Below, piece by piece: positions 1 through 64,000 of a stretch of 64,000 nt of DNA (the stretch's first letter is position 1; each line of letters begins with the position of its first letter). This DNA is from Methylocystis sp. ATCC 49242 (lineage in GTDB: Bacteria; Pseudomonadota; Alphaproteobacteria; Rhizobiales; Beijerinckiaceae). The stretch lies in assembly GCF_000188155.2 (NCBI RefSeq), contig NZ_KE124774.1, forward strand, positions 1,804,356 to 1,868,355, written 5' to 3'. The notes beneath the pieces were generated by a model. That model did not search any database and had not been told where the DNA came from. It saw only the letters and a program-made list of their open reading frames with translations. Position numbers and translations under genes: made by a program.

Positions 1-2225
1 GCGAGACAAAAATGGCGGCGCGCGATACGCGCAACATGGCCTTCGGCGTCATTCCGCTCGAAGAAATCGCCGGCGGCGACGGCGGCGAGTTGCAGGAATG
101 GGGCGCGGAGAACAATATTTCCGTCCGCAAGAATTTCACGCCCGTTCCGATCTATCTGCCGAGTGTGAAAGTCGGTCCCGACGGCGTCGCTAAAATAAAG
201 GTGTCGCTGCCGGACACGCTCACCGTCTTCAAGCTGCGCGCGAAGGCCGTGAGCGGGCCGGACCGTTTCGGCGCCGCGGGCGGCGAGATGCTGATCCGTC
301 AGGAACTCGTGGCGCAGCCGGCGTTGCCGCGCTTCGTGCGGCCGGGCGACAGTTTCGACATCGGCCTCGTCGCGCGCGTCGTCGAAGGGCCCGGCGACGC
401 CGGCAAGGCGGCGATCGCAGCGCCCGAGCTGAAACTGACGGGGGAAACGAGCCGCAAAATTGAATGGACGCAGAACAGGCCCGTGCGCGTCGATCTGCGC
501 GCCGACGTTCCGGCGTCGGCGAAAGACAGCACGAAACTGTCCTTCCGCATCGATCGCGACGCGGACCGCGCGAGGGACGCCGTCGAAATCGACCTGCCGG
601 TCAAGCCCGATCGCGAACCGACGCGCAAATATGAAATCGTCGAAATCGCGCCCGGCGAAACCAGGACGCTTGCCTCCGCAGGCGAAACAGCGCGCGCAAA
701 AACATTCTCACGAGAGGTTATCGTTGCGGCGGACCCCGCATTGGTGAAGCTCGTCGCGGGGCTCAACGCTCTCGTCGAATACCCCTATGGCTGCACGGAG
801 CAGCGCCTGTCGGTCGCGCGCGCGGGCCTTGCGCTGAAGAGCTTTTCCCCGATCCTCGCGGCTGCGGGGCTGGAAGATCGCGTGTCGGGAATTGTGAAAT
901 CGACGGCGCAGCAGATCGAGCAATCCATCGATGGCGACGGGCTGGTCGCCTTCTGGCCGCGCGCGCAGGGCAATGTCTCGCTGACCGCATGGGCGTATGC
1001 GTTTCTCGCGCAGGCGCAGCGCTCGGGCGAGACGATCGACAAGACGCTGACCGACCGGCTTGCGAATATTCTCCAACTATCGCTGCGCTCCGACTATCCG
1101 CGCCTGCTTGGCGGCGAGGAAATGCGCGAGCGCGTCGCCGCCTTATCGGCGCTTGCGGAGGGCGGCAAGCTCGACGAATCCTACGTCTCGGAATTTGCCC
1201 GGCGCGCGGATTTCCTGCCCAATGAAAGCGTCGCGGAAATGGTCGGCGCCGCCGCACGTCTGCCCAATGTCGACCAGCGAATTGTCGCCTCGCTCATCGA
1301 GACGATGTGGAGTCGCGTGAAATTCGCGAGCCGCAGAGGCGCGCAGGTCTATGCGGGACAGGCGGCGGAGAGCGCCTCGCCGGTCATTCTGCCGTCCGAG
1401 ACGCGCAGCCTCGCGGAGATGCTGCGCGCCGCCGCGCTCGCCGCGCCTTCCGATCCCCGTGCGCCCGTGTTGCGCGAGGCGCTGCTGCGCCTTGGAGAAG
1501 GCGACGGCTGGGGCGCGACCAACGCCAACGCCGCGGCGATCGAAGCCTTGGCGGAAGGCTGGCGGCGTCCCGTCGCGCCGATCGGCGTCGCTTTCAGGCT
1601 CGGCGAAGCGGAGGCGCAAATCGTCACCATCGACGCCAATAATCCTGTCGCGCGTCACCTGAGCGAAGACGACGCGCCGCTGTCGATCTCCAACAACTCC
1701 AATGCGCCGCTGATCGCGCTCATCGAGACGCGTTATGTTCCCGCCGAGGCGGGCGCCGACGCGCAGGCCGCGAGCGAGGGCTTCGCGATCACGCGCCAGA
1801 GCTGGCGCGTCAAGAGCGGCGCGGCGCCGGAGAAGCTGGAGCCGACCGGCGGCGTGCTGCGCGTGACGCAGGGAGACGTCGTCGAGGAGACGGCGGAGGT
1901 CGTCAATCCCGAAGACCGCACCTATGTCGCGATATCGCTGCCGCTCGCCGCGGGTTACGAACCGCTCAATCCAAACATTGCGACCGCGCCGGCCGAGGCG
2001 CAGCCCTCCAGCGCGCCGACGCTTGCGCCGACATGGGTTTCGTTCGGCGACGATCGCGTCTTCTATGCTTACGACTCGCTGCCGAAAGGAAACTATCGTT
2101 TCGCCTTCCGCCTGCGCGCGCAGACGGCTGGCTCTTACACACAGCCGCCGGCTCTGGTCGAGACGATGTACAAGAAAGGCGTGCGCGGCGCGAGCACGGG
2201 AGCGCGCGTGGAGATCGTTAAATAG
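1..2225 (+). CDS. Alpha-2-macroglobulin family protein, C-terminal part (5' end outside window)
   Basis: The reading frame is open to the first base, so this is the last ~740 residues of a larger protein. Bacterial alpha-2-macroglobulins are large periplasmic or lipoprotein protease traps. The thioester motif GCTEQ is visible at bases 789-803 in the context YPYGCTEQRL, followed by an alpha-helical thioester domain and a C-terminal beta domain ending near 2222. The next gene, pbpC, starts 2 bases after the stop. This pairing with penicillin-binding protein 1C is the classic arrangement (as in E. coli yfhM-pbpC) and suggests a joint role in envelope defence and repair. The missing N-terminus would carry the signal peptide and the MG domains. 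Family assignment is secure; the protease target is unknown. Confidence 0.93.
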   Translation, partial: ETKMAARDTRNMAFGVIPLEEIAGGDGGELQEWGAENNISVRKNFTPVPIYLPSVKVGPDGVAKIKVSLPDTLTVFKLRAKAVSGPDRFGAAGGEMLIRQELVAQPALPRFVRPGDSFDIGLVARVVEGPGDAGKAAIAAPELKLTGETSRKIEWTQNRPVRVDLRADVPASAKDSTKLSFRIDRDADRARDAVEIDLPVKPDREPTRKYEIVEIAPGETRTLASAGETARAKTFSREVIVAADPALVKLVAGLNALVEYPYGCTEQRLSVARAGLALKSFSPILAAAGLEDRVSGIVKSTAQQIEQSIDGDGLVAFWPRAQGNVSLTAWAYAFLAQAQRSGETIDKTLTDRLANILQLSLRSDYPRLLGGEEMRERVAALSALAEGGKLDESYVSEFARRADFLPNESVAEMVGAAARLPNVDQRIVASLIETMWSRVKFASRRGAQVYAGQAAESASPVILPSETRSLAEMLRAAALAAPSDPRAPVLREALLRLGEGDGWGATNANAAAIEALAEGWRRPVAPIGVAFRLGEAEAQIVTIDANNPVARHLSEDDAPLSISNNSNAPLIALIETRYVPAEAGADAQAASEGFAITRQSWRVKSGAAPEKLEPTGGVLRVTQGDVVEETAEVVNPEDRTYVAISLPLAAGYEPLNPNIATAPAEAQPSSAPTLAPTWVSFGDDRVFYAYDSLPKGNYRFAFRLRAQTAGSYTQPPALVETMYKKGVRGASTGARVEIVK

Positions 2226-2227
2226 CC

Positions 2228-4453
2228 ATGCGCCGGACAGCGCTCCTCGTCGCGCTCGCGTCGATCGCCGTGACGCTTCGCGGCGCGGCGCTGCTGCTCG
2301 ACGACGCGATGCGACGCGCCGATCTCGTCGCGCCACGCGGCGGCGAGATCGTCTATGATCGCAACGGCGCCTTTCTCACGCAGATCGGCCATGTCACGCG
2401 CGAGGCGAAAGGCGGGAAACATATCGAATACGGCTATTGGCCGCTCGAAGGAATTCCCGAACGCGTCGCGCTTGCAACCCTGGCGCTGGAGGATCGGCGC
2501 TTCTATTCGCACGGCGGCGTAGACGCGCGCGCGGTCTTGCGCGCGGCGTGGAAAAATCTCTTCCGGCATGGGCGCTCCGAAGGCGCGTCGACCATCGCCA
2601 TGCAGGTCGCGCGCATGCAGGAGCCGCAGCCGCGCACATTCGCCAACAAGATTCGGGAGGCGGCGACCGGCCTCGCGATCGTCGGCCGCAATGGCCATGA
2701 GGCGACGCTCGCGCATTATCTGCGTCTCGCGCCCTATGGGCTCGGCAGTCATGGCGTCGCGCACGCCGCGCGCTTTTATTTCGACAAGCCGCTCGACGAT
2801 CTGTCATGGGCGCAGGTCGCATTGCTCGCCGCCATTCCGCAATCGCCGGGACGCATGAACATCGCCCGCGAGAGCGGTTTGCGGCTGGCGGCGGCGCGCG
2901 CGCGTCACGCCATCGCGCAGCTCGAAAAGGATGGCGCGCTCGACGCCGCGCAGGCGGAAATGGCGCGGCGCGAATTGAGCGCGATGCGACCCTTTGCGGC
3001 GAAGCGCCGGCCTGAGACGCTGCATCTGGCGCTGCGTTACGAGCGCCTGGCGCGCGAAGGCCGCGTGCGCGCATCCTCGCCGCGAGACCCGCGCATAAAT
3101 GCGACGATCGATCTCGGCGTCGAGCGCGACGTCGCCGATCTCGCGCGGCGTTATCTCTCCACATTCCACGGGGCCGGCGCGCGGCAGGTGGCGGTGATGG
3201 TCGCGGAGCGCGGAACCAACGCCGTGATCGCCGACCTCGGCTCGTCCGACTATCGCGATCCGCGCGCCGGCGCTTTCGATTTCACGCGCGTGCAGCGTTC
3301 GCCGGGCTCGACGCTCAAGCCTTTCGTCTACGCGCTCGCCTTCGAGCGCGGCGTGCTGAAGACGACCGATTTGCTCGACGACGCCGCCGAAGGCGCCTCC
3401 GGCGTCAGCAACGCCGACGGCCAGTTTCTCGGCCCCCTGACGCCGCGCCAGGCGCTGGCCAATTCGCGCAACGTGCCGGCCACAAATCTCCTGCGCCGTG
3501 TGGGGCTGGAGGAAAATTTCCATTTCCTGCACGAACTCGGCCTGCACGATCTGGAGGCGCCCGCGGAAAGCTTCGGCGTCTCCATGGCGATCGGCGCCTT
3601 GCCGACGAGGCTCGAAGATCTGATGCGCGCCTATGGCGCGCTGGCCGACGATGGCGTGATGAATGATCTCTCCTTCGCGCGCGACGAACGGAGAAGCCCG
3701 TCCCGTCGCGTCATGTCGATCGACAGCGCGAGGCTGATCACGTCCTTCCTTTCCGATCCGCAGGCGCGGCTGCCGTCCTTCCCGCGCTATGGTCCGCTCG
3801 AATATCCTTTCGCGGTCGCGGTGAAGACCGGCACGTCGCAGAATTATCGTGACGCATGGACGCTCGCCTATTCGCACAAATACATCGTCGGGGTGTGGAT
3901 GGGGCGCGGCGACGCGGGCGCGATGCGCGGAATCGGCGGCGCCGTCTCGGCGGCACGGCTGGCGCATGCCGTGATGGCGCATTTGCATGGCGCGAAAACC
4001 GGCGAGATTGCGCCCGAGGCTTTCGCGCCGCCGCCCGATCGCGTCGCCATCGATCTCTGCCGCGCCGACGCCGGCCCCGCCTGCGCCCAGACGCTGCGGG
4101 AATGGGTGAGGCCGGAGGAAGCGGCCCAAAGACCCGTTGCGCCCGCGGTCACGACGCGCGCCGCGGATATGGAGGAAACCCGGGCCGGCGCGCTCGTCAT
4201 CGCCACGCCGGAACACAACATGCATATCTGGCGCAATCCGGAGCAACCGGAGCGCTTCAACAAGCTCGCGTTGAAACTGGCGAGCGGCGCGCGCGAGGCG
4301 CAAATATTGTGGATCGTGGATGGTCAGCCTTTTATGCTGGCGCGGGCCGACGAAACAGTATTCTGGCCGATGACGCCCGGTTCGCATCGCATCGAGGCGC
4401 GGCTGGCGCTCGCGCCTCTCGCCTCACGCCCCGTGCGTGTCACAATAGAATGA
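2228..4453 (+). CDS. pbpC: Penicillin-binding protein 1C (bifunctional glycosyltransferase/transpeptidase)
   Basis: This 741-residue inner-membrane peptidoglycan synthase polymerises lipid II and crosslinks stem peptides. It has an N-terminal membrane anchor (about residues 4-25), then a GT51 glycosyltransferase domain with the catalytic motif EDRRFYSHGGVD (Glu88) and the second motif EGASTIAMQ. The transpeptidase domain has the nucleophile motif STLK (Ser361-Lys364), an NSRN motif and KTG (Lys533). The last ~90 residues match the BiPBP_C domain that distinguishes PBP1C from PBP1A/1B. It sits 2 bases after the alpha-2-macroglobulin gene, so the two are probably co-transcribed. It converges on dapE with no spacer. 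Length and motifs are complete. Confidence 0.95.
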   Translation: MRRTALLVALASIAVTLRGAALLLDDAMRRADLVAPRGGEIVYDRNGAFLTQIGHVTREAKGGKHIEYGYWPLEGIPERVALATLALEDRRFYSHGGVDARAVLRAAWKNLFRHGRSEGASTIAMQVARMQEPQPRTFANKIREAATGLAIVGRNGHEATLAHYLRLAPYGLGSHGVAHAARFYFDKPLDDLSWAQVALLAAIPQSPGRMNIARESGLRLAAARARHAIAQLEKDGALDAAQAEMARRELSAMRPFAAKRRPETLHLALRYERLAREGRVRASSPRDPRINATIDLGVERDVADLARRYLSTFHGAGARQVAVMVAERGTNAVIADLGSSDYRDPRAGAFDFTRVQRSPGSTLKPFVYALAFERGVLKTTDLLDDAAEGASGVSNADGQFLGPLTPRQALANSRNVPATNLLRRVGLEENFHFLHELGLHDLEAPAESFGVSMAIGALPTRLEDLMRAYGALADDGVMNDLSFARDERRSPSRRVMSIDSARLITSFLSDPQARLPSFPRYGPLEYPFAVAVKTGTSQNYRDAWTLAYSHKYIVGVWMGRGDAGAMRGIGGAVSAARLAHAVMAHLHGAKTGEIAPEAFAPPPDRVAIDLCRADAGPACAQTLREWVRPEEAAQRPVAPAVTTRAADMEETRAGALVIATPEHNMHIWRNPEQPERFNKLALKLASGAREAQILWIVDGQPFMLARADETVFWPMTPGSHRIEARLALAPLASRPVRVTIE

Positions 4454-5614
4454 TCAGCGCGCGAAATAGCGCGTCATGATGCGCTCATAGACCGCCGCCA
4501 GCACGTCTATGTCCTCGACGGACACATTCTCGTCGACGGCGTGGATCGTCTCGTTCGTGAGGCCGAACTCCACCACCGGGCAATAGCGCGTGATGAACCG
4601 CGCATCCGACGTTCCGCCGCTTGTCGAGAGTTCCGGCGTGACGCCGGTCATGTCCTTCACCGCATGCGAGACGAGTTCGGTGAAATCGCCGGGCTCGGTA
4701 ATGAAGGAGATGGCGTTGCTTGGCAGGAACTCGACTTCCGCCTTCGTGGCGCCGGCCGCTTCCCGCACCACGGCGCTCACGTGCTCCTGCAATGCCGGAA
4801 TCGTCCAGGCGTCGTTGAAGCGGATGTTGAACTGCGCGCGCGCCTCCGCCGGGATGACATTGACCGCCGGATTGCCGACGTCGATCGACGAGACCTCGAG
4901 ATTGGTGCGGTCGAAATGCGTCGTGCCGCGATCGAACTCGTGCGCCGACAGCGCGGCCACGATGCGCGCGATGACGGGCACGGGATTTTCCGCGCGGTGC
5001 GGATAGGCGACATGTCCCTGCTTGCCGAGCACGCGGATCCTGCCATTGAGCGAGCCACGACGCCCGATCTTGATCGTATCGCCGAGCGCGGAGACATTTG
5101 TCGGCTCGCCGACGATGCAATGGTCGAACTTCTCGCCGCGCGCCCGCGCCCATTCGAGGAGCTTCACCGTCCCGTTGATCGAGGGGCCTTCCTCGTCGCC
5201 TGTGATGAGAAAGGAAATCGCGCCCTTCGGCGCGCCATGCTTCTCGACATAGGCGAGCGTTGCAGCGAGAAAGGCCGCGATGGCGCCCTTCATGTCGCTC
5301 GCGCCGCGCCCGTAAATCCTGCCGTCCGCAATCTCGCCCGCGAAGGGATCGCAACGCCAGCGCGCGACGTCTCCCGTCGGCACGACGTCGGTATGGCCGG
5401 CGAAGGCGAGATGCGGCGCGCCCGCGCCGATTTTCGCGAAAAGATTGTCGATGTCCGGCGTGCCGGGCTCGGAGAAGGTGAGCCGATGCGTCTCGAAACC
5501 GACGGCCTTCAGGGTCTTTTCGACCACGTCCAACGCGCCGGCGTCGGCGGGCGTGACGGAGGGGCAGCGGATGAGATCGCGGGCGAGGGAGACGGCGCGG
5601 GAAACTGCGGTCAT
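4454..5614 (-). CDS. dapE: Succinyl-diaminopimelate desuccinylase
   Basis: DapE hydrolyses N-succinyl-LL-2,6-diaminopimelate to succinate and LL-diaminopimelate in lysine and meso-DAP synthesis, using two zinc ions. The M20 peptidase motifs are [12 protein letters not shown] (metal His and catalytic Asp), [11 protein letters not shown] (bridging Asp) and [12 protein letters not shown] (catalytic Glu). The start chosen at 5614 (MTAVSRAV) overlaps the upstream DUF805 gene by 4 bases (ATGA) and gives the usual family length of 386 residues; a longer open frame upstream is only read-through in the DUF805 gene. It is the last gene of a dapD-DUF805-dapE set, so two steps of the same pathway are translationally coupled around a small membrane protein. 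Confidence 0.95.
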
Positions 5615-6090
5615 GACGCTTGCGACTCTTTGAAACCCAGCTCGTAGACCGTCCACAGGATCACCGCGACGAGCGCGGCGTCCGCGCCCCAGACCCAATA
5701 GATCGGCATCACTTCCGCCACGCGCGGCTGCAGCCAATGCGTTGCGCCCGCGATGAGCGCGGCGAAGGGCGGTAGGCTTGCGAGGCCGAGCGGCGGGGTC
5801 CGCCCCAGATCGCGGAAACGCTTCGCCGACAGATTGACGAAACTGATCGCAACCAGCAGCACGACGAAGGCGTAGATGATCACGAACGCATATGCGACCG
5901 CGGTCATCGGCTTGAAGAACGGGTCTGTCGTGAGATCATGCTCAGTATAGGGCGAGAGCGCGGTCCAGACGAGCATGAAGGGCGCGATGACGGCGGCGAG
6001 CGCGCCCACGCCGCGCAGCCAGGTCGCGCGATCCACGCGGCCCTGGTCCGTGCGATAGAGAAAGCGGATGCGCTCGGCGTCGATCGCCAT
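5611..6090 (-). CDS. DUF805-type small membrane protein between dapD and dapE
   Basis: This 159-residue protein has about four hydrophobic segments and the basic loop [10 protein letters not shown] that is characteristic of DUF805 (YhaH-like) inner-membrane proteins. No biochemical role is known for the family. The ATG at 6090 overlaps the dapD stop by one base (TGATG), and its own stop overlaps the dapE start by four, so it is tightly coupled to two diaminopimelate-pathway genes. The context suggests co-expression with cell-wall precursor synthesis, but a functional link is only inference. A longer upstream reading frame overlaps dapD and was discarded. Confidence 0.85.
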
Positions 6091-6947
6091 CAGTCCCTCA
6101 GCAGTTCGTTGATGCCGGTTTTCGAGCGCGTCTGCGCGTCGACGGTCTTGACGATCACGGCGCAATAGAGCGACGGGCCGGGCGTTCCGTCCGGCAGCGG
6201 CTTGCCCGGCAGGCTGCCGGAAACCACCACCGAATACGGCGGCACATAGCCCATATGGACCTTGCCCGTGGCGCGGTCGATGATCTTTGTCGAGGCGCCG
6301 ATGAAGACGCCCATGGAGAGGACCGAGCCCTTGCCGACGACGACGCCCTCGACGACCTCGGAGCGCGCGCCGATGAAGCAGTCGTCCTCGATGATGGTCG
6401 GATTCGCCTGCAGCGGCTCCAGCACGCCGCCGATGCCGACGCCGCCGGAGAGATGCACGTTCTTGCCGATCTGCGCGCAGGAGCCGACCGTCACCCATGT
6501 GTCGACCATGGTCCCCGCATCGACATAGGCGCCGAGGTTGACGAAGGACGGCATCAGGATCGCGCCCGGCGCGACGAAGGCCGAATGGCGCACAATGGCG
6601 CCCGGAACGGACCGGAAGCCCGCGGCGCTATGCTCGCCGGCGCCCCAGCCCACGAATTTGGACGGAACCTTGTCCCACCACGTCGCGCCGCCGGGCCCGC
6701 CAGCGATCACCGACATGTCGTTGAGGCGGAAGGAGAGCAGCACGGCCTTCTTGAGCCACTGATTCACCTTCCACGAATCCGGGCCGTCCTTGCCCTCGAT
6801 CTTCTCGGCGACGCGCAGCTTGCCGCTGTCGAGCAGCCGCAGCGCGCTGTCGACGGCGCGGCGGATGTCGCCCTGCGTCTCGGCGTTGATATTGGCGCGA
6901 TCCTCGAAGGCGGCGGTGATGAGGGTCTCGAGTCCTGTGTGCGGCAT
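6090..6947 (-). CDS. dapD: 2,3,4,5-tetrahydropyridine-2,6-dicarboxylate N-succinyltransferase
   Basis: DapD transfers succinyl from succinyl-CoA to tetrahydrodipicolinate, the first committed step of the succinylase branch to diaminopimelate and lysine. The 285-residue length is exactly typical. An N-terminal helical domain (residues 1-100) precedes a left-handed beta helix built of hexapeptide repeats, visible as repeated [IVL]-G-x-x-x-x units such as [15 protein letters not shown] and [16 protein letters not shown]. It begins the dapD-DUF805-dapE operon. The 125 bp upstream separate it from the beta-helix gene's 3' end and probably hold its promoter. Confidence 0.96.
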
Positions 6948-7008
6948 GAATGTCCCGATGCTGTGTGAAGGCTGTGGCGGGTTGTAGGGGTATGGCGAGG
7001 GGAGTCAA

Positions 7009-7054
7009 CCGGGCTTCCGAGAACCGGCCGCCCCGGCGGCGTCTGGAAGCCCGG
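7009..7054 (-). terminator. Hairpin downstream of the beta-helix gene
   Basis: A perfect 10-bp inverted repeat (CCGGGCTTCC at 7009-7018 with its complement at 7045-7054) encloses a smaller GC-rich stem. It lies 19 bases after the stop codon of the minus-strand beta-helix gene. No U-run follows on the minus strand, so it may be a weak or Rho-assisted terminator. Confidence 0.4.
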
Positions 7055-7072
7055 CGCTGGCGACCCTGCGCC

Positions 7073-8191
7073 TCAGGTGCAATTATGCCCGATATTTGCG
7101 TAGACGACGCTGGGATCGAAGGGCGCCGGTGGCGCGATGAAGGGCGCGAGCGCGCCATTGTCCGGCGATGTGCATTGCAGATCCGTGACGATGTTCTGCA
7201 ATTGCAGCCGCCTTACATTCGGCTCGGCGAAGAATTGCTGAACGACGCTGTCGCTGATCTGAATGTTGCGCACGAACTGTCCGCCATTCAGACCCGTGAC
7301 CCTGATCCCTCCATCGCCTGAGCCGCCGGGCCCGCCAAGCGAGGTGATGGAGGTCAGGCGGACATTGGCGGAGTCGATGATGGCGACGTCCTGCGTATTG
7401 GCCTCGAAATGAACGCCGGTGATGTTTGAGGCAAGAAAAGTGCGATCCAGCGTGAGCGCCGTCCCGCCCCTCACGCCCTCGATCGTCCCGCCGACGATGG
7501 TGACGCTGCCCTCTCCGCCGCGCAGACATCCTGTGCAACTCGCGCGCGGCTGGTCCCGCACATAAACGCCATTTTTTCCGCCTTCGAGCGCCGGAGCGAT
7601 GAATGTGTTGGCGTTGGCGGCGTAAGGATCGCGCCGCTCCGCGAAGACCCAGTAATGATTTCCTTCCAAAACAGGGGCGAAAGAGCCTCTGATGTTCACG
7701 CCGCTACGCAGGCCGTTGAAGGTGTTGAGCAGCGCTCCGGCGAGATGGACGCCGTAATAGCCGCCGAGCATCGTGACGCCGGAAATCTCGTTATGATGGC
7801 TCCTGTCCAGCTCTATGAGGCTGACCCCGGCCGCCGAGGACGCCGAGCCGAGATAAAGGTCGCGCATGACGACGCCCTTGACCTCCTTCAGCAGGAAAAG
7901 AGTCTTGTCGTTGCGTCCGTAAATCTGGCTCCCCAGACCAACGCCCTCGATCTTGATGGGTTTCGAGATCACGATCGTGTTGCTGAGGACGCAGCGGCCC
8001 GCGGGAACGGTCAGCAAGCCCCCGGCATTGACGGCGACGGCGCGGGCGAAAGCCTCTGTGTCGTCGTGCACGCCGTTGCAAAGCGCCCCAAATTGGCGGA
8101 CGCTCGTCCGGCCCACCCCCTCCTGAGCGAACACAGGCGCGTATGACGCCGCAAGAAGGCCCAACAGAGCAACTGAACGAAACAAATTCAT
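7073..8191 (-). CDS. Secreted right-handed beta-helix protein (pectate-lyase superfamily)
   Basis: This is a 372-residue protein with a clear Sec signal peptide (hydrophobic run ALLGLLAASYAPVFA). The mature N-terminus carries the GVHDDTEAFARAV-type signature of the pectate-lyase/polygalacturonase-like superfamily (GDGxxDDTxAxxxA in relatives). The remainder shows stacked short beta-strand turns typical of right-handed beta helices, including a run of asparagine- and glycine-rich coils. A good ribosome-binding site (GGAGG, 9 bases before ATG) supports the start. The substrate is not predictable: relatives bind or cleave polysaccharides, and some are structural. It lies between dapD and the HAD gene in an otherwise housekeeping minus-strand block. 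Confidence 0.75.
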   Translation of the reverse strand: MNLFRSVALLGLLAASYAPVFAQEGVGRTSVRQFGALCNGVHDDTEAFARAVAVNAGGLLTVPAGRCVLSNTIVISKPIKIEGVGLGSQIYGRNDKTLFLLKEVKGVVMRDLYLGSASSAAGVSLIELDRSHHNEISGVTMLGGYYGVHLAGALLNTFNGLRSGVNIRGSFAPVLEGNHYWVFAERRDPYAANANTFIAPALEGGKNGVYVRDQPRASCTGCLRGGEGSVTIVGGTIEGVRGGTALTLDRTFLASNITGVHFEANTQDVAIIDSANVRLTSITSLGGPGGSGDGGIRVTGLNGGQFVRNIQISDSVVQQFFAEPNVRRLQLQNIVTDLQCTSPDNGALAPFIAPPAPFDPSVVYANIGHNCT

Positions 8192-8253
8192 CGCTTACGC
8201 CTCCATTTTGAGCAATGGCGGCAGTTTGGCGCGGCTGCGCCCAGCGCGCAAGC

Positions 8254-8979
8254 TCAAGCCCGCGCCGCGATCTCCTCTAAAAACCCCACCAGATCATCCG
8301 TGACAAAATCGATATGCGGCTCGTCGCCGCTGGCGATTTCCCATGCCTCGCGCTCGACGTTCTCGCCCGCGCCCGGCAGCACCAGCACGGTCGTCATGCC
8401 GCGTGCGTGGGGCACGGCGAGATTGCGGGGCAGATCCTCGAACAGCGCGGCGCGCCTCGGGTCGACCTTCAGCTTGTCGAAGAAACGCTCATAGGCCGCC
8501 GCCTCCGGTTTCGCGATGAAATCGGCGGCGATAATGTCGAAAATGTCCTCGAAGAGATGGTCGACGCCCAATTGTTTCGCCGTCGCGATGGCGTGATGGC
8601 GCGAGCCGTTCGTGAGGATCAGCTTGCGGCCCGGCAGCGCCGCGATGGCTTCGGCGAGCGAATGATTATGTTCGAGGCAGGAGCGGTCGATGTCGTGGAC
8701 ATATTCGAGGTAATGTCCGGCGTCGACCTGATGCTCGACCATCAGCCCGCGCAGCGTCGTGCCGTAGCGCATGTAATAATGCTTTTGCAGCGCGCGCAGC
8801 GAGATCGCGTCGAGACCGAAGAGGCGCATCATGAAAAGCGTTATGCGCGCGTCGATCTTTGGCCAAAGGTCGGCGGTCTGCGGATAGAGCGTATTGTCGA
8901 GATCGAACACCCAGGTGTCGATGTGGGAGAAGCGTTCGTTCGCGCGTTCAGGGGTGTTCAGCATCTGTATGGCCGTCAT
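8254..8979 (-). CDS. Pyrimidine 5'-nucleotidase (HAD superfamily)
   Basis: This 241-residue HAD hydrolase has motif I FDLDNTLYP (nucleophile Asp and acid/base Asp), motif II LTNGS and a C-terminal motif with FEDLPRNL. The FDLDNTLYP variant and the size match the SDT1/PHM8-like pyrimidine 5'-nucleotidase family, which dephosphorylates nucleoside monophosphates or related phosphates. In Hyphomicrobiales this gene commonly follows argB, as here. About 160 bp of non-coding sequence separate it from argB, so it may have its own promoter. Family call is firm; exact substrate is inferred. Confidence 0.85.
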   Translation of the reverse strand: MTAIQMLNTPERANERFSHIDTWVFDLDNTLYPQTADLWPKIDARITLFMMRLFGLDAISLRALQKHYYMRYGTTLRGLMVEHQVDAGHYLEYVHDIDRSCLEHNHSLAEAIAALPGRKLILTNGSRHHAIATAKQLGVDHLFEDIFDIIAADFIAKPEAAAYERFFDKLKVDPRRAALFEDLPRNLAVPHARGMTTVLVLPGAGENVEREAWEIASGDEPHIDFVTDDLVGFLEEIAARA

Positions 8980-9141
8980 GGCCGCCCATCTGCGCCGGCG
9001 CGCATGAAATCAGCGATGTCGCGGCGCGAGCCGGCGACTGTCCCCCATATGGGACGCGGCCGTCGCTTTTGCACCTACGGCGCAAGGTCGCGCCTGCCGC
9101 GCCATCGCCCGCAATGAGAAAGAGCGCGTCGCCGAGGAGAC

Positions 9142-10011
9142 TCACCGCGTGATCAGCGTGCCGGCGCCGTGATCGGTGAGCAGCTCGATCAGCACCGCAT
9201 GCGGCAGCTTGCCGTCGAGGATCACGACGCCTTCGACGCCCCGCTCGATGGCGTACATGCAGGTCTCGACCTTGGGGATCATCCCGCCGGTGATCGTGCC
9301 GTCGGCGATGAGGCCGGGAATGTCCGCGACGCGCAATTCCTCGATGATCTTCTTGTCCTTGTCGAGAACGCCGGGAACGTCGGTCAGGAAGATGAGGCGC
9401 TTGGCCCCGAGCGCGCCGGCGATGGCGCCGGCGAAAGTGTCGGCGTTGATGTTGAAGCTCGCGCCGCCCGGCCCCTGCGCCACCGGCGCGAGAACGGGGA
9501 TCAGCTCGCGGCCCAGCACCTGATCGAGCACTGTGGTGTCGACCTTGTCCGGCTCGCCGACATAACCGAGATCGACGCCGTCCGGCCGCTCCAGCTTCTT
9601 CGCGCTGACCATGCGACCGTCCTTGCCGGTAAGGCCGATGGCGCGGCCGCCCTCCGCGTTGATGAAGCCGACGATCTGCTTGTTGATGGACCCGGCGAGC
9701 ACCATTTCGACGATGCCCATCGTCTCGCCATCGGTGATGCGCAGCCCGTCGGCGAAGCGCGATTCGACGCCGAGACGCTTGAGCATGGCCCCGATCTGCG
9801 GCCCGCCGCCATGCACCACGACCGGGTTCACGCCGGATTGCTCGAGCAGCACCATGTCGCGGGAGAAGTCGCGCGCAACCTTGTCGTCGCCCATGGCGTG
9901 CCCACCATATTTCACCACGACGATCGTGTCGTCGTAGCGCAGCATGTGCGGCAGCGCCTGCATGAGAATGCGGGCCTGCTGAAGCGCGCTGTCGGCTGAG
10001 TCGATGGTCAT
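9142..10011 (-). CDS. argB: Acetylglutamate kinase
   Basis: ArgB phosphorylates N-acetyl-L-glutamate in the second step of arginine synthesis. The 289-residue protein contains the amino-acid kinase motifs [12 protein letters not shown] (phosphate-binding Lys), VHGGGPQIG (substrate loop) and the C-terminal [11 protein letters not shown] segment, which in arginine-sensitive hexameric enzymes lies near the effector site. The start at 10011 is preceded by a purine-rich GGAG-like region. It lies downstream of engB across a 72-bp gap, the usual order in this group. Confidence 0.96.
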
Positions 10012-10083
10012 GGGGCTGGCCTCGCAGGGAGAAGCCCGCGGGGCGTCGCGGGCGCGTCAACTAGACCGGAGTTTCTGTCGCTT

Positions 10084-10737
10084 TCAAGCGTTTCGTTCGG
10101 CAAGCAGCCGGGCGACGGCGCCGCGCAGCTCGGCGATCCCCTCACCCGTATGCGAGGAAGTGAAGATGATCTCGGGATAGGCCGCCGGCCGCCTCGAGAG
10201 CGCCTCGGCGGTCGCGGCGAGAACCTCGGCGCGTTCCGCGACCTTCAGTTCGTCGTGCTTGGTGAGGATGACCTGATAGGAGACCGCCGACTGGTCGAGA
10301 AGATCGAACATTTCGGCGTCCACCGGCTTCACGCCACGGCGCCCGTCGACGAGAACGAAGACGCGGGCGAGCGAGGCGCGGCCGCGCAGATAGTCGCGCA
10401 TCAGCACGGACCAGCTCGCGACCTTCTCCTTGCCCACCGCCGCATAGCCGTAACCCGGCATGTCGACGAGGCGCAGGCGCTCCGCGCCCGGCGCGCCGCC
10501 GAGGGCGAAAAAATTGAGCTGTTGCGTGCGACCCGGCGTGTGCGAGACGCGCGCCAGCGTCTTGCGATTCGTCAGGGCGTTGAGGAGCGAGGATTTGCCG
10601 ACGTTGGAGCGGCCGGCGAAGGCGATCTCGGGCGGGCCGAGCGGCGGGAGATCGTTCGGCTTCGCGCTGGCGAAGATGAAGTCGCAGGGGCCCGCGAAAA
10701 GAATGCGGCCATCTTCGAGGAAATCGGGCTCGGTCAT
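10084..10737 (-). CDS. engB: Ribosome biogenesis GTP-binding protein EngB/YsxC
   Basis: This 217-residue TRAFAC GTPase is needed for 50S subunit assembly. The P-loop is GRSNVGKSS, the switch region contains TPGRTQQLNFF, the G3 motif is DMPGYG, and the G4 motif is TKHDEL (TKxD). It lies between yidC and argB, as in many Alphaproteobacteria. Length and motifs are complete. Confidence 0.95.
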   Translation of the reverse strand: MTEPDFLEDGRILFAGPCDFIFASAKPNDLPPLGPPEIAFAGRSNVGKSSLLNALTNRKTLARVSHTPGRTQQLNFFALGGAPGAERLRLVDMPGYGYAAVGKEKVASWSVLMRDYLRGRASLARVFVLVDGRRGVKPVDAEMFDLLDQSAVSYQVILTKHDELKVAERAEVLAATAEALSRRPAAYPEIIFTSSHTGEGIAELRGAVARLLAERNA

Positions 10738-10751
10738 GATCTTTGATAAAG

Positions 10752-10783
10752 CGGCGGCCGGCGCATTGCTGCGTCGGCCGCCG
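10752..10783 (-). terminator. Probable intrinsic terminator after yidC
   Basis: CGGCGGCCG (10752-10760) pairs with CGGCCGCCG (10775-10783) across a 14-base loop, 7 bases past the yidC stop. On the minus strand it is followed by TTTATC, a short U-rich tail, within the yidC-engB gap. Confidence 0.4.
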
Positions 10784-10789
10784 GAACCT

Positions 10790-12565
10790 TTATGCGCGGC
10801 TGAAGGTCTTGCGGAGATTATCCCACAATTCGAACTTCACGCCGGCGCGCTTCATGATGACGCCCTGCTGGACGATGGAGAGCAGATTGTTCCAGGACCA
10901 GTAGATGATGAGGCCCGAGGCGAAGCTGCCCATGGTGAAGGTGAACATCACCGGCATCCAGGCGAACATGGTCTTCTGGATCTCGTCCGTCGGCTCGGGA
11001 TTCATCTTCATCTGCAGCCACATCGTCACGCCCATCACGAGCGGCCAGACGCCGAGCGCGAGATAGGGGCCGAAGATCGCCACATGAGTGGGGTCCCACG
11101 GGATGAGGCCGAAGAGATTGAAGACATTCGTCGGGTCCGGCGCCGAAAGGTCCTTGATCCAGCCGAAGAAGGGCGCGTGCCGCATCTCGATCGTGACCAC
11201 GAGAACCTTGTAGAGCGAGAAGAAGACGGGGATCTGCAGCAGCACCGGAAGACATCCGCTCGCCGGATTGACCTTCTCGCGCTTGTAGAGCTCCATCTGC
11301 TCCATGTTGAACTTGTGCTTGTCGTCGCCGTATTTTTCCTTCAGCTCTTTGATCTTGGGCTGAATTTCCTTCATCTTGGCGATCGACTTGTAGCTCTTGT
11401 TGGCGAGCGGCAGGAAGGCGGCCTTCACGATGACCGTCACGGCCAGGATCGCCAGGCCGAAATTGCCGAGCACGCGGTAGAGGAAGTCGATCAGGCGGAA
11501 CATCGGCCGGGTGATGAAGTAGAACCAGCCCCAGTCGATCAGCAGGTCGAAGCGCTTCAGCCCCGGATTGGCCTTGTAGGCGTCGAGCGTGTCGACTTCC
11601 TTGGCGCCGGCGAAGACATAGGTCGTCGTCGCGGTCGAGGCGTTCGGCTCGAGCGTCTTGGGCTCGCTGACCGTGTCGGCCTGATAGGTCTTCACGGGGC
11701 CGCCGCCCATCAGCATGTAACGCGCCTCCATCGGAGCGTTCTGATCCGGCGCGACGACGGCGCCCCAGTATTTGTCGGTGAAGCCGACCCAGCCGCCGAC
11801 GCCCTTGAAGGTCTTGGTGGCGTTGGGCTCCTTCTCGATCTTGTCGTAGGTGAGCTCCTGGCCGGTATCGCCGATGACGCCGACGAAGCCCTCATGCAGC
11901 GCGGCGTAGCCGGCCGACGGCGGATGGCCGACGCGGCTCACGCGCGAATAGGAATAGAGGGTGACCGGCTTGCCGCCCTTGTTCTCGACGCTGTCCTTGA
12001 CCGTGAGGAGATATTCGTCGTCGATCGAGATGACGCGCTTGAAGACGAGCCCCTGGCCATTGTCCCAGGAGAGCGTGACCGGCTGCGACGTGGTGAGCTT
12101 GTCCGCGTCCGCGGTCCACAGCGTCTCCGTGTTCGGCAGGACGGGGGCGTTCTCCGTCTCGGCGCTCAGATAGCCGAGCTCGGCGTAATAGGGCTCGGGC
12201 CCCTCCTCGGGCGAGAGCAGCGTGATGATCGGGCTCCTCGGGTCGACCGTCTGGTGATAATTCTTCAGCGAGACGTCGTCGACGCGGGCACCCTTCAGGG
12301 CGATGGAGCCGGAAATCGACTTGGTGTCGATCGCGACGCGGGGGCTCAGCGCAAGAGCCGCCTCGCGGCTGCGGACGACGGGCTTGGCGGCCGCGGCGGC
12401 CTTTTCAGGCGCGCCGAGCTTGGGAATCTTGGCCATCCGCTCCTGCTCGGAGAGCGCCTTCTTCTGCTTGTCCATCTCCGGAAAAGCGTAGAAATAGTCC
12501 CACAGCCCGATGAAAATCAGGGACAGCGCGGCGGCGAGGAGCATATTTTTCGTGTTTTCTGTCAT
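10790..12565 (-). CDS. yidC: Membrane protein insertase YidC
   Basis: YidC inserts and folds inner-membrane proteins, alone or with SecYEG. The 591-residue protein has an N-terminal transmembrane anchor (residues 5-25), a large periplasmic domain (about 60-345) and a five-helix insertase core from about residue 360. The core has a basic cytoplasmic loop ([20 protein letters not shown]) and the conserved segment [23 protein letters not shown] written in part. It overlaps rnpA by 4 bases (ATGA), so the canonical rpmH-rnpA-yidC coupling is present. Confidence 0.97.
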
Positions 12566-13023
12566 GGCGCCGGAAGCCTGTCTTTCTGTTTGCGTCGAGC
12601 GCCCGCTCCGCGCTCTTCTAGCCGCGCGAATCCTTCGGCCATTTGCGAGATGATGTCGTTGAATGGCGCGGTGAGCGTTCCGCGCCGGGCCACGAAGACA
12701 TAGTCGCGCCCCTCGCGCGCGCCAGAGGCGCCGCTCACCCGAAGCGCCTCCTTGAGGCGGCGGCGGATGCGGTTCCGGCCGACGGCGCCGGCGACCTTGC
12801 GGGTCACGGTGAAGCCGAACCGGGGCGGAGCCGCAGGCGCCGCGTCCTTTCCGGCCCCGTCGTCGGGCTGGCGGACCATTTGCACCGTGAACAGGCGCGC
12901 AGAAAAACGCGCGCCGGTTTTCGACGCGCGCACAAAATCTGCACGCCGACGCAGCCGCATCGGTGTCCCGGATGTCTGATCCTGATCGGCGGGGGCGTCC
13001 GTCGTCATGCTGCCGTCCGCCAT
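12562..13023 (-). CDS. rnpA: Ribonuclease P protein component
   Basis: RnpA is the protein subunit of RNase P, which matures tRNA 5' ends. The core signature is present: LRRRADFVR at the N-terminus, a basic RNR segment in [15 protein letters not shown], and the central strand [14 protein letters not shown]. Several in-frame starts exist. The longest ATG (13023) gives 153 residues, while an internal ATG at 12960 (MRLRRRADF) matches the usual N-terminus of the family. None has a strong ribosome-binding site, so the true start is uncertain. Its stop overlaps the yidC start, and rpmH lies 23 bases upstream. Confidence 0.93.
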
Positions 13024-13046
13024 TTCATCGAATCGCCGCGGCCGTC

Positions 13047-13181
13047 TCAGGCCGAGAGGCGCTTGCGGCCGCGCGCGCGGCGGGCCGCGATCACCTTGCG
13101 GCCGCCGACGGTCGCCATGCGGGCGCGGAAGCCGTGACGGCGCTTGCGCACGATTTTGCTGGGTTGATAGGTTCTTTTCAC
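13047..13181 (-). CDS. rpmH: 50S ribosomal protein L34 (GTG start)
   Basis: This is a complete 44-codon gene beginning with GTG at 13181 and encoding a peptide that starts [20 protein letters not shown] and ends GRKRLSA, the universally recognised L34 sequence. A GGAG ribosome-binding site lies 7 bases before the GTG. L34 is a small basic protein of the large subunit. rpmH heads the rpmH-rnpA-yidC operon; the 570 bp upstream are shared with the divergent ctrA gene. It is easy to miss because of its length and start codon. Confidence 0.97.
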
Positions 13182-13752
13182 CGAACTACTCCGCTCGCGA
13201 CGATCCGCCGCTCTCTTTATGCGCCGGCCCCGCCTTCCATTTGCCGCCCGCCCCGCGACGCTTGCGCCGCGGCCGCGATTTCGACGTCAAACGGACACAA
13301 ACAGGCAAAACCGCTAAAACAGGATTGACGCCGCACCTCTCGGAGCGACGCCGCGCGAGGCATATAGGAGAAAGGGTTAGCGCAAGTCAATGACGCGACC
13401 GTCTCCCCGTCTTCCGGGGCGGCGAAGAATTTATATCGCTCGAAGCTGGATCGGCGCCGAATTTTCGCCCTCCGCTTTTCCAAAAAGCGGGTAGATTGAG
13501 GGAGCGTCGTGATTCGTCCGGCGCGCCTCGCACCTTCCTTATCGTAGCGTTCCGGCGTCTCCTCCGCGATTACCGCCCAAATTAAGACTTTGGGCAGTTT
13601 TACGGGGCCAAGTGAAGGTTTGTTAACCAATTCCGCTTACCGTTTGGGAATGAACGGAAGAGTCGCAAGGCCAAGCTTGAGCCTGCGACCGGCGTGCGCC
13701 GATGGCGGCGCGCCGTTCTTGAAGATTCGATGGAGCTCGGTGGGGAACCAAC
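13182..13752. promoter_or_regulatory. Divergent rpmH/ctrA control region with two GANTC sites
   Basis: No convincing gene lies in these 571 bp. Two GANTC sites (CcrM methylation motif of Alphaproteobacteria) occur at 13511-13515 and 13724-13728, the latter only 25 bases before the ctrA start. A CtrA-like half-site TTAACCAA lies at 13623-13630. Caulobacter ctrA is controlled by GANTC methylation and by its own product, so similar control is plausible here, but it is inferred only from motifs. Confidence 0.5.
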
Positions 13753-14454
13753 ATGCGCGTTTTATTGATCGAAGACGACAGCGCGACGGCTCAAAGCATC
13801 GAGCTCATGCTCAAGTCCGAGAATTTCAATGTCTACACGACCGATCTCGGCGAGGAAGGCATCGATCTCGGAAAGCTTTACGACTACGACATCATCCTTC
13901 TTGACCTCAACCTTCCCGACATGTCGGGCTATGAGGTCCTGCGCACGCTGCGCGTCGCCAAGGTCAAGACGCCGATCCTGATTCTCTCCGGCCTCGCCGG
14001 CATCGAGGACAAGGTGAAGGGCCTCGGCTTCGGCGCCGACGACTATCTGACCAAGCCCTTCCACAAGGACGAGCTCGTCGCCCGCATCCACGCCATCGTC
14101 CGCCGCTCCAAGGGCCACGCCCAGTCGGTGATCGCGACCGGCGACCTCATCGTCAATCTCGACCAGAAGACGGTCGAGGTCGGCGGCGCCCGCGTGCATC
14201 TGACCGGCAAGGAATATCAGATGCTGGAGCTGCTCTCGCTGCGCAAGGGCACGACGCTCACCAAGGAAATGTTCCTCAACCATCTCTACGGCGGCATGGA
14301 CGAGCCCGAGCTGAAGATCATCGACGTCTTCATCTGCAAGCTGCGCAAGAAGCTCGCCAACGCCAGCGACGGCCGCAACTATATCGAGACGGTTTGGGGT
14401 CGCGGCTATGTGCTGCGCGAGCCGAATGAGGCGGACGAACGCATCACGGCTTGA
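13753..14454 (+). CDS. ctrA: Cell-cycle response regulator CtrA
   Basis: CtrA is the essential OmpR-type transcription factor of alphaproteobacterial cell-cycle and motility control. The 233-residue protein begins [10 protein letters not shown], carries the phospho-acceptor Asp51 in LLDLNLPD, the signature ILSGL and [10 protein letters not shown], and a winged-helix domain with [15 protein letters not shown] and the C-terminal VWGRGYVLR. These are near-diagnostic for CtrA. It is phosphorylated through the CckA-ChpT relay, and chpT lies in this window at 19180-19875 on the other strand. It ends with TA rather than the two-alanine tail used for ClpXP turnover in Caulobacter. Confidence 0.97.
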
Positions 14455-14476
14455 GCCGGGACGCAGCCGGACGAGA

Positions 14477-14514
14477 AAAAAGGCCATGTCGGCCGCGACA
14501 TGGCCTTTTTCTTT
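14477..14514. terminator. Strong bidirectional terminator between ctrA and cheR
   Basis: A perfect 15-bp inverted repeat (14477-14491 with 14496-14510; loop GCCG) has A-tracts at the left and T-tracts at the right. It therefore forms a GC-rich stem with a U-run on both strands and can end both the ctrA and the cheR transcripts. Confidence 0.9.
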
Positions 14515-14574
14515 TGCCGGGTTTCACAAGGCCTGCGAGCGGCCTCCCGCGGGAGTTCGCTCGCAGCGCATGAA

Positions 14575-15408
14575 TCACGCCAGCCGCAGCTGCGGCGGCG
14601 CGCGGCGGCGGGGGCGCCACAGCCCGTCGGGCGAGACCTGCGTGAAGAGCGCATTGGCTTCGCTCGCCGTCTCGGACGCCCCGAGAAAGAGGTAGCCGTC
14701 GTCGTGCAGCGCCTCGCCGAGGCGCGAGAGAACGCCGCGTTTCACCTCCGACTCGAAATACATCAGCACGTTGCGGCAGAAGATCACGTCGAATCTGCCG
14801 AGATCGGAGAAATCCGACAGCAGGTTGAAGTCGCGGAAATTGATGCGCGCGCGCAGATGCTCGTTGACGCGCCAGGCCTCCTCCTGCCGGTGGAAATAGC
14901 GCAGCAGCTGGCCGGTCGAGAGGCCGCGCTGCACCTCGAACTGGCTGTAGCTGCCGGTGCGGGCCGCATCGATCGCCGAGGACGAGAGATCCGTCGCGAG
15001 TATTTCGATGCTCCAGCCGCGCAACGCCTTCGCGTCCTGATCCAGCGTCATCGCCAGCGAATAGGCCTCCTGCCCCGTCGAACAGGCGGCGCACCAGAAG
15101 CGCAGCCGCCGCTCATTCGCGCGCGAGGCGATCAGATCGGGCAGCACCCGGGAACGAAATGTCTCGAAAGGCGTACGGTCGCGAAAAAATAAAGTCTCAT
15201 TAGTCGTCATGGCGTCGATCACCTCTCTGACGAGCGCTGAACGGTCGGGACGCTCCAGAGCGTCTACGAGCTGAGGAAAACCGGCGATGCCGTGTGTGCG
15301 CAGCACGGGCGCGAGGCGGCTTTCGGCGAGATATTGCTTGTCGGCGTCGAGCGAGATGCCGGTCAGCGCGGCAAGCTGCCGCCTGAAGCGCGCAAAGATG
15401 AAATTCAT
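14575..15408 (-). CDS. cheR: Chemoreceptor glutamate methyltransferase CheR
   Basis: CheR uses S-adenosylmethionine to methylate glutamates on chemoreceptors. The protein has the N-terminal helical CheR_N domain and the catalytic domain with RFWCAACSTGQEAYSLAM (SAM binding) and FDVIFCRNVLMYF. The start at 15408 (MNFIFARF) is preceded by GGGGAGG at ideal spacing, giving 277 residues; a longer frame from 15456 lacks such a site. It is the last gene of the chpT-cheA-cheW-cheY-cheR block. No cheB demethylase and no chemoreceptor gene accompany it. Confidence 0.93.
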   Translation of the reverse strand: MNFIFARFRRQLAALTGISLDADKQYLAESRLAPVLRTHGIAGFPQLVDALERPDRSALVREVIDAMTTNETLFFRDRTPFETFRSRVLPDLIASRANERRLRFWCAACSTGQEAYSLAMTLDQDAKALRGWSIEILATDLSSSAIDAARTGSYSQFEVQRGLSTGQLLRYFHRQEEAWRVNEHLRARINFRDFNLLSDFSDLGRFDVIFCRNVLMYFESEVKRGVLSRLGEALHDDGYLFLGASETASEANALFTQVSPDGLWRPRRRAPPQLRLA

Positions 15409-15540
15409 GCGCGCCTCCCCTGCGACGGAGGGCGGAGCTTGAATATCGACAGGCAAGCCTGTCGCAACGCGAGACTACGACACATGCGCATACGCCTTTA
15501 CTTTCGCGCCGGCGATTCGCAGCCGGCGCGCGTATCGGCC

Positions 15541-15906
15541 TCACACGAGGCCGATTTCCTCGAACTTCGAGCGCACGATGTTCTGATCGAAGGGCTTCAT
15601 GATGTATTCGTCGGCGCCCGCGTGCATGGCGCGCGCGATATGGCCGACCTCATTTTCCGTCGTGCAGAACACTACTTTCGGCGCGGCGCCGCCGGGAAGC
15701 TTGCGCAGAGCGCAGAGAAATTCGAACCCGTCCATCTCCGGCATGTTCCAGTCGAGAAGGATCGCGTCCGGCATTCCCTTTTCGCATTCGGCGAGCGCCG
15801 ACTTACCGTCGCACGCCTCGCTGGTGCGAAAATGAAGACCCTCGAGAATACGGCGCGCCACCTTGCGGATCACGGCGGAATCGTCGACGACCAGGACCTG
15901 TTTCAT
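15541..15906 (-). CDS. cheY: CheY-type single-domain response regulator
   Basis: This 121-residue receiver-only protein has the acidic pair Asp8-Asp9, phospho-acceptor Asp52 (LLDWNMPEMDGF), a conserved Thr (CTTENE) and Lys (YIMKPF). The start MKQVLVVDDS overlaps cheW by 4 bases (ATGA). It is probably the phosphorylation target of the adjacent CheA. Whether it binds flagellar motors or feeds the neighbouring ChpT/CtrA pathway cannot be read from the sequence. Confidence 0.92.
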   Translation of the reverse strand: MKQVLVVDDSAVIRKVARRILEGLHFRTSEACDGKSALAECEKGMPDAILLDWNMPEMDGFEFLCALRKLPGGAAPKVVFCTTENEVGHIARAMHAGADEYIMKPFDQNIVRSKFEEIGLV

Positions 15907-16460
15907 GAGCTTGCTCCTCTGTTTGTATTTGTCGATCTGCCTTCGCGAAGCGTCGCCTCGCTCAGTTTCGACACACGGCGCAGCACGGCGCCGATGTCGA
16001 GAATGGAGAGAAAGCCGCCATTGTGGCGGTAGCATCCGGCCATCAGCTCCGCGAGACGCGGATCGATATGCGCCGGACAGCTGATGCGATCGGATTCGTC
16101 GGTGACGACGACGTCGTCGGTCTCGTCGACGAGAAGGGCGTATTCCTCGCCATTGTGTTCGATGCCGACGGCGAGGCCGTCATTGTTCGCGCCCGGCCCG
16201 GATTCGCCCAGCCACAGGCACCGGTCGAGATGCAGCGCCGTGACGATGCGTCCGCGCAGATTCGCCAGCCCCGCAACCTCTCGCGGCGCAAGCGGCACCT
16301 TCGTCAGATTTTCGACATGGAAGATCGTCTTCACGCAATCGACCGGCAGACCGATCGTCTGGCCGCGCACCCTGATCGTGAATTGCCGGCTCTGCAGCGT
16401 GGCGACGGCGGGCGCCCGCTTGCGGCTGTAGCTGAAATCGGCGAGATCGAAACCTGTCAC
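15903..16460 (-). CDS. cheW: Chemotaxis coupling protein CheW
   Basis: CheW scaffolds chemoreceptors to the CheA kinase. The 185-residue protein shows the CheW fold: TIRVRGQTIGLPVDCVKTIF, the VAGLANLRGRIVTALHLD core and the LLVDETDDVV segment. It overlaps cheA and cheY by 4 bases on either side, so the three are translationally coupled. A roughly 20-residue N-terminal and a polar C-terminal extension (SKLSEATLREGRS) go beyond the minimal domain. Confidence 0.93.
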   Translation of the reverse strand: MTGFDLADFSYSRKRAPAVATLQSRQFTIRVRGQTIGLPVDCVKTIFHVENLTKVPLAPREVAGLANLRGRIVTALHLDRCLWLGESGPGANNDGLAVGIEHNGEEYALLVDETDDVVVTDESDRISCPAHIDPRLAELMAGCYRHNGGFLSILDIGAVLRRVSKLSEATLREGRSTNTNRGASS

Positions 16461-19045
16461 GCAGCCATCTCCGACATGATGCGACGTTCGATTTCATCGC
16501 CCGAGGGCGCGACGCCCTTGAGCAATTCGTCGATGGCGGCGACGAGCGCGCGGCGGTCGAACTTGCCGATGACCGCGCGAATTCCACAGAGTTCTGCGGC
16601 CTCGACAGCGCTGGCCGACTTCTGCGGCGCGAGCGCGACGATCGGCAGTCTTTCCATTCCCGGCGCCTGCAACAGCTCGCGCGCGAAGGCGTAGCCGTCC
16701 ATGTCCGGCATGTCGATGTCGGTGACCGCGGCATGGATGCGCAGCCCGCCCGCGACCAGCGCCAGCGCCTCGCGGCCGGAGCCGGCGGTCGAAACCTCAT
16801 AGCCCGCCGCGAGCAGCACGGGGCCGAGCATGTCGCGGAAGAATTGCTTGTCGTCGACGAGCAGCACGCGCGGGCGCTGGTTGACGCCGCGCATCACCAC
16901 GCTCGGATTCGCGAATTCGATGAAATAGGCGACGTCGAGAATATCGACGACGCGATTCTGGAGATTGACCGTGCCGATGACGCTCGGGTCCGCGCTCCTC
17001 GTCTGGAAGACGAGCGACTCCTCGGCGATGTCGACGATCTCCTCGACGAGCAGCGCAATCGCCTGCCCCGCGCCGGCGAGGATGAGAATCGGATAGGCGG
17101 ATTTTTCGAGCCTGATGTCCCGCGCGGCGGGGATGATCGGCAGGAGCCGCCCCTCGTGCAGCATCAGATAGGAATCGCCGGAGGCGACGAAACGCTCCGT
17201 CTCCACTTCCTCGATGCGCATGACGAGAGAAAGCGGCACGGCCTTGACCGATCCTGAGCCCGCGCGCATCAGCACGACGCGGGTCTTTTCGCGCTCCGGC
17301 GCGGCGGCGGCCACGGTGAGGGCCGCGGGGGGCAACGCCTCCGCGATATTGTCGAGGCCGACGCGTTCGACGATCGCCGCAGGATCGAGGATGAGCACGA
17401 CCCCGCCGTCGCCGAGGATCGTCTGGCCCGAGAAGACGCCGATGCGCGCCAGCGCGCCGACGAGCGGCTCGATGACCACTTCCTGCACGTCGGCGATCGT
17501 CTCGACGAGAAGGCCGAAGCGCACGCCGCCGACCCGCAGGATGACGACGAAACCGTCGCGCAGCGGCGCGTCGCCCGATGGCGCGAGGTCGAGCGCGGCG
17601 GCGAGATCGGCGAGCGGCAGAGCGTCGCCGCGTAACCGCAGCACCGGCGCGTCGTGGATATATTGAATCTCATGGTCGAAACCGTCGCCGACGCCGACCA
17701 CCTCGACGACCGCCATCTGCGGAATGGCGAAGCGCGAGCCGCCGCTCGACAGGATCAGCGCCGGGGCAATGGCGAGGGTGAGCGGAATGCGCAGCGTGAC
17801 CGTCGTGCCCTTGCCGGGCTTCGAGTTCAGCGCCACCGTGCCGCCGATCGACTGGATATTCTCGCGCACCACGTCCATGCCGACCCCGCGGCCCGACACT
17901 TTCGTCACGCTCTTGGCCGTGGAGAAGCCGGGCAGCAGGACGAACTGGAAGATGTCGGCGTCGCTCAGGCGCGCGAGCGTCTCCTGCGACGCGATCCCGC
18001 GCGCGACCGCCTTCGCCTTGATGCCGTCGAGATCGAGGCCGCGGCCGTCGTCCTTCACTTCTATTGTTATCTGGCCCGCGTCATAGGTCGCGCTGACGCG
18101 GATCAGCCCCGCCTCCGGCTTGCCGCGCGCCAGCCGCTCCACGATGGTCTCCAGCCCGTGGTCGGCGGCGTTGCGAATGATGTGGGTGAGCGGCGCGCGG
18201 ATCAGCTCGATCACCTGGCGGTCGAGCTCCGTCTCGGCGCCATAGGTCACGAGTTCGATCTTCTTGCCGAGATCGATGGAGAGATCGCGCACGAGACGCG
18301 GCAGCGTCGCGAAAAGCCGTTCGACCGGCTGCATGCGCACGCGCATCACGGCGTCCTGAAGATCGCTGGTGACGCTGGAGAGATTCTGCACCGACGCCTT
18401 TACGGTCTCGTCGCCGACCGCGCCCGAAAGCTCCAGCAGCTGGTTGCGGGTCAGCACCAGCTCCGAGACTATGCCCATGAGGCGGTCGAGCACGCCCACG
18501 GAAACGCGCACCGTCTCGCCCATGCGCGCGCCGGGCGCATGAATATGCTCCGGCATGGTCGCAAGATGCGAGGGATTTACGACAGGCGCGGGCGCCGCCG
18601 GGGGCGGCTCCGGGGTCTGCGCGTCGGGTCTCGGCGCGGCGGCCTGTTCCTGCAAGGCGGCGCGCAGGGATTTCGCGCCGTTTTCGAGTTCGCGCAGCAG
18701 GTCGCCGTCGTCGCCCTCGGGCTCGGCCTCCGTGCAGCCGATGTCGATGAGCAGCGCCGACAGCCGATCGACCGCTGCGAGGATGAGTGAAACATGGGCT
18801 GGCGTCGCGGGCGCGCCGTCGCGCAAGCGGCCGATCAGCGCCTCCGTCGCATGGGTGAGACGGCCGACGCGCGGCAGGCTGAGGAAGCCGGCCGAGCCCT
18901 TGATGGTGTGAATATGCCGGAAGAGACTGGCGACCAGCGCCGGATCGGCCTGATCCTTCTCGAAACGCAGCAACTCCACCGACGCCGCGTCGATGTGCTC
19001 GGTCGCTTCGACAAGAAAATCTTTGAGCAGATCGTCCATACGCAC
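16457..19045 (-). CDS. cheA: Hybrid chemotaxis histidine kinase CheA with C-terminal receiver
   Basis: This 862-residue kinase has an HPt domain with phospho-acceptor His46 (HTIKGSAGF), a Pro/Ala linker in place of a P2 domain, a dimerisation domain near 190-245 (LMGIVSELVLTRNQLLEL) and an ATPase domain with IIRNAADHGLE and GRGVGMDVV. Two successive CheW-like modules follow, and a receiver domain at the C-terminus (VLLVDDKQFF ... VTDIDMPDMDGY). CheA-receiver fusions act in FrzE-like or alternative chemosensory systems. It lies 134 bp downstream of chpT and is coupled to cheW. The input receptor is not encoded nearby. The link to the cell-cycle relay is inferred from position only. Confidence 0.94.
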   Translation of the reverse strand: MRMDDLLKDFLVEATEHIDAASVELLRFEKDQADPALVASLFRHIHTIKGSAGFLSLPRVGRLTHATEALIGRLRDGAPATPAHVSLILAAVDRLSALLIDIGCTEAEPEGDDGDLLRELENGAKSLRAALQEQAAAPRPDAQTPEPPPAAPAPVVNPSHLATMPEHIHAPGARMGETVRVSVGVLDRLMGIVSELVLTRNQLLELSGAVGDETVKASVQNLSSVTSDLQDAVMRVRMQPVERLFATLPRLVRDLSIDLGKKIELVTYGAETELDRQVIELIRAPLTHIIRNAADHGLETIVERLARGKPEAGLIRVSATYDAGQITIEVKDDGRGLDLDGIKAKAVARGIASQETLARLSDADIFQFVLLPGFSTAKSVTKVSGRGVGMDVVRENIQSIGGTVALNSKPGKGTTVTLRIPLTLAIAPALILSSGGSRFAIPQMAVVEVVGVGDGFDHEIQYIHDAPVLRLRGDALPLADLAAALDLAPSGDAPLRDGFVVILRVGGVRFGLLVETIADVQEVVIEPLVGALARIGVFSGQTILGDGGVVLILDPAAIVERVGLDNIAEALPPAALTVAAAAPEREKTRVVLMRAGSGSVKAVPLSLVMRIEEVETERFVASGDSYLMLHEGRLLPIIPAARDIRLEKSAYPILILAGAGQAIALLVEEIVDIAEESLVFQTRSADPSVIGTVNLQNRVVDILDVAYFIEFANPSVVMRGVNQRPRVLLVDDKQFFRDMLGPVLLAAGYEVSTAGSGREALALVAGGLRIHAAVTDIDMPDMDGYAFARELLQAPGMERLPIVALAPQKSASAVEAAELCGIRAVIGKFDRRALVAAIDELLKGVAPSGDEIERRIMSEMAA

Positions 19046-19179
19046 GCCTCGAACCGCAACCGCGGCAGTGGCGACGACTATGGGCGAGACGGGTTAAAAA
19101 TCCTGAAGCGCGGGCGCGCCGTTTCACCTGGTTCGCGCGCGGCGCCTCTTGGCGAGGCGCGCGCGGCGAGTGATTTCCG

Positions 19180-19875
19180 TCAGGCGACGGCGCTTTGCGC
19201 CTGTTCCCGCGACTCGTCGGCGGCGAGCGCCCCGGCGGCGGGCTTCGCCTCTATGGTCACGAGCTCCGGCTCGACGTTCACGGTGACGTCGAGGCCGCAG
19301 GCCTTGGCGACGAGGCCGGCGTAATAGGGCTGGATCGCGCGGGCGTCGATGGCGCCTTCCTCGGCCTCGCCGGCGAGCAGCGCCGGGATGTTGGCGGCGA
19401 CGCGGGCGTTGGTCCCCTTCGCCTCGATCCGGAAGGCGATCCTGTCATCCTCGCCGGTCGAGGACACGGAAATCACGCCGCCGCGCGGAATGGCAGCGTC
19501 CGCCAGCAGGCAGAGATTGAGGAGCAGCTTCACCTTGTTCTTGGACATCAGCACGCGCGGCACGCTCCAGTTGAGCTGCGTGCGCTCGTCGGCGAGCAGC
19601 TGGCGCGTCACCAGCTCGGCGTCGCCCGTGTCGATGGAGGCGCCCTTCGATCCCGCCGCGCCGAAGGCGAGACGGCAGAACTGCAGGCGCGCGGAGGCTT
19701 CATTGGCGCTCGACTTGATCAGCGCAAGCGCATGGCCGCGCATCTCGGCGTCTTTCTCCTCCTCGAGAACCTCGAGGCCGTTGACAATTGCGCCGACGGG
19801 GGAAATGACGTCGTGACAGACGCGCGACGACAGCAAGGCGGCGAGATCGAGGGCATCGAGCGAAAACTGGGTCAT
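19180..19875 (-). CDS. chpT: Histidine phosphotransferase ChpT
   Basis: ChpT relays phosphate from the hybrid kinase CckA to CtrA and CpdR. The 231-residue protein starts MTQFSLDALDLAALLSSRVCHD. The predicted phospho-acceptor is His21 in RVCHDVISPVGAI, followed by the LGLEVLEEE-type helix and a degenerate ATPase-like domain lacking nucleotide-binding boxes, as in Caulobacter and Brucella ChpT. The start at 19875 was chosen over an upstream ATG-less extension because it matches the family N-terminus. chpT is divergent from cysQ and upstream of cheA; its target ctrA is 5 kb away. Confidence 0.92.
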   Translation of the reverse strand: MTQFSLDALDLAALLSSRVCHDVISPVGAIVNGLEVLEEEKDAEMRGHALALIKSSANEASARLQFCRLAFGAAGSKGASIDTGDAELVTRQLLADERTQLNWSVPRVLMSKNKVKLLLNLCLLADAAIPRGGVISVSSTGEDDRIAFRIEAKGTNARVAANIPALLAGEAEEGAIDARAIQPYYAGLVAKACGLDVTVNVEPELVTIEAKPAAGALAADESREQAQSAVA

Positions 19876-20069
19876 GGGGCCGTCCGGATGGCGCCGCGCG
19901 GGCGCGGGCTGGTTGATCAAAGACTCGACCGATATTCCGTCATTCAGCGCAAACAGGCTGACGCGACGCGCGAATCACTGCAATCAGGCTGTGAGAAAAC
20001 TAACCTTCGCCGCGCGGATTGCAAATTGCGCGCCCATTGTTCGTAAATGAGTCCTAAAGGATCGCCCCG
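19876..20069. promoter_or_regulatory. chpT/cysQ divergent promoter region with three GANTC sites
   Basis: GANTC motifs lie at 19922-19926, 19972-19976 and 20049-20053, three within 132 bp, far denser than expected in GC-rich DNA. This suggests CcrM/GcrA-type methylation-dependent control of chpT, cysQ or both. No -10/-35 pair is assigned with confidence. Confidence 0.5.
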
Positions 20070-20915
20070 ATGAACGCTCCCACCTCCTCCGCCAATCCCA
20101 GCGCCGGCGCCGACCGCGAGCGGCTCGCCAAGCTCTTCGCCGAACTCGTCGTGGCGGCGGGCGCGCTGGCGATGGAAGTGCTCGCCCGGCCCGAGATCGA
20201 GTCGCAGCTGAAATCGGACAAGTCCCCGGTGAGCGAGGCGGACGAGCGCATCGAGGAATATCTCTGGGCGGAGCTCGCGCGCGCCCTGCCCGGCGTCCCG
20301 ATCATCGCGGAGGAGGCGGCCGCGCGCGGCGAGACCATGTCGCATGGCGACGCCTTTCTGCTCATCGACCCGATCGACGGCACCCGCGAGTTTCTCGCGC
20401 GCAGCCCGGATTTCACCGTCAATCTCGGCCTGGTGATAGATAACCAGCCGACCGTCGGCGCCATCTTCGCGCCGGTGCAGGGCCGCGTATGGTTTGCGGG
20501 CGCGCATGGCTTCGCGGCGGACGCCGCTCCCGGCGGCGCGCTCCCGGCCGCGCAGGACTGGCACGCCCTGCGCACGAGGCCGCGTCCGGCGCAAGGGCTG
20601 ACGGCGCTCGTCTCCAAATCGCATCTCGACGAGGAGACGAAGGAATTTCTCACGCGCTATCCGGTGTCCGAGCGCGTCGGGATGGGCTCCTCGGTCAAAT
20701 TCTGCATCGTCGCGGAAGGCGCCGCCGACGTTTATCCGCGCTTCGGCCGCACCATGGAATGGGACACGGCGGCGGGCGACGCGATCCTGCGCGCGGCGGG
20801 CGGCGTCGTGCTCGACCCCACGGGCGGCCCGCTGCGCTACGGCAAGGCGGCGGACCACTACCGTAACGGCTCCTTCATCGCCTGGGGAGACCCTGCGGCG
20901 GCAACGCTTTCTTAA
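20070..20915 (+). CDS. cysQ: 3'(2'),5'-bisphosphate nucleotidase CysQ
   Basis: CysQ removes the 3'-phosphate of PAP, the by-product of sulfate assimilation and of ACP synthesis, keeping PAP from inhibiting exoribonucleases. The 281-residue protein has the lithium-sensitive Mg-dependent phosphatase motifs DPIDGTREF (metal ligands) and WDTAAGDAIL near the C-terminus. AAAGGA precedes the ATG. It is transcribed divergently from chpT. Confidence 0.92.
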   Translation: MNAPTSSANPSAGADRERLAKLFAELVVAAGALAMEVLARPEIESQLKSDKSPVSEADERIEEYLWAELARALPGVPIIAEEAAARGETMSHGDAFLLIDPIDGTREFLARSPDFTVNLGLVIDNQPTVGAIFAPVQGRVWFAGAHGFAADAAPGGALPAAQDWHALRTRPRPAQGLTALVSKSHLDEETKEFLTRYPVSERVGMGSSVKFCIVAEGAADVYPRFGRTMEWDTAAGDAILRAAGGVVLDPTGGPLRYGKAADHYRNGSFIAWGDPAAATLS

Positions 20916-21044
20916 CGACGCGGCGCGAGTCTTCGCTCCCGGCCGCCGTCGTCGCTTTCGCGACGCACGGTCGCCGCGCGCCGGTCAAAATCGGCGTCGA
21001 GAAATCGACGGTCGACGCGGTCGGCGCCATTGGAGCAAGCGATC

Positions 21045-21641
21045 ATGAGCGTAACGAAATCTTCCGCCGCGTCTCGCCGCGATCTCTTCCGCCTCGCCAC
21101 AGGCGCCGCCTGCGCCATCGCCGCGCCCTCGCAAATGGCGCGCGCGGCCCAGCGGCCGGAGGCTTATTCGAGCGGCGAGATCGTCGAAAACGGCCATCGC
21201 TTCTTCGGTTCGATCTCCCGCGGTCTCGCCGAAGGGCTGGAGACGGCCAACAGGAAATGGGGACGCCCCAACGCCTATATTCTCGGACAGGAGGCGAGCG
21301 GCGCCTTCGTGGGCGGCCTGCGTTATGGCGAAGGCACGATGTATACGCGCAACGCCGGGCAGAAGCGCGTTTACTGGCAAGGTCCATCGATTGGTTTCGA
21401 CGCCGGCGCCGACGGCGACCGCACGATGATGCTGGTCTACAACCTGCCGGAAGTCGGCTCGATCTACCGGCGCTACGCAGGCGTCAACGGCTCGGCCTAT
21501 CTCGTCGGCGGTCTCGGCTTCACCGCGCTGAACAATGAGGAAGTGATCGTCATGCCGGTCCGCGCCGGGCTCGGCGCGCGTCTGGGGCTGAACCTCGGCT
21601 ATCTGAAATTCACGCCGGACTCGACCTGGAATCCGTTCTGA
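21045..21641 (+). CDS. DUF1134 protein, EipA-like envelope integrity factor
   Basis: This 198-residue exported protein has a twin-arginine-like N-terminus (SRRDLFRL then a hydrophobic run) and the full DUF1134 domain (GEIVENGHRFFG, LGGLGFTALN, GARLGLNLGYLKFT). In Brucella and Caulobacter the family member EipA is a periplasmic beta-barrel needed for envelope stability. The ATG at 21045 has GGAG 9 bases upstream; an upstream TTG lacks support. It stands alone between cysQ and a convergent operon, with a hairpin terminator behind it. Confidence 0.88.
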   Translation: MSVTKSSAASRRDLFRLATGAACAIAAPSQMARAAQRPEAYSSGEIVENGHRFFGSISRGLAEGLETANRKWGRPNAYILGQEASGAFVGGLRYGEGTMYTRNAGQKRVYWQGPSIGFDAGADGDRTMMLVYNLPEVGSIYRRYAGVNGSAYLVGGLGFTALNNEEVIVMPVRAGLGARLGLNLGYLKFTPDSTWNPF

Positions 21642-21648
21642 CGAGAGA

Positions 21649-21668
21649 CGCCGGCCCAAAGGCCGGCG
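21649..21668. terminator. Bidirectional hairpin between convergent genes
   Basis: CGCCGGCC (21649-21656), loop CAAA, GGCCGGCG (21661-21668). This perfect 8-bp GC stem lies 7 bases past the DUF1134 stop and 19 bases past the stop of the opposing gene. There is no strong U-run. Confidence 0.55.
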
Positions 21669-21687
21669 CTTCCGTGGTCCGCCAAAG

Positions 21688-22131
21688 TCACACGACGAGG
21701 CGCGCCGTCTCGAGCGCGCCCTGCATTTCCACGCCGCCTTCGATGACGTCGTCGCGCGTTTCGGTAATGACGAAACTGCAAACGCTGCAGGCCTCGTCAC
21801 CGCTTTGCAGACGCCACCTGCACCCGGCGCGGATCGTGCAGGGGTGAGAACCGACCGACGCCACCGGCGCGCCCGCCTCCACGAGACGCTGCGTGATGCG
21901 TCCGATCAATCCGCACTCCTTGCCGGTCCATTGCGCGCAGCCGCCCTCGGCGCATGGCGTAGAGAAGCGAAAACGGCGCTCGGGCGCGCCCTGCCGTCGC
22001 GCGGCGGCGAGAAAGGACTCGCTCGCGACGAGAGTGGTGGCGAAATGCGCAACGCGCCCATCTTCGCCGACCGCCCCGATGACGACCGCGCCGCTCGTCG
22101 CCGGCGCGCTGGGGCAGCGCGTTTGGCTCAT
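21688..22131 (-). CDS. Unrecognised cysteine-rich protein (147 aa)
   Basis: I do not recognise this family. The protein has no signal peptide. It has eight cysteines: one in the N-terminal motif RCPSAP, a central group CAEGGCAQWTGKEC, and a C-terminal group CTIRAGCRWR followed by ACSVC. The spacing, with conserved-looking Trp and Gly residues between, suggests metal or Fe-S binding rather than disulfides, since the protein appears cytoplasmic. It is the second gene of a two-gene operon; its ATG overlaps the stop of the 77-residue gene by 4 bases (ATGA). It converges on the DUF1134 gene. Coding status is supported by the overlap, the length and codon usage. Confidence 0.75.
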   Translation of the reverse strand: MSQTRCPSAPATSGAVVIGAVGEDGRVAHFATTLVASESFLAAARRQGAPERRFRFSTPCAEGGCAQWTGKECGLIGRITQRLVEAGAPVASVGSHPCTIRAGCRWRLQSGDEACSVCSFVITETRDDVIEGGVEMQGALETARLVV

Positions 22132-22361
22132 CGGCCGCGCAACGCGAATTTGCCGATTTCAGCAACCGAATCCCCCAGCTCCTCGAAACGCTCGCGGATG
22201 ATCAGACCCAGCCACTCCGGCGGAAAATATGTCGGGCGCCTCGGCCTGTCGCCGATCTCTCCCAGATGCGACATCACGACGTCCTGAATGGAGGCCTCGA
22301 TGGACTGTTTCTGTTCGTCGGAAAGCTTGAGGTTGCCGAGATCAACAACGAAACGGGTCAT
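22128..22361 (-). CDS. Unrecognised small acidic protein (77 aa) coupled to the cysteine-rich gene
   Basis: The protein starts MTRFVVDLGNLKLSDEQ, followed by an amphipathic helix (IEASIQDVVMSHL), a proline-containing linker (RPRRPTYFPPEW) and a second helix. No known domain is evident. A purine-rich GGAGAG site precedes the ATG at 22361. The 4-base overlap with the downstream cysteine-rich gene indicates translational coupling, so the two products probably act together. Possibilities include a small partner or chaperone, or a peptide substrate of the partner; none is established. Confidence 0.72.
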   Translation of the reverse strand: MTRFVVDLGNLKLSDEQKQSIEASIQDVVMSHLGEIGDRPRRPTYFPPEWLGLIIRERFEELGDSVAEIGKFALRGR

Positions 22362-22661
22362 AATTTCTCTCCTTCAAAGCAACTGACCGAAAGCCCGGCT
22401 CACGCCTGCCAAATCTCGAAAAAACTGAATTAATCACAGATGACGGCGCGAGGAACGAACCCGTCAGGCTCCTGTAACTGGTTCGACGCCGGCTCGCGTC
22501 AATGCTTCGCCTCCTGCGGGAGGAGCGCAAACTCCATTCAAGATTCTCCGAAAGGTTGTCCGCGCTTTGATTTCGCGGCCCGGACGTGGCAGTCTCCCGC
22601 CTGTTCCGCCCGCGAAAGGCGCGAGGCGGCGCGGGATTGTGACGTCTTGATCGAACAGGCG

Positions 22662-23702
22662 ATGTATTTCGCGCTCGGCTTCCTCGTCGCCGGGCTGTTC
22701 ACTTTGATGTTCCTGCCGGCCTTCTGGCGGCGCGCGCTGCGGTTGTCGATGCGGCGGCTGCAGATGCTCGCCCCCATGTCGATGGAGGAGGTCATCGCCG
22801 AGCGCGACCTGCTGCGCGCGGAATTCGCGGTGCGCGAGCGGCGGCTCGAACAGGAAATGGAGGCGGTGAAGGCCTCCAAGGCCTTCGACCTCGCCGCCGT
22901 GGGCCGCCACGCCGCGCGCGTCGCGGAGCTCGACGCCCGCCTGAAGCAGTCGGAGGCGGCCCAGCGCGACATGGATCTGCAATTGCGCGAGGCCCAGAAA
23001 ATCGTCGAGGAGCGCACCGACCTGCTGCGCTCCACCGAACTCGCCTTGCACGAAATGACCGAGCGCGCCGACCGCGGCGTCGAACGCCTTCGGCTGCTCG
23101 AATCCGACAAGGAGGAGCTTGGCCGCGAGAAGGACGCCCAATACAGCCGCGTCGTCGCCCATGAGGCGAAGATCGGCGCGATGCACGAACAGAACACGCA
23201 GTTGCAGCGCGCACTGGAGGCATTGCGCGAGGATTTCGCGCGCGTCTCGAAGGAGGCGGCGCGCGTTCCCAAGCTTCAGGACGAGCTGATCAGCACGATC
23301 GACGCGCTGGAGGCGACGAACAGGGAGCGCGAAACCTATCTGACGGAGCGCGACGACCTGCGCGCGAAGCTGAAGGCGGCACTGGACCGTCACCACAATG
23401 AGGTCGAGCACTTCGAGAATGCGCTGCGCGTCGCCCGCTCGGAGGCCCGCGACTACGCCGACAAGCTGGAGACCGCGCGCGCCGACAACGCCATGCTGCA
23501 TGGCGCCGTCGAGGCGCTCCGCGCCGACCGGGCGCATGCGCGTCGCGGCAATGGCGCGGATGCGGCGCCGGCGGCCGCCCCGTCGCCACCCGAGGCGGAG
23601 ATCGTCGCCCTGCGCGAGGCCGTCGTCGGTTTCGGCGAGCGCGTGGCGCAGATGAACGAAGCGGAGAAGGAAGCGCCCGCCCCCGCCCAGCGCGCCCTTT
23701 GA
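22662..23702 (+). CDS. Membrane-anchored long coiled-coil protein
   Basis: This 346-residue protein starts MYFALGFLVAGLFTLMFLPAF written in part: a single N-terminal transmembrane helix (about residues 2-20) followed by basic residues (WRRALRLSMRR), giving a cytoplasmic C-terminus. Residues 40-300 are almost continuous heptad-like coiled coil rich in Glu, Arg, Leu and Ala. The tail is Ala/Pro-rich. The function is unknown; similar anchored coiled-coil proteins occur in Hyphomicrobiales. The start is uncertain: an in-frame TTG lies 14 bases upstream. A much longer frame from 22440 lacks family-like sequence and was rejected. Confidence 0.8.
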   Translation: MYFALGFLVAGLFTLMFLPAFWRRALRLSMRRLQMLAPMSMEEVIAERDLLRAEFAVRERRLEQEMEAVKASKAFDLAAVGRHAARVAELDARLKQSEAAQRDMDLQLREAQKIVEERTDLLRSTELALHEMTERADRGVERLRLLESDKEELGREKDAQYSRVVAHEAKIGAMHEQNTQLQRALEALREDFARVSKEAARVPKLQDELISTIDALEATNRERETYLTERDDLRAKLKAALDRHHNEVEHFENALRVARSEARDYADKLETARADNAMLHGAVEALRADRAHARRGNGADAAPAAAPSPPEAEIVALREAVVGFGERVAQMNEAEKEAPAPAQRAL

Positions 23703-23797
23703 CGCGCGTCGCTGCGGCTTGACCGCGCCAGCGCCCTTTGGGAGAAGTGCGCGAAGTCGCAGCTCATGCGCAAAAGCTCTGTTTCACGAGGCCCGCC

Positions 23798-24079
23798 TTG
23801 CTCTTCGCCGTTCTATGCTACGACAAGCCCGACCATCTCGATCTGCGCATGTCGACCCGCGCCGCCCATCTCGCCTATCTCGACAGGCACGCGGCGCATG
23901 TGAAGCTCGGCGGCCCCTTCCTCGACGGCGAGAAGCCCATCGGCTCGATGCTCATTCTCGATTGCGCGGATGAGGCGGCGGCGCGCGCCCTGCTGGCGGA
24001 AGACCCCTATGCGCAGGCCGGCCTCTTCGAGCGCGTCGAACTGCGGGCATGGAAGCGCGTGGTCGGAGCCGAACTCTGA
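23798..24079 (+). CDS. YciI family protein (TTG start)
   Basis: This 93-residue YciI-like protein has the ferredoxin-like fold signature: LFAVLCYDKPDHLDLR, the HLAYLDRHA helix, GGPFLDGE and the catalytic-like DPYAQAGLFERVELR. The proposed TTG start at 23798 is preceded by GAGG at 6 bases and gives the normal family length; in-frame codons further upstream give an atypical extension. Its stop overlaps the EVE gene start by one base (TGATG), an arrangement often seen for these two genes. The function is unknown; some relatives are lyases or dehalogenases. Confidence 0.88.
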   Translation: MLFAVLCYDKPDHLDLRMSTRAAHLAYLDRHAAHVKLGGPFLDGEKPIGSMLILDCADEAAARALLAEDPYAQAGLFERVELRAWKRVVGAEL

Positions 24080-24498
24080 TGGCCCATTGGCTGCTGAAAA
24101 GCGAGCCCTCGACCTGGTCATGGGATCAGCAGGTCGCGGCTGGCGCAAAGGGCACTTTCTGGAACGGCGTGCGCAACCATCTCGCCAAGAAGCATCTGAT
24201 GGTGATGCAGAAGGGCGAACGCGGCTTCTTCTATCATTCCAACGAAGAGCGCGCGATCGTCGGGATCGTCGAGATCATCAAGACCTATTACCCCGACCAC
24301 ACCGACGAGACCGGAAAGTTCGGCATGGTCGACGTGAAGGCGGTGAAGCCGCTGAAACAACCGGTGACGCTTGGCGACATAAAGGCCGAGCCGCGCCTCG
24401 CCGACATGGTGCTGGTGAACAACTCACGGCTATCCGTGCAGCCTGTGACGGATGCGGAATGGGCGGTGATTATGGAGATGGCGGGGGAGAAGCCCTGA
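24079..24498 (+). CDS. EVE domain protein
   Basis: This 139-residue protein consists of a single EVE (PUA-like) domain: the N-terminal MAHWLLKSEPSTWSW, then WNGVRNHLAKKHL, GFFYHSNEERAIVGIVEI and the aromatic cage residues expected for recognition of modified bases. Relatives (human THYN1, bacterial EVE proteins) bind modified cytosine or RNA bases. It is translationally coupled to yciI-like and followed by a perfect hairpin. Confidence 0.92.
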   Translation: MAHWLLKSEPSTWSWDQQVAAGAKGTFWNGVRNHLAKKHLMVMQKGERGFFYHSNEERAIVGIVEIIKTYYPDHTDETGKFGMVDVKAVKPLKQPVTLGDIKAEPRLADMVLVNNSRLSVQPVTDAEWAVIMEMAGEKP

Positions 24499-24500
24499 CC

Positions 24501-24537
24501 CGGCTGAAGTGTCGCGCGGTGCGCGACACTTCAGCCG
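24501..24537 (+). terminator. Perfect 17-bp hairpin after the EVE gene
   Basis: Arms CGGCTGAAGTGTCGCGC (24501-24517) and its exact complement (24521-24537) surround a 3-base loop GGT, starting 2 bases after the EVE stop. The following sequence is moderately T-rich (ATTCATTCTTCGTTT). This is probably the transcription end of the YciI-EVE operon. The remaining ~200 bp to the next gene show no other clear feature. Confidence 0.7.
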
Positions 24538-24745
24538 ATATTCATTCTTCGTTTACGCCGACCCGCGCGCCAATCTGCCGCCACGCTTGCGAAACCAGTT
24601 CCCCGGGCCGAATATCAACAGGAACCTGGTTCATCCGCACTCCGGCCGGACATTGCGAACATATTCATAGTCTTGACGGCCGCGTTTCCGATCCTGACCG
24701 CTGAGTGCCGGACCAACCATCGTTCAATCATTGGGGCTGGGCGAC

Positions 24746-25648
24746 ATGTGGTGGATGGCTGTGATCGGCGTCTTTTGGCTGCTGATGTCTGGAGACGTTT
24801 CCTTGGCTCAGAGCCGGAGCTGCTCGAATGGGGCGGGTTGCGGATCGGGGCTCCAATGCGCTGCTGACGGAAAATCCTGTATCCCGGAAGGATATGTGGA
24901 ATGCGCCACCGGCTCTCTTTGTCCGGCGGGAAAGAAATGCTCGGCGGACGGAAAGCGCTGTCTTCCCAAGGAAATGGTCGATTGCGGAACCTATTCCTGC
25001 GGACCGGGCAAGACCTGCGGCGCCGACAACAAATGCGTGGCGAAAAACACCCCGCCCGTTCAGCGCCCAACGACGCCGGACACCCGCCAGAAAGACGCGC
25101 GCAACGTGAGACGCGCCCCCGCCAGGCCACAACAAACGCCTGAAGACGAGCGATCCCATATAGCCTTTCGCGAATTCATCGAGGCGAAAACGGGCGCGGC
25201 GCAGACGGAATCGCCGTCCCTCCACCCCGTCGCGGCGATGCAGTCCATTGGGCCGAAGATCAGGCCCGACCCCGCGCCGGTCGTCGAGCCGCCGAACCCC
25301 CCTGCGAAAATGATCGAGGAAGAACGCGACGCGACGCCCACCGCGGCCGCAATCACACAATTGCAGGCCGAAATCCGGAAAGCGGAGGAAAACAGGCGAA
25401 GCCTCGAGCAGGAAATAACGAAGCTGCAGGCGAAAATGCAGGCGCTGTCGCTCAAGAAATGGCAGGAACAGGCCAATCAGTACAAGGAGGATTCGAGTGG
25501 GGGCCCACTCGCTTTCACCTCCGCGTCGGGCAACATGAAGCTGAGCTGCAGGATCGTTGACGCGACGATTGGCAATGCGAACAAGATTCGGCTCGATTGC
25601 GAGCGGCAGCTGGCAACGAATGACGCGCCGCCGTCCGCGCCGAAATGA
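24746..25648 (+). CDS. Secreted cysteine-repeat / coiled-coil protein
   Basis: This 300-residue protein has a signal peptide (MWWMAVIGVFWLLMSG, cleavage near SLAQS). The mature protein opens with three successive four-cysteine repeats of the type CATGSLCPAGKKC followed by ADGKRC (residues about 25-95). A Pro-rich region follows, then a coiled coil (about 210-250: LQAEIRKAEENRRSLEQEI) and a small C-terminal domain with a Cys pair. The 12 cysteines imply oxidative folding in the periplasm or outside the cell. The ATG at 24746 follows GGGG; a TTG at 24731 is an alternative. I do not recognise a named family. It converges with the TPR gene. Confidence 0.75.
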   Translation: MWWMAVIGVFWLLMSGDVSLAQSRSCSNGAGCGSGLQCAADGKSCIPEGYVECATGSLCPAGKKCSADGKRCLPKEMVDCGTYSCGPGKTCGADNKCVAKNTPPVQRPTTPDTRQKDARNVRRAPARPQQTPEDERSHIAFREFIEAKTGAAQTESPSLHPVAAMQSIGPKIRPDPAPVVEPPNPPAKMIEEERDATPTAAAITQLQAEIRKAEENRRSLEQEITKLQAKMQALSLKKWQEQANQYKEDSSGGPLAFTSASGNMKLSCRIVDATIGNANKIRLDCERQLATNDAPPSAPK

Positions 25649-25678
25649 TCTCGTGCGGCGCGGCCGCCGAGAAGGGCG

Positions 25679-27541
25679 TCAGCCGCCCCTCTTCCCGCTC
25701 TCGCCCGCGAGCGCCGGCTTGTCGGTCATGCCGTTCCTGATCTTGTCGAGGATCTTCGGCAGCTCTTCCGGGTCCGGACCCAGGTCGCGCGCATGGTTCC
25801 ACTGGAACTGCGCCTCGAGCTTGCGGCCGACGCGCCAGTAGGCGTCGCCGAGGTGGTCGTTGATGACCGGGTCGGAGGGCTTCAGATCGATGGCCTTTTC
25901 CAGCTCGCGCACGGCGTCGTCGTAGCGGCCGAGGCGGTAATAGGCCCAGCCCAGACTGTCGACGACATAGCCGTCGCGCTGGCGCAGATCGACCGCGCGG
26001 CGCAGCATCCTGAAGGCGTCGTCCAGATTGACGCCCTGATCCACCCAGCTGTAGCCGAGATAATTCAGCACCAGCGGCTGGTCGGGATTGAGCTCCAGCG
26101 CCTTCTTGAGATCCGCCTCCGCCTGCGGCCAGTTCTTGCGGCGCTCATTGGCGATGCCGCGATAGTAATAGATGAGCCACTGGCTCTTCTCGCTCTTGGG
26201 CTGCAGGGCGAGCACGCGGGAATAGGTGTCGGCGGCCTCGTTGAACATCTTGCGCGAGCGCTGCAGATTGCCGAGCGCCGTCAGCGCCTCCTGATTTTTC
26301 GGATTCGCCGCGACGACAGCCGCGAGATGCTCTGTCGCCTCCTTGGACTTGCCGAGCGTCTCCAGCAGCAAGGCCGCCTGCACGTCGGCGTTGACGCGCA
26401 GCGGACTGTCCTCCGGCACGCTGTCATAGAGGTCGATCGCCGTCTCTTCCTGCTTCATGCGCTCATAGACGTCGCCGAGCGTGACGATCGCGAGCGCATT
26501 CTCGGGCGCGAGGTAAAGGGACAGGCGCAGATAGATGAGCGAGGCGAGTTCGTCGCCCTGACGGCCGCCGACGGCGCCGAGGCCATAAAGCGCCTCGGCT
26601 GCGCCCTCCTCCGCAGTGCGCACGAAGGGCGGCAGGGCCTTGCCGCCTTCCAGCGCGGCGATGCCCGCCATCACGATCGGATGATTGGGCGCGACCTCGT
26701 CGAAGCCCTTGTATATTTTCAGCGCCTCGTCGAGCTGTCCGCGCGTCGCGAGGAAGCGGGCGTAGGCGTCGACGAGACGCAGCGTGTTCTTCTCGGCGGA
26801 ATAGGCGTTCCTGAAGCGCTTTTCCGCCTCCGCCTTGTCGCCGCCGAGGTCGGCGATCAGTCCGGCGTGATAGTCGCGGAAGACGATGAAGGCTTCGTCG
26901 TTCAGCGTGTCGAGCGTCTGGAGCGCCTTGCGCGTGTCCTTGGCGCCCGCATAGCTCCAGGCGACAAGCAGCGTCGAGGTGATGTCGCGCCGGCGGTCGC
27001 CGCCGCCCTTGCCGAGCTCCGCGCGCGCCGCGGCATATTTGCGATTCTTGAGAAGATCGACGCCACGCGCGAGATGGGCGAGGCTGTTGCCGCGGTCATG
27101 CGCCACGACCCGGCCCGCGAGCGGGATCGCCTCCGGCATATTGCCATTGGCGAGCGCGGCGACGAAGGCGCGGTCGACGAGATCCTCGTTGCGGGGATCG
27201 TCGCGCAGCGCCTCGCGGAAGAAGGTGGAGGCGGCGAAAGTGTCGCGCGCCGAGCCTGCGACGATGGCCGCGAGATAATTGCCGGAGAGGCTCGTGCCGA
27301 CCTCGAAGGGGCGCGCCACCGAAAGACTCTCGCGCGCTGCGAGGCTCGAATCGACGGGAAGCGCGAGCCAGACGGCCGTTGCGGCGACGAGTGTTGCGCT
27401 GGCGCGCGCGGCAAAGCTTTTGCTGCGAGCGGTCAGTCGAGCGGAGTTTGGCACAGGCGCGTTCCTATTGAGGTCGCGGGTCTCGCTGGCGCTCGATCGC
27501 GCAGCGACCCGGCTGGATGGACGAAGTGGCCGTTGGTCCAT
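25679..27541 (-). CDS. Tetratricopeptide-repeat protein
   Basis: This 620-residue protein has a basic N-terminus, a hydrophobic signal/anchor ([16 protein letters not shown]) and then at least ten TPR units across residues 90-600. Examples are [36 protein letters not shown] and [15 protein letters not shown]. Close relatives are common in Hyphomicrobiales as secreted or periplasmic TPR proteins of unknown function, probably scaffolds for envelope complexes. The ATG at 27541 (MDQRPL) is preferred to a more upstream start that would lie in the sucC terminator. It stands alone downstream of that terminator. Confidence 0.85.
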
Positions 27542-27589
27542 CGTCGGGCGTAAAGATGGCCCTTTTGCGCCGGGCCCGCAAGCAAAACT

Positions 27590-27625
27590 GCGTCTAAAAA
27601 ACAAAGGGGGAGGTCGCCCTCCCCC
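27590..27625 (-). terminator. Rho-independent terminator of sucC
   Basis: Read on the minus strand, a GGGGGAGG/CCTCCCCC stem (27606-27613 with 27618-27625) is followed by a TTTGTTTTTT run (27592-27601). It lies 11 bases after the sucC stop. This is a textbook intrinsic terminator and shows that the sucC transcript ends here, without sucD. Confidence 0.9.
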
Positions 27626-27636
27626 GCTTCGGCAAA

Positions 27637-28833
<1,197 letters not shown>

Positions 28834-29010
28834 GCCGAAGTCTCTCCTCGCAATAAACGGCGCGCCGCGCGGGCTTGGAGCCTAATGGCCACGGACGGGG
28901 CGGATTCGTCAAGCGGGCGAGGCGTCGCGGGGCGGATCACGCATCGCCCGCTGTGAACACCCTTTAGGGGACGGTGGAGGGATCGCCATTTTCGACCCAG
29001 GCCGGCAAGC

Positions 29011-29039
29011 TTGACAATTACTGAATAAATTCCTATATC
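29011..29039 (+). promoter_or_regulatory. Near-consensus sigma70 promoter with no gene downstream
   Basis: TTGACA (29011-29016) is a perfect -35 box. A 17-bp AT-rich spacer separates it from TATATC (29034-29039). The promoter points away from sucC into at least 500 bp with no coding sequence on the plus strand, so it may drive a small RNA. Confidence 0.6.
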
Positions 29040-29436
29040 CTCGTCGCCCCCTCCAACCGCAAGGGGCGCTCCCGATGGGTCCGGGGCGCTGGCGGGGGTG
29101 CGGATCCGGCGGGGGCGGCGACCCTCGTTCCCGTCGGCGGCGCGTCGCCGGCTTTGGGCTTCTCCTTCGTGCGGAGCGCCTGTGAGGCTTTCGGCCTCAT
29201 GGGCGAAAAATGAGCCCGGCCGCAATATCCGAGGTTGGCGCGGGAGCCGATTACCCGAACGGGGAAAAGCAACCTGGACCCGGAGGCGGCGAGAGAGACG
29301 CGATCCGCGTCCGGGACGATTTCGCGGCCCGATGACTTTTTTGCGCCACGGCCGGACGGGCCAGCGGCGCCCCGGACGCCTTGCCCCGCGCCGAAACCGG
29401 CGGCGGGAAATTTCGCGCGGGCGATAATCCGCAGCC

Positions 29437-29532
29437 TTCATCCTGAGGAGCAGCCGCAGGCTGCGTCTCGAAGGATGAGCCATTTGGCGCGACTCGCGCG
29501 GCTCTCCACCCTTCGAGCCTCCTCGGCGAGAG
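29437..29532. repeat. Palindromic intergenic repeat element
   Basis: The segment contains TCATCCTGAGGAGC, a short inverted core (AGCCGCAGGCT) and CTCGAAGGATGA, followed by a related CCACCCTTCGAG unit. It resembles the dispersed palindromic elements with CATCCTGAGGAG and TCGAAGGATG arms common between genes in Bradyrhizobiaceae and Methylocystaceae. Only one copy is seen in this window. Confidence 0.55.
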
Positions 29533-29551
29533 GCCGCGGATCAATCCGCCC

Positions 29552-30058
29552 TCAAGGCTGCGACGGCTCCTCCGCCACATGCGCCTCGAGAAAATCCAGG
29601 GCCTCCTTCGGCGCGCCAGCGAGCGGCAGGGCGACGAAATGATTCGTCGCGAGAATGAGCAGCCATACGCCCTCGAACCGCCAGATCGCCCTGATCGCCG
29701 GCCATTCGAGCAGCGAGGCGGGACCGGGACCGTCGATGACGACGCCGTCGTCGCGCAGACGGGCCATCGCCCAGCGCCCGCGCATGGCCTCGATCTTCCC
29801 GCGCATCATGCGCCAGTGCATGCGCCAGCCGGAGAAAACGAAGATGGCGAGAATGGCCACGGCGGCGATGAAAAGCTCGACCGCGAGCTCATGGTCACCC
29901 GAGAAATACAGCCCGGCGCAGGCGACGAGAATCGCCGCGAGCGGCAGGAAGGTCTTGAGAGGCGCCTCGCGAAACAGCGCGCGGGTCACGAATCCCGTGA
30001 CCGCCGACCGCATCAGCTTCTCGTCGTAACGCAACGGGAAAACATAGCGGTCGGTCAT
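29552..30058 (-). CDS. Two-helix membrane protein downstream of mdh (YcxB-like)
   Basis: This 168-residue protein has an N-terminal soluble stretch, two adjacent transmembrane helices (TFLPLAAILVACAGLYF and LFIAAVAILAIFVFSG) and a C-terminal soluble domain with RLRDDGVVIDGPG and FEGVWLLILATNHFVALPL. The plan and the hydrophobic FVALPL end resemble YcxB-like proteins of unknown function. It starts 13 bases after mdh ends and so is probably co-transcribed with it. A role in central metabolism is not implied. Confidence 0.75.
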   Translation of the reverse strand: MTDRYVFPLRYDEKLMRSAVTGFVTRALFREAPLKTFLPLAAILVACAGLYFSGDHELAVELFIAAVAILAIFVFSGWRMHWRMMRGKIEAMRGRWAMARLRDDGVVIDGPGPASLLEWPAIRAIWRFEGVWLLILATNHFVALPLAGAPKEALDFLEAHVAEEPSQP

Positions 30059-30071
30059 GGGGAAAAACCCG

Positions 30072-31037
<966 letters not shown>

Positions 31038-31306
31038 TTATCTCATGCTGGACTTCAGATGAAACTGCTACCCCGGTTTCGCGCCGGATGGAAGACGCAA
31101 GGGCGGCTTTTTCACGCCGCGAATCCCCAATCGGAACAGAGCGGCTCCATCGCCCAAAAGCCCGGCGCCTCGCAGCGGGCGCCTGAATCCTGCGCAACAC
31201 TCCCGCCGGAACGGGGCGCGCAAATGTCGCAGCGGATTGCGCGGGCGGGCCAGGCTTCCTACCTCACCGGACAGTCGCCGTTCCGGCGATCGGAAAGGGT
31301 GAAAAC

Positions 31307-31870
31307 ATGGGCAAGCAATTTGCGCAGGGCCGTTTCGGCGCCCTCGTCGCTGCGGCGGCCGCGGTTTTTCTTGCGGGCGGCGCGATGGCGGCGGAGGACG
31401 CCGACGAAGCGGAACTGCTGAAATACTTTGAGAAAGTTGACGTCTGGCATTTCCCGGTCGACACGACCGTTCGCTACAACAACCAGGACGCCGTGGTCAC
31501 GCGCGAGCTGGTCTTTCAGCCCCCGGCGAGCGGCGAGCTTTGCTACGTCCGTTTCGACGTCGTAAAGGGCGAGGGCGATTACGGCTTCGGCCTCAAGCCC
31601 GCGACCGCCGCCGGCCCCCGCAAGAACACCGAATGGGGAATCAACGTCCTCAAACGAGGGACGGTTCTGAACCAGTGGTATTCGGCGCTGCGGATGAACG
31701 TCATCTATTTTTTCGTCGAGGGTCCGAAGGCCGAAGGCGCGAAGGAAATCTGCGCCCGCAAGCAGGCGGCCCCCACGGCGCAGGCCGGAAACGCCTATCA
31801 GGGCCCCTGGTCCGACCTCGTGACCAAGGCCAAGGCGATCCACGGCTGGCCGGCGACGGGCTCCAGGTGA
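31307..31870 (+). CDS. Secreted hypothetical protein
   Basis: This 187-residue protein has a Sec signal peptide (FGALVAAAAAVFLAGGAMAA). The mature part has two cysteines (ELCYVRFD and EICARK) and a beta-rich pattern (TTVRYNNQDAVVTRELVFQP). I do not recognise a domain. GGAAAGG precedes the ATG. It is divergent from mdh; the 271 bp between them hold both promoters, not resolved. tRNA-Lys follows. Confidence 0.72.
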   Translation: MGKQFAQGRFGALVAAAAAVFLAGGAMAAEDADEAELLKYFEKVDVWHFPVDTTVRYNNQDAVVTRELVFQPPASGELCYVRFDVVKGEGDYGFGLKPATAAGPRKNTEWGINVLKRGTVLNQWYSALRMNVIYFFVEGPKAEGAKEICARKQAAPTAQAGNAYQGPWSDLVTKAKAIHGWPATGSR

Positions 31871-31967
31871 CAGAAATCTGACGGCGAGCGAATTACGGCG
31901 CTGGACATGGCGAGGCGCATTTGTTATTCGCTCGCTCGTTCCGGGGGCGCTGCGTCGCCCTACGGAC

Positions 31968-32043
<76 letters not shown>

Positions 32044-32174
32044 ATAAAATCAACGGGTTAAGTTGGTTTTTGGCCGCTGGAAACTCCCCGGAAAAAAGTT
32101 GTAAACAGGCGTAAACTTTTCGAGCCCTCAACCGGGCGCGGAAGGGTGCCAGTCTCCAGGCCGAGGACGCTCCA

Positions 32175-32477
32175 ATGAAGTTCGCAGTCGCCTTGGCGCT
32201 GCTTTTCTCACTCACGAGCGTTTCCCTCCCCGACGCGGCGGATGCTCGGCCGGGGCGAACTCAGTCCTCCGCTGAACGCCGGAAGCCCAAAGTCAAAGCG
32301 GGCGATATCAGCGGGGTAGAGACGATCAAGCCTCAGGAGCCCCCCTCAAAAGATCGCGAAAGCGGGCGCGGCTGGAACGGCGCTTACGTCGGCGTCAACG
32401 CGGGGGCGGGGTTTGGAACGACGGCTGGGACAAACGTCGTGGTTCCAATTGGAACCGCCAGTCAGGCGGGCAAATAA
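32175..32477 (+). CDS. Small secreted protein, copy 1 (first-strand Omp25-like end)
   Basis: This 100-residue protein has a signal peptide (FAVALALLFSLTSVSLP), a basic Ser/Lys-rich region, and the segment VETIKPQEPPSKDRESG. It ends with WNGAYVGVNAGAGFGTTAG and a short tail. The last segment resembles the first beta strand of Omp25/RopB-type barrels (WTGFYVGVNAG), but no barrel follows. It sits 131 bp behind tRNA-Lys. A paralogue with the same truncation point is at 35707-36024, which argues for a genuine short protein rather than a decayed porin. Confidence 0.7.
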   Translation: MKFAVALALLFSLTSVSLPDAADARPGRTQSSAERRKPKVKAGDISGVETIKPQEPPSKDRESGRGWNGAYVGVNAGAGFGTTAGTNVVVPIGTASQAGK

Positions 32478-32647
32478 GAGAGCAGAGAGCGGGGCCATTT
32501 AGTTGCCGCCCCTCCCCCATTTCATTTGTCCGACGTCGCAGTAGCCGGAGACGCTTGGGACGGATGTTGCGGGGTCCGTGAGGGCCGACTGCGCCCAAGT
32601 TCAATTTTGAACCGGCGTCGACCTCGGCCCATCTCTTTCTCGCAAAA

Positions 32648-33180
32648 CTATCTCGCCTTTGGATGTGGCGCGCCGAGGTATGGGAACTCGTTCAGGATAT
32701 CTGTGTGCGGCTTAAGCCCATCGGGCGGGATATCGCCCTTGGACAGGAAAGCGAGACGGTGATTGATGACATCGTCGGCAAAAACACGGCCGTTGGGGTA
32801 TCCCGCGGGCTGCGAAGGATCGTAGCTTAGCATGTCGGGCAGGATGGCATGAGCATCGATGGCATCGATCGCTTCGTCGCGGGTGTAGTTGCCAGTATGT
32901 CCCATCAGGTGGATAAATTGCTCAAGCCAGCGCTGACGATCGTTGACCGGTTCGCTGGCGTTATATTCCTCCTGGGTCTCATCAGTGTTGAAGAAGCTGC
33001 TGACCGACGGGTGACCGGCGCGATCGACATGAACGAGTTCACCGTCCCGCCGCACGCTGCATCGTCCCCAAATGCGGATCGCAGGATTGCCGCCAAGTTC
33101 ACTTGTCGGCAATTCGATCACAGTCGAGAGCACATTGGCTTCCGTGTTCGAATCCTTGCCAGTCCAGGGAGACTTGCCGC
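32648..33180 (-). pseudogene. DUF4331 protein, C-terminal fragment
   Basis: This is the last ~177 residues of a DUF4331-type secreted protein: STVIELPTSELGGNP, IRIWGRCSVRR, a characteristic DRAGHPSVSSFFNT, AGYPNGRVFADDVINHRLAF and a terminal PHTDILNEFPYLG. The frame runs open (upstream of the first possible start, GTG at 33133) straight into the left end of the IS element at 33181-33184. The N-terminal two thirds and the signal peptide are missing and are not found on the far side of the IS, so the gene is broken. Confidence 0.85.
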
Positions 33181-33183
33181 CTA

Positions 33184-34048
33184 GAGGGTGTTATGTACTT
33201 TGGTGATTGATTGTCTTAGTAGAATCGGATGTCTCCGATTCGCAAACCTTATCCGTCTGACGTCAGCGACGAAGAATGGTCGCTGGTTGCGCCTTATCTG
33301 ACGCTCATGGACGAAGGCGCGCCGCAGCGTCAACATTCGCTGCGCGAGCTGTTCAACGGCCTGCGTTACGTGCTGCGCTACGGCATCGCCTGGCGCGCCA
33401 TGCCCAACGATCTGCCGCCATGGTTCGCCGTGTATCAGCAATCGCAGCGCTGGCTGTCGGCGGGCGTGTTCGAGGCGCTTGCGCAGGATCTGCGCGCCCA
33501 GTTGCGCGTCGCTTCCGGGCGGGCGGCGGAGCCGACGGCGGCGATCATCGACAGCCGCACCTTGCGCTCGACCCCTGAGAGCGGCCCACGAGCGGGCTAT
33601 GACGGCGCGAAGCGAAAGCGCGGCTCGAAGCTGCACATGGCAGTCGACACATTGGGCCATTTGCTGGCGTTGCATGTCACGCCGGCGAATGTCGATGACC
33701 GCGCCGAGGTCGGCAAGCTCATCGCAGCCGTGCAGGATGTGACAGGCGAAAGCGTCGAACTCGTTTATGTCGATCAGGGCTACACCGGCGAAAAGGCGTC
33801 CGAGGCCGCAAAGGCGCAGGGCGCCGAGCTTTGCGTCGTCAAACTCGCCGAGGCCAAAAAAGGCTTCGTGTTGCTGCCCAAGCGCTGGGTGGTCGAGCGT
33901 TCATTCGCCTGGGCGACGCGATGCAGGCGGCTCGTCAAAGACTACGAGCGCTATGCTCAGACCCTCGCAGGACTCCACGTCGTCGCCTTCGCATGTCTCA
34001 TGCTCAAGCGCGCAGCAGATTTCATGATCCAAGGTGCATAACACCCTC
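33184..34048 (+). mobile_element. IS5-family insertion sequence (complete)
   Basis: Terminal inverted repeats start GAGGGTGTTATG at 33184 and end with its complement at 34048, with further partial match inward. The flanking TA (33182-33183 and 34049-34050), or CTAG counted one base wider on each side, is the target duplication, as expected for this family. One intact transposase fills the element. It sits between a DUF4331 fragment and an IS110 fragment. The intact ORF and matching ends suggest a recent insertion. Confidence 0.92.
33229..34041 (+). CDS. IS5-family DDE transposase
   Basis: This 270-residue transposase contains the N-terminal DUF4096-like domain (DEEWSLVAPYL ... YGIAWRAMPNDLPPW) and a DDE domain. 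The catalytic acids are probably the Asp in AAIIDSRTL, the Asp in YVDQGYTGEK and the Glu in WVVERSFAWATRCRRL. It is expressed as one frame with no programmed frameshift and ends 7 bases before the right inverted repeat ends. Confidence 0.93.
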   Translation: MSPIRKPYPSDVSDEEWSLVAPYLTLMDEGAPQRQHSLRELFNGLRYVLRYGIAWRAMPNDLPPWFAVYQQSQRWLSAGVFEALAQDLRAQLRVASGRAAEPTAAIIDSRTLRSTPESGPRAGYDGAKRKRGSKLHMAVDTLGHLLALHVTPANVDDRAEVGKLIAAVQDVTGESVELVYVDQGYTGEKASEAAKAQGAELCVVKLAEAKKGFVLLPKRWVVERSFAWATRCRRLVKDYERYAQTLAGLHVVAFACLMLKRAADFMIQGA

Positions 34049-34050
34049 TA

Positions 34051-34995
34051 GTCGCCAATAGGGTTAGACTTGTGAACCAGATCCGCGGCCTACTCGGCGA
34101 GCACGGCGTCGTTATTGCGCAGACCATCGGCAATCTTCGGCGCGCTTTGCCGCGGATCGTCGACGAGGAAAGCAACGGTCTGAACAGCATTGTTCGGGAG
34201 TTGATCGGCGAATTGCGGGAGGAATTGATCGACCTTGATAGGCGGGTCGCAATTTACGATCGCAAAATCCGGGAATTGTATCGAACAAGCGCAGCATGTC
34301 AGCGCCTCGGCATGGTCGAAGGAATTGGACCTATTACTGCGACAGCGCTGGTCGCAGCGGCTGGCGATGCAAAATGCTTCAAGAATGGACGGCAGTTCGC
34401 GGCATGGATCGGACTTGTCCCGAGACAACGATCGAGTGGCGGCCGATCGCGGCTGCTCGGCATCAGCAAACGCGGCGACCGATATCTTCGTACCTTGCTT
34501 ATCCACGGCGCACGCGCCGCCTTGGGCCGGATACGAGGGAAGCAGGATCCGAGAAGCCTTTGGCTGCTCAAAGCGCGCGAACGCCATCATCCAAATGTCG
34601 TCGCCGTCGCGCTCGCCAACAAGAACGCGCGGATCGCATGGAGCTTGCTCGCCAGCGGCATGAGCTACGATCAGCGTCTAACCGTCAGCTCGGCCTAACC
34701 GCAGCTAAGCATCCGGGAAACAGACAACCAACGAGATTCCCACCAGCAATTGCAACGATTGGCAGTGATGGCGAAACGGTCACTCCGTCGATTCCCGAAC
34801 CTGATGTGTGGACCGGCATGGCGAGAGCCAATGCCTTGGGGGCATTGAGGTGGAAGCGCGCGAAAATCCATCGAGGCTCGCGGCAAGAACTTTTTCGGCC
34901 GCATCATGAAGCCGGATATACGTCAGCAGTTGTGACCGAAAGTCGGAACTGTCAAAGCCGTTGCAATCGGGCGGGGTCCATATACGTCCACCCCA
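34051..34995 (+). pseudogene. IS110-family element remnant (transposase C-terminal half and right flank)
   Basis: From the IS5 border the frame VANRVRLVNQIRGLLGEHG continues to 34698 and encodes the C-terminal Transposase_20 domain (LGMVEGIGPITATALVAAAG, FAAWIGLVPRQRSSGG with the Ser nucleophile, GDRYLRTLLIHGARA). The DEDD/RuvC-like N-terminal half is absent, so it is inactive. About 300 bp of non-coding sequence after the stop probably belong to the element's right end. Confidence 0.85.
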
Positions 34996-35004
34996 TCAGT
35001 TCAA

Positions 35005-35127
35005 CAGGCGCAGCAGCGAACCATCGATGAAACCTGGCGACAGATCGGACGCCTCGCAAAAGACATCCAGCCACAAGAATGCAGCAACTACTTCACAAAC
35101 GCAGGATACGCTTCCGTCAAAATATGA
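35005..35127 (+). pseudogene. IS630-family transposase, C-terminal remnant
   Basis: The plus-strand frame ending at the TGA 35125-35127 reads TIDETWRQIGRLAKD and then ECSNYFTNAGYASVKI. The (E)C-NYF-x-x-AGY end is characteristic of IS630-family transposases. Only about 40 codons remain. The fragment abuts the broken integrase. Confidence 0.65.
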
Positions 35128-35129
35128 AA

Positions 35130-35546
35130 CCGTCTAATGTGATTCACCACACGCTCGATTATTGGCAAGGCGACGTCGAGCCGCGCCATGCCACTGAGGG
35201 CCGTGCGCCGAAGATCGTGCAACGCGAACGGCGGCATGGCGTCATCGCCCGACGCCTTCGCCATGGCCGCCAAGGCGTCGTCTAACCGCCGCTTCGCCCG
35301 CGAAAAGCCCGACGGCGGCGTGTCGCCCGAAGAAAACAGAAAGCCCTGCCCGCCGCCGAAACGCGGCAATGCTGCGATGATTTGCAGGGCTTGCGGCGAC
35401 AATGGAACGCGATGTTCAAGGCCATTCTTCGAACGCGCGGCGGGAATCGTCCACAGCGCCGACGCAAGGTCGACGTCGGCCCAAGTCATGCCCGCGACTT
35501 CGCTACGCCGCTGGCCCGTCAACGCCAGCAATTGAAATATCAGCGG
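35130..35546 (-). pseudogene. Tyrosine recombinase (integrase) fragment, truncated at both ends
   Basis: The minus-strand frame encodes part of a phage-integrase catalytic domain: LIFQLLALTGQRRSEVAG (first catalytic Arg), WTIPAARSKNGLEHRVPLS, FALHDLRRTALSGMARL (His-x-x-Arg box) and IERVVNH. Sequence after VVNH diverges at the IS630 remnant, so the catalytic Tyr is missing. Upstream of LIFQ the frame runs into a tRNA 3' end. It is probably a relic of a tRNA-targeting island. Confidence 0.85.
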
Positions 35547-35577
35547 GTCCTAGGTTCGATCCCTAGTGTGCCCACCA
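35539..35577 (+). repeat. tRNA 3'-end remnant, candidate island attachment site
   Basis: From ATCAGCGGG to CCCACCA this copies the 3' third of a tRNA-Lys-like gene, including a full T-arm (CCTAGGTTCGATCCCTAGT) and CCA. It is followed by ATAAAATCA, as after the intact tRNA-Lys at 31968. T-stem differences show it derives from a different tRNA than that one or has diverged. No 5' half is present. Confidence 0.75.
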
Positions 35578-35706
35578 ATAAAATCATAGATTTATGTTGG
35601 CTTTTCGGCCGCTGGAAATTCCCCGTAAAAGCGTTAAACAGTTATAAGCTTTCCGAGCCTTCGATCGGGCTTCGACGGACGCCTTTTACATTTCGGGGAC
35701 GATCCA

Positions 35707-36024
35707 ATGAACCTCGCCGTCACCCTGGCGCTTCTTTTCTCACTTACCAGCGTTTCCATTCCCGACGTGGCGGATGCCCAGCCGGCGCACCCTCGCCCCT
35801 TCGCTGGTAATCAGACGCCCCGTTCCGCGCGCGCCAAAGTCAAAGCGAGCCGCGTCGGCGGCGTCGAGACGATCAAGCCTCAGGAACCCCCGTCGAAAGA
35901 TCGCGAAAGCGGGAGCGGCTGGAACGGCGCTTACGTCGGCGTCAACGCCGGAGCGGGGTTCGGCGCGACAGCCGGGACCAACGTCGTGCTTCCTTTCGGA
36001 GCTTCAGGACAGCCGGAGAGATAG
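35707..36024 (+). CDS. Small secreted protein, copy 2 (first-strand Omp25-like end)
   Basis: This 105-residue paralogue of the protein at 32175-32477 has a signal peptide (LAVTLALLFSLTSVSIP), a variable basic region, then VETIKPQEPPSKDRESG and WNGAYVGVNAGAGFGATAG, ending a few residues later, as in copy 1. It again lies about 130 bp behind a tRNA 3' end, with related leader sequence (GGCCGCTGGAAA-TTCCCCG). Function unknown. The next 277 bp hold no clear feature. Confidence 0.7.
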   Translation: MNLAVTLALLFSLTSVSIPDVADAQPAHPRPFAGNQTPRSARAKVKASRVGGVETIKPQEPPSKDRESGSGWNGAYVGVNAGAGFGATAGTNVVLPFGASGQPER

Positions 36025-36301
36025 GATAGCCGAGTATCGACAGCGGCTCGGTCTCGACGAGTCCCGGCAAAAATGCGAGGCTTGGCGCAGAGGCCAAATT
36101 GGGCTGCGTTCGCGTAGCTCGATCTGGAACGAGACGCCGACGGAGCATCATTTTCCCAAGACAGACCCGGCCGGCCGCCACGGGTGAAACCGGGACTTCC
36201 CGAAAATGTCGGTCGAATCTCGGGGACGGATTCAAACGACCAATTGCCGTCCATGAAGATGGGCTCGTCGATGCGGCTGACCAAAATCGACCGGGCAGCG
36301 G

Positions 36302-37924
36302 ATGAGGACCCAATACATGCTAAGCGCGGCGTTCAATATCGTAAAATGGTCCTTGGCGCTGCTGAGTCTTGTCGCAATTATATTTCTCGGCGTTCGGATT
36401 TATGATTCTCAACGCGGCCTGCCTCTCGACGTGTGGCATACCTACGCGCCCGACGAACTGAACGTCGAGGAAATGGAAAAGGCGGATTGGCGCGACTACC
36501 TCGCAAACGAGGAGAAAATATTCGATTTGATGCGTGTCAACGTCAGCAGGAAACTTACCCCCGACGAACAAGTCCCCTTCAATCGATACTTCGAAGGTAG
36601 TCCTGTCTATCCGGCAAATTTCCTGCGGGACTGGAATCGCTCCTATACTTTGGAGCCTTCAGGACCGCCGTCAGGCGCCGTCGTGTTGCTGCACGGATTG
36701 ACGGATTCTCCTTACAGCCTGCGTCACATTGCTTCTTATTATCGAGATCGGGGTTTTTTTGCTGTCGCCATCAGATTGCCCGCGCACGGTACAACGCCCG
36801 CAGCCTTGACGACCGTCGAATGGCGATCATGGGTGGCGGCCACCCGGCTGGCTGTGAGAGAGGCGCGACGACGGGCGCCCGCTCCTTTGCCAATCCACAT
36901 CGTCGGCTTCTCGAATGGCGGATCGCTTGCCCTGAAATATGCGCTGGACGCCATAGAGAACAAAGATTTGGCGCGAGCCGACCGGCTGATACTGATTTCG
37001 CCAATGGTCGGCGTCACCCGTTTCGCGCGCTTCGCGGGTTTCGCGGGGCTTCCGGCAATGTTTCCAGCCTTCGCCAAGGCCGCCTGGCTCAGCGTGATGC
37101 CGGAATTCAATCCGTTCAAATATAATTCCTTTCCCGTAAACGGCGCGCGTCAATCCTATCTGCTGACAGATTCGCTTCGAACGCAGATCGCCGCGCTTCA
37201 ACGTGACCGACGATTGGGGGATCTGCCGCCAATTCTCACTTTTCAGTCCGTGATGGATTTCACGGTCAGCACGCCGGCGGTCCTTTCGGGGCTTTACGAT
37301 CATCTTCCCGCCAATGGCAGCGAACTGGTCCTGTTCGACGTGAATCGTAACGTCAAGTTCGGACCGCTGCTTCGAGAAACTGCCGATACAAAACTTTCAA
37401 GGATCGTGCCGCCCTGGGTCAGAAACTACCGCCTGACAATCATCACCAACGCTGGCGAGGGAACCGACGAGGCGTCGGAGCAGGTGGTGGAGGTGGGCGC
37501 GGTGGAGGAGCACAGCCGCAGGCTTGGCATTGACTATCCAAAAGGCGTCTTTTCGCTCTCGCATGTTGCATTACCGTTCCCGCTTAGCGACTCGCTTTAT
37601 GGCCTGACGCCCGATAACTCCGAGGACTTCGGCGTCCACCTGGGATCTCTCGCCCCGCGCGGCGAGCGGGGCACGCTGATCGTCAGTCTCGACGCCCTCC
37701 TGCGCATGTCGTCAAATCCGTTCTTCCCTTATCTGGTCGAGAGGATCGGAGCGCAGATTCCGGTCTCTCCGACCCGAAAGGTTCTCGAGCCCGTCGGAAC
37801 GGCGCCTGTTCCAGAACGGCGGGAAGAATTTGTTCCCTCCCCGCCTGCTGCTGCTCCAGCGCAAAACCATAACCGCTCGCCGGCGAAGGGCGACAGCACG
37901 ACGAGAAGTCGGCGCTCCCGCTAA
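36302..37924 (+). CDS. Membrane-anchored alpha/beta hydrolase
   Basis: This 540-residue protein has one N-terminal transmembrane helix (WSLALLSLVAIIFLGVRIY) and a periplasmic alpha/beta-hydrolase domain. The oxyanion region is VVLLHGLTDSPYS, the nucleophile elbow is GFSNGG, and the cap is long. A candidate catalytic His lies in LSHVALPF near residue 420. The C-terminus is Pro/Arg-rich and disordered. The substrate is unknown; lipase or esterase is likely. It lies in the accessory region, and the bases are visibly less GC-rich than in the neighbouring core genes. Confidence 0.78.
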   Translation: MRTQYMLSAAFNIVKWSLALLSLVAIIFLGVRIYDSQRGLPLDVWHTYAPDELNVEEMEKADWRDYLANEEKIFDLMRVNVSRKLTPDEQVPFNRYFEGSPVYPANFLRDWNRSYTLEPSGPPSGAVVLLHGLTDSPYSLRHIASYYRDRGFFAVAIRLPAHGTTPAALTTVEWRSWVAATRLAVREARRRAPAPLPIHIVGFSNGGSLALKYALDAIENKDLARADRLILISPMVGVTRFARFAGFAGLPAMFPAFAKAAWLSVMPEFNPFKYNSFPVNGARQSYLLTDSLRTQIAALQRDRRLGDLPPILTFQSVMDFTVSTPAVLSGLYDHLPANGSELVLFDVNRNVKFGPLLRETADTKLSRIVPPWVRNYRLTIITNAGEGTDEASEQVVEVGAVEEHSRRLGIDYPKGVFSLSHVALPFPLSDSLYGLTPDNSEDFGVHLGSLAPRGERGTLIVSLDALLRMSSNPFFPYLVERIGAQIPVSPTRKVLEPVGTAPVPERREEFVPSPPAAAPAQNHNRSPAKGDSTTRSRRSR

Positions 37925-38048
37925 AAACATCCGCACGACACGCCAAAAAAACCGCCCAAGGTCAAGGCTGGCTATGGAGAGCGGCGCTGCGACGGGACGC
38001 CCGCCGACCACTGTCGTCATCTTGACGGCGGCCAAATTTAGGAGGAAC

Positions 38049-38363
38049 ATGAGTGCTGTAATATTAACGATTTCGGGGAGGACACAAAAAGTGGACGTCG
38101 AAGCTGAAAAAGACAAAACAATCTCTCGGCGGTCATTCGTCGCCGCATTGCTCGGCGCTGCGCTGGTAATTCCGGCCGTTACTCTTGCGCCCTCGGACGC
38201 GGAAGCCCAGGAGTCTCAGGAGCGGCAATTCACCAGTTTTCGTCACAAGCCGCGAACGACGCGGCCCCGGAGCCATACGAGAGGATCACGTCGCCATCGG
38301 CGCGTCGCCCGCGTGCGACACACCGGGCGCCCGCAGCCGCGCCCTGACGTTCCCCAGCAATAA
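38049..38363 (+). CDS. Small Tat-exported basic protein
   Basis: This 104-residue protein has a twin-arginine motif SRRSFVAALLG, a hydrophobic run and a cleavage-like PSDAEAQ, then a short mature region very rich in Arg and His. AGGAGG lies just before the ATG, but only 3 bases away; a GTG at 38091 preceded by GGGGAGG at 9 bases is an alternative start. Small Tat-signal proteins with basic tails are common and unexplained in this group. A terminator follows. Confidence 0.65.
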   Translation: MSAVILTISGRTQKVDVEAEKDKTISRRSFVAALLGAALVIPAVTLAPSDAEAQESQERQFTSFRHKPRTTRPRSHTRGSRRHRRVARVRHTGRPQPRPDVPQQ

Positions 38364-38382
38364 GTCGGGTCTCGTCCCGGAC

Positions 38383-38419
38383 CGCGTCGCTCCTGAAATA
38401 AATCGGGGCGACGCGTTTT
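38383..38419 (+). terminator. Intrinsic terminator after the Tat protein gene
   Basis: An 11-bp stem (38383-38393 with 38405-38415, one G-U pair) is followed by TTTTC, 20 bases past the stop codon. Confidence 0.75.
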
Positions 38420-38598
38420 CCTGCGTTATGACGGAACCGGCGACTACCTCAATTTTTTGTTTGTAAATTCTTCGGAATTTACCAAGCGCCGCGCTAAAAT
38501 CGAGCGCTCGAGCCAAGCCCCTGCAGTCTCGCGAACCCATGACAGGCAGGCGCCTGAAGAAATCGCCGAGAAAGTTGAAACGGCACGGAGAGATTTAA

Positions 38599-38931
38599 AT
38601 GCTTTGGCTGATCCGGTTCACAGGCCTCCTCGGCAAAGCAGTCGTGCTCGAATTTGTCCACGTATTTGGATTGATAGTGTTTCTGATCGCGATTCTGCTC
38701 GGTTATTTCCGCAGTTACTGGTGGACCGTGCCTGCGCTCGCCATAGTAACAGGATTTATCGCCGATAATTTTATCGACCACGTCTATCTGACGGACATAC
38801 TCGAAAGGGCAGTTTCCGCGAACAGACGCGGCGCTTTCGTGATCATCGTCTATTTTGCGATCACAATCAGCGGATACCTCGCCGGAATTATCGGTCGCAT
38901 TCTCTTTAATCGGCGGAGACGCGCCAGTTAA
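38599..38931 (+). CDS. Small integral membrane protein
   Basis: This 110-residue protein consists mostly of three hydrophobic helices (VLEFVHVFGLIVFLIAILLG, WWTVPALAIVTGFIA, GAFVIIVYFAITISGYLAGI in part) and a basic C-terminus (RRRRAS). A GGAGAG sequence precedes the ATG. There are no recognisable domains. It stands alone, convergent with the AI-2E-type permease. Confidence 0.65.
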   Translation: MLWLIRFTGLLGKAVVLEFVHVFGLIVFLIAILLGYFRSYWWTVPALAIVTGFIADNFIDHVYLTDILERAVSANRRGAFVIIVYFAITISGYLAGIIGRILFNRRRRAS

Positions 38932-39029
38932 GATCGCTTACACGTCGCTTCCAAAGATATCGAAATGCTCTGGCCCGACTGATGAATTTGGTCTGCAGGT
39001 AACGCTCCCCTTGTGCGTGTTTGTGAAAG

Positions 39030-40073
39030 TCACGCCTCCAATTCACCGGCGGCGGCGCGGCCGCCGGACAATATGTCGGCGATCCAGCGCGTCGAGGGGA
39101 ACTCCTCGAAAAGCGTCAGCGCAGCGATCATGAGTGGAACGCCCAGAAAGGCGCCGAGAGCGCCCCACAGGAATGTCCACAATACGATCGAGAAAAGCAC
39201 CAATGGAGGCGAGATCGACAAGGCCGAGCCCGAAAAAACCGGTTCGAGATAGCTGCCGATGACGGCCTGGATGAAAGATATGCCTAACAAAACAAGCAAT
39301 GGGGTCTCGAATGATCCGAACTGAACGAAGGCAAAGAGCGGCAGAGCGGCCGTGACGATCAGCGATCCGATGTACGGTAGGTAATTGAGCGCGAACGCCA
39401 GCACGCCCCACGCGCCCGCCATCTCCAGATGCAGCAAGACGGCGAACCCCCAAACTGCCAGGCCCGTTGCAATACTGGCGACTGTCCGCACCAACATATA
39501 AGTGCGAAATTTCACCCCGATCTTTCTGCCCGCCGCGATCAGACGTCGGCTGGCATCCTGATTCTTCAGCGTCGCGATACGCCCGGTCAAGATGTCCGCT
39601 TCGCCAAGGCCGAGGACAACATAGATCAATACGATGACCGCGAAGGCCATGATGGTGTTGGCGCGTATCGCCATTGCATGGATCATTCTAACGACTGTAG
39701 CAGGGTCGAAGTGATCCGAGAGAAGCGCGAAGACGAAAATGTCATGTTCTTCGAGCCAGGCGGTCGACGAAATCAGCGACTCCTGAATGCGATCGAGATT
39801 CCCGCCGACCCACTCCGCCACCTGGCGGCCGCCCCAGACGATAACGGAAAGAAGCGCCAGGGCGAGGGTAGCCGTCACCACGACCGTCAAAGCCAATGCC
39901 ATCGCCTTCCCTATTTTCGACCTCAGCGTCTTCTGCATCGGCCAGGCGATCTCGATGATGAAGATCGCGAATACGACTGGCTCCAGCACAGCCTGGCCGA
40001 CCTTACATGCTGCGAGGATGAGAAGGACGGCCACGATAACGGAGGTCGATTCAATTACATTTCCGCCGCCCAT
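39030..40073 (-). CDS. AI-2E family transporter
   Basis: This 347-residue polytopic protein with about eight transmembrane helices shows the AI-2E (TqsA/PerM, formerly UPF0118) pattern. It has a paired N-terminal helix set, a central amphipathic soluble segment (WGGRQVAEWVGGNLDRIQESL), and the C-terminal FALNYLPYIGSLI and GAFLGVPLMIAALTLFEEFP motifs. Substrates vary across the family (AI-2 export, Na/H antiport). The ATG at 40073 is used; the longer open frame upstream reads into tRNA-Arg and is rejected. Confidence 0.88.
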   Translation of the reverse strand: MGGGNVIESTSVIVAVLLILAACKVGQAVLEPVVFAIFIIEIAWPMQKTLRSKIGKAMALALTVVVTATLALALLSVIVWGGRQVAEWVGGNLDRIQESLISSTAWLEEHDIFVFALLSDHFDPATVVRMIHAMAIRANTIMAFAVIVLIYVVLGLGEADILTGRIATLKNQDASRRLIAAGRKIGVKFRTYMLVRTVASIATGLAVWGFAVLLHLEMAGAWGVLAFALNYLPYIGSLIVTAALPLFAFVQFGSFETPLLVLLGISFIQAVIGSYLEPVFSGSALSISPPLVLFSIVLWTFLWGALGAFLGVPLMIAALTLFEEFPSTRWIADILSGGRAAAGELEA

Positions 40074-40212
40074 GATGATTCTTCCGTCGTTAGACTCGCC
40101 ACACGGCAGCGAGTGGACCCGTTCGGGGCCGTCGCATTTTATGAATCCGGGGCCGGGCGTGCGCGGGTGACGCCTGCGAAACTTTGATGCGAACCGATTC
40201 CCTTGATTTCGC

Positions 40213-40289
40213 TGGCGCGCCCGAAAGGATTCGAACCTTTGACCTCTGCCTTCGGAGGGCAGCACTCTATCCAGCTGAGCTACGGGCGC
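40213..40289 (-). tRNA. tRNA-Arg (anticodon CCG)
   Basis: A 77-nt cloverleaf on the minus strand with encoded CCA. The acceptor GCGCCCG pairs CGGGCGC, the anticodon loop is CTCCGAA, and the T-arm is AAAGGTTCGAATCCTTT. It marks the right edge of the accessory region. Confidence 0.97.
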
Positions 40290-40402
40290 CCTTTGCGCTT
40301 GGGCGTCACTTTTCTACAGGAAGGAATACGCTCCTGCAACGCCATCGAGGCTTCGCCTCGTCCGGGCGGCGTGCTATCGGGAGAAAAATTCGGAGAAACG
40401 GC

Positions 40403-41524
40403 GTGGCGGCGTTTTTTGAGGAATGGATCGACCGGCTGCGGGCGGCGCGCGACAGGCTTATCGCCGATCCTGCGTTCCAGCGCTGGTCGCTGGCCAATCC
40501 GCTGACCCGCGCCATCGCCCGCCGCCGCGCCCGGGCGGCGCTCGATCTCACCGCGGGCTTCGTCTATTCGCAGGTGCTTTTCGCCTGCGCGCGGCTCAAG
40601 CTTTTCGACCAGCTGATCGACGGCCCCCTGACTTCGGGGGAGATCGCCTCGCGACTCGCGCTTTCCGAAGACGCGACGCGGCGACTGCTCGACGCCGCCG
40701 CCTCGCTCGATCTTGCGGAGCGGCGCTCCGGCGGACGCTATGGACTCGGCCAGCTCGGCGCGGCCTTTGCGGGTAATCGCGCCGCGCTGTCGCTCGTCGA
40801 GCATCAGCCCCTGCTTTACGCCGATCTCGCCGATCCGGTGGCGTTGTTGCGCGGCGAGCGGCGCGCCCGGCTCGCCGACTACTGGCCCTATTCGGACCTG
40901 ACGCAACCGAAGTCGCTCGGCGACGAACAGGTCGCGCCGTACAGCGCGCTGATGGCCGCCTCGCAGCCGATGGTGGCACAAGAGGCGCTCGACGCTTACG
41001 ACATCACGCAACACAGCCGCCTGATGGATGTCGGCGGCGGAGAAGGCGTGTTTCTCGCCGCGGCCGCCGAGCGGGCGCCGCAACTGCAACTGACGCTGTT
41101 CGACCTGCCTGCGGTCGCGGAACGCGCGCGGGCGCGCCTCGGCGCGGCGGGCCTGCTGTCCCGGGCCGAAATATCCGGCGGCGATTTCCTGCGTGATGCG
41201 CTGCCGCAAGGCGCCGACGTCGTCACGCTGATCCGCATCGTGCACGACCATGACGACGAATCGGCGCTGGCGCTGTTGCGAAATGTGCGCAAGGCGCTCG
41301 CGCCCGGCGCGACGCTGCTGATCATCGAGGCGATGTCGGGCGTGAAGGGCACCGAGCCGCTCGACGCCTATTACGGTTTTTATACGCTGGCCATGGGCCG
41401 CGGCGAGCCGCGCAGGGTCGAGGAAATCGAGGCGTTGCTCACGCAGGCGGGCTTTGGCGAGTTCCGTCTGCTACAAAATGCCCTGCCGACGCTGACGAGC
41501 ATTCTGGTCGCGAAGGCGGCGTAG
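40403..41524 (+). CDS. SAM-dependent O-methyltransferase, CrtF-like
   Basis: This 373-residue protein combines an N-terminal dimerisation/winged-helix domain (VYSQVLFACARLKLFDQLIDGPLTS in part; LSEDATRRLLDAAASLDL) with an AdoMet domain (LMDVGGGEGVFLAAAAERAP, FDLPAVAERAR, RIVHDHDDESALALL). This plan matches plant-type O-methyltransferases and the bacterial hydroxyneurosporene methyltransferase CrtF of carotenoid synthesis. No other carotenoid gene is near, so the substrate is uncertain. A GTG start at 40403 with GGAG 7 bases upstream is preferred because upstream codons run through tRNA-Arg. Confidence 0.8.
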   Translation: MAAFFEEWIDRLRAARDRLIADPAFQRWSLANPLTRAIARRRARAALDLTAGFVYSQVLFACARLKLFDQLIDGPLTSGEIASRLALSEDATRRLLDAAASLDLAERRSGGRYGLGQLGAAFAGNRAALSLVEHQPLLYADLADPVALLRGERRARLADYWPYSDLTQPKSLGDEQVAPYSALMAASQPMVAQEALDAYDITQHSRLMDVGGGEGVFLAAAAERAPQLQLTLFDLPAVAERARARLGAAGLLSRAEISGGDFLRDALPQGADVVTLIRIVHDHDDESALALLRNVRKALAPGATLLIIEAMSGVKGTEPLDAYYGFYTLAMGRGEPRRVEEIEALLTQAGFGEFRLLQNALPTLTSILVAKAA

Positions 41525-41560
41525 AGGAGGCGCCGCGAGTCTGGCGCATTGCAAAGCCCT

Positions 41561-43204
41561 TCAGCTCGTCGCCGACCGCCGCCAGGCGATGAGACCCGCC
41601 GTCGAGGCGTCGAGGCCCTCGGTCGAGGCGCCACCGTTTTCGACGATCGGCGCCAGACGGCTCGCAAGCTCCTTGCCGAGCTCCACGCCCCACTGGTCGA
41701 AGGGGTTGATGTCCCAGATCACCGACTGCACGAACACCTTGTGCTCGTAAAGCGCGACGAGACGCCCGAGCGTGCGCGGGTCGAGACGGCGATAAAGCAT
41801 GACGCTCGACGGACGGTCGCCCGGAAAGACCTTGTGCGGCGCAAGGGCGTCGACTTCGTCCTCGTTCAGGCCCTGTGCGCGCAATTGGGCCTTGGCCTCC
41901 TCCAGCGTGCGCCCGCGCATGAAAGCCTCGGCCTGGGCAAGACAATTGGAGAAAAGCAGCGCGTAATGATGCGCGTCGGCCGCCGTCGGCACAGCCGCGA
42001 CGAGGAAGTCGATGGGCGTGACGTCGGTTCCCTGATGCAGCAACTGAAAGAACGCGTGCTGGCCATTGGTGCCGGGCTCGCCGAAAATCACCGGCCCGGT
42101 CTGATGCGTGGCGAGCCCGCCGTCGCGCGTGACGGACTTGCCGTTCGATTCCATGTCGAGCTGCTGCAGATAGGCGGGGAAGCGCGCGAGACGCTGATCG
42201 TAGGGGATCACCGCATGCGCGCCGCGTTTCATGACGTTGCGATGCCATACGCCGAGCAGGCCCATCAGCGCAGGGATGTTTTTGTCGAGCGGCGCGGAAC
42301 GGAAATGTTCGTCGATGTCGTAGCCGCCCTGAAGGAACTGCGTGAAATTCTCGGGCCCGACGCTGAGCACGAGCGCAAGTCCGATCGAGGACCACAGCGA
42401 ATATCGGCCGCCGACCCAGTCCCAGAATCCAAATACGCGGGAGGCGTCGATGCCGAAGGCCGCGACCTTGTCGAGCTTCGTCGACACGGCGGCGAAATGC
42501 TTGGCGACTGCATCCTCGCCGAGCGCAGCGACGAGGCGCGCGCGTGCGCTCGCCGCATTGGCCATCGTTTCCTGCGTCGTAAAAGTCTTCGAGGAGACGA
42601 TGAAAAGCGTGCGCGAAAGATCGAGCGTGGCGAGCGTGTCGGCGAGATCGGCGCCATCGACATTCGAGACGAAATGCGCGCGCGGACCCTCCGAGCCATA
42701 AGGCGAAAGCGCGCGCGCCGCCATCGCGGGGCCGAGGTCGGAGCCGCCGATGCCGATATTCACGACATCCGTGAAAGACAGGCCCGTCGCGCCTTTGGCC
42801 TCGCCGCTGCGCACGGCGCGCGCGAAGGCGAAGACCTTCTCCCGCTCCGCCTCGATCAGCGGCCGGACATTCTCGCCTCCGATCATGAGCGGACGCGTCG
42901 AAAGATCGCGCAAGGCCATGTGCATCGCGGCGCGATTTTCAGTGTTGTTCACCGCTTCGCCTGAAAACAGCGCGTCGCGGCGCGAATCGAGATTGCGGGC
43001 CTTTGCGAGCGCGACGAGCAGATCGAGCGTCCCGCGCGTAATCTTGTGCTTGGAGAAATCGAACAGAAAATCGTCGTCGAGCGCGACGCTGAACTTCTCG
43101 AAACGCGACGGGTCCGTCGCGAAGAGATCGCGCGTGCGCGTGTCTTCAAGCGTTGGCGCATGTGTCTCGAGGGCGAGGAAGGCGGCGGCGACGGCGTGGG
43201 ACAT
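41561..43204 (-). CDS. pgi: Glucose-6-phosphate isomerase
   Basis: Pgi interconverts glucose-6-phosphate and fructose-6-phosphate. The 547-residue sequence contains the PGI signatures VNIGIGGSDLGP, SSKTFTTQET, FWDWVGGRYSLWSSIGL in part, the catalytic Glu segment EPGTNGQHAFFQLLHQGT in part and the C-terminal FDQWGVELGKELA. Length is normal. It is divergent from the Ntn-hydrolase-like gene. Confidence 0.97.
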   Translation of the reverse strand: MSHAVAAAFLALETHAPTLEDTRTRDLFATDPSRFEKFSVALDDDFLFDFSKHKITRGTLDLLVALAKARNLDSRRDALFSGEAVNNTENRAAMHMALRDLSTRPLMIGGENVRPLIEAEREKVFAFARAVRSGEAKGATGLSFTDVVNIGIGGSDLGPAMAARALSPYGSEGPRAHFVSNVDGADLADTLATLDLSRTLFIVSSKTFTTQETMANAASARARLVAALGEDAVAKHFAAVSTKLDKVAAFGIDASRVFGFWDWVGGRYSLWSSIGLALVLSVGPENFTQFLQGGYDIDEHFRSAPLDKNIPALMGLLGVWHRNVMKRGAHAVIPYDQRLARFPAYLQQLDMESNGKSVTRDGGLATHQTGPVIFGEPGTNGQHAFFQLLHQGTDVTPIDFLVAAVPTAADAHHYALLFSNCLAQAEAFMRGRTLEEAKAQLRAQGLNEDEVDALAPHKVFPGDRPSSVMLYRRLDPRTLGRLVALYEHKVFVQSVIWDINPFDQWGVELGKELASRLAPIVENGGASTEGLDASTAGLIAWRRSATS

Positions 43205-43388
43205 ATTGGTCTCGGACAGGGATAGAGCGGCCGAATCGGCTGCGAAGCACGGCGTTGTTTATATCAGAACCGCCTGAATCCGCTCGTGTTGCGTTGCAGC
43301 GACAGCTGTCCGAGATTTCACTGTATTGTGACAGAGGGATGTGAAAACCATATCGGTTCAATGACGCTTTTCTGACAGAAGGACGACG

Positions 43389-44429
43389 ATGAACCCGATC
43401 CCTTTCCTCGACGTGCGCGACGGCGGACCCGTGGCCCATGCGCAGGCGCGGGTCGACGCCGCAGTCGCCTTGCGCGACGCCTGTCTCGGCGTCGTGGCCC
43501 CGCTCGGGCGCTTCTGCCTGTCGCCGATCGACCGCGTCGCCGCCAACTGGCTGCGACGTTCGGGGTCCGCCTATCGCGCCGAGCTGGAGCATGTCGCCGC
43601 TATTCTCGGCTTCCCCGGCGCCATGACGCTCAACATGTCCTATCTCTTCGCCTGCACGACGCAGGCTTATGAGGGGGTGGACGGCCTGCCGCGCATTCGC
43701 CGCACGCTCGATTGGCCCTTCCACGGCCTCGGCAGGGCGGTCGAGATCGCTTGGCAATCTGGACCGGCCGGCGACTTCTACAACGCCACCTGGCCGGGCG
43801 CGGTCGGGGTTCTCAGCGCCATGGCGCCGGGACGCTTCTGCGCGGTCATCAATCAGGCGCCGATGCAGCGGCGCACCAGCAGCGTCCTCGGCTTTCCTTA
43901 TGACGCCGCGGTCAATCTCCGCAATGCGCTCAAGAGCGAGGGCGACTGGCCGCCGGATCATCTGCTGCGCTACGCCTTCGAAACCTGCGAAACTTTCGAG
44001 GAGGCGGTGCGGCTGATCGCCCGCGAACCGCTGTCGCGCCCCACCCTGTTCACGCTCGCGGGCGTGAAGCGCGGCGAGATGGCGCTGATCGAGCGCACCG
44101 AGCGCGAGGCGCGCATCATTCGCGGTCCCGTGATCGTCGCCAACGACTGGCAGGAGCCACGGCCCGGCTGGCAGGCGCGCATGAACCAGGAGAACAACGA
44201 GCATCGCAAGGCGGCGATGCACAAGGTGACGCCGGACGCGCCGCTGTTTTCCTGGGTCGAGACGCCTGTGCTCAACAAGCTGACGCGGCTGGCGGTCGAA
44301 ATGCGCTCGGCGGGCGCCGGCGATCTCGTCGCGCGCGGATATGAGTGCCCCTATCTGAGAGGCGAGCCGCTGGCCGCAACGGAGGATTTCCACCTTCGCG
44401 CGGCGACGCCGACGGCGCTGGCCGCCTAA
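43389..44429 (+). CDS. Putative Ntn-hydrolase (acid ceramidase / C45 acyltransferase-like)
   Basis: This 346-residue protein is weakly reminiscent of the NAAA/acid ceramidase and C45 penicillin acyltransferase-like superfamily. A candidate nucleophile Cys is in MSYLFACTTQA. It is followed by DGLPRIRRTLDWPF, NATWPGAVGVLSAMAPGRF and AVINQAPMQ, typical of the strands flanking the active site in that fold, where a conserved Arg and Asn are used. No signal peptide is seen. The substrate is unknown. Its stop overlaps the convergent tsaC stop by 4 bases. Confidence 0.65.
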   Translation: MNPIPFLDVRDGGPVAHAQARVDAAVALRDACLGVVAPLGRFCLSPIDRVAANWLRRSGSAYRAELEHVAAILGFPGAMTLNMSYLFACTTQAYEGVDGLPRIRRTLDWPFHGLGRAVEIAWQSGPAGDFYNATWPGAVGVLSAMAPGRFCAVINQAPMQRRTSSVLGFPYDAAVNLRNALKSEGDWPPDHLLRYAFETCETFEEAVRLIAREPLSRPTLFTLAGVKRGEMALIERTEREARIIRGPVIVANDWQEPRPGWQARMNQENNEHRKAAMHKVTPDAPLFSWVETPVLNKLTRLAVEMRSAGAGDLVARGYECPYLRGEPLAATEDFHLRAATPTALAA

Positions 44430-45391
44430 TCCAGCCTCGGCGCGCTGGCTCGGCGCAGGCGATCATTGATCGCCTCTCCCAGCCCGCGCTCAGGGATATG
44501 CGCCACGGCGACGCTGCGCACCCCGCGCGCGTCGAATTCGCGCAAATAGGCGAAAAGATTGGCCGCCGCCTCGACGAGATCGCCAACCGGCGAAAGATCG
44601 AGCACGGTCGCGCCCGGGGGCGCCAGCGCCGTCAGCCGGCCGCCGAAATCCAGCGCCCCTTCCCCGGGCTCCAGCTCATGCGCCTCCAGCCGCAGCCGCG
44701 CGTCGGGGGCGTAATGCGAGGCGGTCATGCCCGGCGCGAGCACCTCCGCCCGGGCGGGCGCCGCGAGTTTCTCGCCGAGAACCTTCTCGATCGCCTCGCG
44801 CGAGATGGCGCCCGGGCGCAGCAGGATCGGAGTCGCCTCGCAAAAGGAGACGATGGTCGATTCGAGCCCCGCCGTCGTGCGGCCGCCGTCGAGGATCATT
44901 TCCACCCGGCCGGAGAGATCTTCCGCCACATGAGCCGCCGTCACGGGGCTGACATGGCCGGAGCGATTGGCGGAGGGGGCCGCGATCGGCCGCCCCAGCG
45001 CCGCGATCAGCGCCTGCGCGACCGGATGATCCGGGATGCGCAGGGCGACGCTCGGCAATCCGGCGCGCGCGAGTTCGCAGACCGACCCGCCCGGGGCGAC
45101 GGGCGCCACGATTGTCAACGGCCCCGGCCAGAAGGCTTCAGCGAGACGCAGCGCCGCTTCGGGCAGCAGCGCCTCGCGCCGCGCAGACTCAATATCCGCG
45201 ATATGAGCGATGAGCGGGTTGAAGGATGGCCGCCCCTTGGCGTCATAGATGCGCGCGACCGCCCAGGCGTTTGTGGCGTCGGCGCCGAGACCGTAGACCG
45301 TCTCGGTGGGGAAAGCGACGAGCCCGCCCTCCCGCAGCGTGGCCGCCGCCCGAGCGATCGCGGCGGCATCCGCCCCGGCGAGAACCGTCAC
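44426..45391 (-). CDS. tsaC: L-threonylcarbamoyladenylate synthase (Sua5 type)
   Basis: This enzyme makes threonylcarbamoyl-AMP from Thr, bicarbonate and ATP for t6A37 modification of ANN-reading tRNAs. The YrdC domain (residues 10-200) has GLVAFPTETVYGLGADA and PSANRSGHVSPVTA. A C-terminal Sua5 domain (about 215-320, with MTASHYAPDARL) follows. A GTG start at 45391 overlaps the Anbu stop by 4 bases (GTGA), giving 321 residues; a TTG at 45457 would overlap more. It is translationally coupled to the upstream peptidase gene. Confidence 0.93.
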   Translation of the reverse strand: MTVLAGADAAAIARAAATLREGGLVAFPTETVYGLGADATNAWAVARIYDAKGRPSFNPLIAHIADIESARREALLPEAALRLAEAFWPGPLTIVAPVAPGGSVCELARAGLPSVALRIPDHPVAQALIAALGRPIAAPSANRSGHVSPVTAAHVAEDLSGRVEMILDGGRTTAGLESTIVSFCEATPILLRPGAISREAIEKVLGEKLAAPARAEVLAPGMTASHYAPDARLRLEAHELEPGEGALDFGGRLTALAPPGATVLDLSPVGDLVEAAANLFAYLREFDARGVRSVAVAHIPERGLGEAINDRLRRASAPRLD

Positions 45392-46140
45392 GATCCGCGG
45401 CCGCGATAGGGCGGCGCCGGGATCGCCATATGAGCGGCGCGCAAGGCCTGTGACCAACGTTCGCGCAGATCGCGGAAATATTCGTCACTGGCGTCGATGC
45501 GCGTCGACACCTCCAGACGCAGCGCGTCGCGCCGCATCATGGCGATGTCGATCGGCAGGCCAACCGACAGATTGGAGCGGATCGTCGAATCCATCGAGAT
45601 CAGGCCAATCTTCAGCGCGTCATACAGGTCGGAATCGAAATTGACGGCGCGGTCCAATATCGGCTTGCCGTATTTGTGCTCGCCGATCTGGAGGTAATTG
45701 GTGTCCGGCGTGCATTCGATGCTGTTGCCGGCGGTGTAGATCATGAACAGCCGCGGCGCGCCGGCGCCGATCTGGCCGCCGAGCAACAGCGAAACGTCGA
45801 AACTCACGCCCGCCGCCTGCTCTACCGAACTATGAGCCTCCTTGCGCGCGCGCCGCACCGCGCGGCCGATCAGTTGCGCGGCCTGCAGCATGTTGGTCGC
45901 GGTCATGATGCTCTCGGTCTCGCCCGTCTCCGGGTTCTCGAATCCATCGGCGATGAAGTTCACCACGCCCTGCGTCACGGAGAGATTGCCGGCAGTGGCG
46001 AGCATGAGCGCGCGCTCGCCCGGCTTCTCGAAAATGTGAAGCTTGCGAAAGGTCGCTATATTGTCGAGGCCTGCGTTGGTGCGCGTGTCGGCGACCATCA
46101 CAAGTCCGTCGCGCACCATGATGCCGCAGCAATAGGTCAT
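45388..46140 (-). CDS. Anbu-type proteasome-like peptidase
   Basis: This 250-residue protein starts MTYCCGIMVRDGLVMVADTRTNAGLD, shown here in part: the Ntn-hydrolase fold of the proteasome beta/HslV family, Anbu branch (normally MTYC-G-x-x-x-x-x-G-L-V). Further hallmarks are FGENPETGE-like NPETGETESI and SFDVSLLLGGQIG. Anbu usually occurs with transglutaminase, alpha-E and ATP-grasp genes; here only tsaC follows. The residue after the initial MTY is Cys, with a further Cys next to it. Confidence 0.88.
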   Translation of the reverse strand: MTYCCGIMVRDGLVMVADTRTNAGLDNIATFRKLHIFEKPGERALMLATAGNLSVTQGVVNFIADGFENPETGETESIMTATNMLQAAQLIGRAVRRARKEAHSSVEQAAGVSFDVSLLLGGQIGAGAPRLFMIYTAGNSIECTPDTNYLQIGEHKYGKPILDRAVNFDSDLYDALKIGLISMDSTIRSNLSVGLPIDIAMMRRDALRLEVSTRIDASDEYFRDLRERWSQALRAAHMAIPAPPYRGRGS

Positions 46141-46250
46141 AGAAGCTCCCCGAGCCGAGCGCGCCGCCCTGGCTCGCGCTCGCCCCGGTTTACAAGTTCC
46201 GGGCCAGAAGGCACAAGTGTTGGAAGGCTCCCCGCGAACAATGTTTCTCC

Positions 46251-47351
46251 ATGCGCATAAATGGTCGCGACTACAGGACGATCTGGATCGATGACGACGG
46301 CCGCAGGGTCCATGTCATCGATCAGACCCGCCTACCCCATTGTTTCGAGACCCACACGCTCGACGATAGCGACGCCGCCGCGCGCGCGATCAAGGAGATG
46401 GTCGTGCGCGGCGCGCCGCTGATCGGCGTCACGGGCGCCTATGGGCTTGCTCTTGCGGCAGCGCGGGATCCCGACGACGCGGCGATCGAGGCAGCGCATA
46501 AAAAGCTTCTCGCGACGCGCCCGACGGCGGTGAATTTGCGCTGGGCGCTGGACCGTTCCCGCGACCTGCTGCTGGCGGCGGCGCCGGAATTGCGAGCCGA
46601 TCTCGCCTATGCCGAGGCCGGGAGAATCGCCGAGGAGGACGTCGCCTCCTGTGCGGCCATTGGCGATTTCGGCGCCGATCTGATCCGCGCGGCGGCGGAG
46701 AAGAATCCCGGACGGCCAGTGAATATCCTCACCCATTGCAACGCCGGCTGGCTCGCGACGGTCGACTGGGGCACGGCGCTGGCGCCGATCTACAAGGCGG
46801 CTCGGGCCGGAATCCCCCTCCATGTCTGGGTCGACGAGACGCGCCCGCGCAATCAGGGGGCCAGCCTCACGGCCTATGAGCTTCTGGGCGAGGGGATTTC
46901 GCATACAGTCATCGCCGACAACGCCGGCGGCCATCTGATGCAGCATGGGCTTGTCGATCTCGTCATCGTGGGGAGCGACCGCACCACCCGCGCGGGCGAC
47001 GTCTGCAACAAGATCGGCACCTATCTGAAGGCGCTCGCGGCCCACCATAATGACGTCCCCTTCTATGTCGCCCTGCCGAGCTCCACCATAGACTGGCGCA
47101 TCGCCGACGGCGTCGCGGACATTCCGATCGAGGAGCGCGAGCCGCGCGAGGTCACGCACATCATCGGCCGCGCGGGCGACGGGTCGATCGTCGAAGCCCA
47201 GCTCACGCCCGACGGCTCGCCCGCGCGCAACTACGCCTTCGACGTCACGCCCGCGCGTTTCGTAACGGGCCTCATCACCGAGCGAGGCGTATGCGCGGCG
47301 ACGGAACGGGGGCTGAAGGAGCTGTTCCCCGACCTCGCGGACGCCGCCTAA
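46251..47351 (+). CDS. mtnA: S-methyl-5-thioribose-1-phosphate isomerase
   Basis: MtnA converts 5-methylthioribose-1-phosphate to methylthioribulose-1-phosphate in salvage of methylthioadenosine. The 366-residue protein has [18 protein letters not shown], the catalytic Cys in [33 protein letters not shown], the catalytic Asp in [20 protein letters not shown] and [14 protein letters not shown]. It converges on a class II aldolase with a 4-base overlap, suggesting the two form one pathway. Confidence 0.96.
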
Positions 47352-47998
47352 CGCTCCCGCGGCCCGTAGGATTTGAAGCGCTCGACGGTGCGGTAAATCT
47401 CGTTGTCCGGCAGGATCACCGGCTCGCCGGCGATCGAGCCGAGATAAAACACCTGCGCGAGCGCCTCCAGCTCCACCGCGCGCCAAAGCGTCTTGCGCAT
47501 ATCGGCGCCGGTGACGATGGCGCCATGATTGGCGAGCAGCACGCCGTCCCGGTCCTTCAGCCCTGCGACAACAAGGCGCGACAGCTTCTCCGTTCCATAG
47601 GGCGCATAGTCGACGCATCGCACGGTCGGCCCGCCGAAAGCCGCGATCATGTAATGCACGGCGGGAATCTCGCGCCGCAGCGTCGCGAGGGTCGTCGCAT
47701 AGGTCGAATGCATGTGCACGACGGCGTTCACATCCGGTCGGGCGCGATAGATGTCGAGATGAAAGCGCCATTCGCTCGATGGCGGCAGCGGCCCGTCATA
47801 GGCGCCGTCATGGCTGTCGAACTTCATGCAAGCGATCGACCCGGGGGCGAGTTCGCGACTGGGCACGCCGCTCGGTGTGACCAGCGCCGAATCGCCGTCG
47901 CGCATCGAGAGATTGCCGGCAGAACCATGGTTCAGCCCGAGCCGCTCGAGCTCCTGCGCCGCGGCCACGATCGCCGCACGCTTGTCGCTTTCCCTCAT
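47348..47998 (-). CDS. Class II aldolase, candidate methylthioribulose-1-phosphate aldolase (Ald2-like)
   Basis: This 216-residue protein has the FucA/AraD zinc-aldolase plan: [39 protein letters not shown] (catalytic Glu), the zinc ligands [12 protein letters not shown] and [11 protein letters not shown], and the C-terminal [15 protein letters not shown]. It resembles fuculose-phosphate aldolase. Because mtnA abuts it, the likeliest role is cleavage of methylthioribulose-1-phosphate, or the 5-deoxyribulose analogue, to DHAP and (methylthio)acetaldehyde, as in the R. rubrum MTA-DHAP shunt. MtnB dehydratase is a related alternative. GGGGA precedes the ATG at 47998. Confidence 0.8.
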
Positions 47999-48131
47999 CG
48001 AAGTCCCCTTGCCCGTCGCAACCCGTCCGCAACCGCCCGCCACGCGCGTCGCCGGCGCGGCGGCCCCGCACGCAATGATATTGCCCCCGGCGTCGATTGC
48101 GGTATAGGACGGTTCGTCCCCCGCGACGGCG

Positions 48132-48207
48132 GGGCCGGTAGCTCAATGGTTAGAGCCGGCCGCTCATAACGGTCTGGTTGCAGGTTCGAGTCCTGCCCGG
48201 CCCACCA
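48132..48207 (+). tRNA. tRNA with CAT anticodon (probably tRNA-Ile2)
   Basis: A complete 76-nt cloverleaf with encoded CCA. The acceptor GGGCCGG pairs CCGGCCC; the anticodon loop is CTCATAA. The short D-loop and the GGTTGCAGG T-arm resemble the Ile2 isoacceptor (lysidine-modified CAT) more than elongator tRNA-Met, but the distinction is not certain. Confidence 0.93.
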
Positions 48208-48586
48208 ATAAAATCAACATCCCGGCGCACTTTTCAGCCAGATGGCGCCTCGCGCCCATTGCCGGTCCGCGACGCCCGATCATTGTGGTCGATATGCTGG
48301 GAAATTCCGCCGCCTTGCGAATCACGGCGTTCTCACGGACCGGTGGGGCGGCGGTCGCCTGAAACGATGATTCAGGCCGAAACGATCGAGTCGAGCCAGC
48401 AATAGACAAAGCGATGGCCTGCACCCGCTTCCGTCACGGCAATTTTCCGAGAATTCGCGCGAATTTTGGCGGTCGCCCCGCGTGACGGGCGAGGAATTCG
48501 GGAAGGTCGATCTGCTTGGGCGTCACCGTCACGGACGCGGCGCCAATTTTTCGATCGGCCGAAAACTGAACATCCCCCTTTCCGGC
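48208..48586. other. Non-coding stretch after tRNA(CAT)
   Basis: Nothing convincing is encoded here. The first ~40 bases (AATAAAATCAAC and CTTTTCAGCC) repeat the trailer seen behind tRNA-Lys at 32043. Apparent frames reading through the tRNA on the minus strand are artefacts. Confidence 0.5.
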
Positions 48587-48615
48587 TTGCCAAATGAGAC
48601 GACCGGTCGTATTCT
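48587..48615 (+). promoter_or_regulatory. tetR promoter with palindromic operator in the spacer
   Basis: A -35 TTGCCA (48587-48592), a 17-bp spacer and a -10 TATTCT (48610-48615) enclose the 12-bp perfect palindrome ACGACCGGTCGT at 48599-48610. A flanking AATGAGA half is shared with the mtoX operator. The ATG follows 7 bases after the -10, implying a nearly leaderless mRNA. A repressor here would block RNA polymerase; autoregulation is inferred. Confidence 0.75.
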
Positions 48616-48622
48616 GTCCACC

Positions 48623-49216
48623 ATGAGCAAGCGCGACATCAAGGAACTTCGGGAAAAGCTTCTGGACCAGGGCGTCGCCCTCCTGATGGAGCAGGGCTAT
48701 CACGGCACCGGCCTGCAGGAACTGGTGCAGAAGGTCGGCGTGCCGAAAGGGTCCTTCTACAATTACTTTCCCAGCAAGGAGGCATTCAGCGCCGAGGTCG
48801 TCAAGCATTACATCGACCCTTTCATCCGTCAGCTCGACGCGCACCTTCAGCGCAGCGACGTGAAAGCGGAGGCGGCGCTGAAAGCCTATTTTCGGGAGTT
48901 GATCGAAGAGACGGAGCGACGTGATTTCAAGGGCGGCTGTCTGCTCGGAAATCTCATCGGCGAGATCGGCGACACCAGCGACGCCTGCCAGACATCGCTC
49001 CGCGAGGCCGTGCATCGCTATCGCGACAAGCTGCGCGAGGGTCTCTCCCGCGCACAGCAGGAGGGCAGTTTCCGCAAGGACATGGACGCTAAGGAAATGG
49101 CGGATTTTCTCGTCAATGTCTGGCAAGGCGCGCTCCTGCGCATGAAGATCGAGAAATCGGTGCGCCCCCTCGTCCAGTTCTGTGACTTCCTGCTCAATGA
49201 CTATTTCAAGGCGTGA
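48623..49216 (+). CDS. TetR-family regulator of the NemR/AcuR type
   Basis: This 197-residue repressor has an N-terminal HTH (GYHGTGLQELVQKVGVPKG) and then YNYFPSKEAF, the classic TetR signature. The ligand domain has FKGGCLLGNLIGE, with Cys106 at the position of the redox/electrophile-sensing Cys106 of E. coli NemR, and Cys122. It resembles AcuR/NemR-type regulators that respond to acrylate, aldehydes or quinones. It lies upstream of mtoX on the same strand, and its promoter and the mtoX promoter carry the same operator. There is no SD sequence at the ATG (48623), in line with a leaderless message. Confidence 0.88.
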   Translation: MSKRDIKELREKLLDQGVALLMEQGYHGTGLQELVQKVGVPKGSFYNYFPSKEAFSAEVVKHYIDPFIRQLDAHLQRSDVKAEAALKAYFRELIEETERRDFKGGCLLGNLIGEIGDTSDACQTSLREAVHRYRDKLREGLSRAQQEGSFRKDMDAKEMADFLVNVWQGALLRMKIEKSVRPLVQFCDFLLNDYFKA

Positions 49217-49223
49217 ACCTCAT

Positions 49224-49257
49224 TTGACCATTTTTAAGACGACCGGTCATCTCATTT
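49224..49257 (+). promoter_or_regulatory. mtoX promoter region with inverted copy of the tetR operator
   Basis: TTGACC (49224-49229) is a good -35. An imperfect palindrome with core GACGACCGGTCATC at 49238-49251 follows. Read on the minus strand, 49236-49257 matches the tetR operator 48592-48613 at 20 of 22 positions, including AAATGAGA and GACCGGTCGT. A weak -10 (TCATCT) lies at 49247. The repressor would therefore control both units. Confidence 0.78.
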
Positions 49258-49318
49258 TGGCGCCTCGAAAAAAGTCCCGACCGCAGCAAATGACTCTGAA
49301 GAAAAACAGGAGTTCGAT

Positions 49319-50674
49319 ATGAAACGCCCGACAACAAACCCGCCAAATATTTGCGCCTTCTTGAACGGAAGGCCGCCGAACATGTCGCAGCTCGTCAGCG
49401 GCGCAGTCGTCGCATGCAGTCTCGCTTTCCTTCTGTCAGGCGCGGGGCTCTCCGCCCGCGCGGACGAGACCTGCAATTCGCCCTTCATGACAGGGCTCAT
49501 CAAGGGGCAGGAACAATATCTCCACGTCTGGACGCTCGGCGAAAAAGGCGTGGGCGACGAGTCCGACAAGCTCGTGACGGTCGATGTCGTTCCCGGCTCG
49601 CCGACTTACGGAAAAGTCATCAACACGATTTCGGTCGGCGGCCGTGGCGAGGCGCATCACATGGGCTTCACCGATGATCGTAAATATCTCTGGGCCGGCC
49701 GTCTCGACGACAGCAAGATCTTCATCTTCGACGTCGGTTCCGATCCGTCGAAGCCGAAACTCGTGCGGATCATCGACGATCTCGCGGAAAAAAGCGGCTA
49801 CGTCGGCCCGCATACTTTCTACGCCCTGCCCGGCCGCATGCTCGTGCAGGCATTGTCGAACAAGAAGGACCACGGCGGCGCGACGGGCCTCATCACCTAC
49901 AACAATGCGGGCGAGCAAATTGCGACGACGCCCATGCCGCTCGACAACGGCGGCGACGGCTATGGTTACGACATCGCGATCAATCCCGGCCAGAACCGGA
50001 TGCTGACGTCGAGCTTCACCGGCTGGACGAATTACATGATGGATCTGTCGCAATTGATCCAGGACAGCGCCGCCATGAAGAATTTCGGCAACACGATGGT
50101 GCTGTGGGACCTGAAGGCCATGAAGCCCGAGAACGTCTTTTCCGTTCCCGGCGCGCCGCTCGAAATCCGCTGGGCGCTGAAACCCGGCGCCGACTGGGCG
50201 GTCACGGCAAGCGCGCTGACGTCGAAACTATGGCTCGTCAAGCAGGACGAGAACGGTCAATGGCAGGCGAAGGCTGTTGCGGACATCGGCGATCCGTCGA
50301 AGATTCCGCTGCCGGTCGACATCTCGATTTCGTCGGACGCTTCCCGCCTCTGGGTCAACACATTCATGGATGGCTCGACGCGCCTCTTCGATCTTTCAAA
50401 TCCCGAGGCGCCGAAGGAAATCTACTCGAAGAAGATCGGCGCGCAGGTCAACATGGTCTCGCAAAGCTGGGACGGCAAGCGCGTTTACTACACGACCTCT
50501 CTTCTCGCCAATTGGGACAAGAAAGGCGCCGACAACGAACAGTTCCTGAAAGGCTATTCCTGGGACGGAAAGGAGCTGAAGCTCGATTTCGCGATCGATT
50601 TCACCAAGGAAGGTCTCGGCCGCGCGCATCACATGAAATTCACGGCGCGCCAGCAGAAGGCCGAGTTGCGGTGA
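49319..50674 (+). CDS. mtoX: Methanethiol oxidase (SBP56 / selenium-binding protein family)
   Basis: This 451-residue exported protein has an N-terminal signal (LVSGAVVACSLAFLLSGAGLS) and an SBP56-type seven-bladed propeller: EQYLHVWTLGEKG, EAHHMGFTDDRKYLWAG, GPHTFYALPGRMLVQALSN. MtoX oxidises methanethiol with O2 to formaldehyde, H2S and H2O2, probably with copper in the periplasm. AGGAG lies 6 bases before the ATG; an internal ATG at 49382 would shorten the signal. The order mtoX-SCO1/SenC-mauG is the one described for methanethiol-degrading Hyphomicrobium, which supports the call over a generic selenium-binding protein. Confidence 0.9.
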   Translation: MKRPTTNPPNICAFLNGRPPNMSQLVSGAVVACSLAFLLSGAGLSARADETCNSPFMTGLIKGQEQYLHVWTLGEKGVGDESDKLVTVDVVPGSPTYGKVINTISVGGRGEAHHMGFTDDRKYLWAGRLDDSKIFIFDVGSDPSKPKLVRIIDDLAEKSGYVGPHTFYALPGRMLVQALSNKKDHGGATGLITYNNAGEQIATTPMPLDNGGDGYGYDIAINPGQNRMLTSSFTGWTNYMMDLSQLIQDSAAMKNFGNTMVLWDLKAMKPENVFSVPGAPLEIRWALKPGADWAVTASALTSKLWLVKQDENGQWQAKAVADIGDPSKIPLPVDISISSDASRLWVNTFMDGSTRLFDLSNPEAPKEIYSKKIGAQVNMVSQSWDGKRVYYTTSLLANWDKKGADNEQFLKGYSWDGKELKLDFAIDFTKEGLGRAHHMKFTARQQKAELR

Positions 50675-50676
50675 GA

Positions 50677-51387
50677 ATGACGGGCATGAAAATGAAAGGC
50701 GCGCGCGCGCCTTTCACCGCCGGCGTTGTCGCGACTCTCTGGATCGCGACGGCGTCGGGGCTTTGCGCCGAGCCTGTGCCCCCGAGCGTTGCAAATCTTC
50801 CCGCGCCCGGGAGCTACAGTCTCAATCGCATCCAGCGCGTTCCCGAAGCGCAATTGCTGGACGCGGACGGCAAGCCTGCGCAGCTCGCCAGCTTCACGCG
50901 CGGCGCAGTGACGGCGCTCGGCTTTTTCTACGGCCATTGCGCGGATCCCGCAGGGTGCCCGGTCGCCTGGTCGGCGTTCGAATCCCTGAGGCGCGAGGCG
51001 AGCAGCGACCCGCTGTTGATGAACAAACTGAGACTGATATTTGTCAGCATTGATCCGGCGCATGACACGCCCGCGACGATGCGGCTCCTGCAAAAAGCGG
51101 AAAGTGGGGCAGATGCAACTATTCCATGGACATTTCTGACGAGCAGTTCGGAAGACGATCTCGCGCCCCTGCTTCGGGAGATGGGTCAGGATATTTCATT
51201 CGAAACCGACGCAGACGGCAAGCGCACGGGCGTCGTCAACCACATGCTGAAAGTCTTCCTCATCGACCCGAACGGCTGGGTGCGAGAGATTTACACTACG
51301 GCCTTTCTTGCGCCGGAGAACCTTCTCAACGACGCGCGCACGCTCGCCATCGTCCATTCCGAGGCGAACAATCGTGGAGCGCCCTGA
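50677..51387 (+). CDS. SCO1/SenC-family copper chaperone of the mtoX operon
   Basis: This 236-residue exported thioredoxin-fold protein has a signal peptide (FTAGVVATLWIATASGLCA), the redox/copper site FYGHCADPAGCPVAW, the core LRLIFVSIDPAHDTP and the distal His in VVNHMLKVFLIDPNG. In typical Sco proteins the site is CxxxCP; here five residues separate the cysteines. It starts 2 bases after mtoX and ends one base before the mauG start, so it is co-transcribed. Its likely task is copper delivery to MtoX or maturation of the operon's products. Confidence 0.9.
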   Translation: MTGMKMKGARAPFTAGVVATLWIATASGLCAEPVPPSVANLPAPGSYSLNRIQRVPEAQLLDADGKPAQLASFTRGAVTALGFFYGHCADPAGCPVAWSAFESLRREASSDPLLMNKLRLIFVSIDPAHDTPATMRLLQKAESGADATIPWTFLTSSSEDDLAPLLREMGQDISFETDADGKRTGVVNHMLKVFLIDPNGWVREIYTTAFLAPENLLNDARTLAIVHSEANNRGAP

Positions 51388-51388
51388 C

Positions 51389-52465
51389 ATGTCGCATCCG
51401 ATGCTGCGGGCTTTGAAATGCGTCGCTGTGACGATCGCGCTCGTCATCTGCGTGACGGCGGCAGACGCCGAAGAACGCAAGCCGCTGCTCGGCCTGCCCG
51501 CCGTTCCGTCAATGACCGCAGGCTCGGAGGCGATGCGCAAGCTGGGCGAGCGTCTCTTTTTCGACCGAAGCCTCTCCGCCAACGGCACATTGTCCTGCGC
51601 GATGTGTCACATCCCCGCGCAGGCCTATGCGTCGAACCAGAGCGCGCTTTCGATCGGAATGGAAGGCCGATCGTTACGCCGGAACGCGCCGTCGCTTTAC
51701 AATGTCGTATTCAAGAAATTCCTGTTCCACGACGGACGCGAGACGGACCTCGCCGCGCAGGTCTGGGGACCGCTCCTTGCTGCGGATGAAATGGGCAACC
51801 CCGCCATCGGACCACTTCTCGATCGGCTGCGTAATGATCCCGCATATGGCGCGGCCTTCAGCGCCGCCTTTCCGGGCGAAGGCGTCACGATGATCACGCT
51901 CGGCCGCGCGATCGCCGCCTTCGAGGCGACATTGCTTATCGGCGACGACCGCATCGATCACGCATTGTTTGGCGGCGAAAAGAGCGCGCTCACGCCGCAG
52001 GAATGGCGCGGCTACGACATATTCGTCACGAAAGGCGGCTGCGTCTCATGCCACGTGATCGGCGACAAAATTGCGCTCTTCACGGATCAGTCATGGCACA
52101 ATACGGGCGTGGCGTTCGCGAAGCGCAATCCGGTCACGACTCGCGTCGAGCTGGCACCCGGCGTCTTTCAGGACGTGCAGCTTTCGGCGATCGGGCTCGA
52201 CAAGGCGGAAGTCAGGCATGACGTCGGTCGCTTCGAAATCTCGCGCAACCCCGACGATCGCTGGGCCTATACGACGCCCATGCTGCGCGGCGCGAAGAAT
52301 TCATGGCCCTACATGCATGACGGAAGCTTGAGGACCCTTGCAGAGGTTGTCGAATTCTACGACCGGGGCGGCGGCGCCAATCCGGCGCTCGATCCGAGGA
52401 TCAGGCGGCTCGGCCTGACGGAGGAGGAGAAAGCTGCGCTGGTCGCCTTTCTCGAGTCGCTATGA
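51389..52465 (+). CDS. MauG-like di-heme cytochrome c peroxidase family protein
   Basis: This 358-residue exported protein has a signal peptide (CVAVTIALVICVTAADA) and two c-type heme sites CAMCH and CVSCH, with FRDGRE-like FLFHDGRETDLAAQ and PYMHDGSLRTLAEVVEFYDRGG typical of the CcpA/MauG family. In mtoX operons this protein is thought to carry out protein-bound cofactor maturation or peroxide removal; that role is inference. GGAG lies 9 bases before the ATG. Its end overlaps the convergent enoyl-CoA hydratase gene by 6 bases. Confidence 0.92.
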   Translation: MSHPMLRALKCVAVTIALVICVTAADAEERKPLLGLPAVPSMTAGSEAMRKLGERLFFDRSLSANGTLSCAMCHIPAQAYASNQSALSIGMEGRSLRRNAPSLYNVVFKKFLFHDGRETDLAAQVWGPLLAADEMGNPAIGPLLDRLRNDPAYGAAFSAAFPGEGVTMITLGRAIAAFEATLLIGDDRIDHALFGGEKSALTPQEWRGYDIFVTKGGCVSCHVIGDKIALFTDQSWHNTGVAFAKRNPVTTRVELAPGVFQDVQLSAIGLDKAEVRHDVGRFEISRNPDDRWAYTTPMLRGAKNSWPYMHDGSLRTLAEVVEFYDRGGGANPALDPRIRRLGLTEEEKAALVAFLESL

Positions 52466-53293
52466 CGCGTCTCTCTGCACCCATTGCGGCGCCCGCTTTT
52501 CGAGAAAGGCCGCTATGCCTTCGCGCGCGTCCGCCTGCAGCATATTCGCCACCATCACGGCGCTCGCGTCTTCGTAGGCCTGCGACAGGGGCGCCTCCAC
52601 TTGACGGTAGAAACATTTCTTGCCGAATGTAATCGCCTGCGCGGATTTTTGCGCGATCTTCCGGGCAAGCGCCAAGGCCGGCGCGCGGGCGCCATCCGGC
52701 GAAACATGATTGATGAGGCCGAAACGCAAGGCGTCATCGGCGTCGAACACGTCGCCGGTGAGCAGCATTTCCATCGCGTGCTTGCGCGCAAGATTACGCG
52801 ATAGCGCCACCGCCGGCGTCGAGCAGAAGAGTCCGATGTTCACGCCCGGCGTGCAGAAGCGCGCGTGCGGCCCGGCGACGGCAAGATCGCAAGCCGCGAC
52901 GAGCTGGCAGCCGGCCGCGGTGGCCATTCCGTCAACGGCGGCGATAACGGGCTGCAGCATACCGACGATCTGCTGCATCACATTCGAACAGGCGCGCATC
53001 GTTTGCGTAAAGAACGCTTCGCCGCCGTCGTTGTCGCTGCGATGCGCGGTCATTTCCTTGAGATCGTGACCCGCACAGAAAACGTCGCCTTCCGCCTGAA
53101 CCACGATTGCGCGCACGCCCGGCTGTTGCGCAGCTTTTGCAAGATTCTGCGCCAATGCTTCGAGCATGGCTGACGACAGCGCGTTTCGCGTTTCCGGGCT
53201 GTTCAGCGTGATGATCGCGACGGGGCCGTCTTCGGCCAGCGTGACAAGCGCGCGCGCCACGTTTTCGGAGCGGGGATTTTCCTGTTGCGTCAA
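52460..53293 (-). CDS. Enoyl-CoA hydratase/isomerase family protein (TTG start)
   Basis: This 277-residue crotonase-fold protein has the oxyanion-hole segments AEGDVFCAGHDLKEM and AAVDGMATAAGCQLVAACD in part, a C-terminal KKCFYRQVEAPL and a Glu-poor active site: the position of one catalytic Glu is occupied by the FCTPGVNIGLF segment. FCAGHDLKE and ITFGKKCFYRQ are typical of the ECHDC3-like branch. TTG at 53293 with GAGGAAA upstream is the probable start. Substrate unknown. Confidence 0.88.
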   Translation of the reverse strand: MTQQENPRSENVARALVTLAEDGPVAIITLNSPETRNALSSAMLEALAQNLAKAAQQPGVRAIVVQAEGDVFCAGHDLKEMTAHRSDNDGGEAFFTQTMRACSNVMQQIVGMLQPVIAAVDGMATAAGCQLVAACDLAVAGPHARFCTPGVNIGLFCSTPAVALSRNLARKHAMEMLLTGDVFDADDALRFGLINHVSPDGARAPALALARKIAQKSAQAITFGKKCFYRQVEAPLSQAYEDASAVMVANMLQADAREGIAAFLEKRAPQWVQRDAS

Positions 53294-53474
53294 CGTCTGC
53301 GTTTCCTCGTCAAATCCGCTCCTGACCCGACAGGTCAGGGAAGCGCCACCCGATCCGCGTCAACTAGCATTTCGATTGCACCGCTCAAGAGGACCATGCT
53401 CATGGTCCGCTTGCCAGCGAAAGGGCGCAATGTAGAGTCGCGCTCAGGCGCGGAGCGCGATTGGCGGAAGCAAC

Positions 53475-54317
53475 ATGCGAAACCTTGTGATCAGAGCATG
53501 TGTGATTTTTCTGTTCGGTTTGAGCTTCTCCACAGGCTTGGCGGCCAAACCGCCCATAGTCAAGCCAGCGCCGCCGCCCGAGGCCGAAAACCCGCCGGCG
53601 TCCCTCCAGGCTCAACGTCCCGAACCTGAAAAACCGCCAGCGCCGCCACAGCCGCCGCGCGCGGAGCCCGGGCCGCCGCCGCCCAGGCAACAAAAGGAAA
53701 ACCCGCGCCGGGTCGCGGAAGCAAAGGCGGCGTCGTCCGAATTCACGGATATATTCGGGCTGCGATTCAAGAACGGCGAGCTTTTTCTCGCGGCCTTCAC
53801 GGCCGGGCTTTTCCTCGGGACACTGGGTTTATGGCGGTCCAGCCGCAAGCTCATTCGCGAAGGAAGGGAGTTTTCCGAGCGCAAGCTCAGGGCCTATCTC
53901 CATGTCACACGCGTCGAGTTCCACGGGAGCCTCGGCGGCGAGCCGAAGTTTTTCCTCGAATACGCCAATCTCGGACAAACACCCGCCTACGAAGTCGCCG
54001 ACTGGTGCGTTGTCGAATTGCGCCACCATCTCTCCGACCTTCCCTTTCTGGACAGCGGCGAGATCACGCATCACGGAGACCTGGGGCCGGGCCAGAAGCA
54101 AAGCTTCGTGAAAGAGGGCCCCCGCCAGTTCACCAGCGAGGAAATCAACGATATCATTTCCGGCGTGTCGACAATCCATTTCTATGGCGCGTTCGCATAC
54201 CGGGACGCCTTCGGGAAGCTTCACCGAACGCAATTCAGAAGGATGCTCGTCGACGCTAACGGAGCGGGCGAGCGCATCCATTTCGGAGTCTGCTCCGAAG
54301 GCGAAAGATCGGATTGA
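53475..54317 (+). CDS. Hypothetical protein with Pro-rich linker and central membrane helix
   Basis: This 280-residue protein has an N-terminal signal (ACVIFLFGLSFSTGLAA), an exported Pro/Glu-rich linker (residues 25-75), a transmembrane helix (LFLAAFTAGLFLGTLGLW), a short coiled region (SRKLIREGREFSERKLRAYL) and a C-terminal beta domain (VTRVEFHGSLGG ... YANLGQTPAYEVADW). The C-terminal domain resembles that of many hypothetical proteins with NxGxTPA motifs. Function unknown; spacing shows it is not in an operon. Confidence 0.72.
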   Translation: MRNLVIRACVIFLFGLSFSTGLAAKPPIVKPAPPPEAENPPASLQAQRPEPEKPPAPPQPPRAEPGPPPPRQQKENPRRVAEAKAASSEFTDIFGLRFKNGELFLAAFTAGLFLGTLGLWRSSRKLIREGREFSERKLRAYLHVTRVEFHGSLGGEPKFFLEYANLGQTPAYEVADWCVVELRHHLSDLPFLDSGEITHHGDLGPGQKQSFVKEGPRQFTSEEINDIISGVSTIHFYGAFAYRDAFGKLHRTQFRRMLVDANGAGERIHFGVCSEGERSD

Positions 54318-54392
54318 GACGGACGCGCCTGCATAAGGAAATGCGCGCGCAGTTTCATTGAACGCGTTCAAGGCGCGGGGGACGCCGATTCG

Positions 54393-55898
54393 TCACGAAG
54401 CCATTGCGGGCGTCTCGACATGTGCGGCCAAAGGAAGACGGACGATAAATTCACTGCCACGTCCCACGCCCTCGCTACGCGCCTCGATCCGCCCGCCGTG
54501 CAACTGGACGACGCTGCGCGCGAGCGCGAGGCCGACGCCGATGCCGCCCGGCGCGCGCCGGCATGTTGGTTCGACCTGCGCGAACATTTCGAAGATCGAC
54601 GACAACTGCTGCCGTGGAATCCCGATGCCGTTGTCGCGCACCGTGACGACGGCCTCCTCGCCATCGCGCGCGGCGGCGATCTCGATTCGCCCGCCCGCGT
54701 CGGTGTATCGCGCCGCATTGTTGATGAGATTGGTGAACACCTGAGCAAGGCGAACCGGGTCGCCATCGATTTGCAGGGGCTCAGTTGAAAGATCGACGGC
54801 GAGCCGGTGTGACCCTGCCTGGATTTGCGGCTGACTGAGATCGATCGCCTGGGTCAGGATCGCGGCGAGATCTGTCCGCGCCTTTCTAAGCTCCACCTTG
54901 CCATGGCTGATGCGAGTGATCTCCAGCAGATCGTCGACGAGGCGCGCCATATGGTCGACCTGACGCCCGGCCCGTTCGAGCGCCGCGCGTCTTTTTTCCT
55001 TCGTGGCGGAATCGTCGTCCTCGAGTAATCGGAGGACATGGACCGCGTTTTTGATCGGCGCGAGAGGATTGCGCAGTTCGTGCGCAAGCGTCGCGAGGAA
55101 CTCGTCCTTGCGCCGATCCGTCTCGCACAAGGCATGGATGCGCTTCTTTTCGGTGACCTCATGCACCACGACGTTGAAGCCGATGATCTGGCCCTCACTG
55201 TCGAAGGCCGGATGGAGGCTTAGGCTGAAATAGCGCGCGACTCCGGGAGGGCGCGGCGCCCTCCCGCGAAACTCGATGTCTCGCAATGCTTCGCCCGTCG
55301 AAAGGATCTTTCTGGCGCTTTCCTCGATCCCGGGCGCGAGCGCGGGCGCGACTTCCCGCACCCTGCGGCCGATATGCGCCTCGATCGGCAGGCCGTTGAT
55401 TTCCGCGAGCCAACGGTTCACGCAAAGATAGCGTAAATCCCTATCGAGGTGACACAGGCCGATCGGCGCGTTCTCGTACAACCATTCGATCTGGTCGCGC
55501 TGACGATCCGTTTCGACCGCTTCGTCGCGCAAAGCGGCGTCTGCAAGCTCTCGCCCGGTGACGTCCTCAGCGAGGATGACGACGCCGCAGATCTCGCCGG
55601 AGGCGGCGCGCCAGGGCATGAATTCCCATCGCACCCATTGAATGGAGCCATCCGCGCGCTCGAAACGATCCGCCGGCGAAATGACGGTTTCGCCCCCAAG
55701 GACGCGGCTGCGCGCCTCGCGCCACCGCTGCGGGATCTCGGGAAGGATTTCACGATGACGGTTCTCGCGCGGATCGCCCGCTCGCTCGTAATCCACCCGC
55801 CAGCGCGGGCTCATTGCGACATAATTCATGTCACAATCGAACATCGCGGCGGCGACAGGCATATTCTCGATAAAAGCTTGCAATTCTGCGCCGTTCAT
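54393..55898 (-). CDS. PAS-PAS sensor histidine kinase (orphan)
   Basis: This 501-residue protein has two PAS domains (residues 5-125 and 140-255), no transmembrane helix, a HisKA domain with the H-box LATLAHELRNPLAPI, and an HATPase domain with LINNAARYTDAGG, VRDNGIGIP and GGIGVGLALAR. It lacks the C-terminal receiver often found in relatives, and no response regulator gene is adjacent. It probably senses a cytoplasmic signal. The region upstream (55899-56277) holds its promoter. Confidence 0.9.
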   Translation of the reverse strand: MNGAELQAFIENMPVAAAMFDCDMNYVAMSPRWRVDYERAGDPRENRHREILPEIPQRWREARSRVLGGETVISPADRFERADGSIQWVRWEFMPWRAASGEICGVVILAEDVTGRELADAALRDEAVETDRQRDQIEWLYENAPIGLCHLDRDLRYLCVNRWLAEINGLPIEAHIGRRVREVAPALAPGIEESARKILSTGEALRDIEFRGRAPRPPGVARYFSLSLHPAFDSEGQIIGFNVVVHEVTEKKRIHALCETDRRKDEFLATLAHELRNPLAPIKNAVHVLRLLEDDDSATKEKRRAALERAGRQVDHMARLVDDLLEITRISHGKVELRKARTDLAAILTQAIDLSQPQIQAGSHRLAVDLSTEPLQIDGDPVRLAQVFTNLINNAARYTDAGGRIEIAAARDGEEAVVTVRDNGIGIPRQQLSSIFEMFAQVEPTCRRAPGGIGVGLALARSVVQLHGGRIEARSEGVGRGSEFIVRLPLAAHVETPAMAS

Positions 55899-56277
55899 TG
55901 GCGATGTTCAACTCCGCGGCCGGAATGGAGCGGCAGGCCGCGCGGCCGATAACATTATTTATAAACCCAACAGCGCCAGCTGTGCAATTCCGCCAAGGCC
56001 CGTAAGCGCCAAGCTGCCATGTAAGCGATTGTGCAGATTATATTTTGGCAAGGCCTGATTACAACACCAGTGATGTAACATCTTGATGGTGGAGCCTTGC
56101 TTCTTTTGCGGCGCGCGCGATCAAGTGGCCAGGCCGTCGCCGGGCATTGCGAGAATCAGCCGGGCCAGCGGCCGATCGCATGAGCAAATTCAATATAAAA
56201 CAATGACTACTGGAAATTGATCGCCGGTCGGAGACAATAATCGCGCGGGCGCCGCGCGCCGTCCGCTCGCGTCTCTT
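55899..56277. other. 379-bp AT-richer intergenic region
   Basis: No gene is evident. The stretch is clearly AT-richer than its surroundings around 55970-56060 and 56180-56240 and includes a small palindrome (GATGTAACATC near 56070). It may contain the sensor-kinase promoter. Confidence 0.4.
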
Positions 56278-56688
56278 TCAGGCAGCGTCGCTTTCGATCA
56301 CATGAATGCAGCCGTCGACAGCGTCATCCGCATCCGCCTTCAGGCCTACCCAGGCTCGAACCGCCTCGCGATCGAAGCCCGCCTCGCAATGATCGCCGAC
56401 GCGCATGAGCGGGCGGCGGATCAGCGTCGGGTCGAGGATCATCATCATCAGCGCTTCCTGCGGATTTACCTTTTCGGGGTCGATTTCTCCCGACTTGATC
56501 CGCGGGGAAGCGGGGTTGAACCATTCCTCGACAGGCTTGGAGCCGAAATAGGGGCGCAGGCTCGGCGCGCTCCAGGGCTCGGTGAGCAGGTTGCGCGCGT
56601 CGACCTGATGTCCGGAAGCGAGGAGCAGCGCTTTTTGTCTGGCGTTGCCGGCGCAGCCCGGCTTTTCGTAAAAGATGATGCGAGCCAT
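56278..56688 (-). CDS. Nitrogenase-associated ArsC/Spx-like protein
   Basis: This 136-residue thioredoxin-fold protein starts MARIIFYEKPGCAGNARQKALL, given here in part, and has the PLMRVGDHCEAGF segment. The KPGCAGNARQK motif with a single active-site Cys and the DARNLLTEPW stretch are characteristic of the nitrogenase-associated subgroup (TIGR01616) found beside nif genes in diazotrophs. No nif gene is near. GAGGA lies before the ATG at 56688; a longer frame is not supported. Confidence 0.85.
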   Translation of the reverse strand: MARIIFYEKPGCAGNARQKALLLASGHQVDARNLLTEPWSAPSLRPYFGSKPVEEWFNPASPRIKSGEIDPEKVNPQEALMMMILDPTLIRRPLMRVGDHCEAGFDREAVRAWVGLKADADDAVDGCIHVIESDAA

Positions 56689-56861
56689 GGGCGTCCTCAT
56701 CACGCTGCGGCGAAAGCCCAAGCTTTTCGCCACAATCAGCCTATCCCGGATTTGTGCGTTGCGATAGCGAATCGGCGCCTAAAGATCAAGCATTGCAATA
56801 GGCAACACGCTGTAATTACGGGCAGTTTGCTTTACAGAGCGCAAAACCGGTCTCCTGAGCC

Positions 56862-57578
56862 TCAGCGCCCCAAGGCCCAGGTGACGCTGACGCGCGAAGA
56901 AATCCGCTGCAGGCCGGGCCGCATCGGAACCTGAGTCGCCTCGGGAGCCGGAGCCAGGCGCGCCGCATAGGGGCGCATTTGCGGACTCTCGCCGTCCACG
57001 GGGCGGATCTCGAGGACGCGGCCGAGGCGCAGGCCGGCTGCTTCCGCGTAGGTTCTGGCGCGACGCTCTGCGTCCTTCACCGCCGCGGCGCGCAGGGCGT
57101 CGAGCTTCTCGTCGGGATTGGAAAAGTCATATTCCACCCCATCGAAGCTGTTCACGCCCTTGTCGATCAGCCGTCCGGCGATCGCCCCGGCCTTGTCGAG
57201 CGGCTTCACCCGCGCGGCCAGATCATTGCGGGCGCGGTAGAGTTTCTGCACGCCTTTCGATTTTCCCTTGGCGTCATGCTCTTCTATAGTGAAGGGCTCG
57301 AGCGTGACGCCCTGCGTCTGGATGTCGACGTCCGCGACGCCCAGCGACTTGAGTTCGGCGAGGATTTCTGCGGCGACGCGCGCATTTTCGGTCGCCGCCT
57401 CGGCGGCGGTCGGGCGCTCGGTCACGACGCCGAAACGCAGCGTCGCTCGGTCCGGCGCAACTTCCTCGAAGGCCTCTCCGACGACAGAAATGTTTGGAAC
57501 CGTATCCTTGAGCGGCTCGGCGCTAACGGAAACGCAACCTGTCAGGACCAGAGACAGTGCGAATGCGAAACGAATCAT
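56862..57578 (-). CDS. SIMPL domain (DUF541) protein, probable lipoprotein
   Basis: This 238-residue exported protein has a lipobox-like LTGC at residues 12-15 and the SIMPL/DUF541 domain (ISVVGEAFEEVAPDRATLRFGV, typical NDLAARVKPLDKAGAI, VEYDFSNPDEK, AAAVKDAERRARTYAEAAG). Members are periplasmic proteins connected to stress tolerance; function unclear. AGAGGA precedes ATG at 57578. A longer apparent frame from 58289 reads antisense to the GST gene and is rejected. Confidence 0.9.
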   Translation of the reverse strand: MIRFAFALSLVLTGCVSVSAEPLKDTVPNISVVGEAFEEVAPDRATLRFGVVTERPTAAEAATENARVAAEILAELKSLGVADVDIQTQGVTLEPFTIEEHDAKGKSKGVQKLYRARNDLAARVKPLDKAGAIAGRLIDKGVNSFDGVEYDFSNPDEKLDALRAAAVKDAERRARTYAEAAGLRLGRVLEIRPVDGESPQMRPYAARLAPAPEATQVPMRPGLQRISSRVSVTWALGR

Positions 57579-57707
57579 GGCATATCCTCTACGCGCGGCG
57601 GCAAAGACGCCGCTGTGTGAGCCGCAAAAGCGCCAGCTTGTGACGTTATTCGGCTCGAACATACAGGAAATCGGCGCAATCGTCCCGCGCCGCCGCGAAC
57701 AGGCCTC

Positions 57708-58391
57708 ATGCCCACCCTCTATCATCACCCGCTCTGCCCTCATTCCCGCTTCGTCCGGCTTGTTCTCGCTGAATATGGCGTCAACGCTGAGCTGATCGAG
57801 GAGCGCGCCGCTGACAGACGCCCCGAATTTCTGGCGCTCGACCCTGCTGGCCGGACCCCGGTCTTCATCGACGACGACGGTTTGGTCGTCCCGGGCGTCG
57901 GCGTGATCGCCGAATATCTGGACGAGGTCTATGGCCCCGCGCGCGGCGTGCAGCGTCTGCTGCCGCAGGAGAAGGGCCCGCGAATCGAGACGCGGCGCCT
58001 CGTCGACTGGTTCAACGTCAAATTCTTCGACGAAGTGACCGGCTGGCTGGTGAAGGAAAAGGTCTACAAGCGCTTCTCGCGCCAGGGCGGCGCGCCGGAC
58101 ATGGACGTGCTGCGGGTCGCGCGCGCGAACATCCGCCACCATATGCGCTACATCGGCTATCTCACGAGCACGCGGAACTGGCTCGCCGGCGATCGCCTGA
58201 CCTACGCCGATTTCGCTGCGGCCGCGCATATTTCCTGCGCCGACTATCTGGGCGACGCGCCATGGGACGAAGACGAAGCGGCGAAGCACTGGTACCAGCG
58301 GATCAAGTCGAGGCCGGCCTTCCGACCGCTTCTCGCCGACCGGGCGCCGGGCATGACGCCGTCGCCGCTCTACGCCGAACTGGACTTCTGA
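57708..58391 (+). CDS. Glutathione S-transferase family protein
   Basis: This 227-residue protein has an N-terminal thioredoxin-like domain (LYHHPLCPHSRFVRLVLAEY with CPHS as the active-site-like motif, GRTPVFIDDDG, VPGVGVIAEYLDE) and an alpha-helical C-domain (NWLAGDRLTYADFAAAAHI). It overlaps the queG start region by 4 bases. Substrate unknown. Confidence 0.92.
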   Translation: MPTLYHHPLCPHSRFVRLVLAEYGVNAELIEERAADRRPEFLALDPAGRTPVFIDDDGLVVPGVGVIAEYLDEVYGPARGVQRLLPQEKGPRIETRRLVDWFNVKFFDEVTGWLVKEKVYKRFSRQGGAPDMDVLRVARANIRHHMRYIGYLTSTRNWLAGDRLTYADFAAAAHISCADYLGDAPWDEDEAAKHWYQRIKSRPAFRPLLADRAPGMTPSPLYAELDF

Positions 58392-59515
58392 CGCTCGAGG
58401 ACGACATCCGCGCTCACGCGCTCTCGCTCGGCTTCGACGCCTGCCGCGTCGCGCCCGCGGAGGCTGCGCCGGAACTCGCCGGACGCCTGAGGGAATGGCT
58501 GGCGCTGGGGGCTCATGGCGACATGGGCTGGATGGCGGAAACCGCGGACCGACGCGCGTCCCCCCGCGCCCTCTGGCCCAATGTCAACAGCGTCGTGATG
58601 CTGGGTCTCAACTATGGTCCGGCCGACGGCCCGCTCGCGGCGCTCGAAAAGCGCCAAAGCGGGGCGATTTCGGTCTACGCCCGCCACCGCGACTATCACG
58701 ACATCGTCAAGGGACGGCTCAAGCAGCTGGCGGCTTTCATGCTCAAGCGCGCGGGCGGCGGCGAGGTCAAAGTCTTCGTCGACACCGCCCCCGTCATGGA
58801 GAAGCCGCTGGCGCAGGCCGCCGGGCTCGGATGGCAGGGCAAGCACAGCAATCTCGTCTCGCGTGATTTCGGGTCCTGGCTGTTTCTCGGCGCAATCTTC
58901 ACCGATTTGCGCCTCACCCCCGACCCGCCGGAGCGCGACCATTGCGGCTCCTGCCGCAACTGCCTCGACATCTGCCCGACGCAGGCCTTCATCGGCCCCT
59001 ACAGGCTCGACGCCCGCCGCTGCGTCTCGTACCTGACCATCGAAAATAAAGGGCCGATCCCCCGCGAATTCCGCATGGCCATCGGCAACCGGATTTACGG
59101 CTGCGACGATTGCCTCGCCGTCTGTCCCTGGAACAAATTCGCCGTGGCGACGCGCGAGGCGAAGCTCGCCGCCCGTCCCGATCTCGACGCGCCGCCGCTC
59201 GGCGAACTCGCCCGGCTCGACGACGCCCGCTTTCGCGCTTTCTTTTCCGGCTCCCCCGTCAAGCGGATCGGCCGCGCCCGTTTCCTCCGCAATGTGCTGA
59301 TCGCCATCGGCAACAGCGGCGACTGCGCGCTTGCAGCGGAGGCCGAGCGGCTTCTCGACGATCCGGAGCCGCTGATCCGTGGCGCGGCGGTCTGGGCGCT
59401 GGCGCGACTGGCGCCGGCGCGCGTCGCCGCACTGCAACCCCGTCATATGTCAACAGAACCGGACGAGACCGTGCGGCTGGAATGGGCAAAAGAGACACAG
59501 TGGGGAAAAAATTAG
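58388..59515 (+). CDS. queG: Epoxyqueuosine reductase (possible CTG start)
   Basis: QueG reduces epoxyqueuosine to queuosine in tRNA, using a cobalamin and two 4Fe-4S clusters. Motifs are WQGKHSNLVSRDFGSW, the cluster motif CGSCRNCLDICPTQAF, CDDCLAVCPWN and a C-terminal HEAT-like region. The frame has no ATG, GTG or TTG near the expected N-terminus. A CTG at 58388, overlapping the GST stop as CTGA, gives the normal 375 residues and matches the family's N-terminal helix; this start is unconfirmed. Confidence 0.92.
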   Translation: MTLEDDIRAHALSLGFDACRVAPAEAAPELAGRLREWLALGAHGDMGWMAETADRRASPRALWPNVNSVVMLGLNYGPADGPLAALEKRQSGAISVYARHRDYHDIVKGRLKQLAAFMLKRAGGGEVKVFVDTAPVMEKPLAQAAGLGWQGKHSNLVSRDFGSWLFLGAIFTDLRLTPDPPERDHCGSCRNCLDICPTQAFIGPYRLDARRCVSYLTIENKGPIPREFRMAIGNRIYGCDDCLAVCPWNKFAVATREAKLAARPDLDAPPLGELARLDDARFRAFFSGSPVKRIGRARFLRNVLIAIGNSGDCALAAEAERLLDDPEPLIRGAAVWALARLAPARVAALQPRHMSTEPDETVRLEWAKETQWGKN

Positions 59516-59619
59516 CCCTCGGACCGGAATCGTGCGTTGCAACACACACATGCTCCGCCATTTCATTTTAAGGTCTCCGACCAAGCCCGATTCAGCTCCC
59601 ACTCCGCAGCGCCAGTCCG

Positions 59620-60849
59620 ATGTTTACGTTTTCACGACGCCCCGCCGACGACCCCGCGGAGGAAGCCGCCCGCCTCCTGCTGCGCGTGGGCGTCTTCCTG
59701 CTGTTCGTGATCTCGCTCGTCGCGCCCATCCTCGCGCGCCAGACCGTTTATATCCTTCTGCCGATCGGGGCGGCGCTGCTGCTCATTTCGGCCAGCCTCT
59801 CGGAGGACGCGCGCGCCGGCCGGTCGCTGCGCGCGATCCTGCTGTCGCCGCCCATGCTCGCCGCCATGCTGCTCGTGCTCTGGACCGGGCTTTCCCTGCT
59901 CTGGACGCCCTTCAGCGGCCCGGGCGAGCGATTCGGCAAGGCTGTCGATACGTTGGGACTCGTCGCCGTGGCGACCGGCTTTCTGCCGCTGCGCACCAAG
60001 ACGTCGAATCTCAATCTTCTGCCGATCGGCGCAGCGATCGCTGCGGTGGCGCTGGTCGCGATCACGCTGCTGCTGAAACCGCAATATTCGATCGAGGACA
60101 TTCTCGACGTCGGCCCCCTCGCCCGCGCGGGGCTCGGGCTCGCGCTGCTCGTCTGGCCCGCGATGGGCGCGCTCGCCGTGCGCGGCCGCTGGTATTCGGC
60201 TGCGGCGCTGGGGGTGGGCACGATCCTCGCCTGTTATCTGTCGAAGGCTCCCAACGCCCTTCCGGCGCTGGCCGGCGGCGCGGTCGTCTTCGCCACCGCC
60301 TTCGGCCGCGCCCGGCAGATGTCCATGGCGCTCGCCGCGCTGATGGCGGCGATCATCCTGCTCGCCCCGCTCGCCGCCTTCACGACGCATCTTGTCTGGC
60401 CCGAGAGTCCGCCGACATTCTTCAAGCACCTCGCCTTCTGGGGCCACATGATCGCGAGCGATGGGCCGCGCACGCTGATCGGCCATGGCTTCGGCGCCGC
60501 GACCTGGGGCGTTCTGGGCGGCTATCTCACGCCGGCGACGCCGCGCAGCCTGATTTTCCAGATCTGGTTCGACCTCGGCGTTCTCGGCGCGGCGGCGCTG
60601 GCGCTGGTCGCCGTGCGGGCGAGCCTCGCGGTCGGCGGAACGCGGCCGGCGCTTGCGCCCTTTCTGCTCGGCGGACTTGGCGCCGGCTTCGTCATCTGCC
60701 TATTGGGACCGGCGGCGGAGCAGCTCTGGTGGCTGACCCTCGCAGGACTTGACGCCATCGCTTTCGCGCTGGTGACGCGCGGCCAGTTCCGCAAGCGCCG
60801 CCCGCGCCTGCCGGCCGGCTGGGGCGCGCCCGCGCAAGAGGGCGCCTGA
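59620..60849 (+). CDS. O-antigen ligase-like polytopic membrane protein
   Basis: This 409-residue protein has about eleven transmembrane helices and a periplasmic loop (LVWPESPPTFFKHLAFWGHM ... LIGHGFGAATWGV). The G-x-G-F-G and following WFDLGVLGAAAL elements resemble the C-terminal part of WaaL/RfaL-type O-antigen ligases. It lies alone with a WD40 gene 13 bases downstream. It probably participates in surface polysaccharide transfer. Confidence 0.82.
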   Translation: MFTFSRRPADDPAEEAARLLLRVGVFLLFVISLVAPILARQTVYILLPIGAALLLISASLSEDARAGRSLRAILLSPPMLAAMLLVLWTGLSLLWTPFSGPGERFGKAVDTLGLVAVATGFLPLRTKTSNLNLLPIGAAIAAVALVAITLLLKPQYSIEDILDVGPLARAGLGLALLVWPAMGALAVRGRWYSAAALGVGTILACYLSKAPNALPALAGGAVVFATAFGRARQMSMALAALMAAIILLAPLAAFTTHLVWPESPPTFFKHLAFWGHMIASDGPRTLIGHGFGAATWGVLGGYLTPATPRSLIFQIWFDLGVLGAAALALVAVRASLAVGGTRPALAPFLLGGLGAGFVICLLGPAAEQLWWLTLAGLDAIAFALVTRGQFRKRRPRLPAGWGAPAQEGA

Positions 60850-60862
60850 CGAGAGAGCTTTC

Positions 60863-61876
60863 GTGACCGACTATCCGACTCTGACCTCCAACGTCGAGAC
60901 CATCGCTCTCGGCGAGGCCGCGGCAGGCGCGGCGTTTCTCGGGGATACGCCCGTTTTCGCGCTGGCCGACGGCCAATTGCGTTTTGGCGATGGTGTGGAG
61001 GGGCGGCGCGTTCCTGCGCATCCCGAAGCCTCTATCCTCGTCGTCGCGAGTGACGGGCGCCGCATCGTCACGGGCGGAGACGACGGGCGCGTGGTCACGA
61101 CCGACGAGAGCGGCGCCTGCGAAACGATCGTCGACGAGAAGGGCAAATGGATCGACGCCGTGGCGCTGCATGAAGGCGCCATCGCCTGGTCGGCGGGTCG
61201 CTGGGTGCGGGCGCGCTCGGCCAAAGGCGAGGAGAAATCCCTCGACATACCGTCGACTTCGCGAGGCCTCGCCTTCTTCCCCAAGGGCTACCGCCTCGCC
61301 ATCGCGCATTACAATGGCGCGACCCTCTGGTTCCCCAACGCCGGCAAGCCGGAATTGCTCAGCTGGAACGGCTCGCATCTCGACGCGACGATTTCGCCGG
61401 ACGGGCGATTCCTCGTCACCTCCATGCAGGAGAACACGCTCCACGGCTGGCGCGTCGCGGACGGCAAGCACATGCGCATGGCGGGCTATCCGGGGAAGAC
61501 CCGCAGCTTTTCCTGGTCGCATGACGGGAAATGGCTCGCCACCTCGGGCGCGGACGCCTGCATCATCTGGCCCTTCTCCGGCAAGGACGGCCCCATGGGA
61601 CAGGCGCCGCGCGAATGCGGCGTGCGCGTGAACGTGCCGGTGACGCGCGTCGCCTTCCATCCCGGCGCGCTGGTCGTCGCCATCGGCTATGACGACGGGC
61701 TCGTCATGCTTGCCCGCATCTCCGACGGCTCGGAAATCCTCGTGCGCCGCATGGCGGAGGACTCGAAAAACGCCCGCATCAGCGCGCTCGCATGGGATGC
61801 GAGGGGCGCGCGACTTGCTTTCGGCGCGGAGAATGGCGACGCCGGCGTGTTGACGCTGCCGAAGTCTCACGGCTGA
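60863..61876 (+). CDS. WD40-repeat protein
   Basis: This 337-residue protein has at least six blade-like repeats, e.g. VVASDGRRIVTGGDDGRVVTTD, shown in part, SPDGRFLVTSMQENTLHGW, SWSHDGKWLATSGADACIIWPF in part and AWDARGARLAFGAENGDAGVL. No signal peptide is seen. The role is unknown; bacterial WD40 proteins usually scaffold. It starts 13 bases after the O-antigen ligase-like gene and so is likely co-transcribed. Confidence 0.87.
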   Translation: MTDYPTLTSNVETIALGEAAAGAAFLGDTPVFALADGQLRFGDGVEGRRVPAHPEASILVVASDGRRIVTGGDDGRVVTTDESGACETIVDEKGKWIDAVALHEGAIAWSAGRWVRARSAKGEEKSLDIPSTSRGLAFFPKGYRLAIAHYNGATLWFPNAGKPELLSWNGSHLDATISPDGRFLVTSMQENTLHGWRVADGKHMRMAGYPGKTRSFSWSHDGKWLATSGADACIIWPFSGKDGPMGQAPRECGVRVNVPVTRVAFHPGALVVAIGYDDGLVMLARISDGSEILVRRMAEDSKNARISALAWDARGARLAFGAENGDAGVLTLPKSHG

Positions 61877-61889
61877 CAGGGCTCGTCGC

Positions 61890-61912
61890 GGCGCGGAGCC
61901 TTGCTCCGCGCC
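61890..61912. terminator. Hairpin between convergent genes
   Basis: GGCGCGGAGC (61890-61899), loop CTT, GCTCCGCGCC (61903-61912), a perfect 10-bp stem. It is located between the WD40 gene and the convergent esterase. No long U-run is present. Confidence 0.5.
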
Positions 61913-61965
61913 GGGCGTCTCTACCTTGAAGGCCAGTCACGCTTTCGGTGGCGCGGCGCGCAGAT

Positions 61966-62871
61966 TCAGAGGGCATTTAATGGATTGGGCCGCAAGATGT
62001 TGCTTATGCAGAGCAAGGCGGCGCGGTCGATGGCGGTTCTCTGCGTCCCTGAGAGGCCCGAGAATGAATGGCCGCCGAGGAAGGGGATGAATTTGTAGGA
62101 CACGCCGAGCTGCGACAGTCTGCTGATCAGGGAGAGCGACTGCGACACCGGGACGACCGGATCGAGGGTGCCGTGGACGACGCAGGCGGGCGCCGTCCGT
62201 GTGCTCAAAGTGAAGATAGGCGACGCGTTACGATACAGATTCGGAACCACCGGGTAGGGCCGCGCGCCGAACAGAGCCGAAGGCGCAAGCTGCGTATACA
62301 TTTCAGGCCGGGTGAGATCGGTTGGTCCGAACATGTCCACCACCGCCGACACCTTCGGCGACAGGGCCGGGAAGAAGGCCGCGCGATCGATCCCGCCCGT
62401 CATATTCGGGGCCGACGTCGCGAGAGACCCTAGAAACAATGCGAGATGGCCGCCGGCGGAGTCGCCGACAGCGCCGATGCGGGCGGGGTCGATCCGCAAC
62501 GCGCTCGCATATTGGCGCAGCCAGCGTATCGCCAGCTGCACGTCCTGCAACTGGGCGTTCCATTGAGTCGAGCGATCGCCGTATTTCGCAAGGCGGTAAT
62601 TGATCGCCACCACATGGAAGCCCGCCCGGGCGTACATTTCTGCGTAGTAGCCGGCGTAGGAAGATTTGTCGCCGCCCTGCCATCCGCCGCCGTGGATCAT
62701 GACGACGACCGGGTTCACGCCCCTGTTGAGCAGATAAAGATCCGCCTTCTCCTGTTCGCTCACGCCATATCTGACGTCCCTGTAGACGGTCCAGTTCGGC
62801 GCCGCGTCGGCGGCGCGCGTTTGTAGCGACGCCAGTATCAGAATGGCGAAAAGACAGAAGATCCTCTTCAT
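61966..62871 (-). CDS. Secreted alpha/beta hydrolase (esterase, BD-FAE-like)
   Basis: This 301-residue exported protein has a signal peptide (MKRIFCLFAILILASLQTRA), the oxyanion motif VVMIHGGGWQGGDK, the nucleophile elbow GDSAGGHLALF, an Asp in GTLDPVVP and a His in GGHSFSG. It matches hormone-sensitive-lipase/BD-FAE-type esterases. A GGAG before the ATG at 62871 favours this start over a longer frame. It is divergent from thiD. Confidence 0.9.
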   Translation of the reverse strand: MKRIFCLFAILILASLQTRAADAAPNWTVYRDVRYGVSEQEKADLYLLNRGVNPVVVMIHGGGWQGGDKSSYAGYYAEMYARAGFHVVAINYRLAKYGDRSTQWNAQLQDVQLAIRWLRQYASALRIDPARIGAVGDSAGGHLALFLGSLATSAPNMTGGIDRAAFFPALSPKVSAVVDMFGPTDLTRPEMYTQLAPSALFGARPYPVVPNLYRNASPIFTLSTRTAPACVVHGTLDPVVPVSQSLSLISRLSQLGVSYKFIPFLGGHSFSGLSGTQRTAIDRAALLCISNILRPNPLNAL

Positions 62872-63106
62872 TTCTCCAACCTTCGAATTTCCCTCCGCAG
62901 CAAGGCGGGAGCATGCATGCCGGGGCGCGGCGGCGATATCGAGCAATGAAATTGCATCGTAAAGATTAGCGTCGCGTTCACGAAAGATGAGAAGTTCGAG
63001 GCCGTTACGCGGCGAAACGGCGACGGGGAAGCCGAAAGACGCGCGAACGCGGTCCGTACGGTGTCCGACGCTTGGGCGAGCAGAGCGACTGCGCTAACTA
63101 GGACTC

Positions 63107-63910
63107 ATGCAGGCCCGAATCCCGAAGCTCCTCTCCATAGCCGGGTCCGACCCTTCGGGCGGAGCGGGCGTGCAAGCCGACCTCAAGACCTTTTCCGCCT
63201 TCAGCTGTTACGGCATGGCGGCGGTCACCGCGCTCACCGCGCAAAACACGCGCGGCGTAACGGCGGCCTTCCCCGTCGCGCCGGACATTGTCGCGGCGCA
63301 GATCGAGGCGGTGATGTCGGACATTCGGCCGGACGCCATCAAGATCGGCATGGTCGCAACGCCGGAAATCGCCCGGGCGATAGCCGGCGCGCTGGGGGAA
63401 GCGCCGCTAAATGTCGTGCTCGATCCGGTGCTCGTTCCAACGCAGGGCGTCAGCCTCGCCTTGGCAGGTCTGGAGACGGCCCTCTCCACGACGCTGCTGC
63501 CCCTCGCCCGGCTCGTCACGCCCAACCTACATGAAGCGAGCGCGCTCACCGACACGCCGCTTGCCCGCACGCTCGATGAAATGGCGGCGCAGGGGCGTCT
63601 GCTGACCGACGCCGGCGCGCGCGCCGTGCTTGTTACGGGCGGCGACCTTGCGGGCGAACCCCTCGACGTGCTCGCCGACGGCGCCGAGATCCGCGTTTTC
63701 CATGGCCGCCGCGTCGAGACGCGCCACACCCATGGCACAGGCTGCGCGCTCTCCTCCGCCATCGCCGCCGAACTCGCCAAGGGCACGGGGCTCATCGACG
63801 CCATCGCCGCGGCGAAGGTCTGGCTGGAGGGCGCTCTGGCGGCGGCGGAGGCGCTCGAATTGGGAGACGGCCGCGGCCCGCCCCATCACTTTTTCGCAAT
63901 GTGGTCCTAG
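63107..63910 (+). CDS. thiD: Hydroxymethylpyrimidine/phosphomethylpyrimidine kinase
   Basis: ThiD phosphorylates HMP and HMP-P in thiamine synthesis and salvage. The 267-residue ribokinase-fold protein has GSDPSGGAGVQADLKTFSAF in part, VTALTAQNTRGV, DPVLVPTQGVSL, TPNLHEASALT and the anion hole GTGCALSSAIAA. Length is normal. No other thi gene is adjacent. Confidence 0.96.
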   Translation: MQARIPKLLSIAGSDPSGGAGVQADLKTFSAFSCYGMAAVTALTAQNTRGVTAAFPVAPDIVAAQIEAVMSDIRPDAIKIGMVATPEIARAIAGALGEAPLNVVLDPVLVPTQGVSLALAGLETALSTTLLPLARLVTPNLHEASALTDTPLARTLDEMAAQGRLLTDAGARAVLVTGGDLAGEPLDVLADGAEIRVFHGRRVETRHTHGTGCALSSAIAAELAKGTGLIDAIAAAKVWLEGALAAAEALELGDGRGPPHHFFAMWS

Positions 63911-63934
63911 CGGCCGAGGCTCAGCCGGCGCCGA

Positions 63935-64000
63935 TTACCCGTTCAGCGCCGCCTTGACCGCTGCGCTGGCCTTGGCGAAGTCCATGCGGCCCGTGTATTT
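63935..64000 (-). CDS. GatB/YqeY domain protein, C-terminal end (partial)
   Basis: The last 21 codons on the minus strand read KYTGRMDFAKASAAVKAALNG and a TAA stop; the GRMDF-KAS-x-x-VKA end is the conserved C-terminus of GatB/YqeY domain proteins. The rest lies beyond the window. Confidence 0.8.
   Translation of the reverse strand, partial: KYTGRMDFAKASAAVKAALNG

Follow-up and report, generated by a model that had tools for sequence, protein, structure and literature searches.

A Methylosinus-1 RNA gene and its conserved promoter, divergent from sucC in Methylocystis sp. ATCC 49242

The stretch of Methylocystis sp. ATCC 49242 DNA analysed here (the window, 64,000 nucleotides) carries sucC, a gene for a YcxB-like small protein and mdh on its reverse strand (Table 1). 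Between sucC and the ycxB gene lies a promoter on the forward strand, which a sequence-only reading had proposed as the source of a structured, GC-rich RNA running away from sucC. The covariance search suggested there as a check was run with cmscan on the whole window, and Rfam family RF03108, the Methylosinus-1 RNA, was matched over its full length (145.3 bits against a gathering cut-off of 145.1, E 4.7e-32); this match, together with the covariation described below, supports the proposal. Nothing besides RF03108 was found in Rfam for 28840-29560 at E <= 1. SRP RNA, RNase P RNA and tmRNA, to which the earlier reading had seen no likeness by eye, are thus rejected at that threshold in this interval as well, and ARAGORN found no tmRNA in the window. 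An identity as 6S RNA was also rejected, because RF00013 has no match at E <= 1 in the same interval; a 6S RNA of this genome is found elsewhere (C6:73087-73241, 70.3 bits). An apparent resemblance between one loop and 23S rRNA, seen on inspection, is unsupported, rRNA having no match at E <= 1.

The score, the full-length helices and the host group (Methylosinus and near relatives) all agree with membership in the Methylosinus-1 family. The locus at 29011-29420 is therefore almost certainly a gene of this family with a housekeeping-type promoter and a 3' hairpin end, that is, a member of a known RNA family that is now better delimited. The genome carries a second copy (C6:142019-142208, reverse strand), which scores just under the cut-off at 139.6 bits, is 74.7% identical to the window copy and adjoins a gene that we take, from reading it by eye, to be purA. 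RF03108 reportedly originates from a 2017 survey by Weinberg and colleagues, and to our knowledge the family was previously known only as a short computational motif; in the literature searched, no paper was found under the term Methylosinus-1. A map of transcription start sites and 3' ends in Methylosinus sporium 5 assigns non-coding units to six Rfam families, of which four are named in its account of transcription units, cobalamin, glycine, EcpR1 and alpha-r45 (PMC12403871).

Table 1. Features of the RNA locus and of the neighbouring genes (positions in the window)
Feature	Position	Strand	Basis or remark
sucC, divergent neighbour	27637..28833	-	Pfam ATP-grasp_2 and Ligase_CoA
-35 box TTGACA	29011..29016	+	Read directly; strict promoter pattern in 54 of 71 copies
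Near-palindromic spacer TGAATAAATTCC, in relatives GGAATAAATTCC / TGAAAATATTCC	29022..29033	+	Conserved; possible operator
-10 box TATATC	29034..29039	+	Read directly; relatives compared
RNA gene body	29041..29420	+	blastn homology; R1 29041-29186; R3 29284-29420
Loop 1 of loop-loop pairing, GGGUC	29077..29081	+	Comparison of copies
Rfam RF03108 match	29096..29316	+	Model 1-214 of 214, 145.3 bits
Long-range closing helix, 5' strand GCGGAUC	29100..29106	+	Rfam structure line; compensatory changes in relatives
Loop 2 of loop-loop pairing, GACCC	29120..29124	+	Comparison of copies
Long-range closing helix, 3' strand GAUCCGC	29302..29308	+	Rfam structure line; compensatory changes in relatives
3' hairpin closed by UCCGGGACG / CGCCCCGGA	29310..29376	+	Outside Rfam model; R2, R3
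Terminal hairpin CCCCGCGCCG-AAAC-CGGCGGCGGG, no U-run	29384..29407	+	Homology ends here; candidate terminator
YcxB-like small protein gene	29552..30058	-	Gene following the RNA
mdh	30072..31034	-	Pfam Ldh_1_N / Ldh_1_C

Compared with the 214-position Rfam model, the gene is about 50 nt longer at the 5' side, not counting the promoter, and about 105 nt longer at the 3' side. Homology to relatives in blastn reaches positions 1415-1827 of the window locus (L001), which correspond to 29010-29422 of the window. Three models cover the extended gene. R1, for the 5' domain, was built from 24 sequences with the window copy among them and scores 89.7 bits at its place in Table 1 (next best 20.6), while R3, for the 3' part, was built from 23 relatives with neither copy of the window genome included and scores 76.3 bits (21.6 for the second-best place in the window). 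R2, for the 3' domain, was correctly placed in 56 of the 61 loci given to it, the remaining five running off a contig end; its training set includes the window copy, and six of the 61 loci overlap that set. From these comparisons we infer an RNA of about 365 nt that would start at about 29043-29046 and end at about 29408-29420. The earlier description of 500 bp without a gene, up to 29551, holds for coding sequences on the forward strand; the conserved unit itself stops near 29408-29420. Just 3' of the RNA, at 29438-29475, there is a separate dispersed palindromic repeat of 38 bp, TCCTTCGAGACGC...GCTCCTCAGGATGA; an exact match to the pattern is present in each of two further Methylocystis loci (L011, L043), and weaker blastn matches to it occur in Methylocystis and Methylosinus loci.

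The RNA contains three ORFs of at least 20 aa on the forward strand (36, 41 and 109 aa), and none of them is kept in any of 24 homologues. A protein-coding reading was rejected on this ground, which bears out the earlier remark that no coding sequence follows the promoter on its strand; the next gene is on the reverse strand.

The evidence for a folded structure is comparative. Energy-based folding of the window sequence gives no excess over its own shuffles (z -0.25), so that it is the comparison of copies alone that argues for the structure. In a MAFFT alignment of 24 sequences, tested with a structure of 35 pairs that includes the loop-loop contact, 89.6% of the cells are standard against 84.7% after shuffling, covariation is 0.272 against 0.180, and changes on both sides occur in 14 of the 35 pairs against 6.8. 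None of 500 shuffles reached the observed standard cells, both-side changes or covariation, and five of 500 reached the number of further pair types. When the partner is slid by one column, the standard cells fall to 47-52% and covariation to 0.12-0.15, and both-side changes are still seen in 9-12 pairs. The loop-loop helix alone has 78.5% standard cells in this alignment, in which loop 1 is set one column off in several rows. In an alignment of 77 copies fitted to the R1 model, both-side changes occur in 24 of 29 pairs and in 294 cells, where shuffling gives 114.5. The two loops could form five or more contiguous Watson-Crick pairs in 67 of these 77 copies, compared with 14% of shuffled loops, and the other ten are limited to three or four pairs; compensated variants include GGGUAG/CUACCC and CGGAUC/GAUCCG. 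The 3' hairpin has one A-C mismatch in the window copy. The helices covary, and this points to conservation of the structure.

The promoter hexamers and their 17-bp spacer are present as the sequence-only reading gave them. It had called this promoter the best sigma70-like one in the window, and of the three sites that match at least 10 of the 12 hexamer positions no other has a perfect -35 box; the hexamers by themselves are not beyond chance, since 20 random sequences matched in dinucleotide composition give about 0.95 such sites per strand, or about 1.9 in all. A standard scan of 26000-33000 does not list the promoter because it requires T as the last -10 base. The significance of the site lies in its conservation: promoter and downstream sequence are conserved together in relatives, and the promoter heads most of the short-type copies examined. 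The lack of conservation that the sequence-only reading had named as refuting its proposal is thus not what the comparison shows. We surveyed 71 copies, 59 located by R1 and 12 short ones from Methylocystis, with a strict pattern (TTG[AC], 17-bp spacer, [AT]TTCC and a TAT-like end). The 17 copies outside this pattern comprise eight with an 18-bp spacer (by eye), three degenerate ones, four of the long type without the promoter and two cut at contig ends. Among the 54 that fit, conservation of TTG[AC] and [AT]TTCC is imposed by the pattern, while the intervening GA and the spacing are not; this GA, which opens the 12-mer, is invariant in all 54, and other positions between the pattern-fixed bases vary (50-94%). 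Upstream of the C that precedes the -35 box the DNA is mostly unconserved.

Most short copies have in common the near-palindromic 12-mer between -35 and -10. A search of the window genome for GGAATAAATTCCTAT with at most one mismatch returned the promoters of the two RNA genes and nothing else, so a broader regulon of this motif in that genome was rejected. Across named genomes the promoter pattern picked out 13 stretches, of which seven contain the RNA. The remaining six, two in MAGs, two on Salaquimonas contigs and two others, are unrelated and have no match to R1 or RF03108. In the two MAGs (L046, L051) a TTGACA-GGAATAAATTCC-TATA promoter stands before short frames, in one of them three times within about 2 kb. 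Our impression from the reading frames is that they encode a Phd-type antitoxin. It is possible that the RNA and these frames share an operator, or that strong promoters simply coincide.

Relatives of the RNA were found only in Methylocystis and Methylosinus among the genomes sampled. Within the genus, RF03108 matches 23 of 39 genomes, of which one exceeds the cut-off; it further matches 3 of 99 genomes of the family and, with the best five candidates per genome scored, 1 of 397 genomes of the order, which is the window genome itself. In the family, R1 matches 18 of 248 genomes, which belong to 2 of 43 genera (best 12 candidates per genome scored), and in the class again only the window genome (1 of 385, best eight candidates scored). 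With strict filters and the best candidates per genome scored, the RNA is likely absent outside these two genera. A deeper search of 24 picked genomes, 17 with and seven without an earlier match, matched the same 17. Nine Methylosinus genomes have 10, 5, 7, 7, 2, 7, 4, 7 and 7 copies, and eight Methylocystis genomes 2, 8, 8, 6, 2, 3, 1 and 1. The highest count, ten, comes from M. sporium DSM 17706 (G042), a draft with copies at contig ends in which the overlapping ones differ in sequence; near-complete genomes have up to seven or eight. Sixteen of the 39 genus genomes lack a match to the Rfam model, and since the seven Methylocystis genomes among them that were re-searched with R1 also yielded no copy, the RNA is not essential to the genus.

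Three branches can be distinguished: a Rfam-like short branch, which includes the window copy, a short Methylosinus branch with mostly TGAAAATATTCC promoters, and a long branch of about 500 nt with an extra domain. Rfam covers them unevenly. When 11 loci were scanned, two were over the cut-off, the sister copy of the window genome scored 139.6 bits, three long ones scored 37-40 bits, and no RF03108 match at E <= 0.05 was obtained for one further long locus and four loci of the Methylosinus branch. Members of the long branch carry a conserved TTATCCCCAC-like element at the place of the -35 box (L022, L023, L024, L026, L028, L033, L035, L067, L074, L076, L083, L146, L147 and L148), and the long-type copies of two alignments, outside the 71-copy promoter count, have the TATCCCCAC element in place of the promoter. 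The TTATCCCCAC-like element is one base off a DnaA box; it may be a site for another sigma factor or for an activator. In viral contigs the promoter pattern occurs in 17, and none of the stretches fetched contains the RNA at E <= 1, on which ground a phage-borne element was rejected; the 3' hairpin pattern had no match in viral contigs, and a viral scan with Mdh found no relative.

Comparison of 26 genus genomes at sucC revealed the RNA in 16 and no match in ten. The RNA and sucC are on one contig in 12 (G000, G101, G104, G105, G106, G107, G108, G116, G118, G120, G121 and G133), each time with the nearest RNA 0.2 to 42 kb upstream of sucC and directed away from that gene; in G108 the RNA near sucC is a partial match. 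In four genomes (G111, G113, G123, G127) the two are on separate contigs, and in G130 and G017 the order mdh-ycxB-sucC is kept with no RNA in the interval. The window copy probably sits at the old Methylocystis locus, and its link to sucC is loose. Several side observations were made in this neighbourhood. In G105 a transposase gene (L020 1681-2802; Pfam DUF772, DDE_Tnp_1) splits the RNA gene into a promoter half and a 3' half. In G017 a frame of 69 aa lies between ycxB and sucC, where the window genome has the RNA (L151 984-1193), and by eye it resembles the coding sequence of a cold-shock protein. At G000:C6:3222931-3224088 lies the gene of another ATP-grasp CoA ligase, with about 50% identity to SucC, and 23 of the 26 genus genomes have such a ligase, which we take to be probably the malate-CoA ligase of the serine cycle.

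The copies within a genome have partly evolved together. Where clusters are defined by at least 250 bp of shared flank on one or both sides, 59 copies fall into 14 clusters (41 copies) and 18 singletons. In the tree, five copies of G559 group together (100/98), as do four of G583 (98/96), despite four G559/G583 pairs being orthologous by their flanks. The RNAs of these same-position pairs are 84.8-86.4% identical, compared with 90.4-94.0% between genome-mates in G559 and 89.8-98.1% in G583 when L138 is set aside, an outlier at 85.2-87.8% to its genome-mates. Higher identity within these two genomes than across them bears the mark of gene conversion, as judged from the sequences. Of 37 copies with neighbours of both kinds, 22 have their closest relative at the same position in another genome and 15 have it within their own genome, which indicates that conversion is partial; general concerted evolution was rejected, a genome-mate being closest in those 15 only. 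The two copies of the window genome are not homogenised, as their identity shows.

Several explanations of the locus have to be weighed. Three promoter-like sites in the window against about 1.9 expected, and a folding energy no better than shuffles, would suit a promoter that arose by chance in GC-rich DNA and yields no functional transcript, but the promoter and some 380 bases downstream are conserved in two genera with compensatory changes, and this explanation is scarcely credible. A cis role of the RNA at sucC or mdh, for instance as a leader, an attenuator or an antisense RNA, is very improbable. The -35 box lies only 178 bp from the divergent sucC start, and the nearest copy is upstream of sucC in each of the 12 Methylocystis genomes with both on one contig; the RNA is nevertheless on the opposite strand and points away at a distance of anything between 0.2 and 42 kb, and there are copies near unrelated genes (purA by eye, DNA polymerase A, a PAS/SpoIIE protein). 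Were the stretch from the promoter to the last hairpin a selfish or mobile non-coding element, this would account for the homology between copies, which begins and stops at these points, for the many sites and a copy number of 0-10, and for the mdh-ycxB-sucC interval that is empty of the RNA in G130 and G017. We consider such an element unlikely, given that 41 of the 59 copies fall into flank-sharing clusters with their place kept between species, that the sole transposase seen interrupts the G105 RNA and is not part of the RNA unit, and that the 3' hairpin pattern has no match in viral contigs.

The main rival is a base-pairing regulatory sRNA, whose unpaired stretches would pair with mRNAs in trans and whose many copies would set the dose. 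Rfam types RF03108 as an sRNA, and promoter-driven intergenic RNA genes of alphaproteobacteria are often base-pairing sRNAs. A hairpin containing CUCC, which in our view resembles the anti-Shine-Dalgarno tail of 16S rRNA, is shared by all 24 sequences aligned for the 5' domain, and the position-specific sequence kept in 22 of 37 copies would fit separate targets for each copy. Typical pairing sRNAs, on the other hand, are smaller and less folded than this RNA, whose length is about 365-520 nt and whose pairing includes long-range and loop-loop contacts, and the CUCC lies within a conserved stem that covaries. We regard a pairing sRNA as possible, if the less probable reading. Because of its size, its long-range contacts, its own promoters and its copy number, we favour, with middling confidence, a trans-acting stable structural RNA that is made from its own promoter and is most likely bound by protein.

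This structural RNA might work as follows. RNA polymerase would start at about 29043-29046 and make a transcript of about 365 nt that ends after the hairpin at 29384-29407. The transcript would fold compactly into two 5' hairpins with mutually pairing loops, followed by a multi-helix junction, with the long-range helix linking the 5' domain to the 3' part and two 3' hairpins after it. As a stable structural RNA it would then act in trans, most likely with a bound protein. Dose may matter, as there are many copies in several relatives and some are kept alike within a genome, and the 12-mer between -35 and -10 may be the site of a regulator that sets the RNA level. More speculatively, and we hold this to be rather doubtful, type II methanotrophs may carry a multi-gene structural RNA of 365-520 nt as the core of a new, dose-regulated ribonucleoprotein tied to their lifestyle, with up to ten partly homogenised copies, near-consensus promoters and a common operator in most short copies, and only one branch well covered by Rfam.

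Methylosinus-1 RNA occurs in the methane-eating Methylocystis and Methylosinus, in some genomes in many copies, and in our analysis it becomes a defined gene with likely ends, a promoter, a testable tertiary contact, a copy number and a mode of evolution. Both genera are standard type II methanotrophs, so that deletion, overexpression and pull-down are feasible, and even if the function is modest the extended models would allow the missed branches to be annotated. The window RNA resembles the Methylosinus-1 RNA of Rfam in its outer helix, hairpins and organism group and is over the gathering score; unlike the model, the gene extends further in both directions, a conserved promoter precedes it, and its relatives are multi-copy. 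6S RNA is likewise a structured RNA gene with its own promoter, but RF00013 does not match here. GOLLD, ROOL, OLE and raiA, large structured RNAs of unclear role, are similar in being elaborately folded with long-range contacts. The window locus differs from them in matching RF03108 alone (E <= 1), and Methylosinus-1 RNA is found in only two genera among the genomes sampled, with several copies in many relatives.
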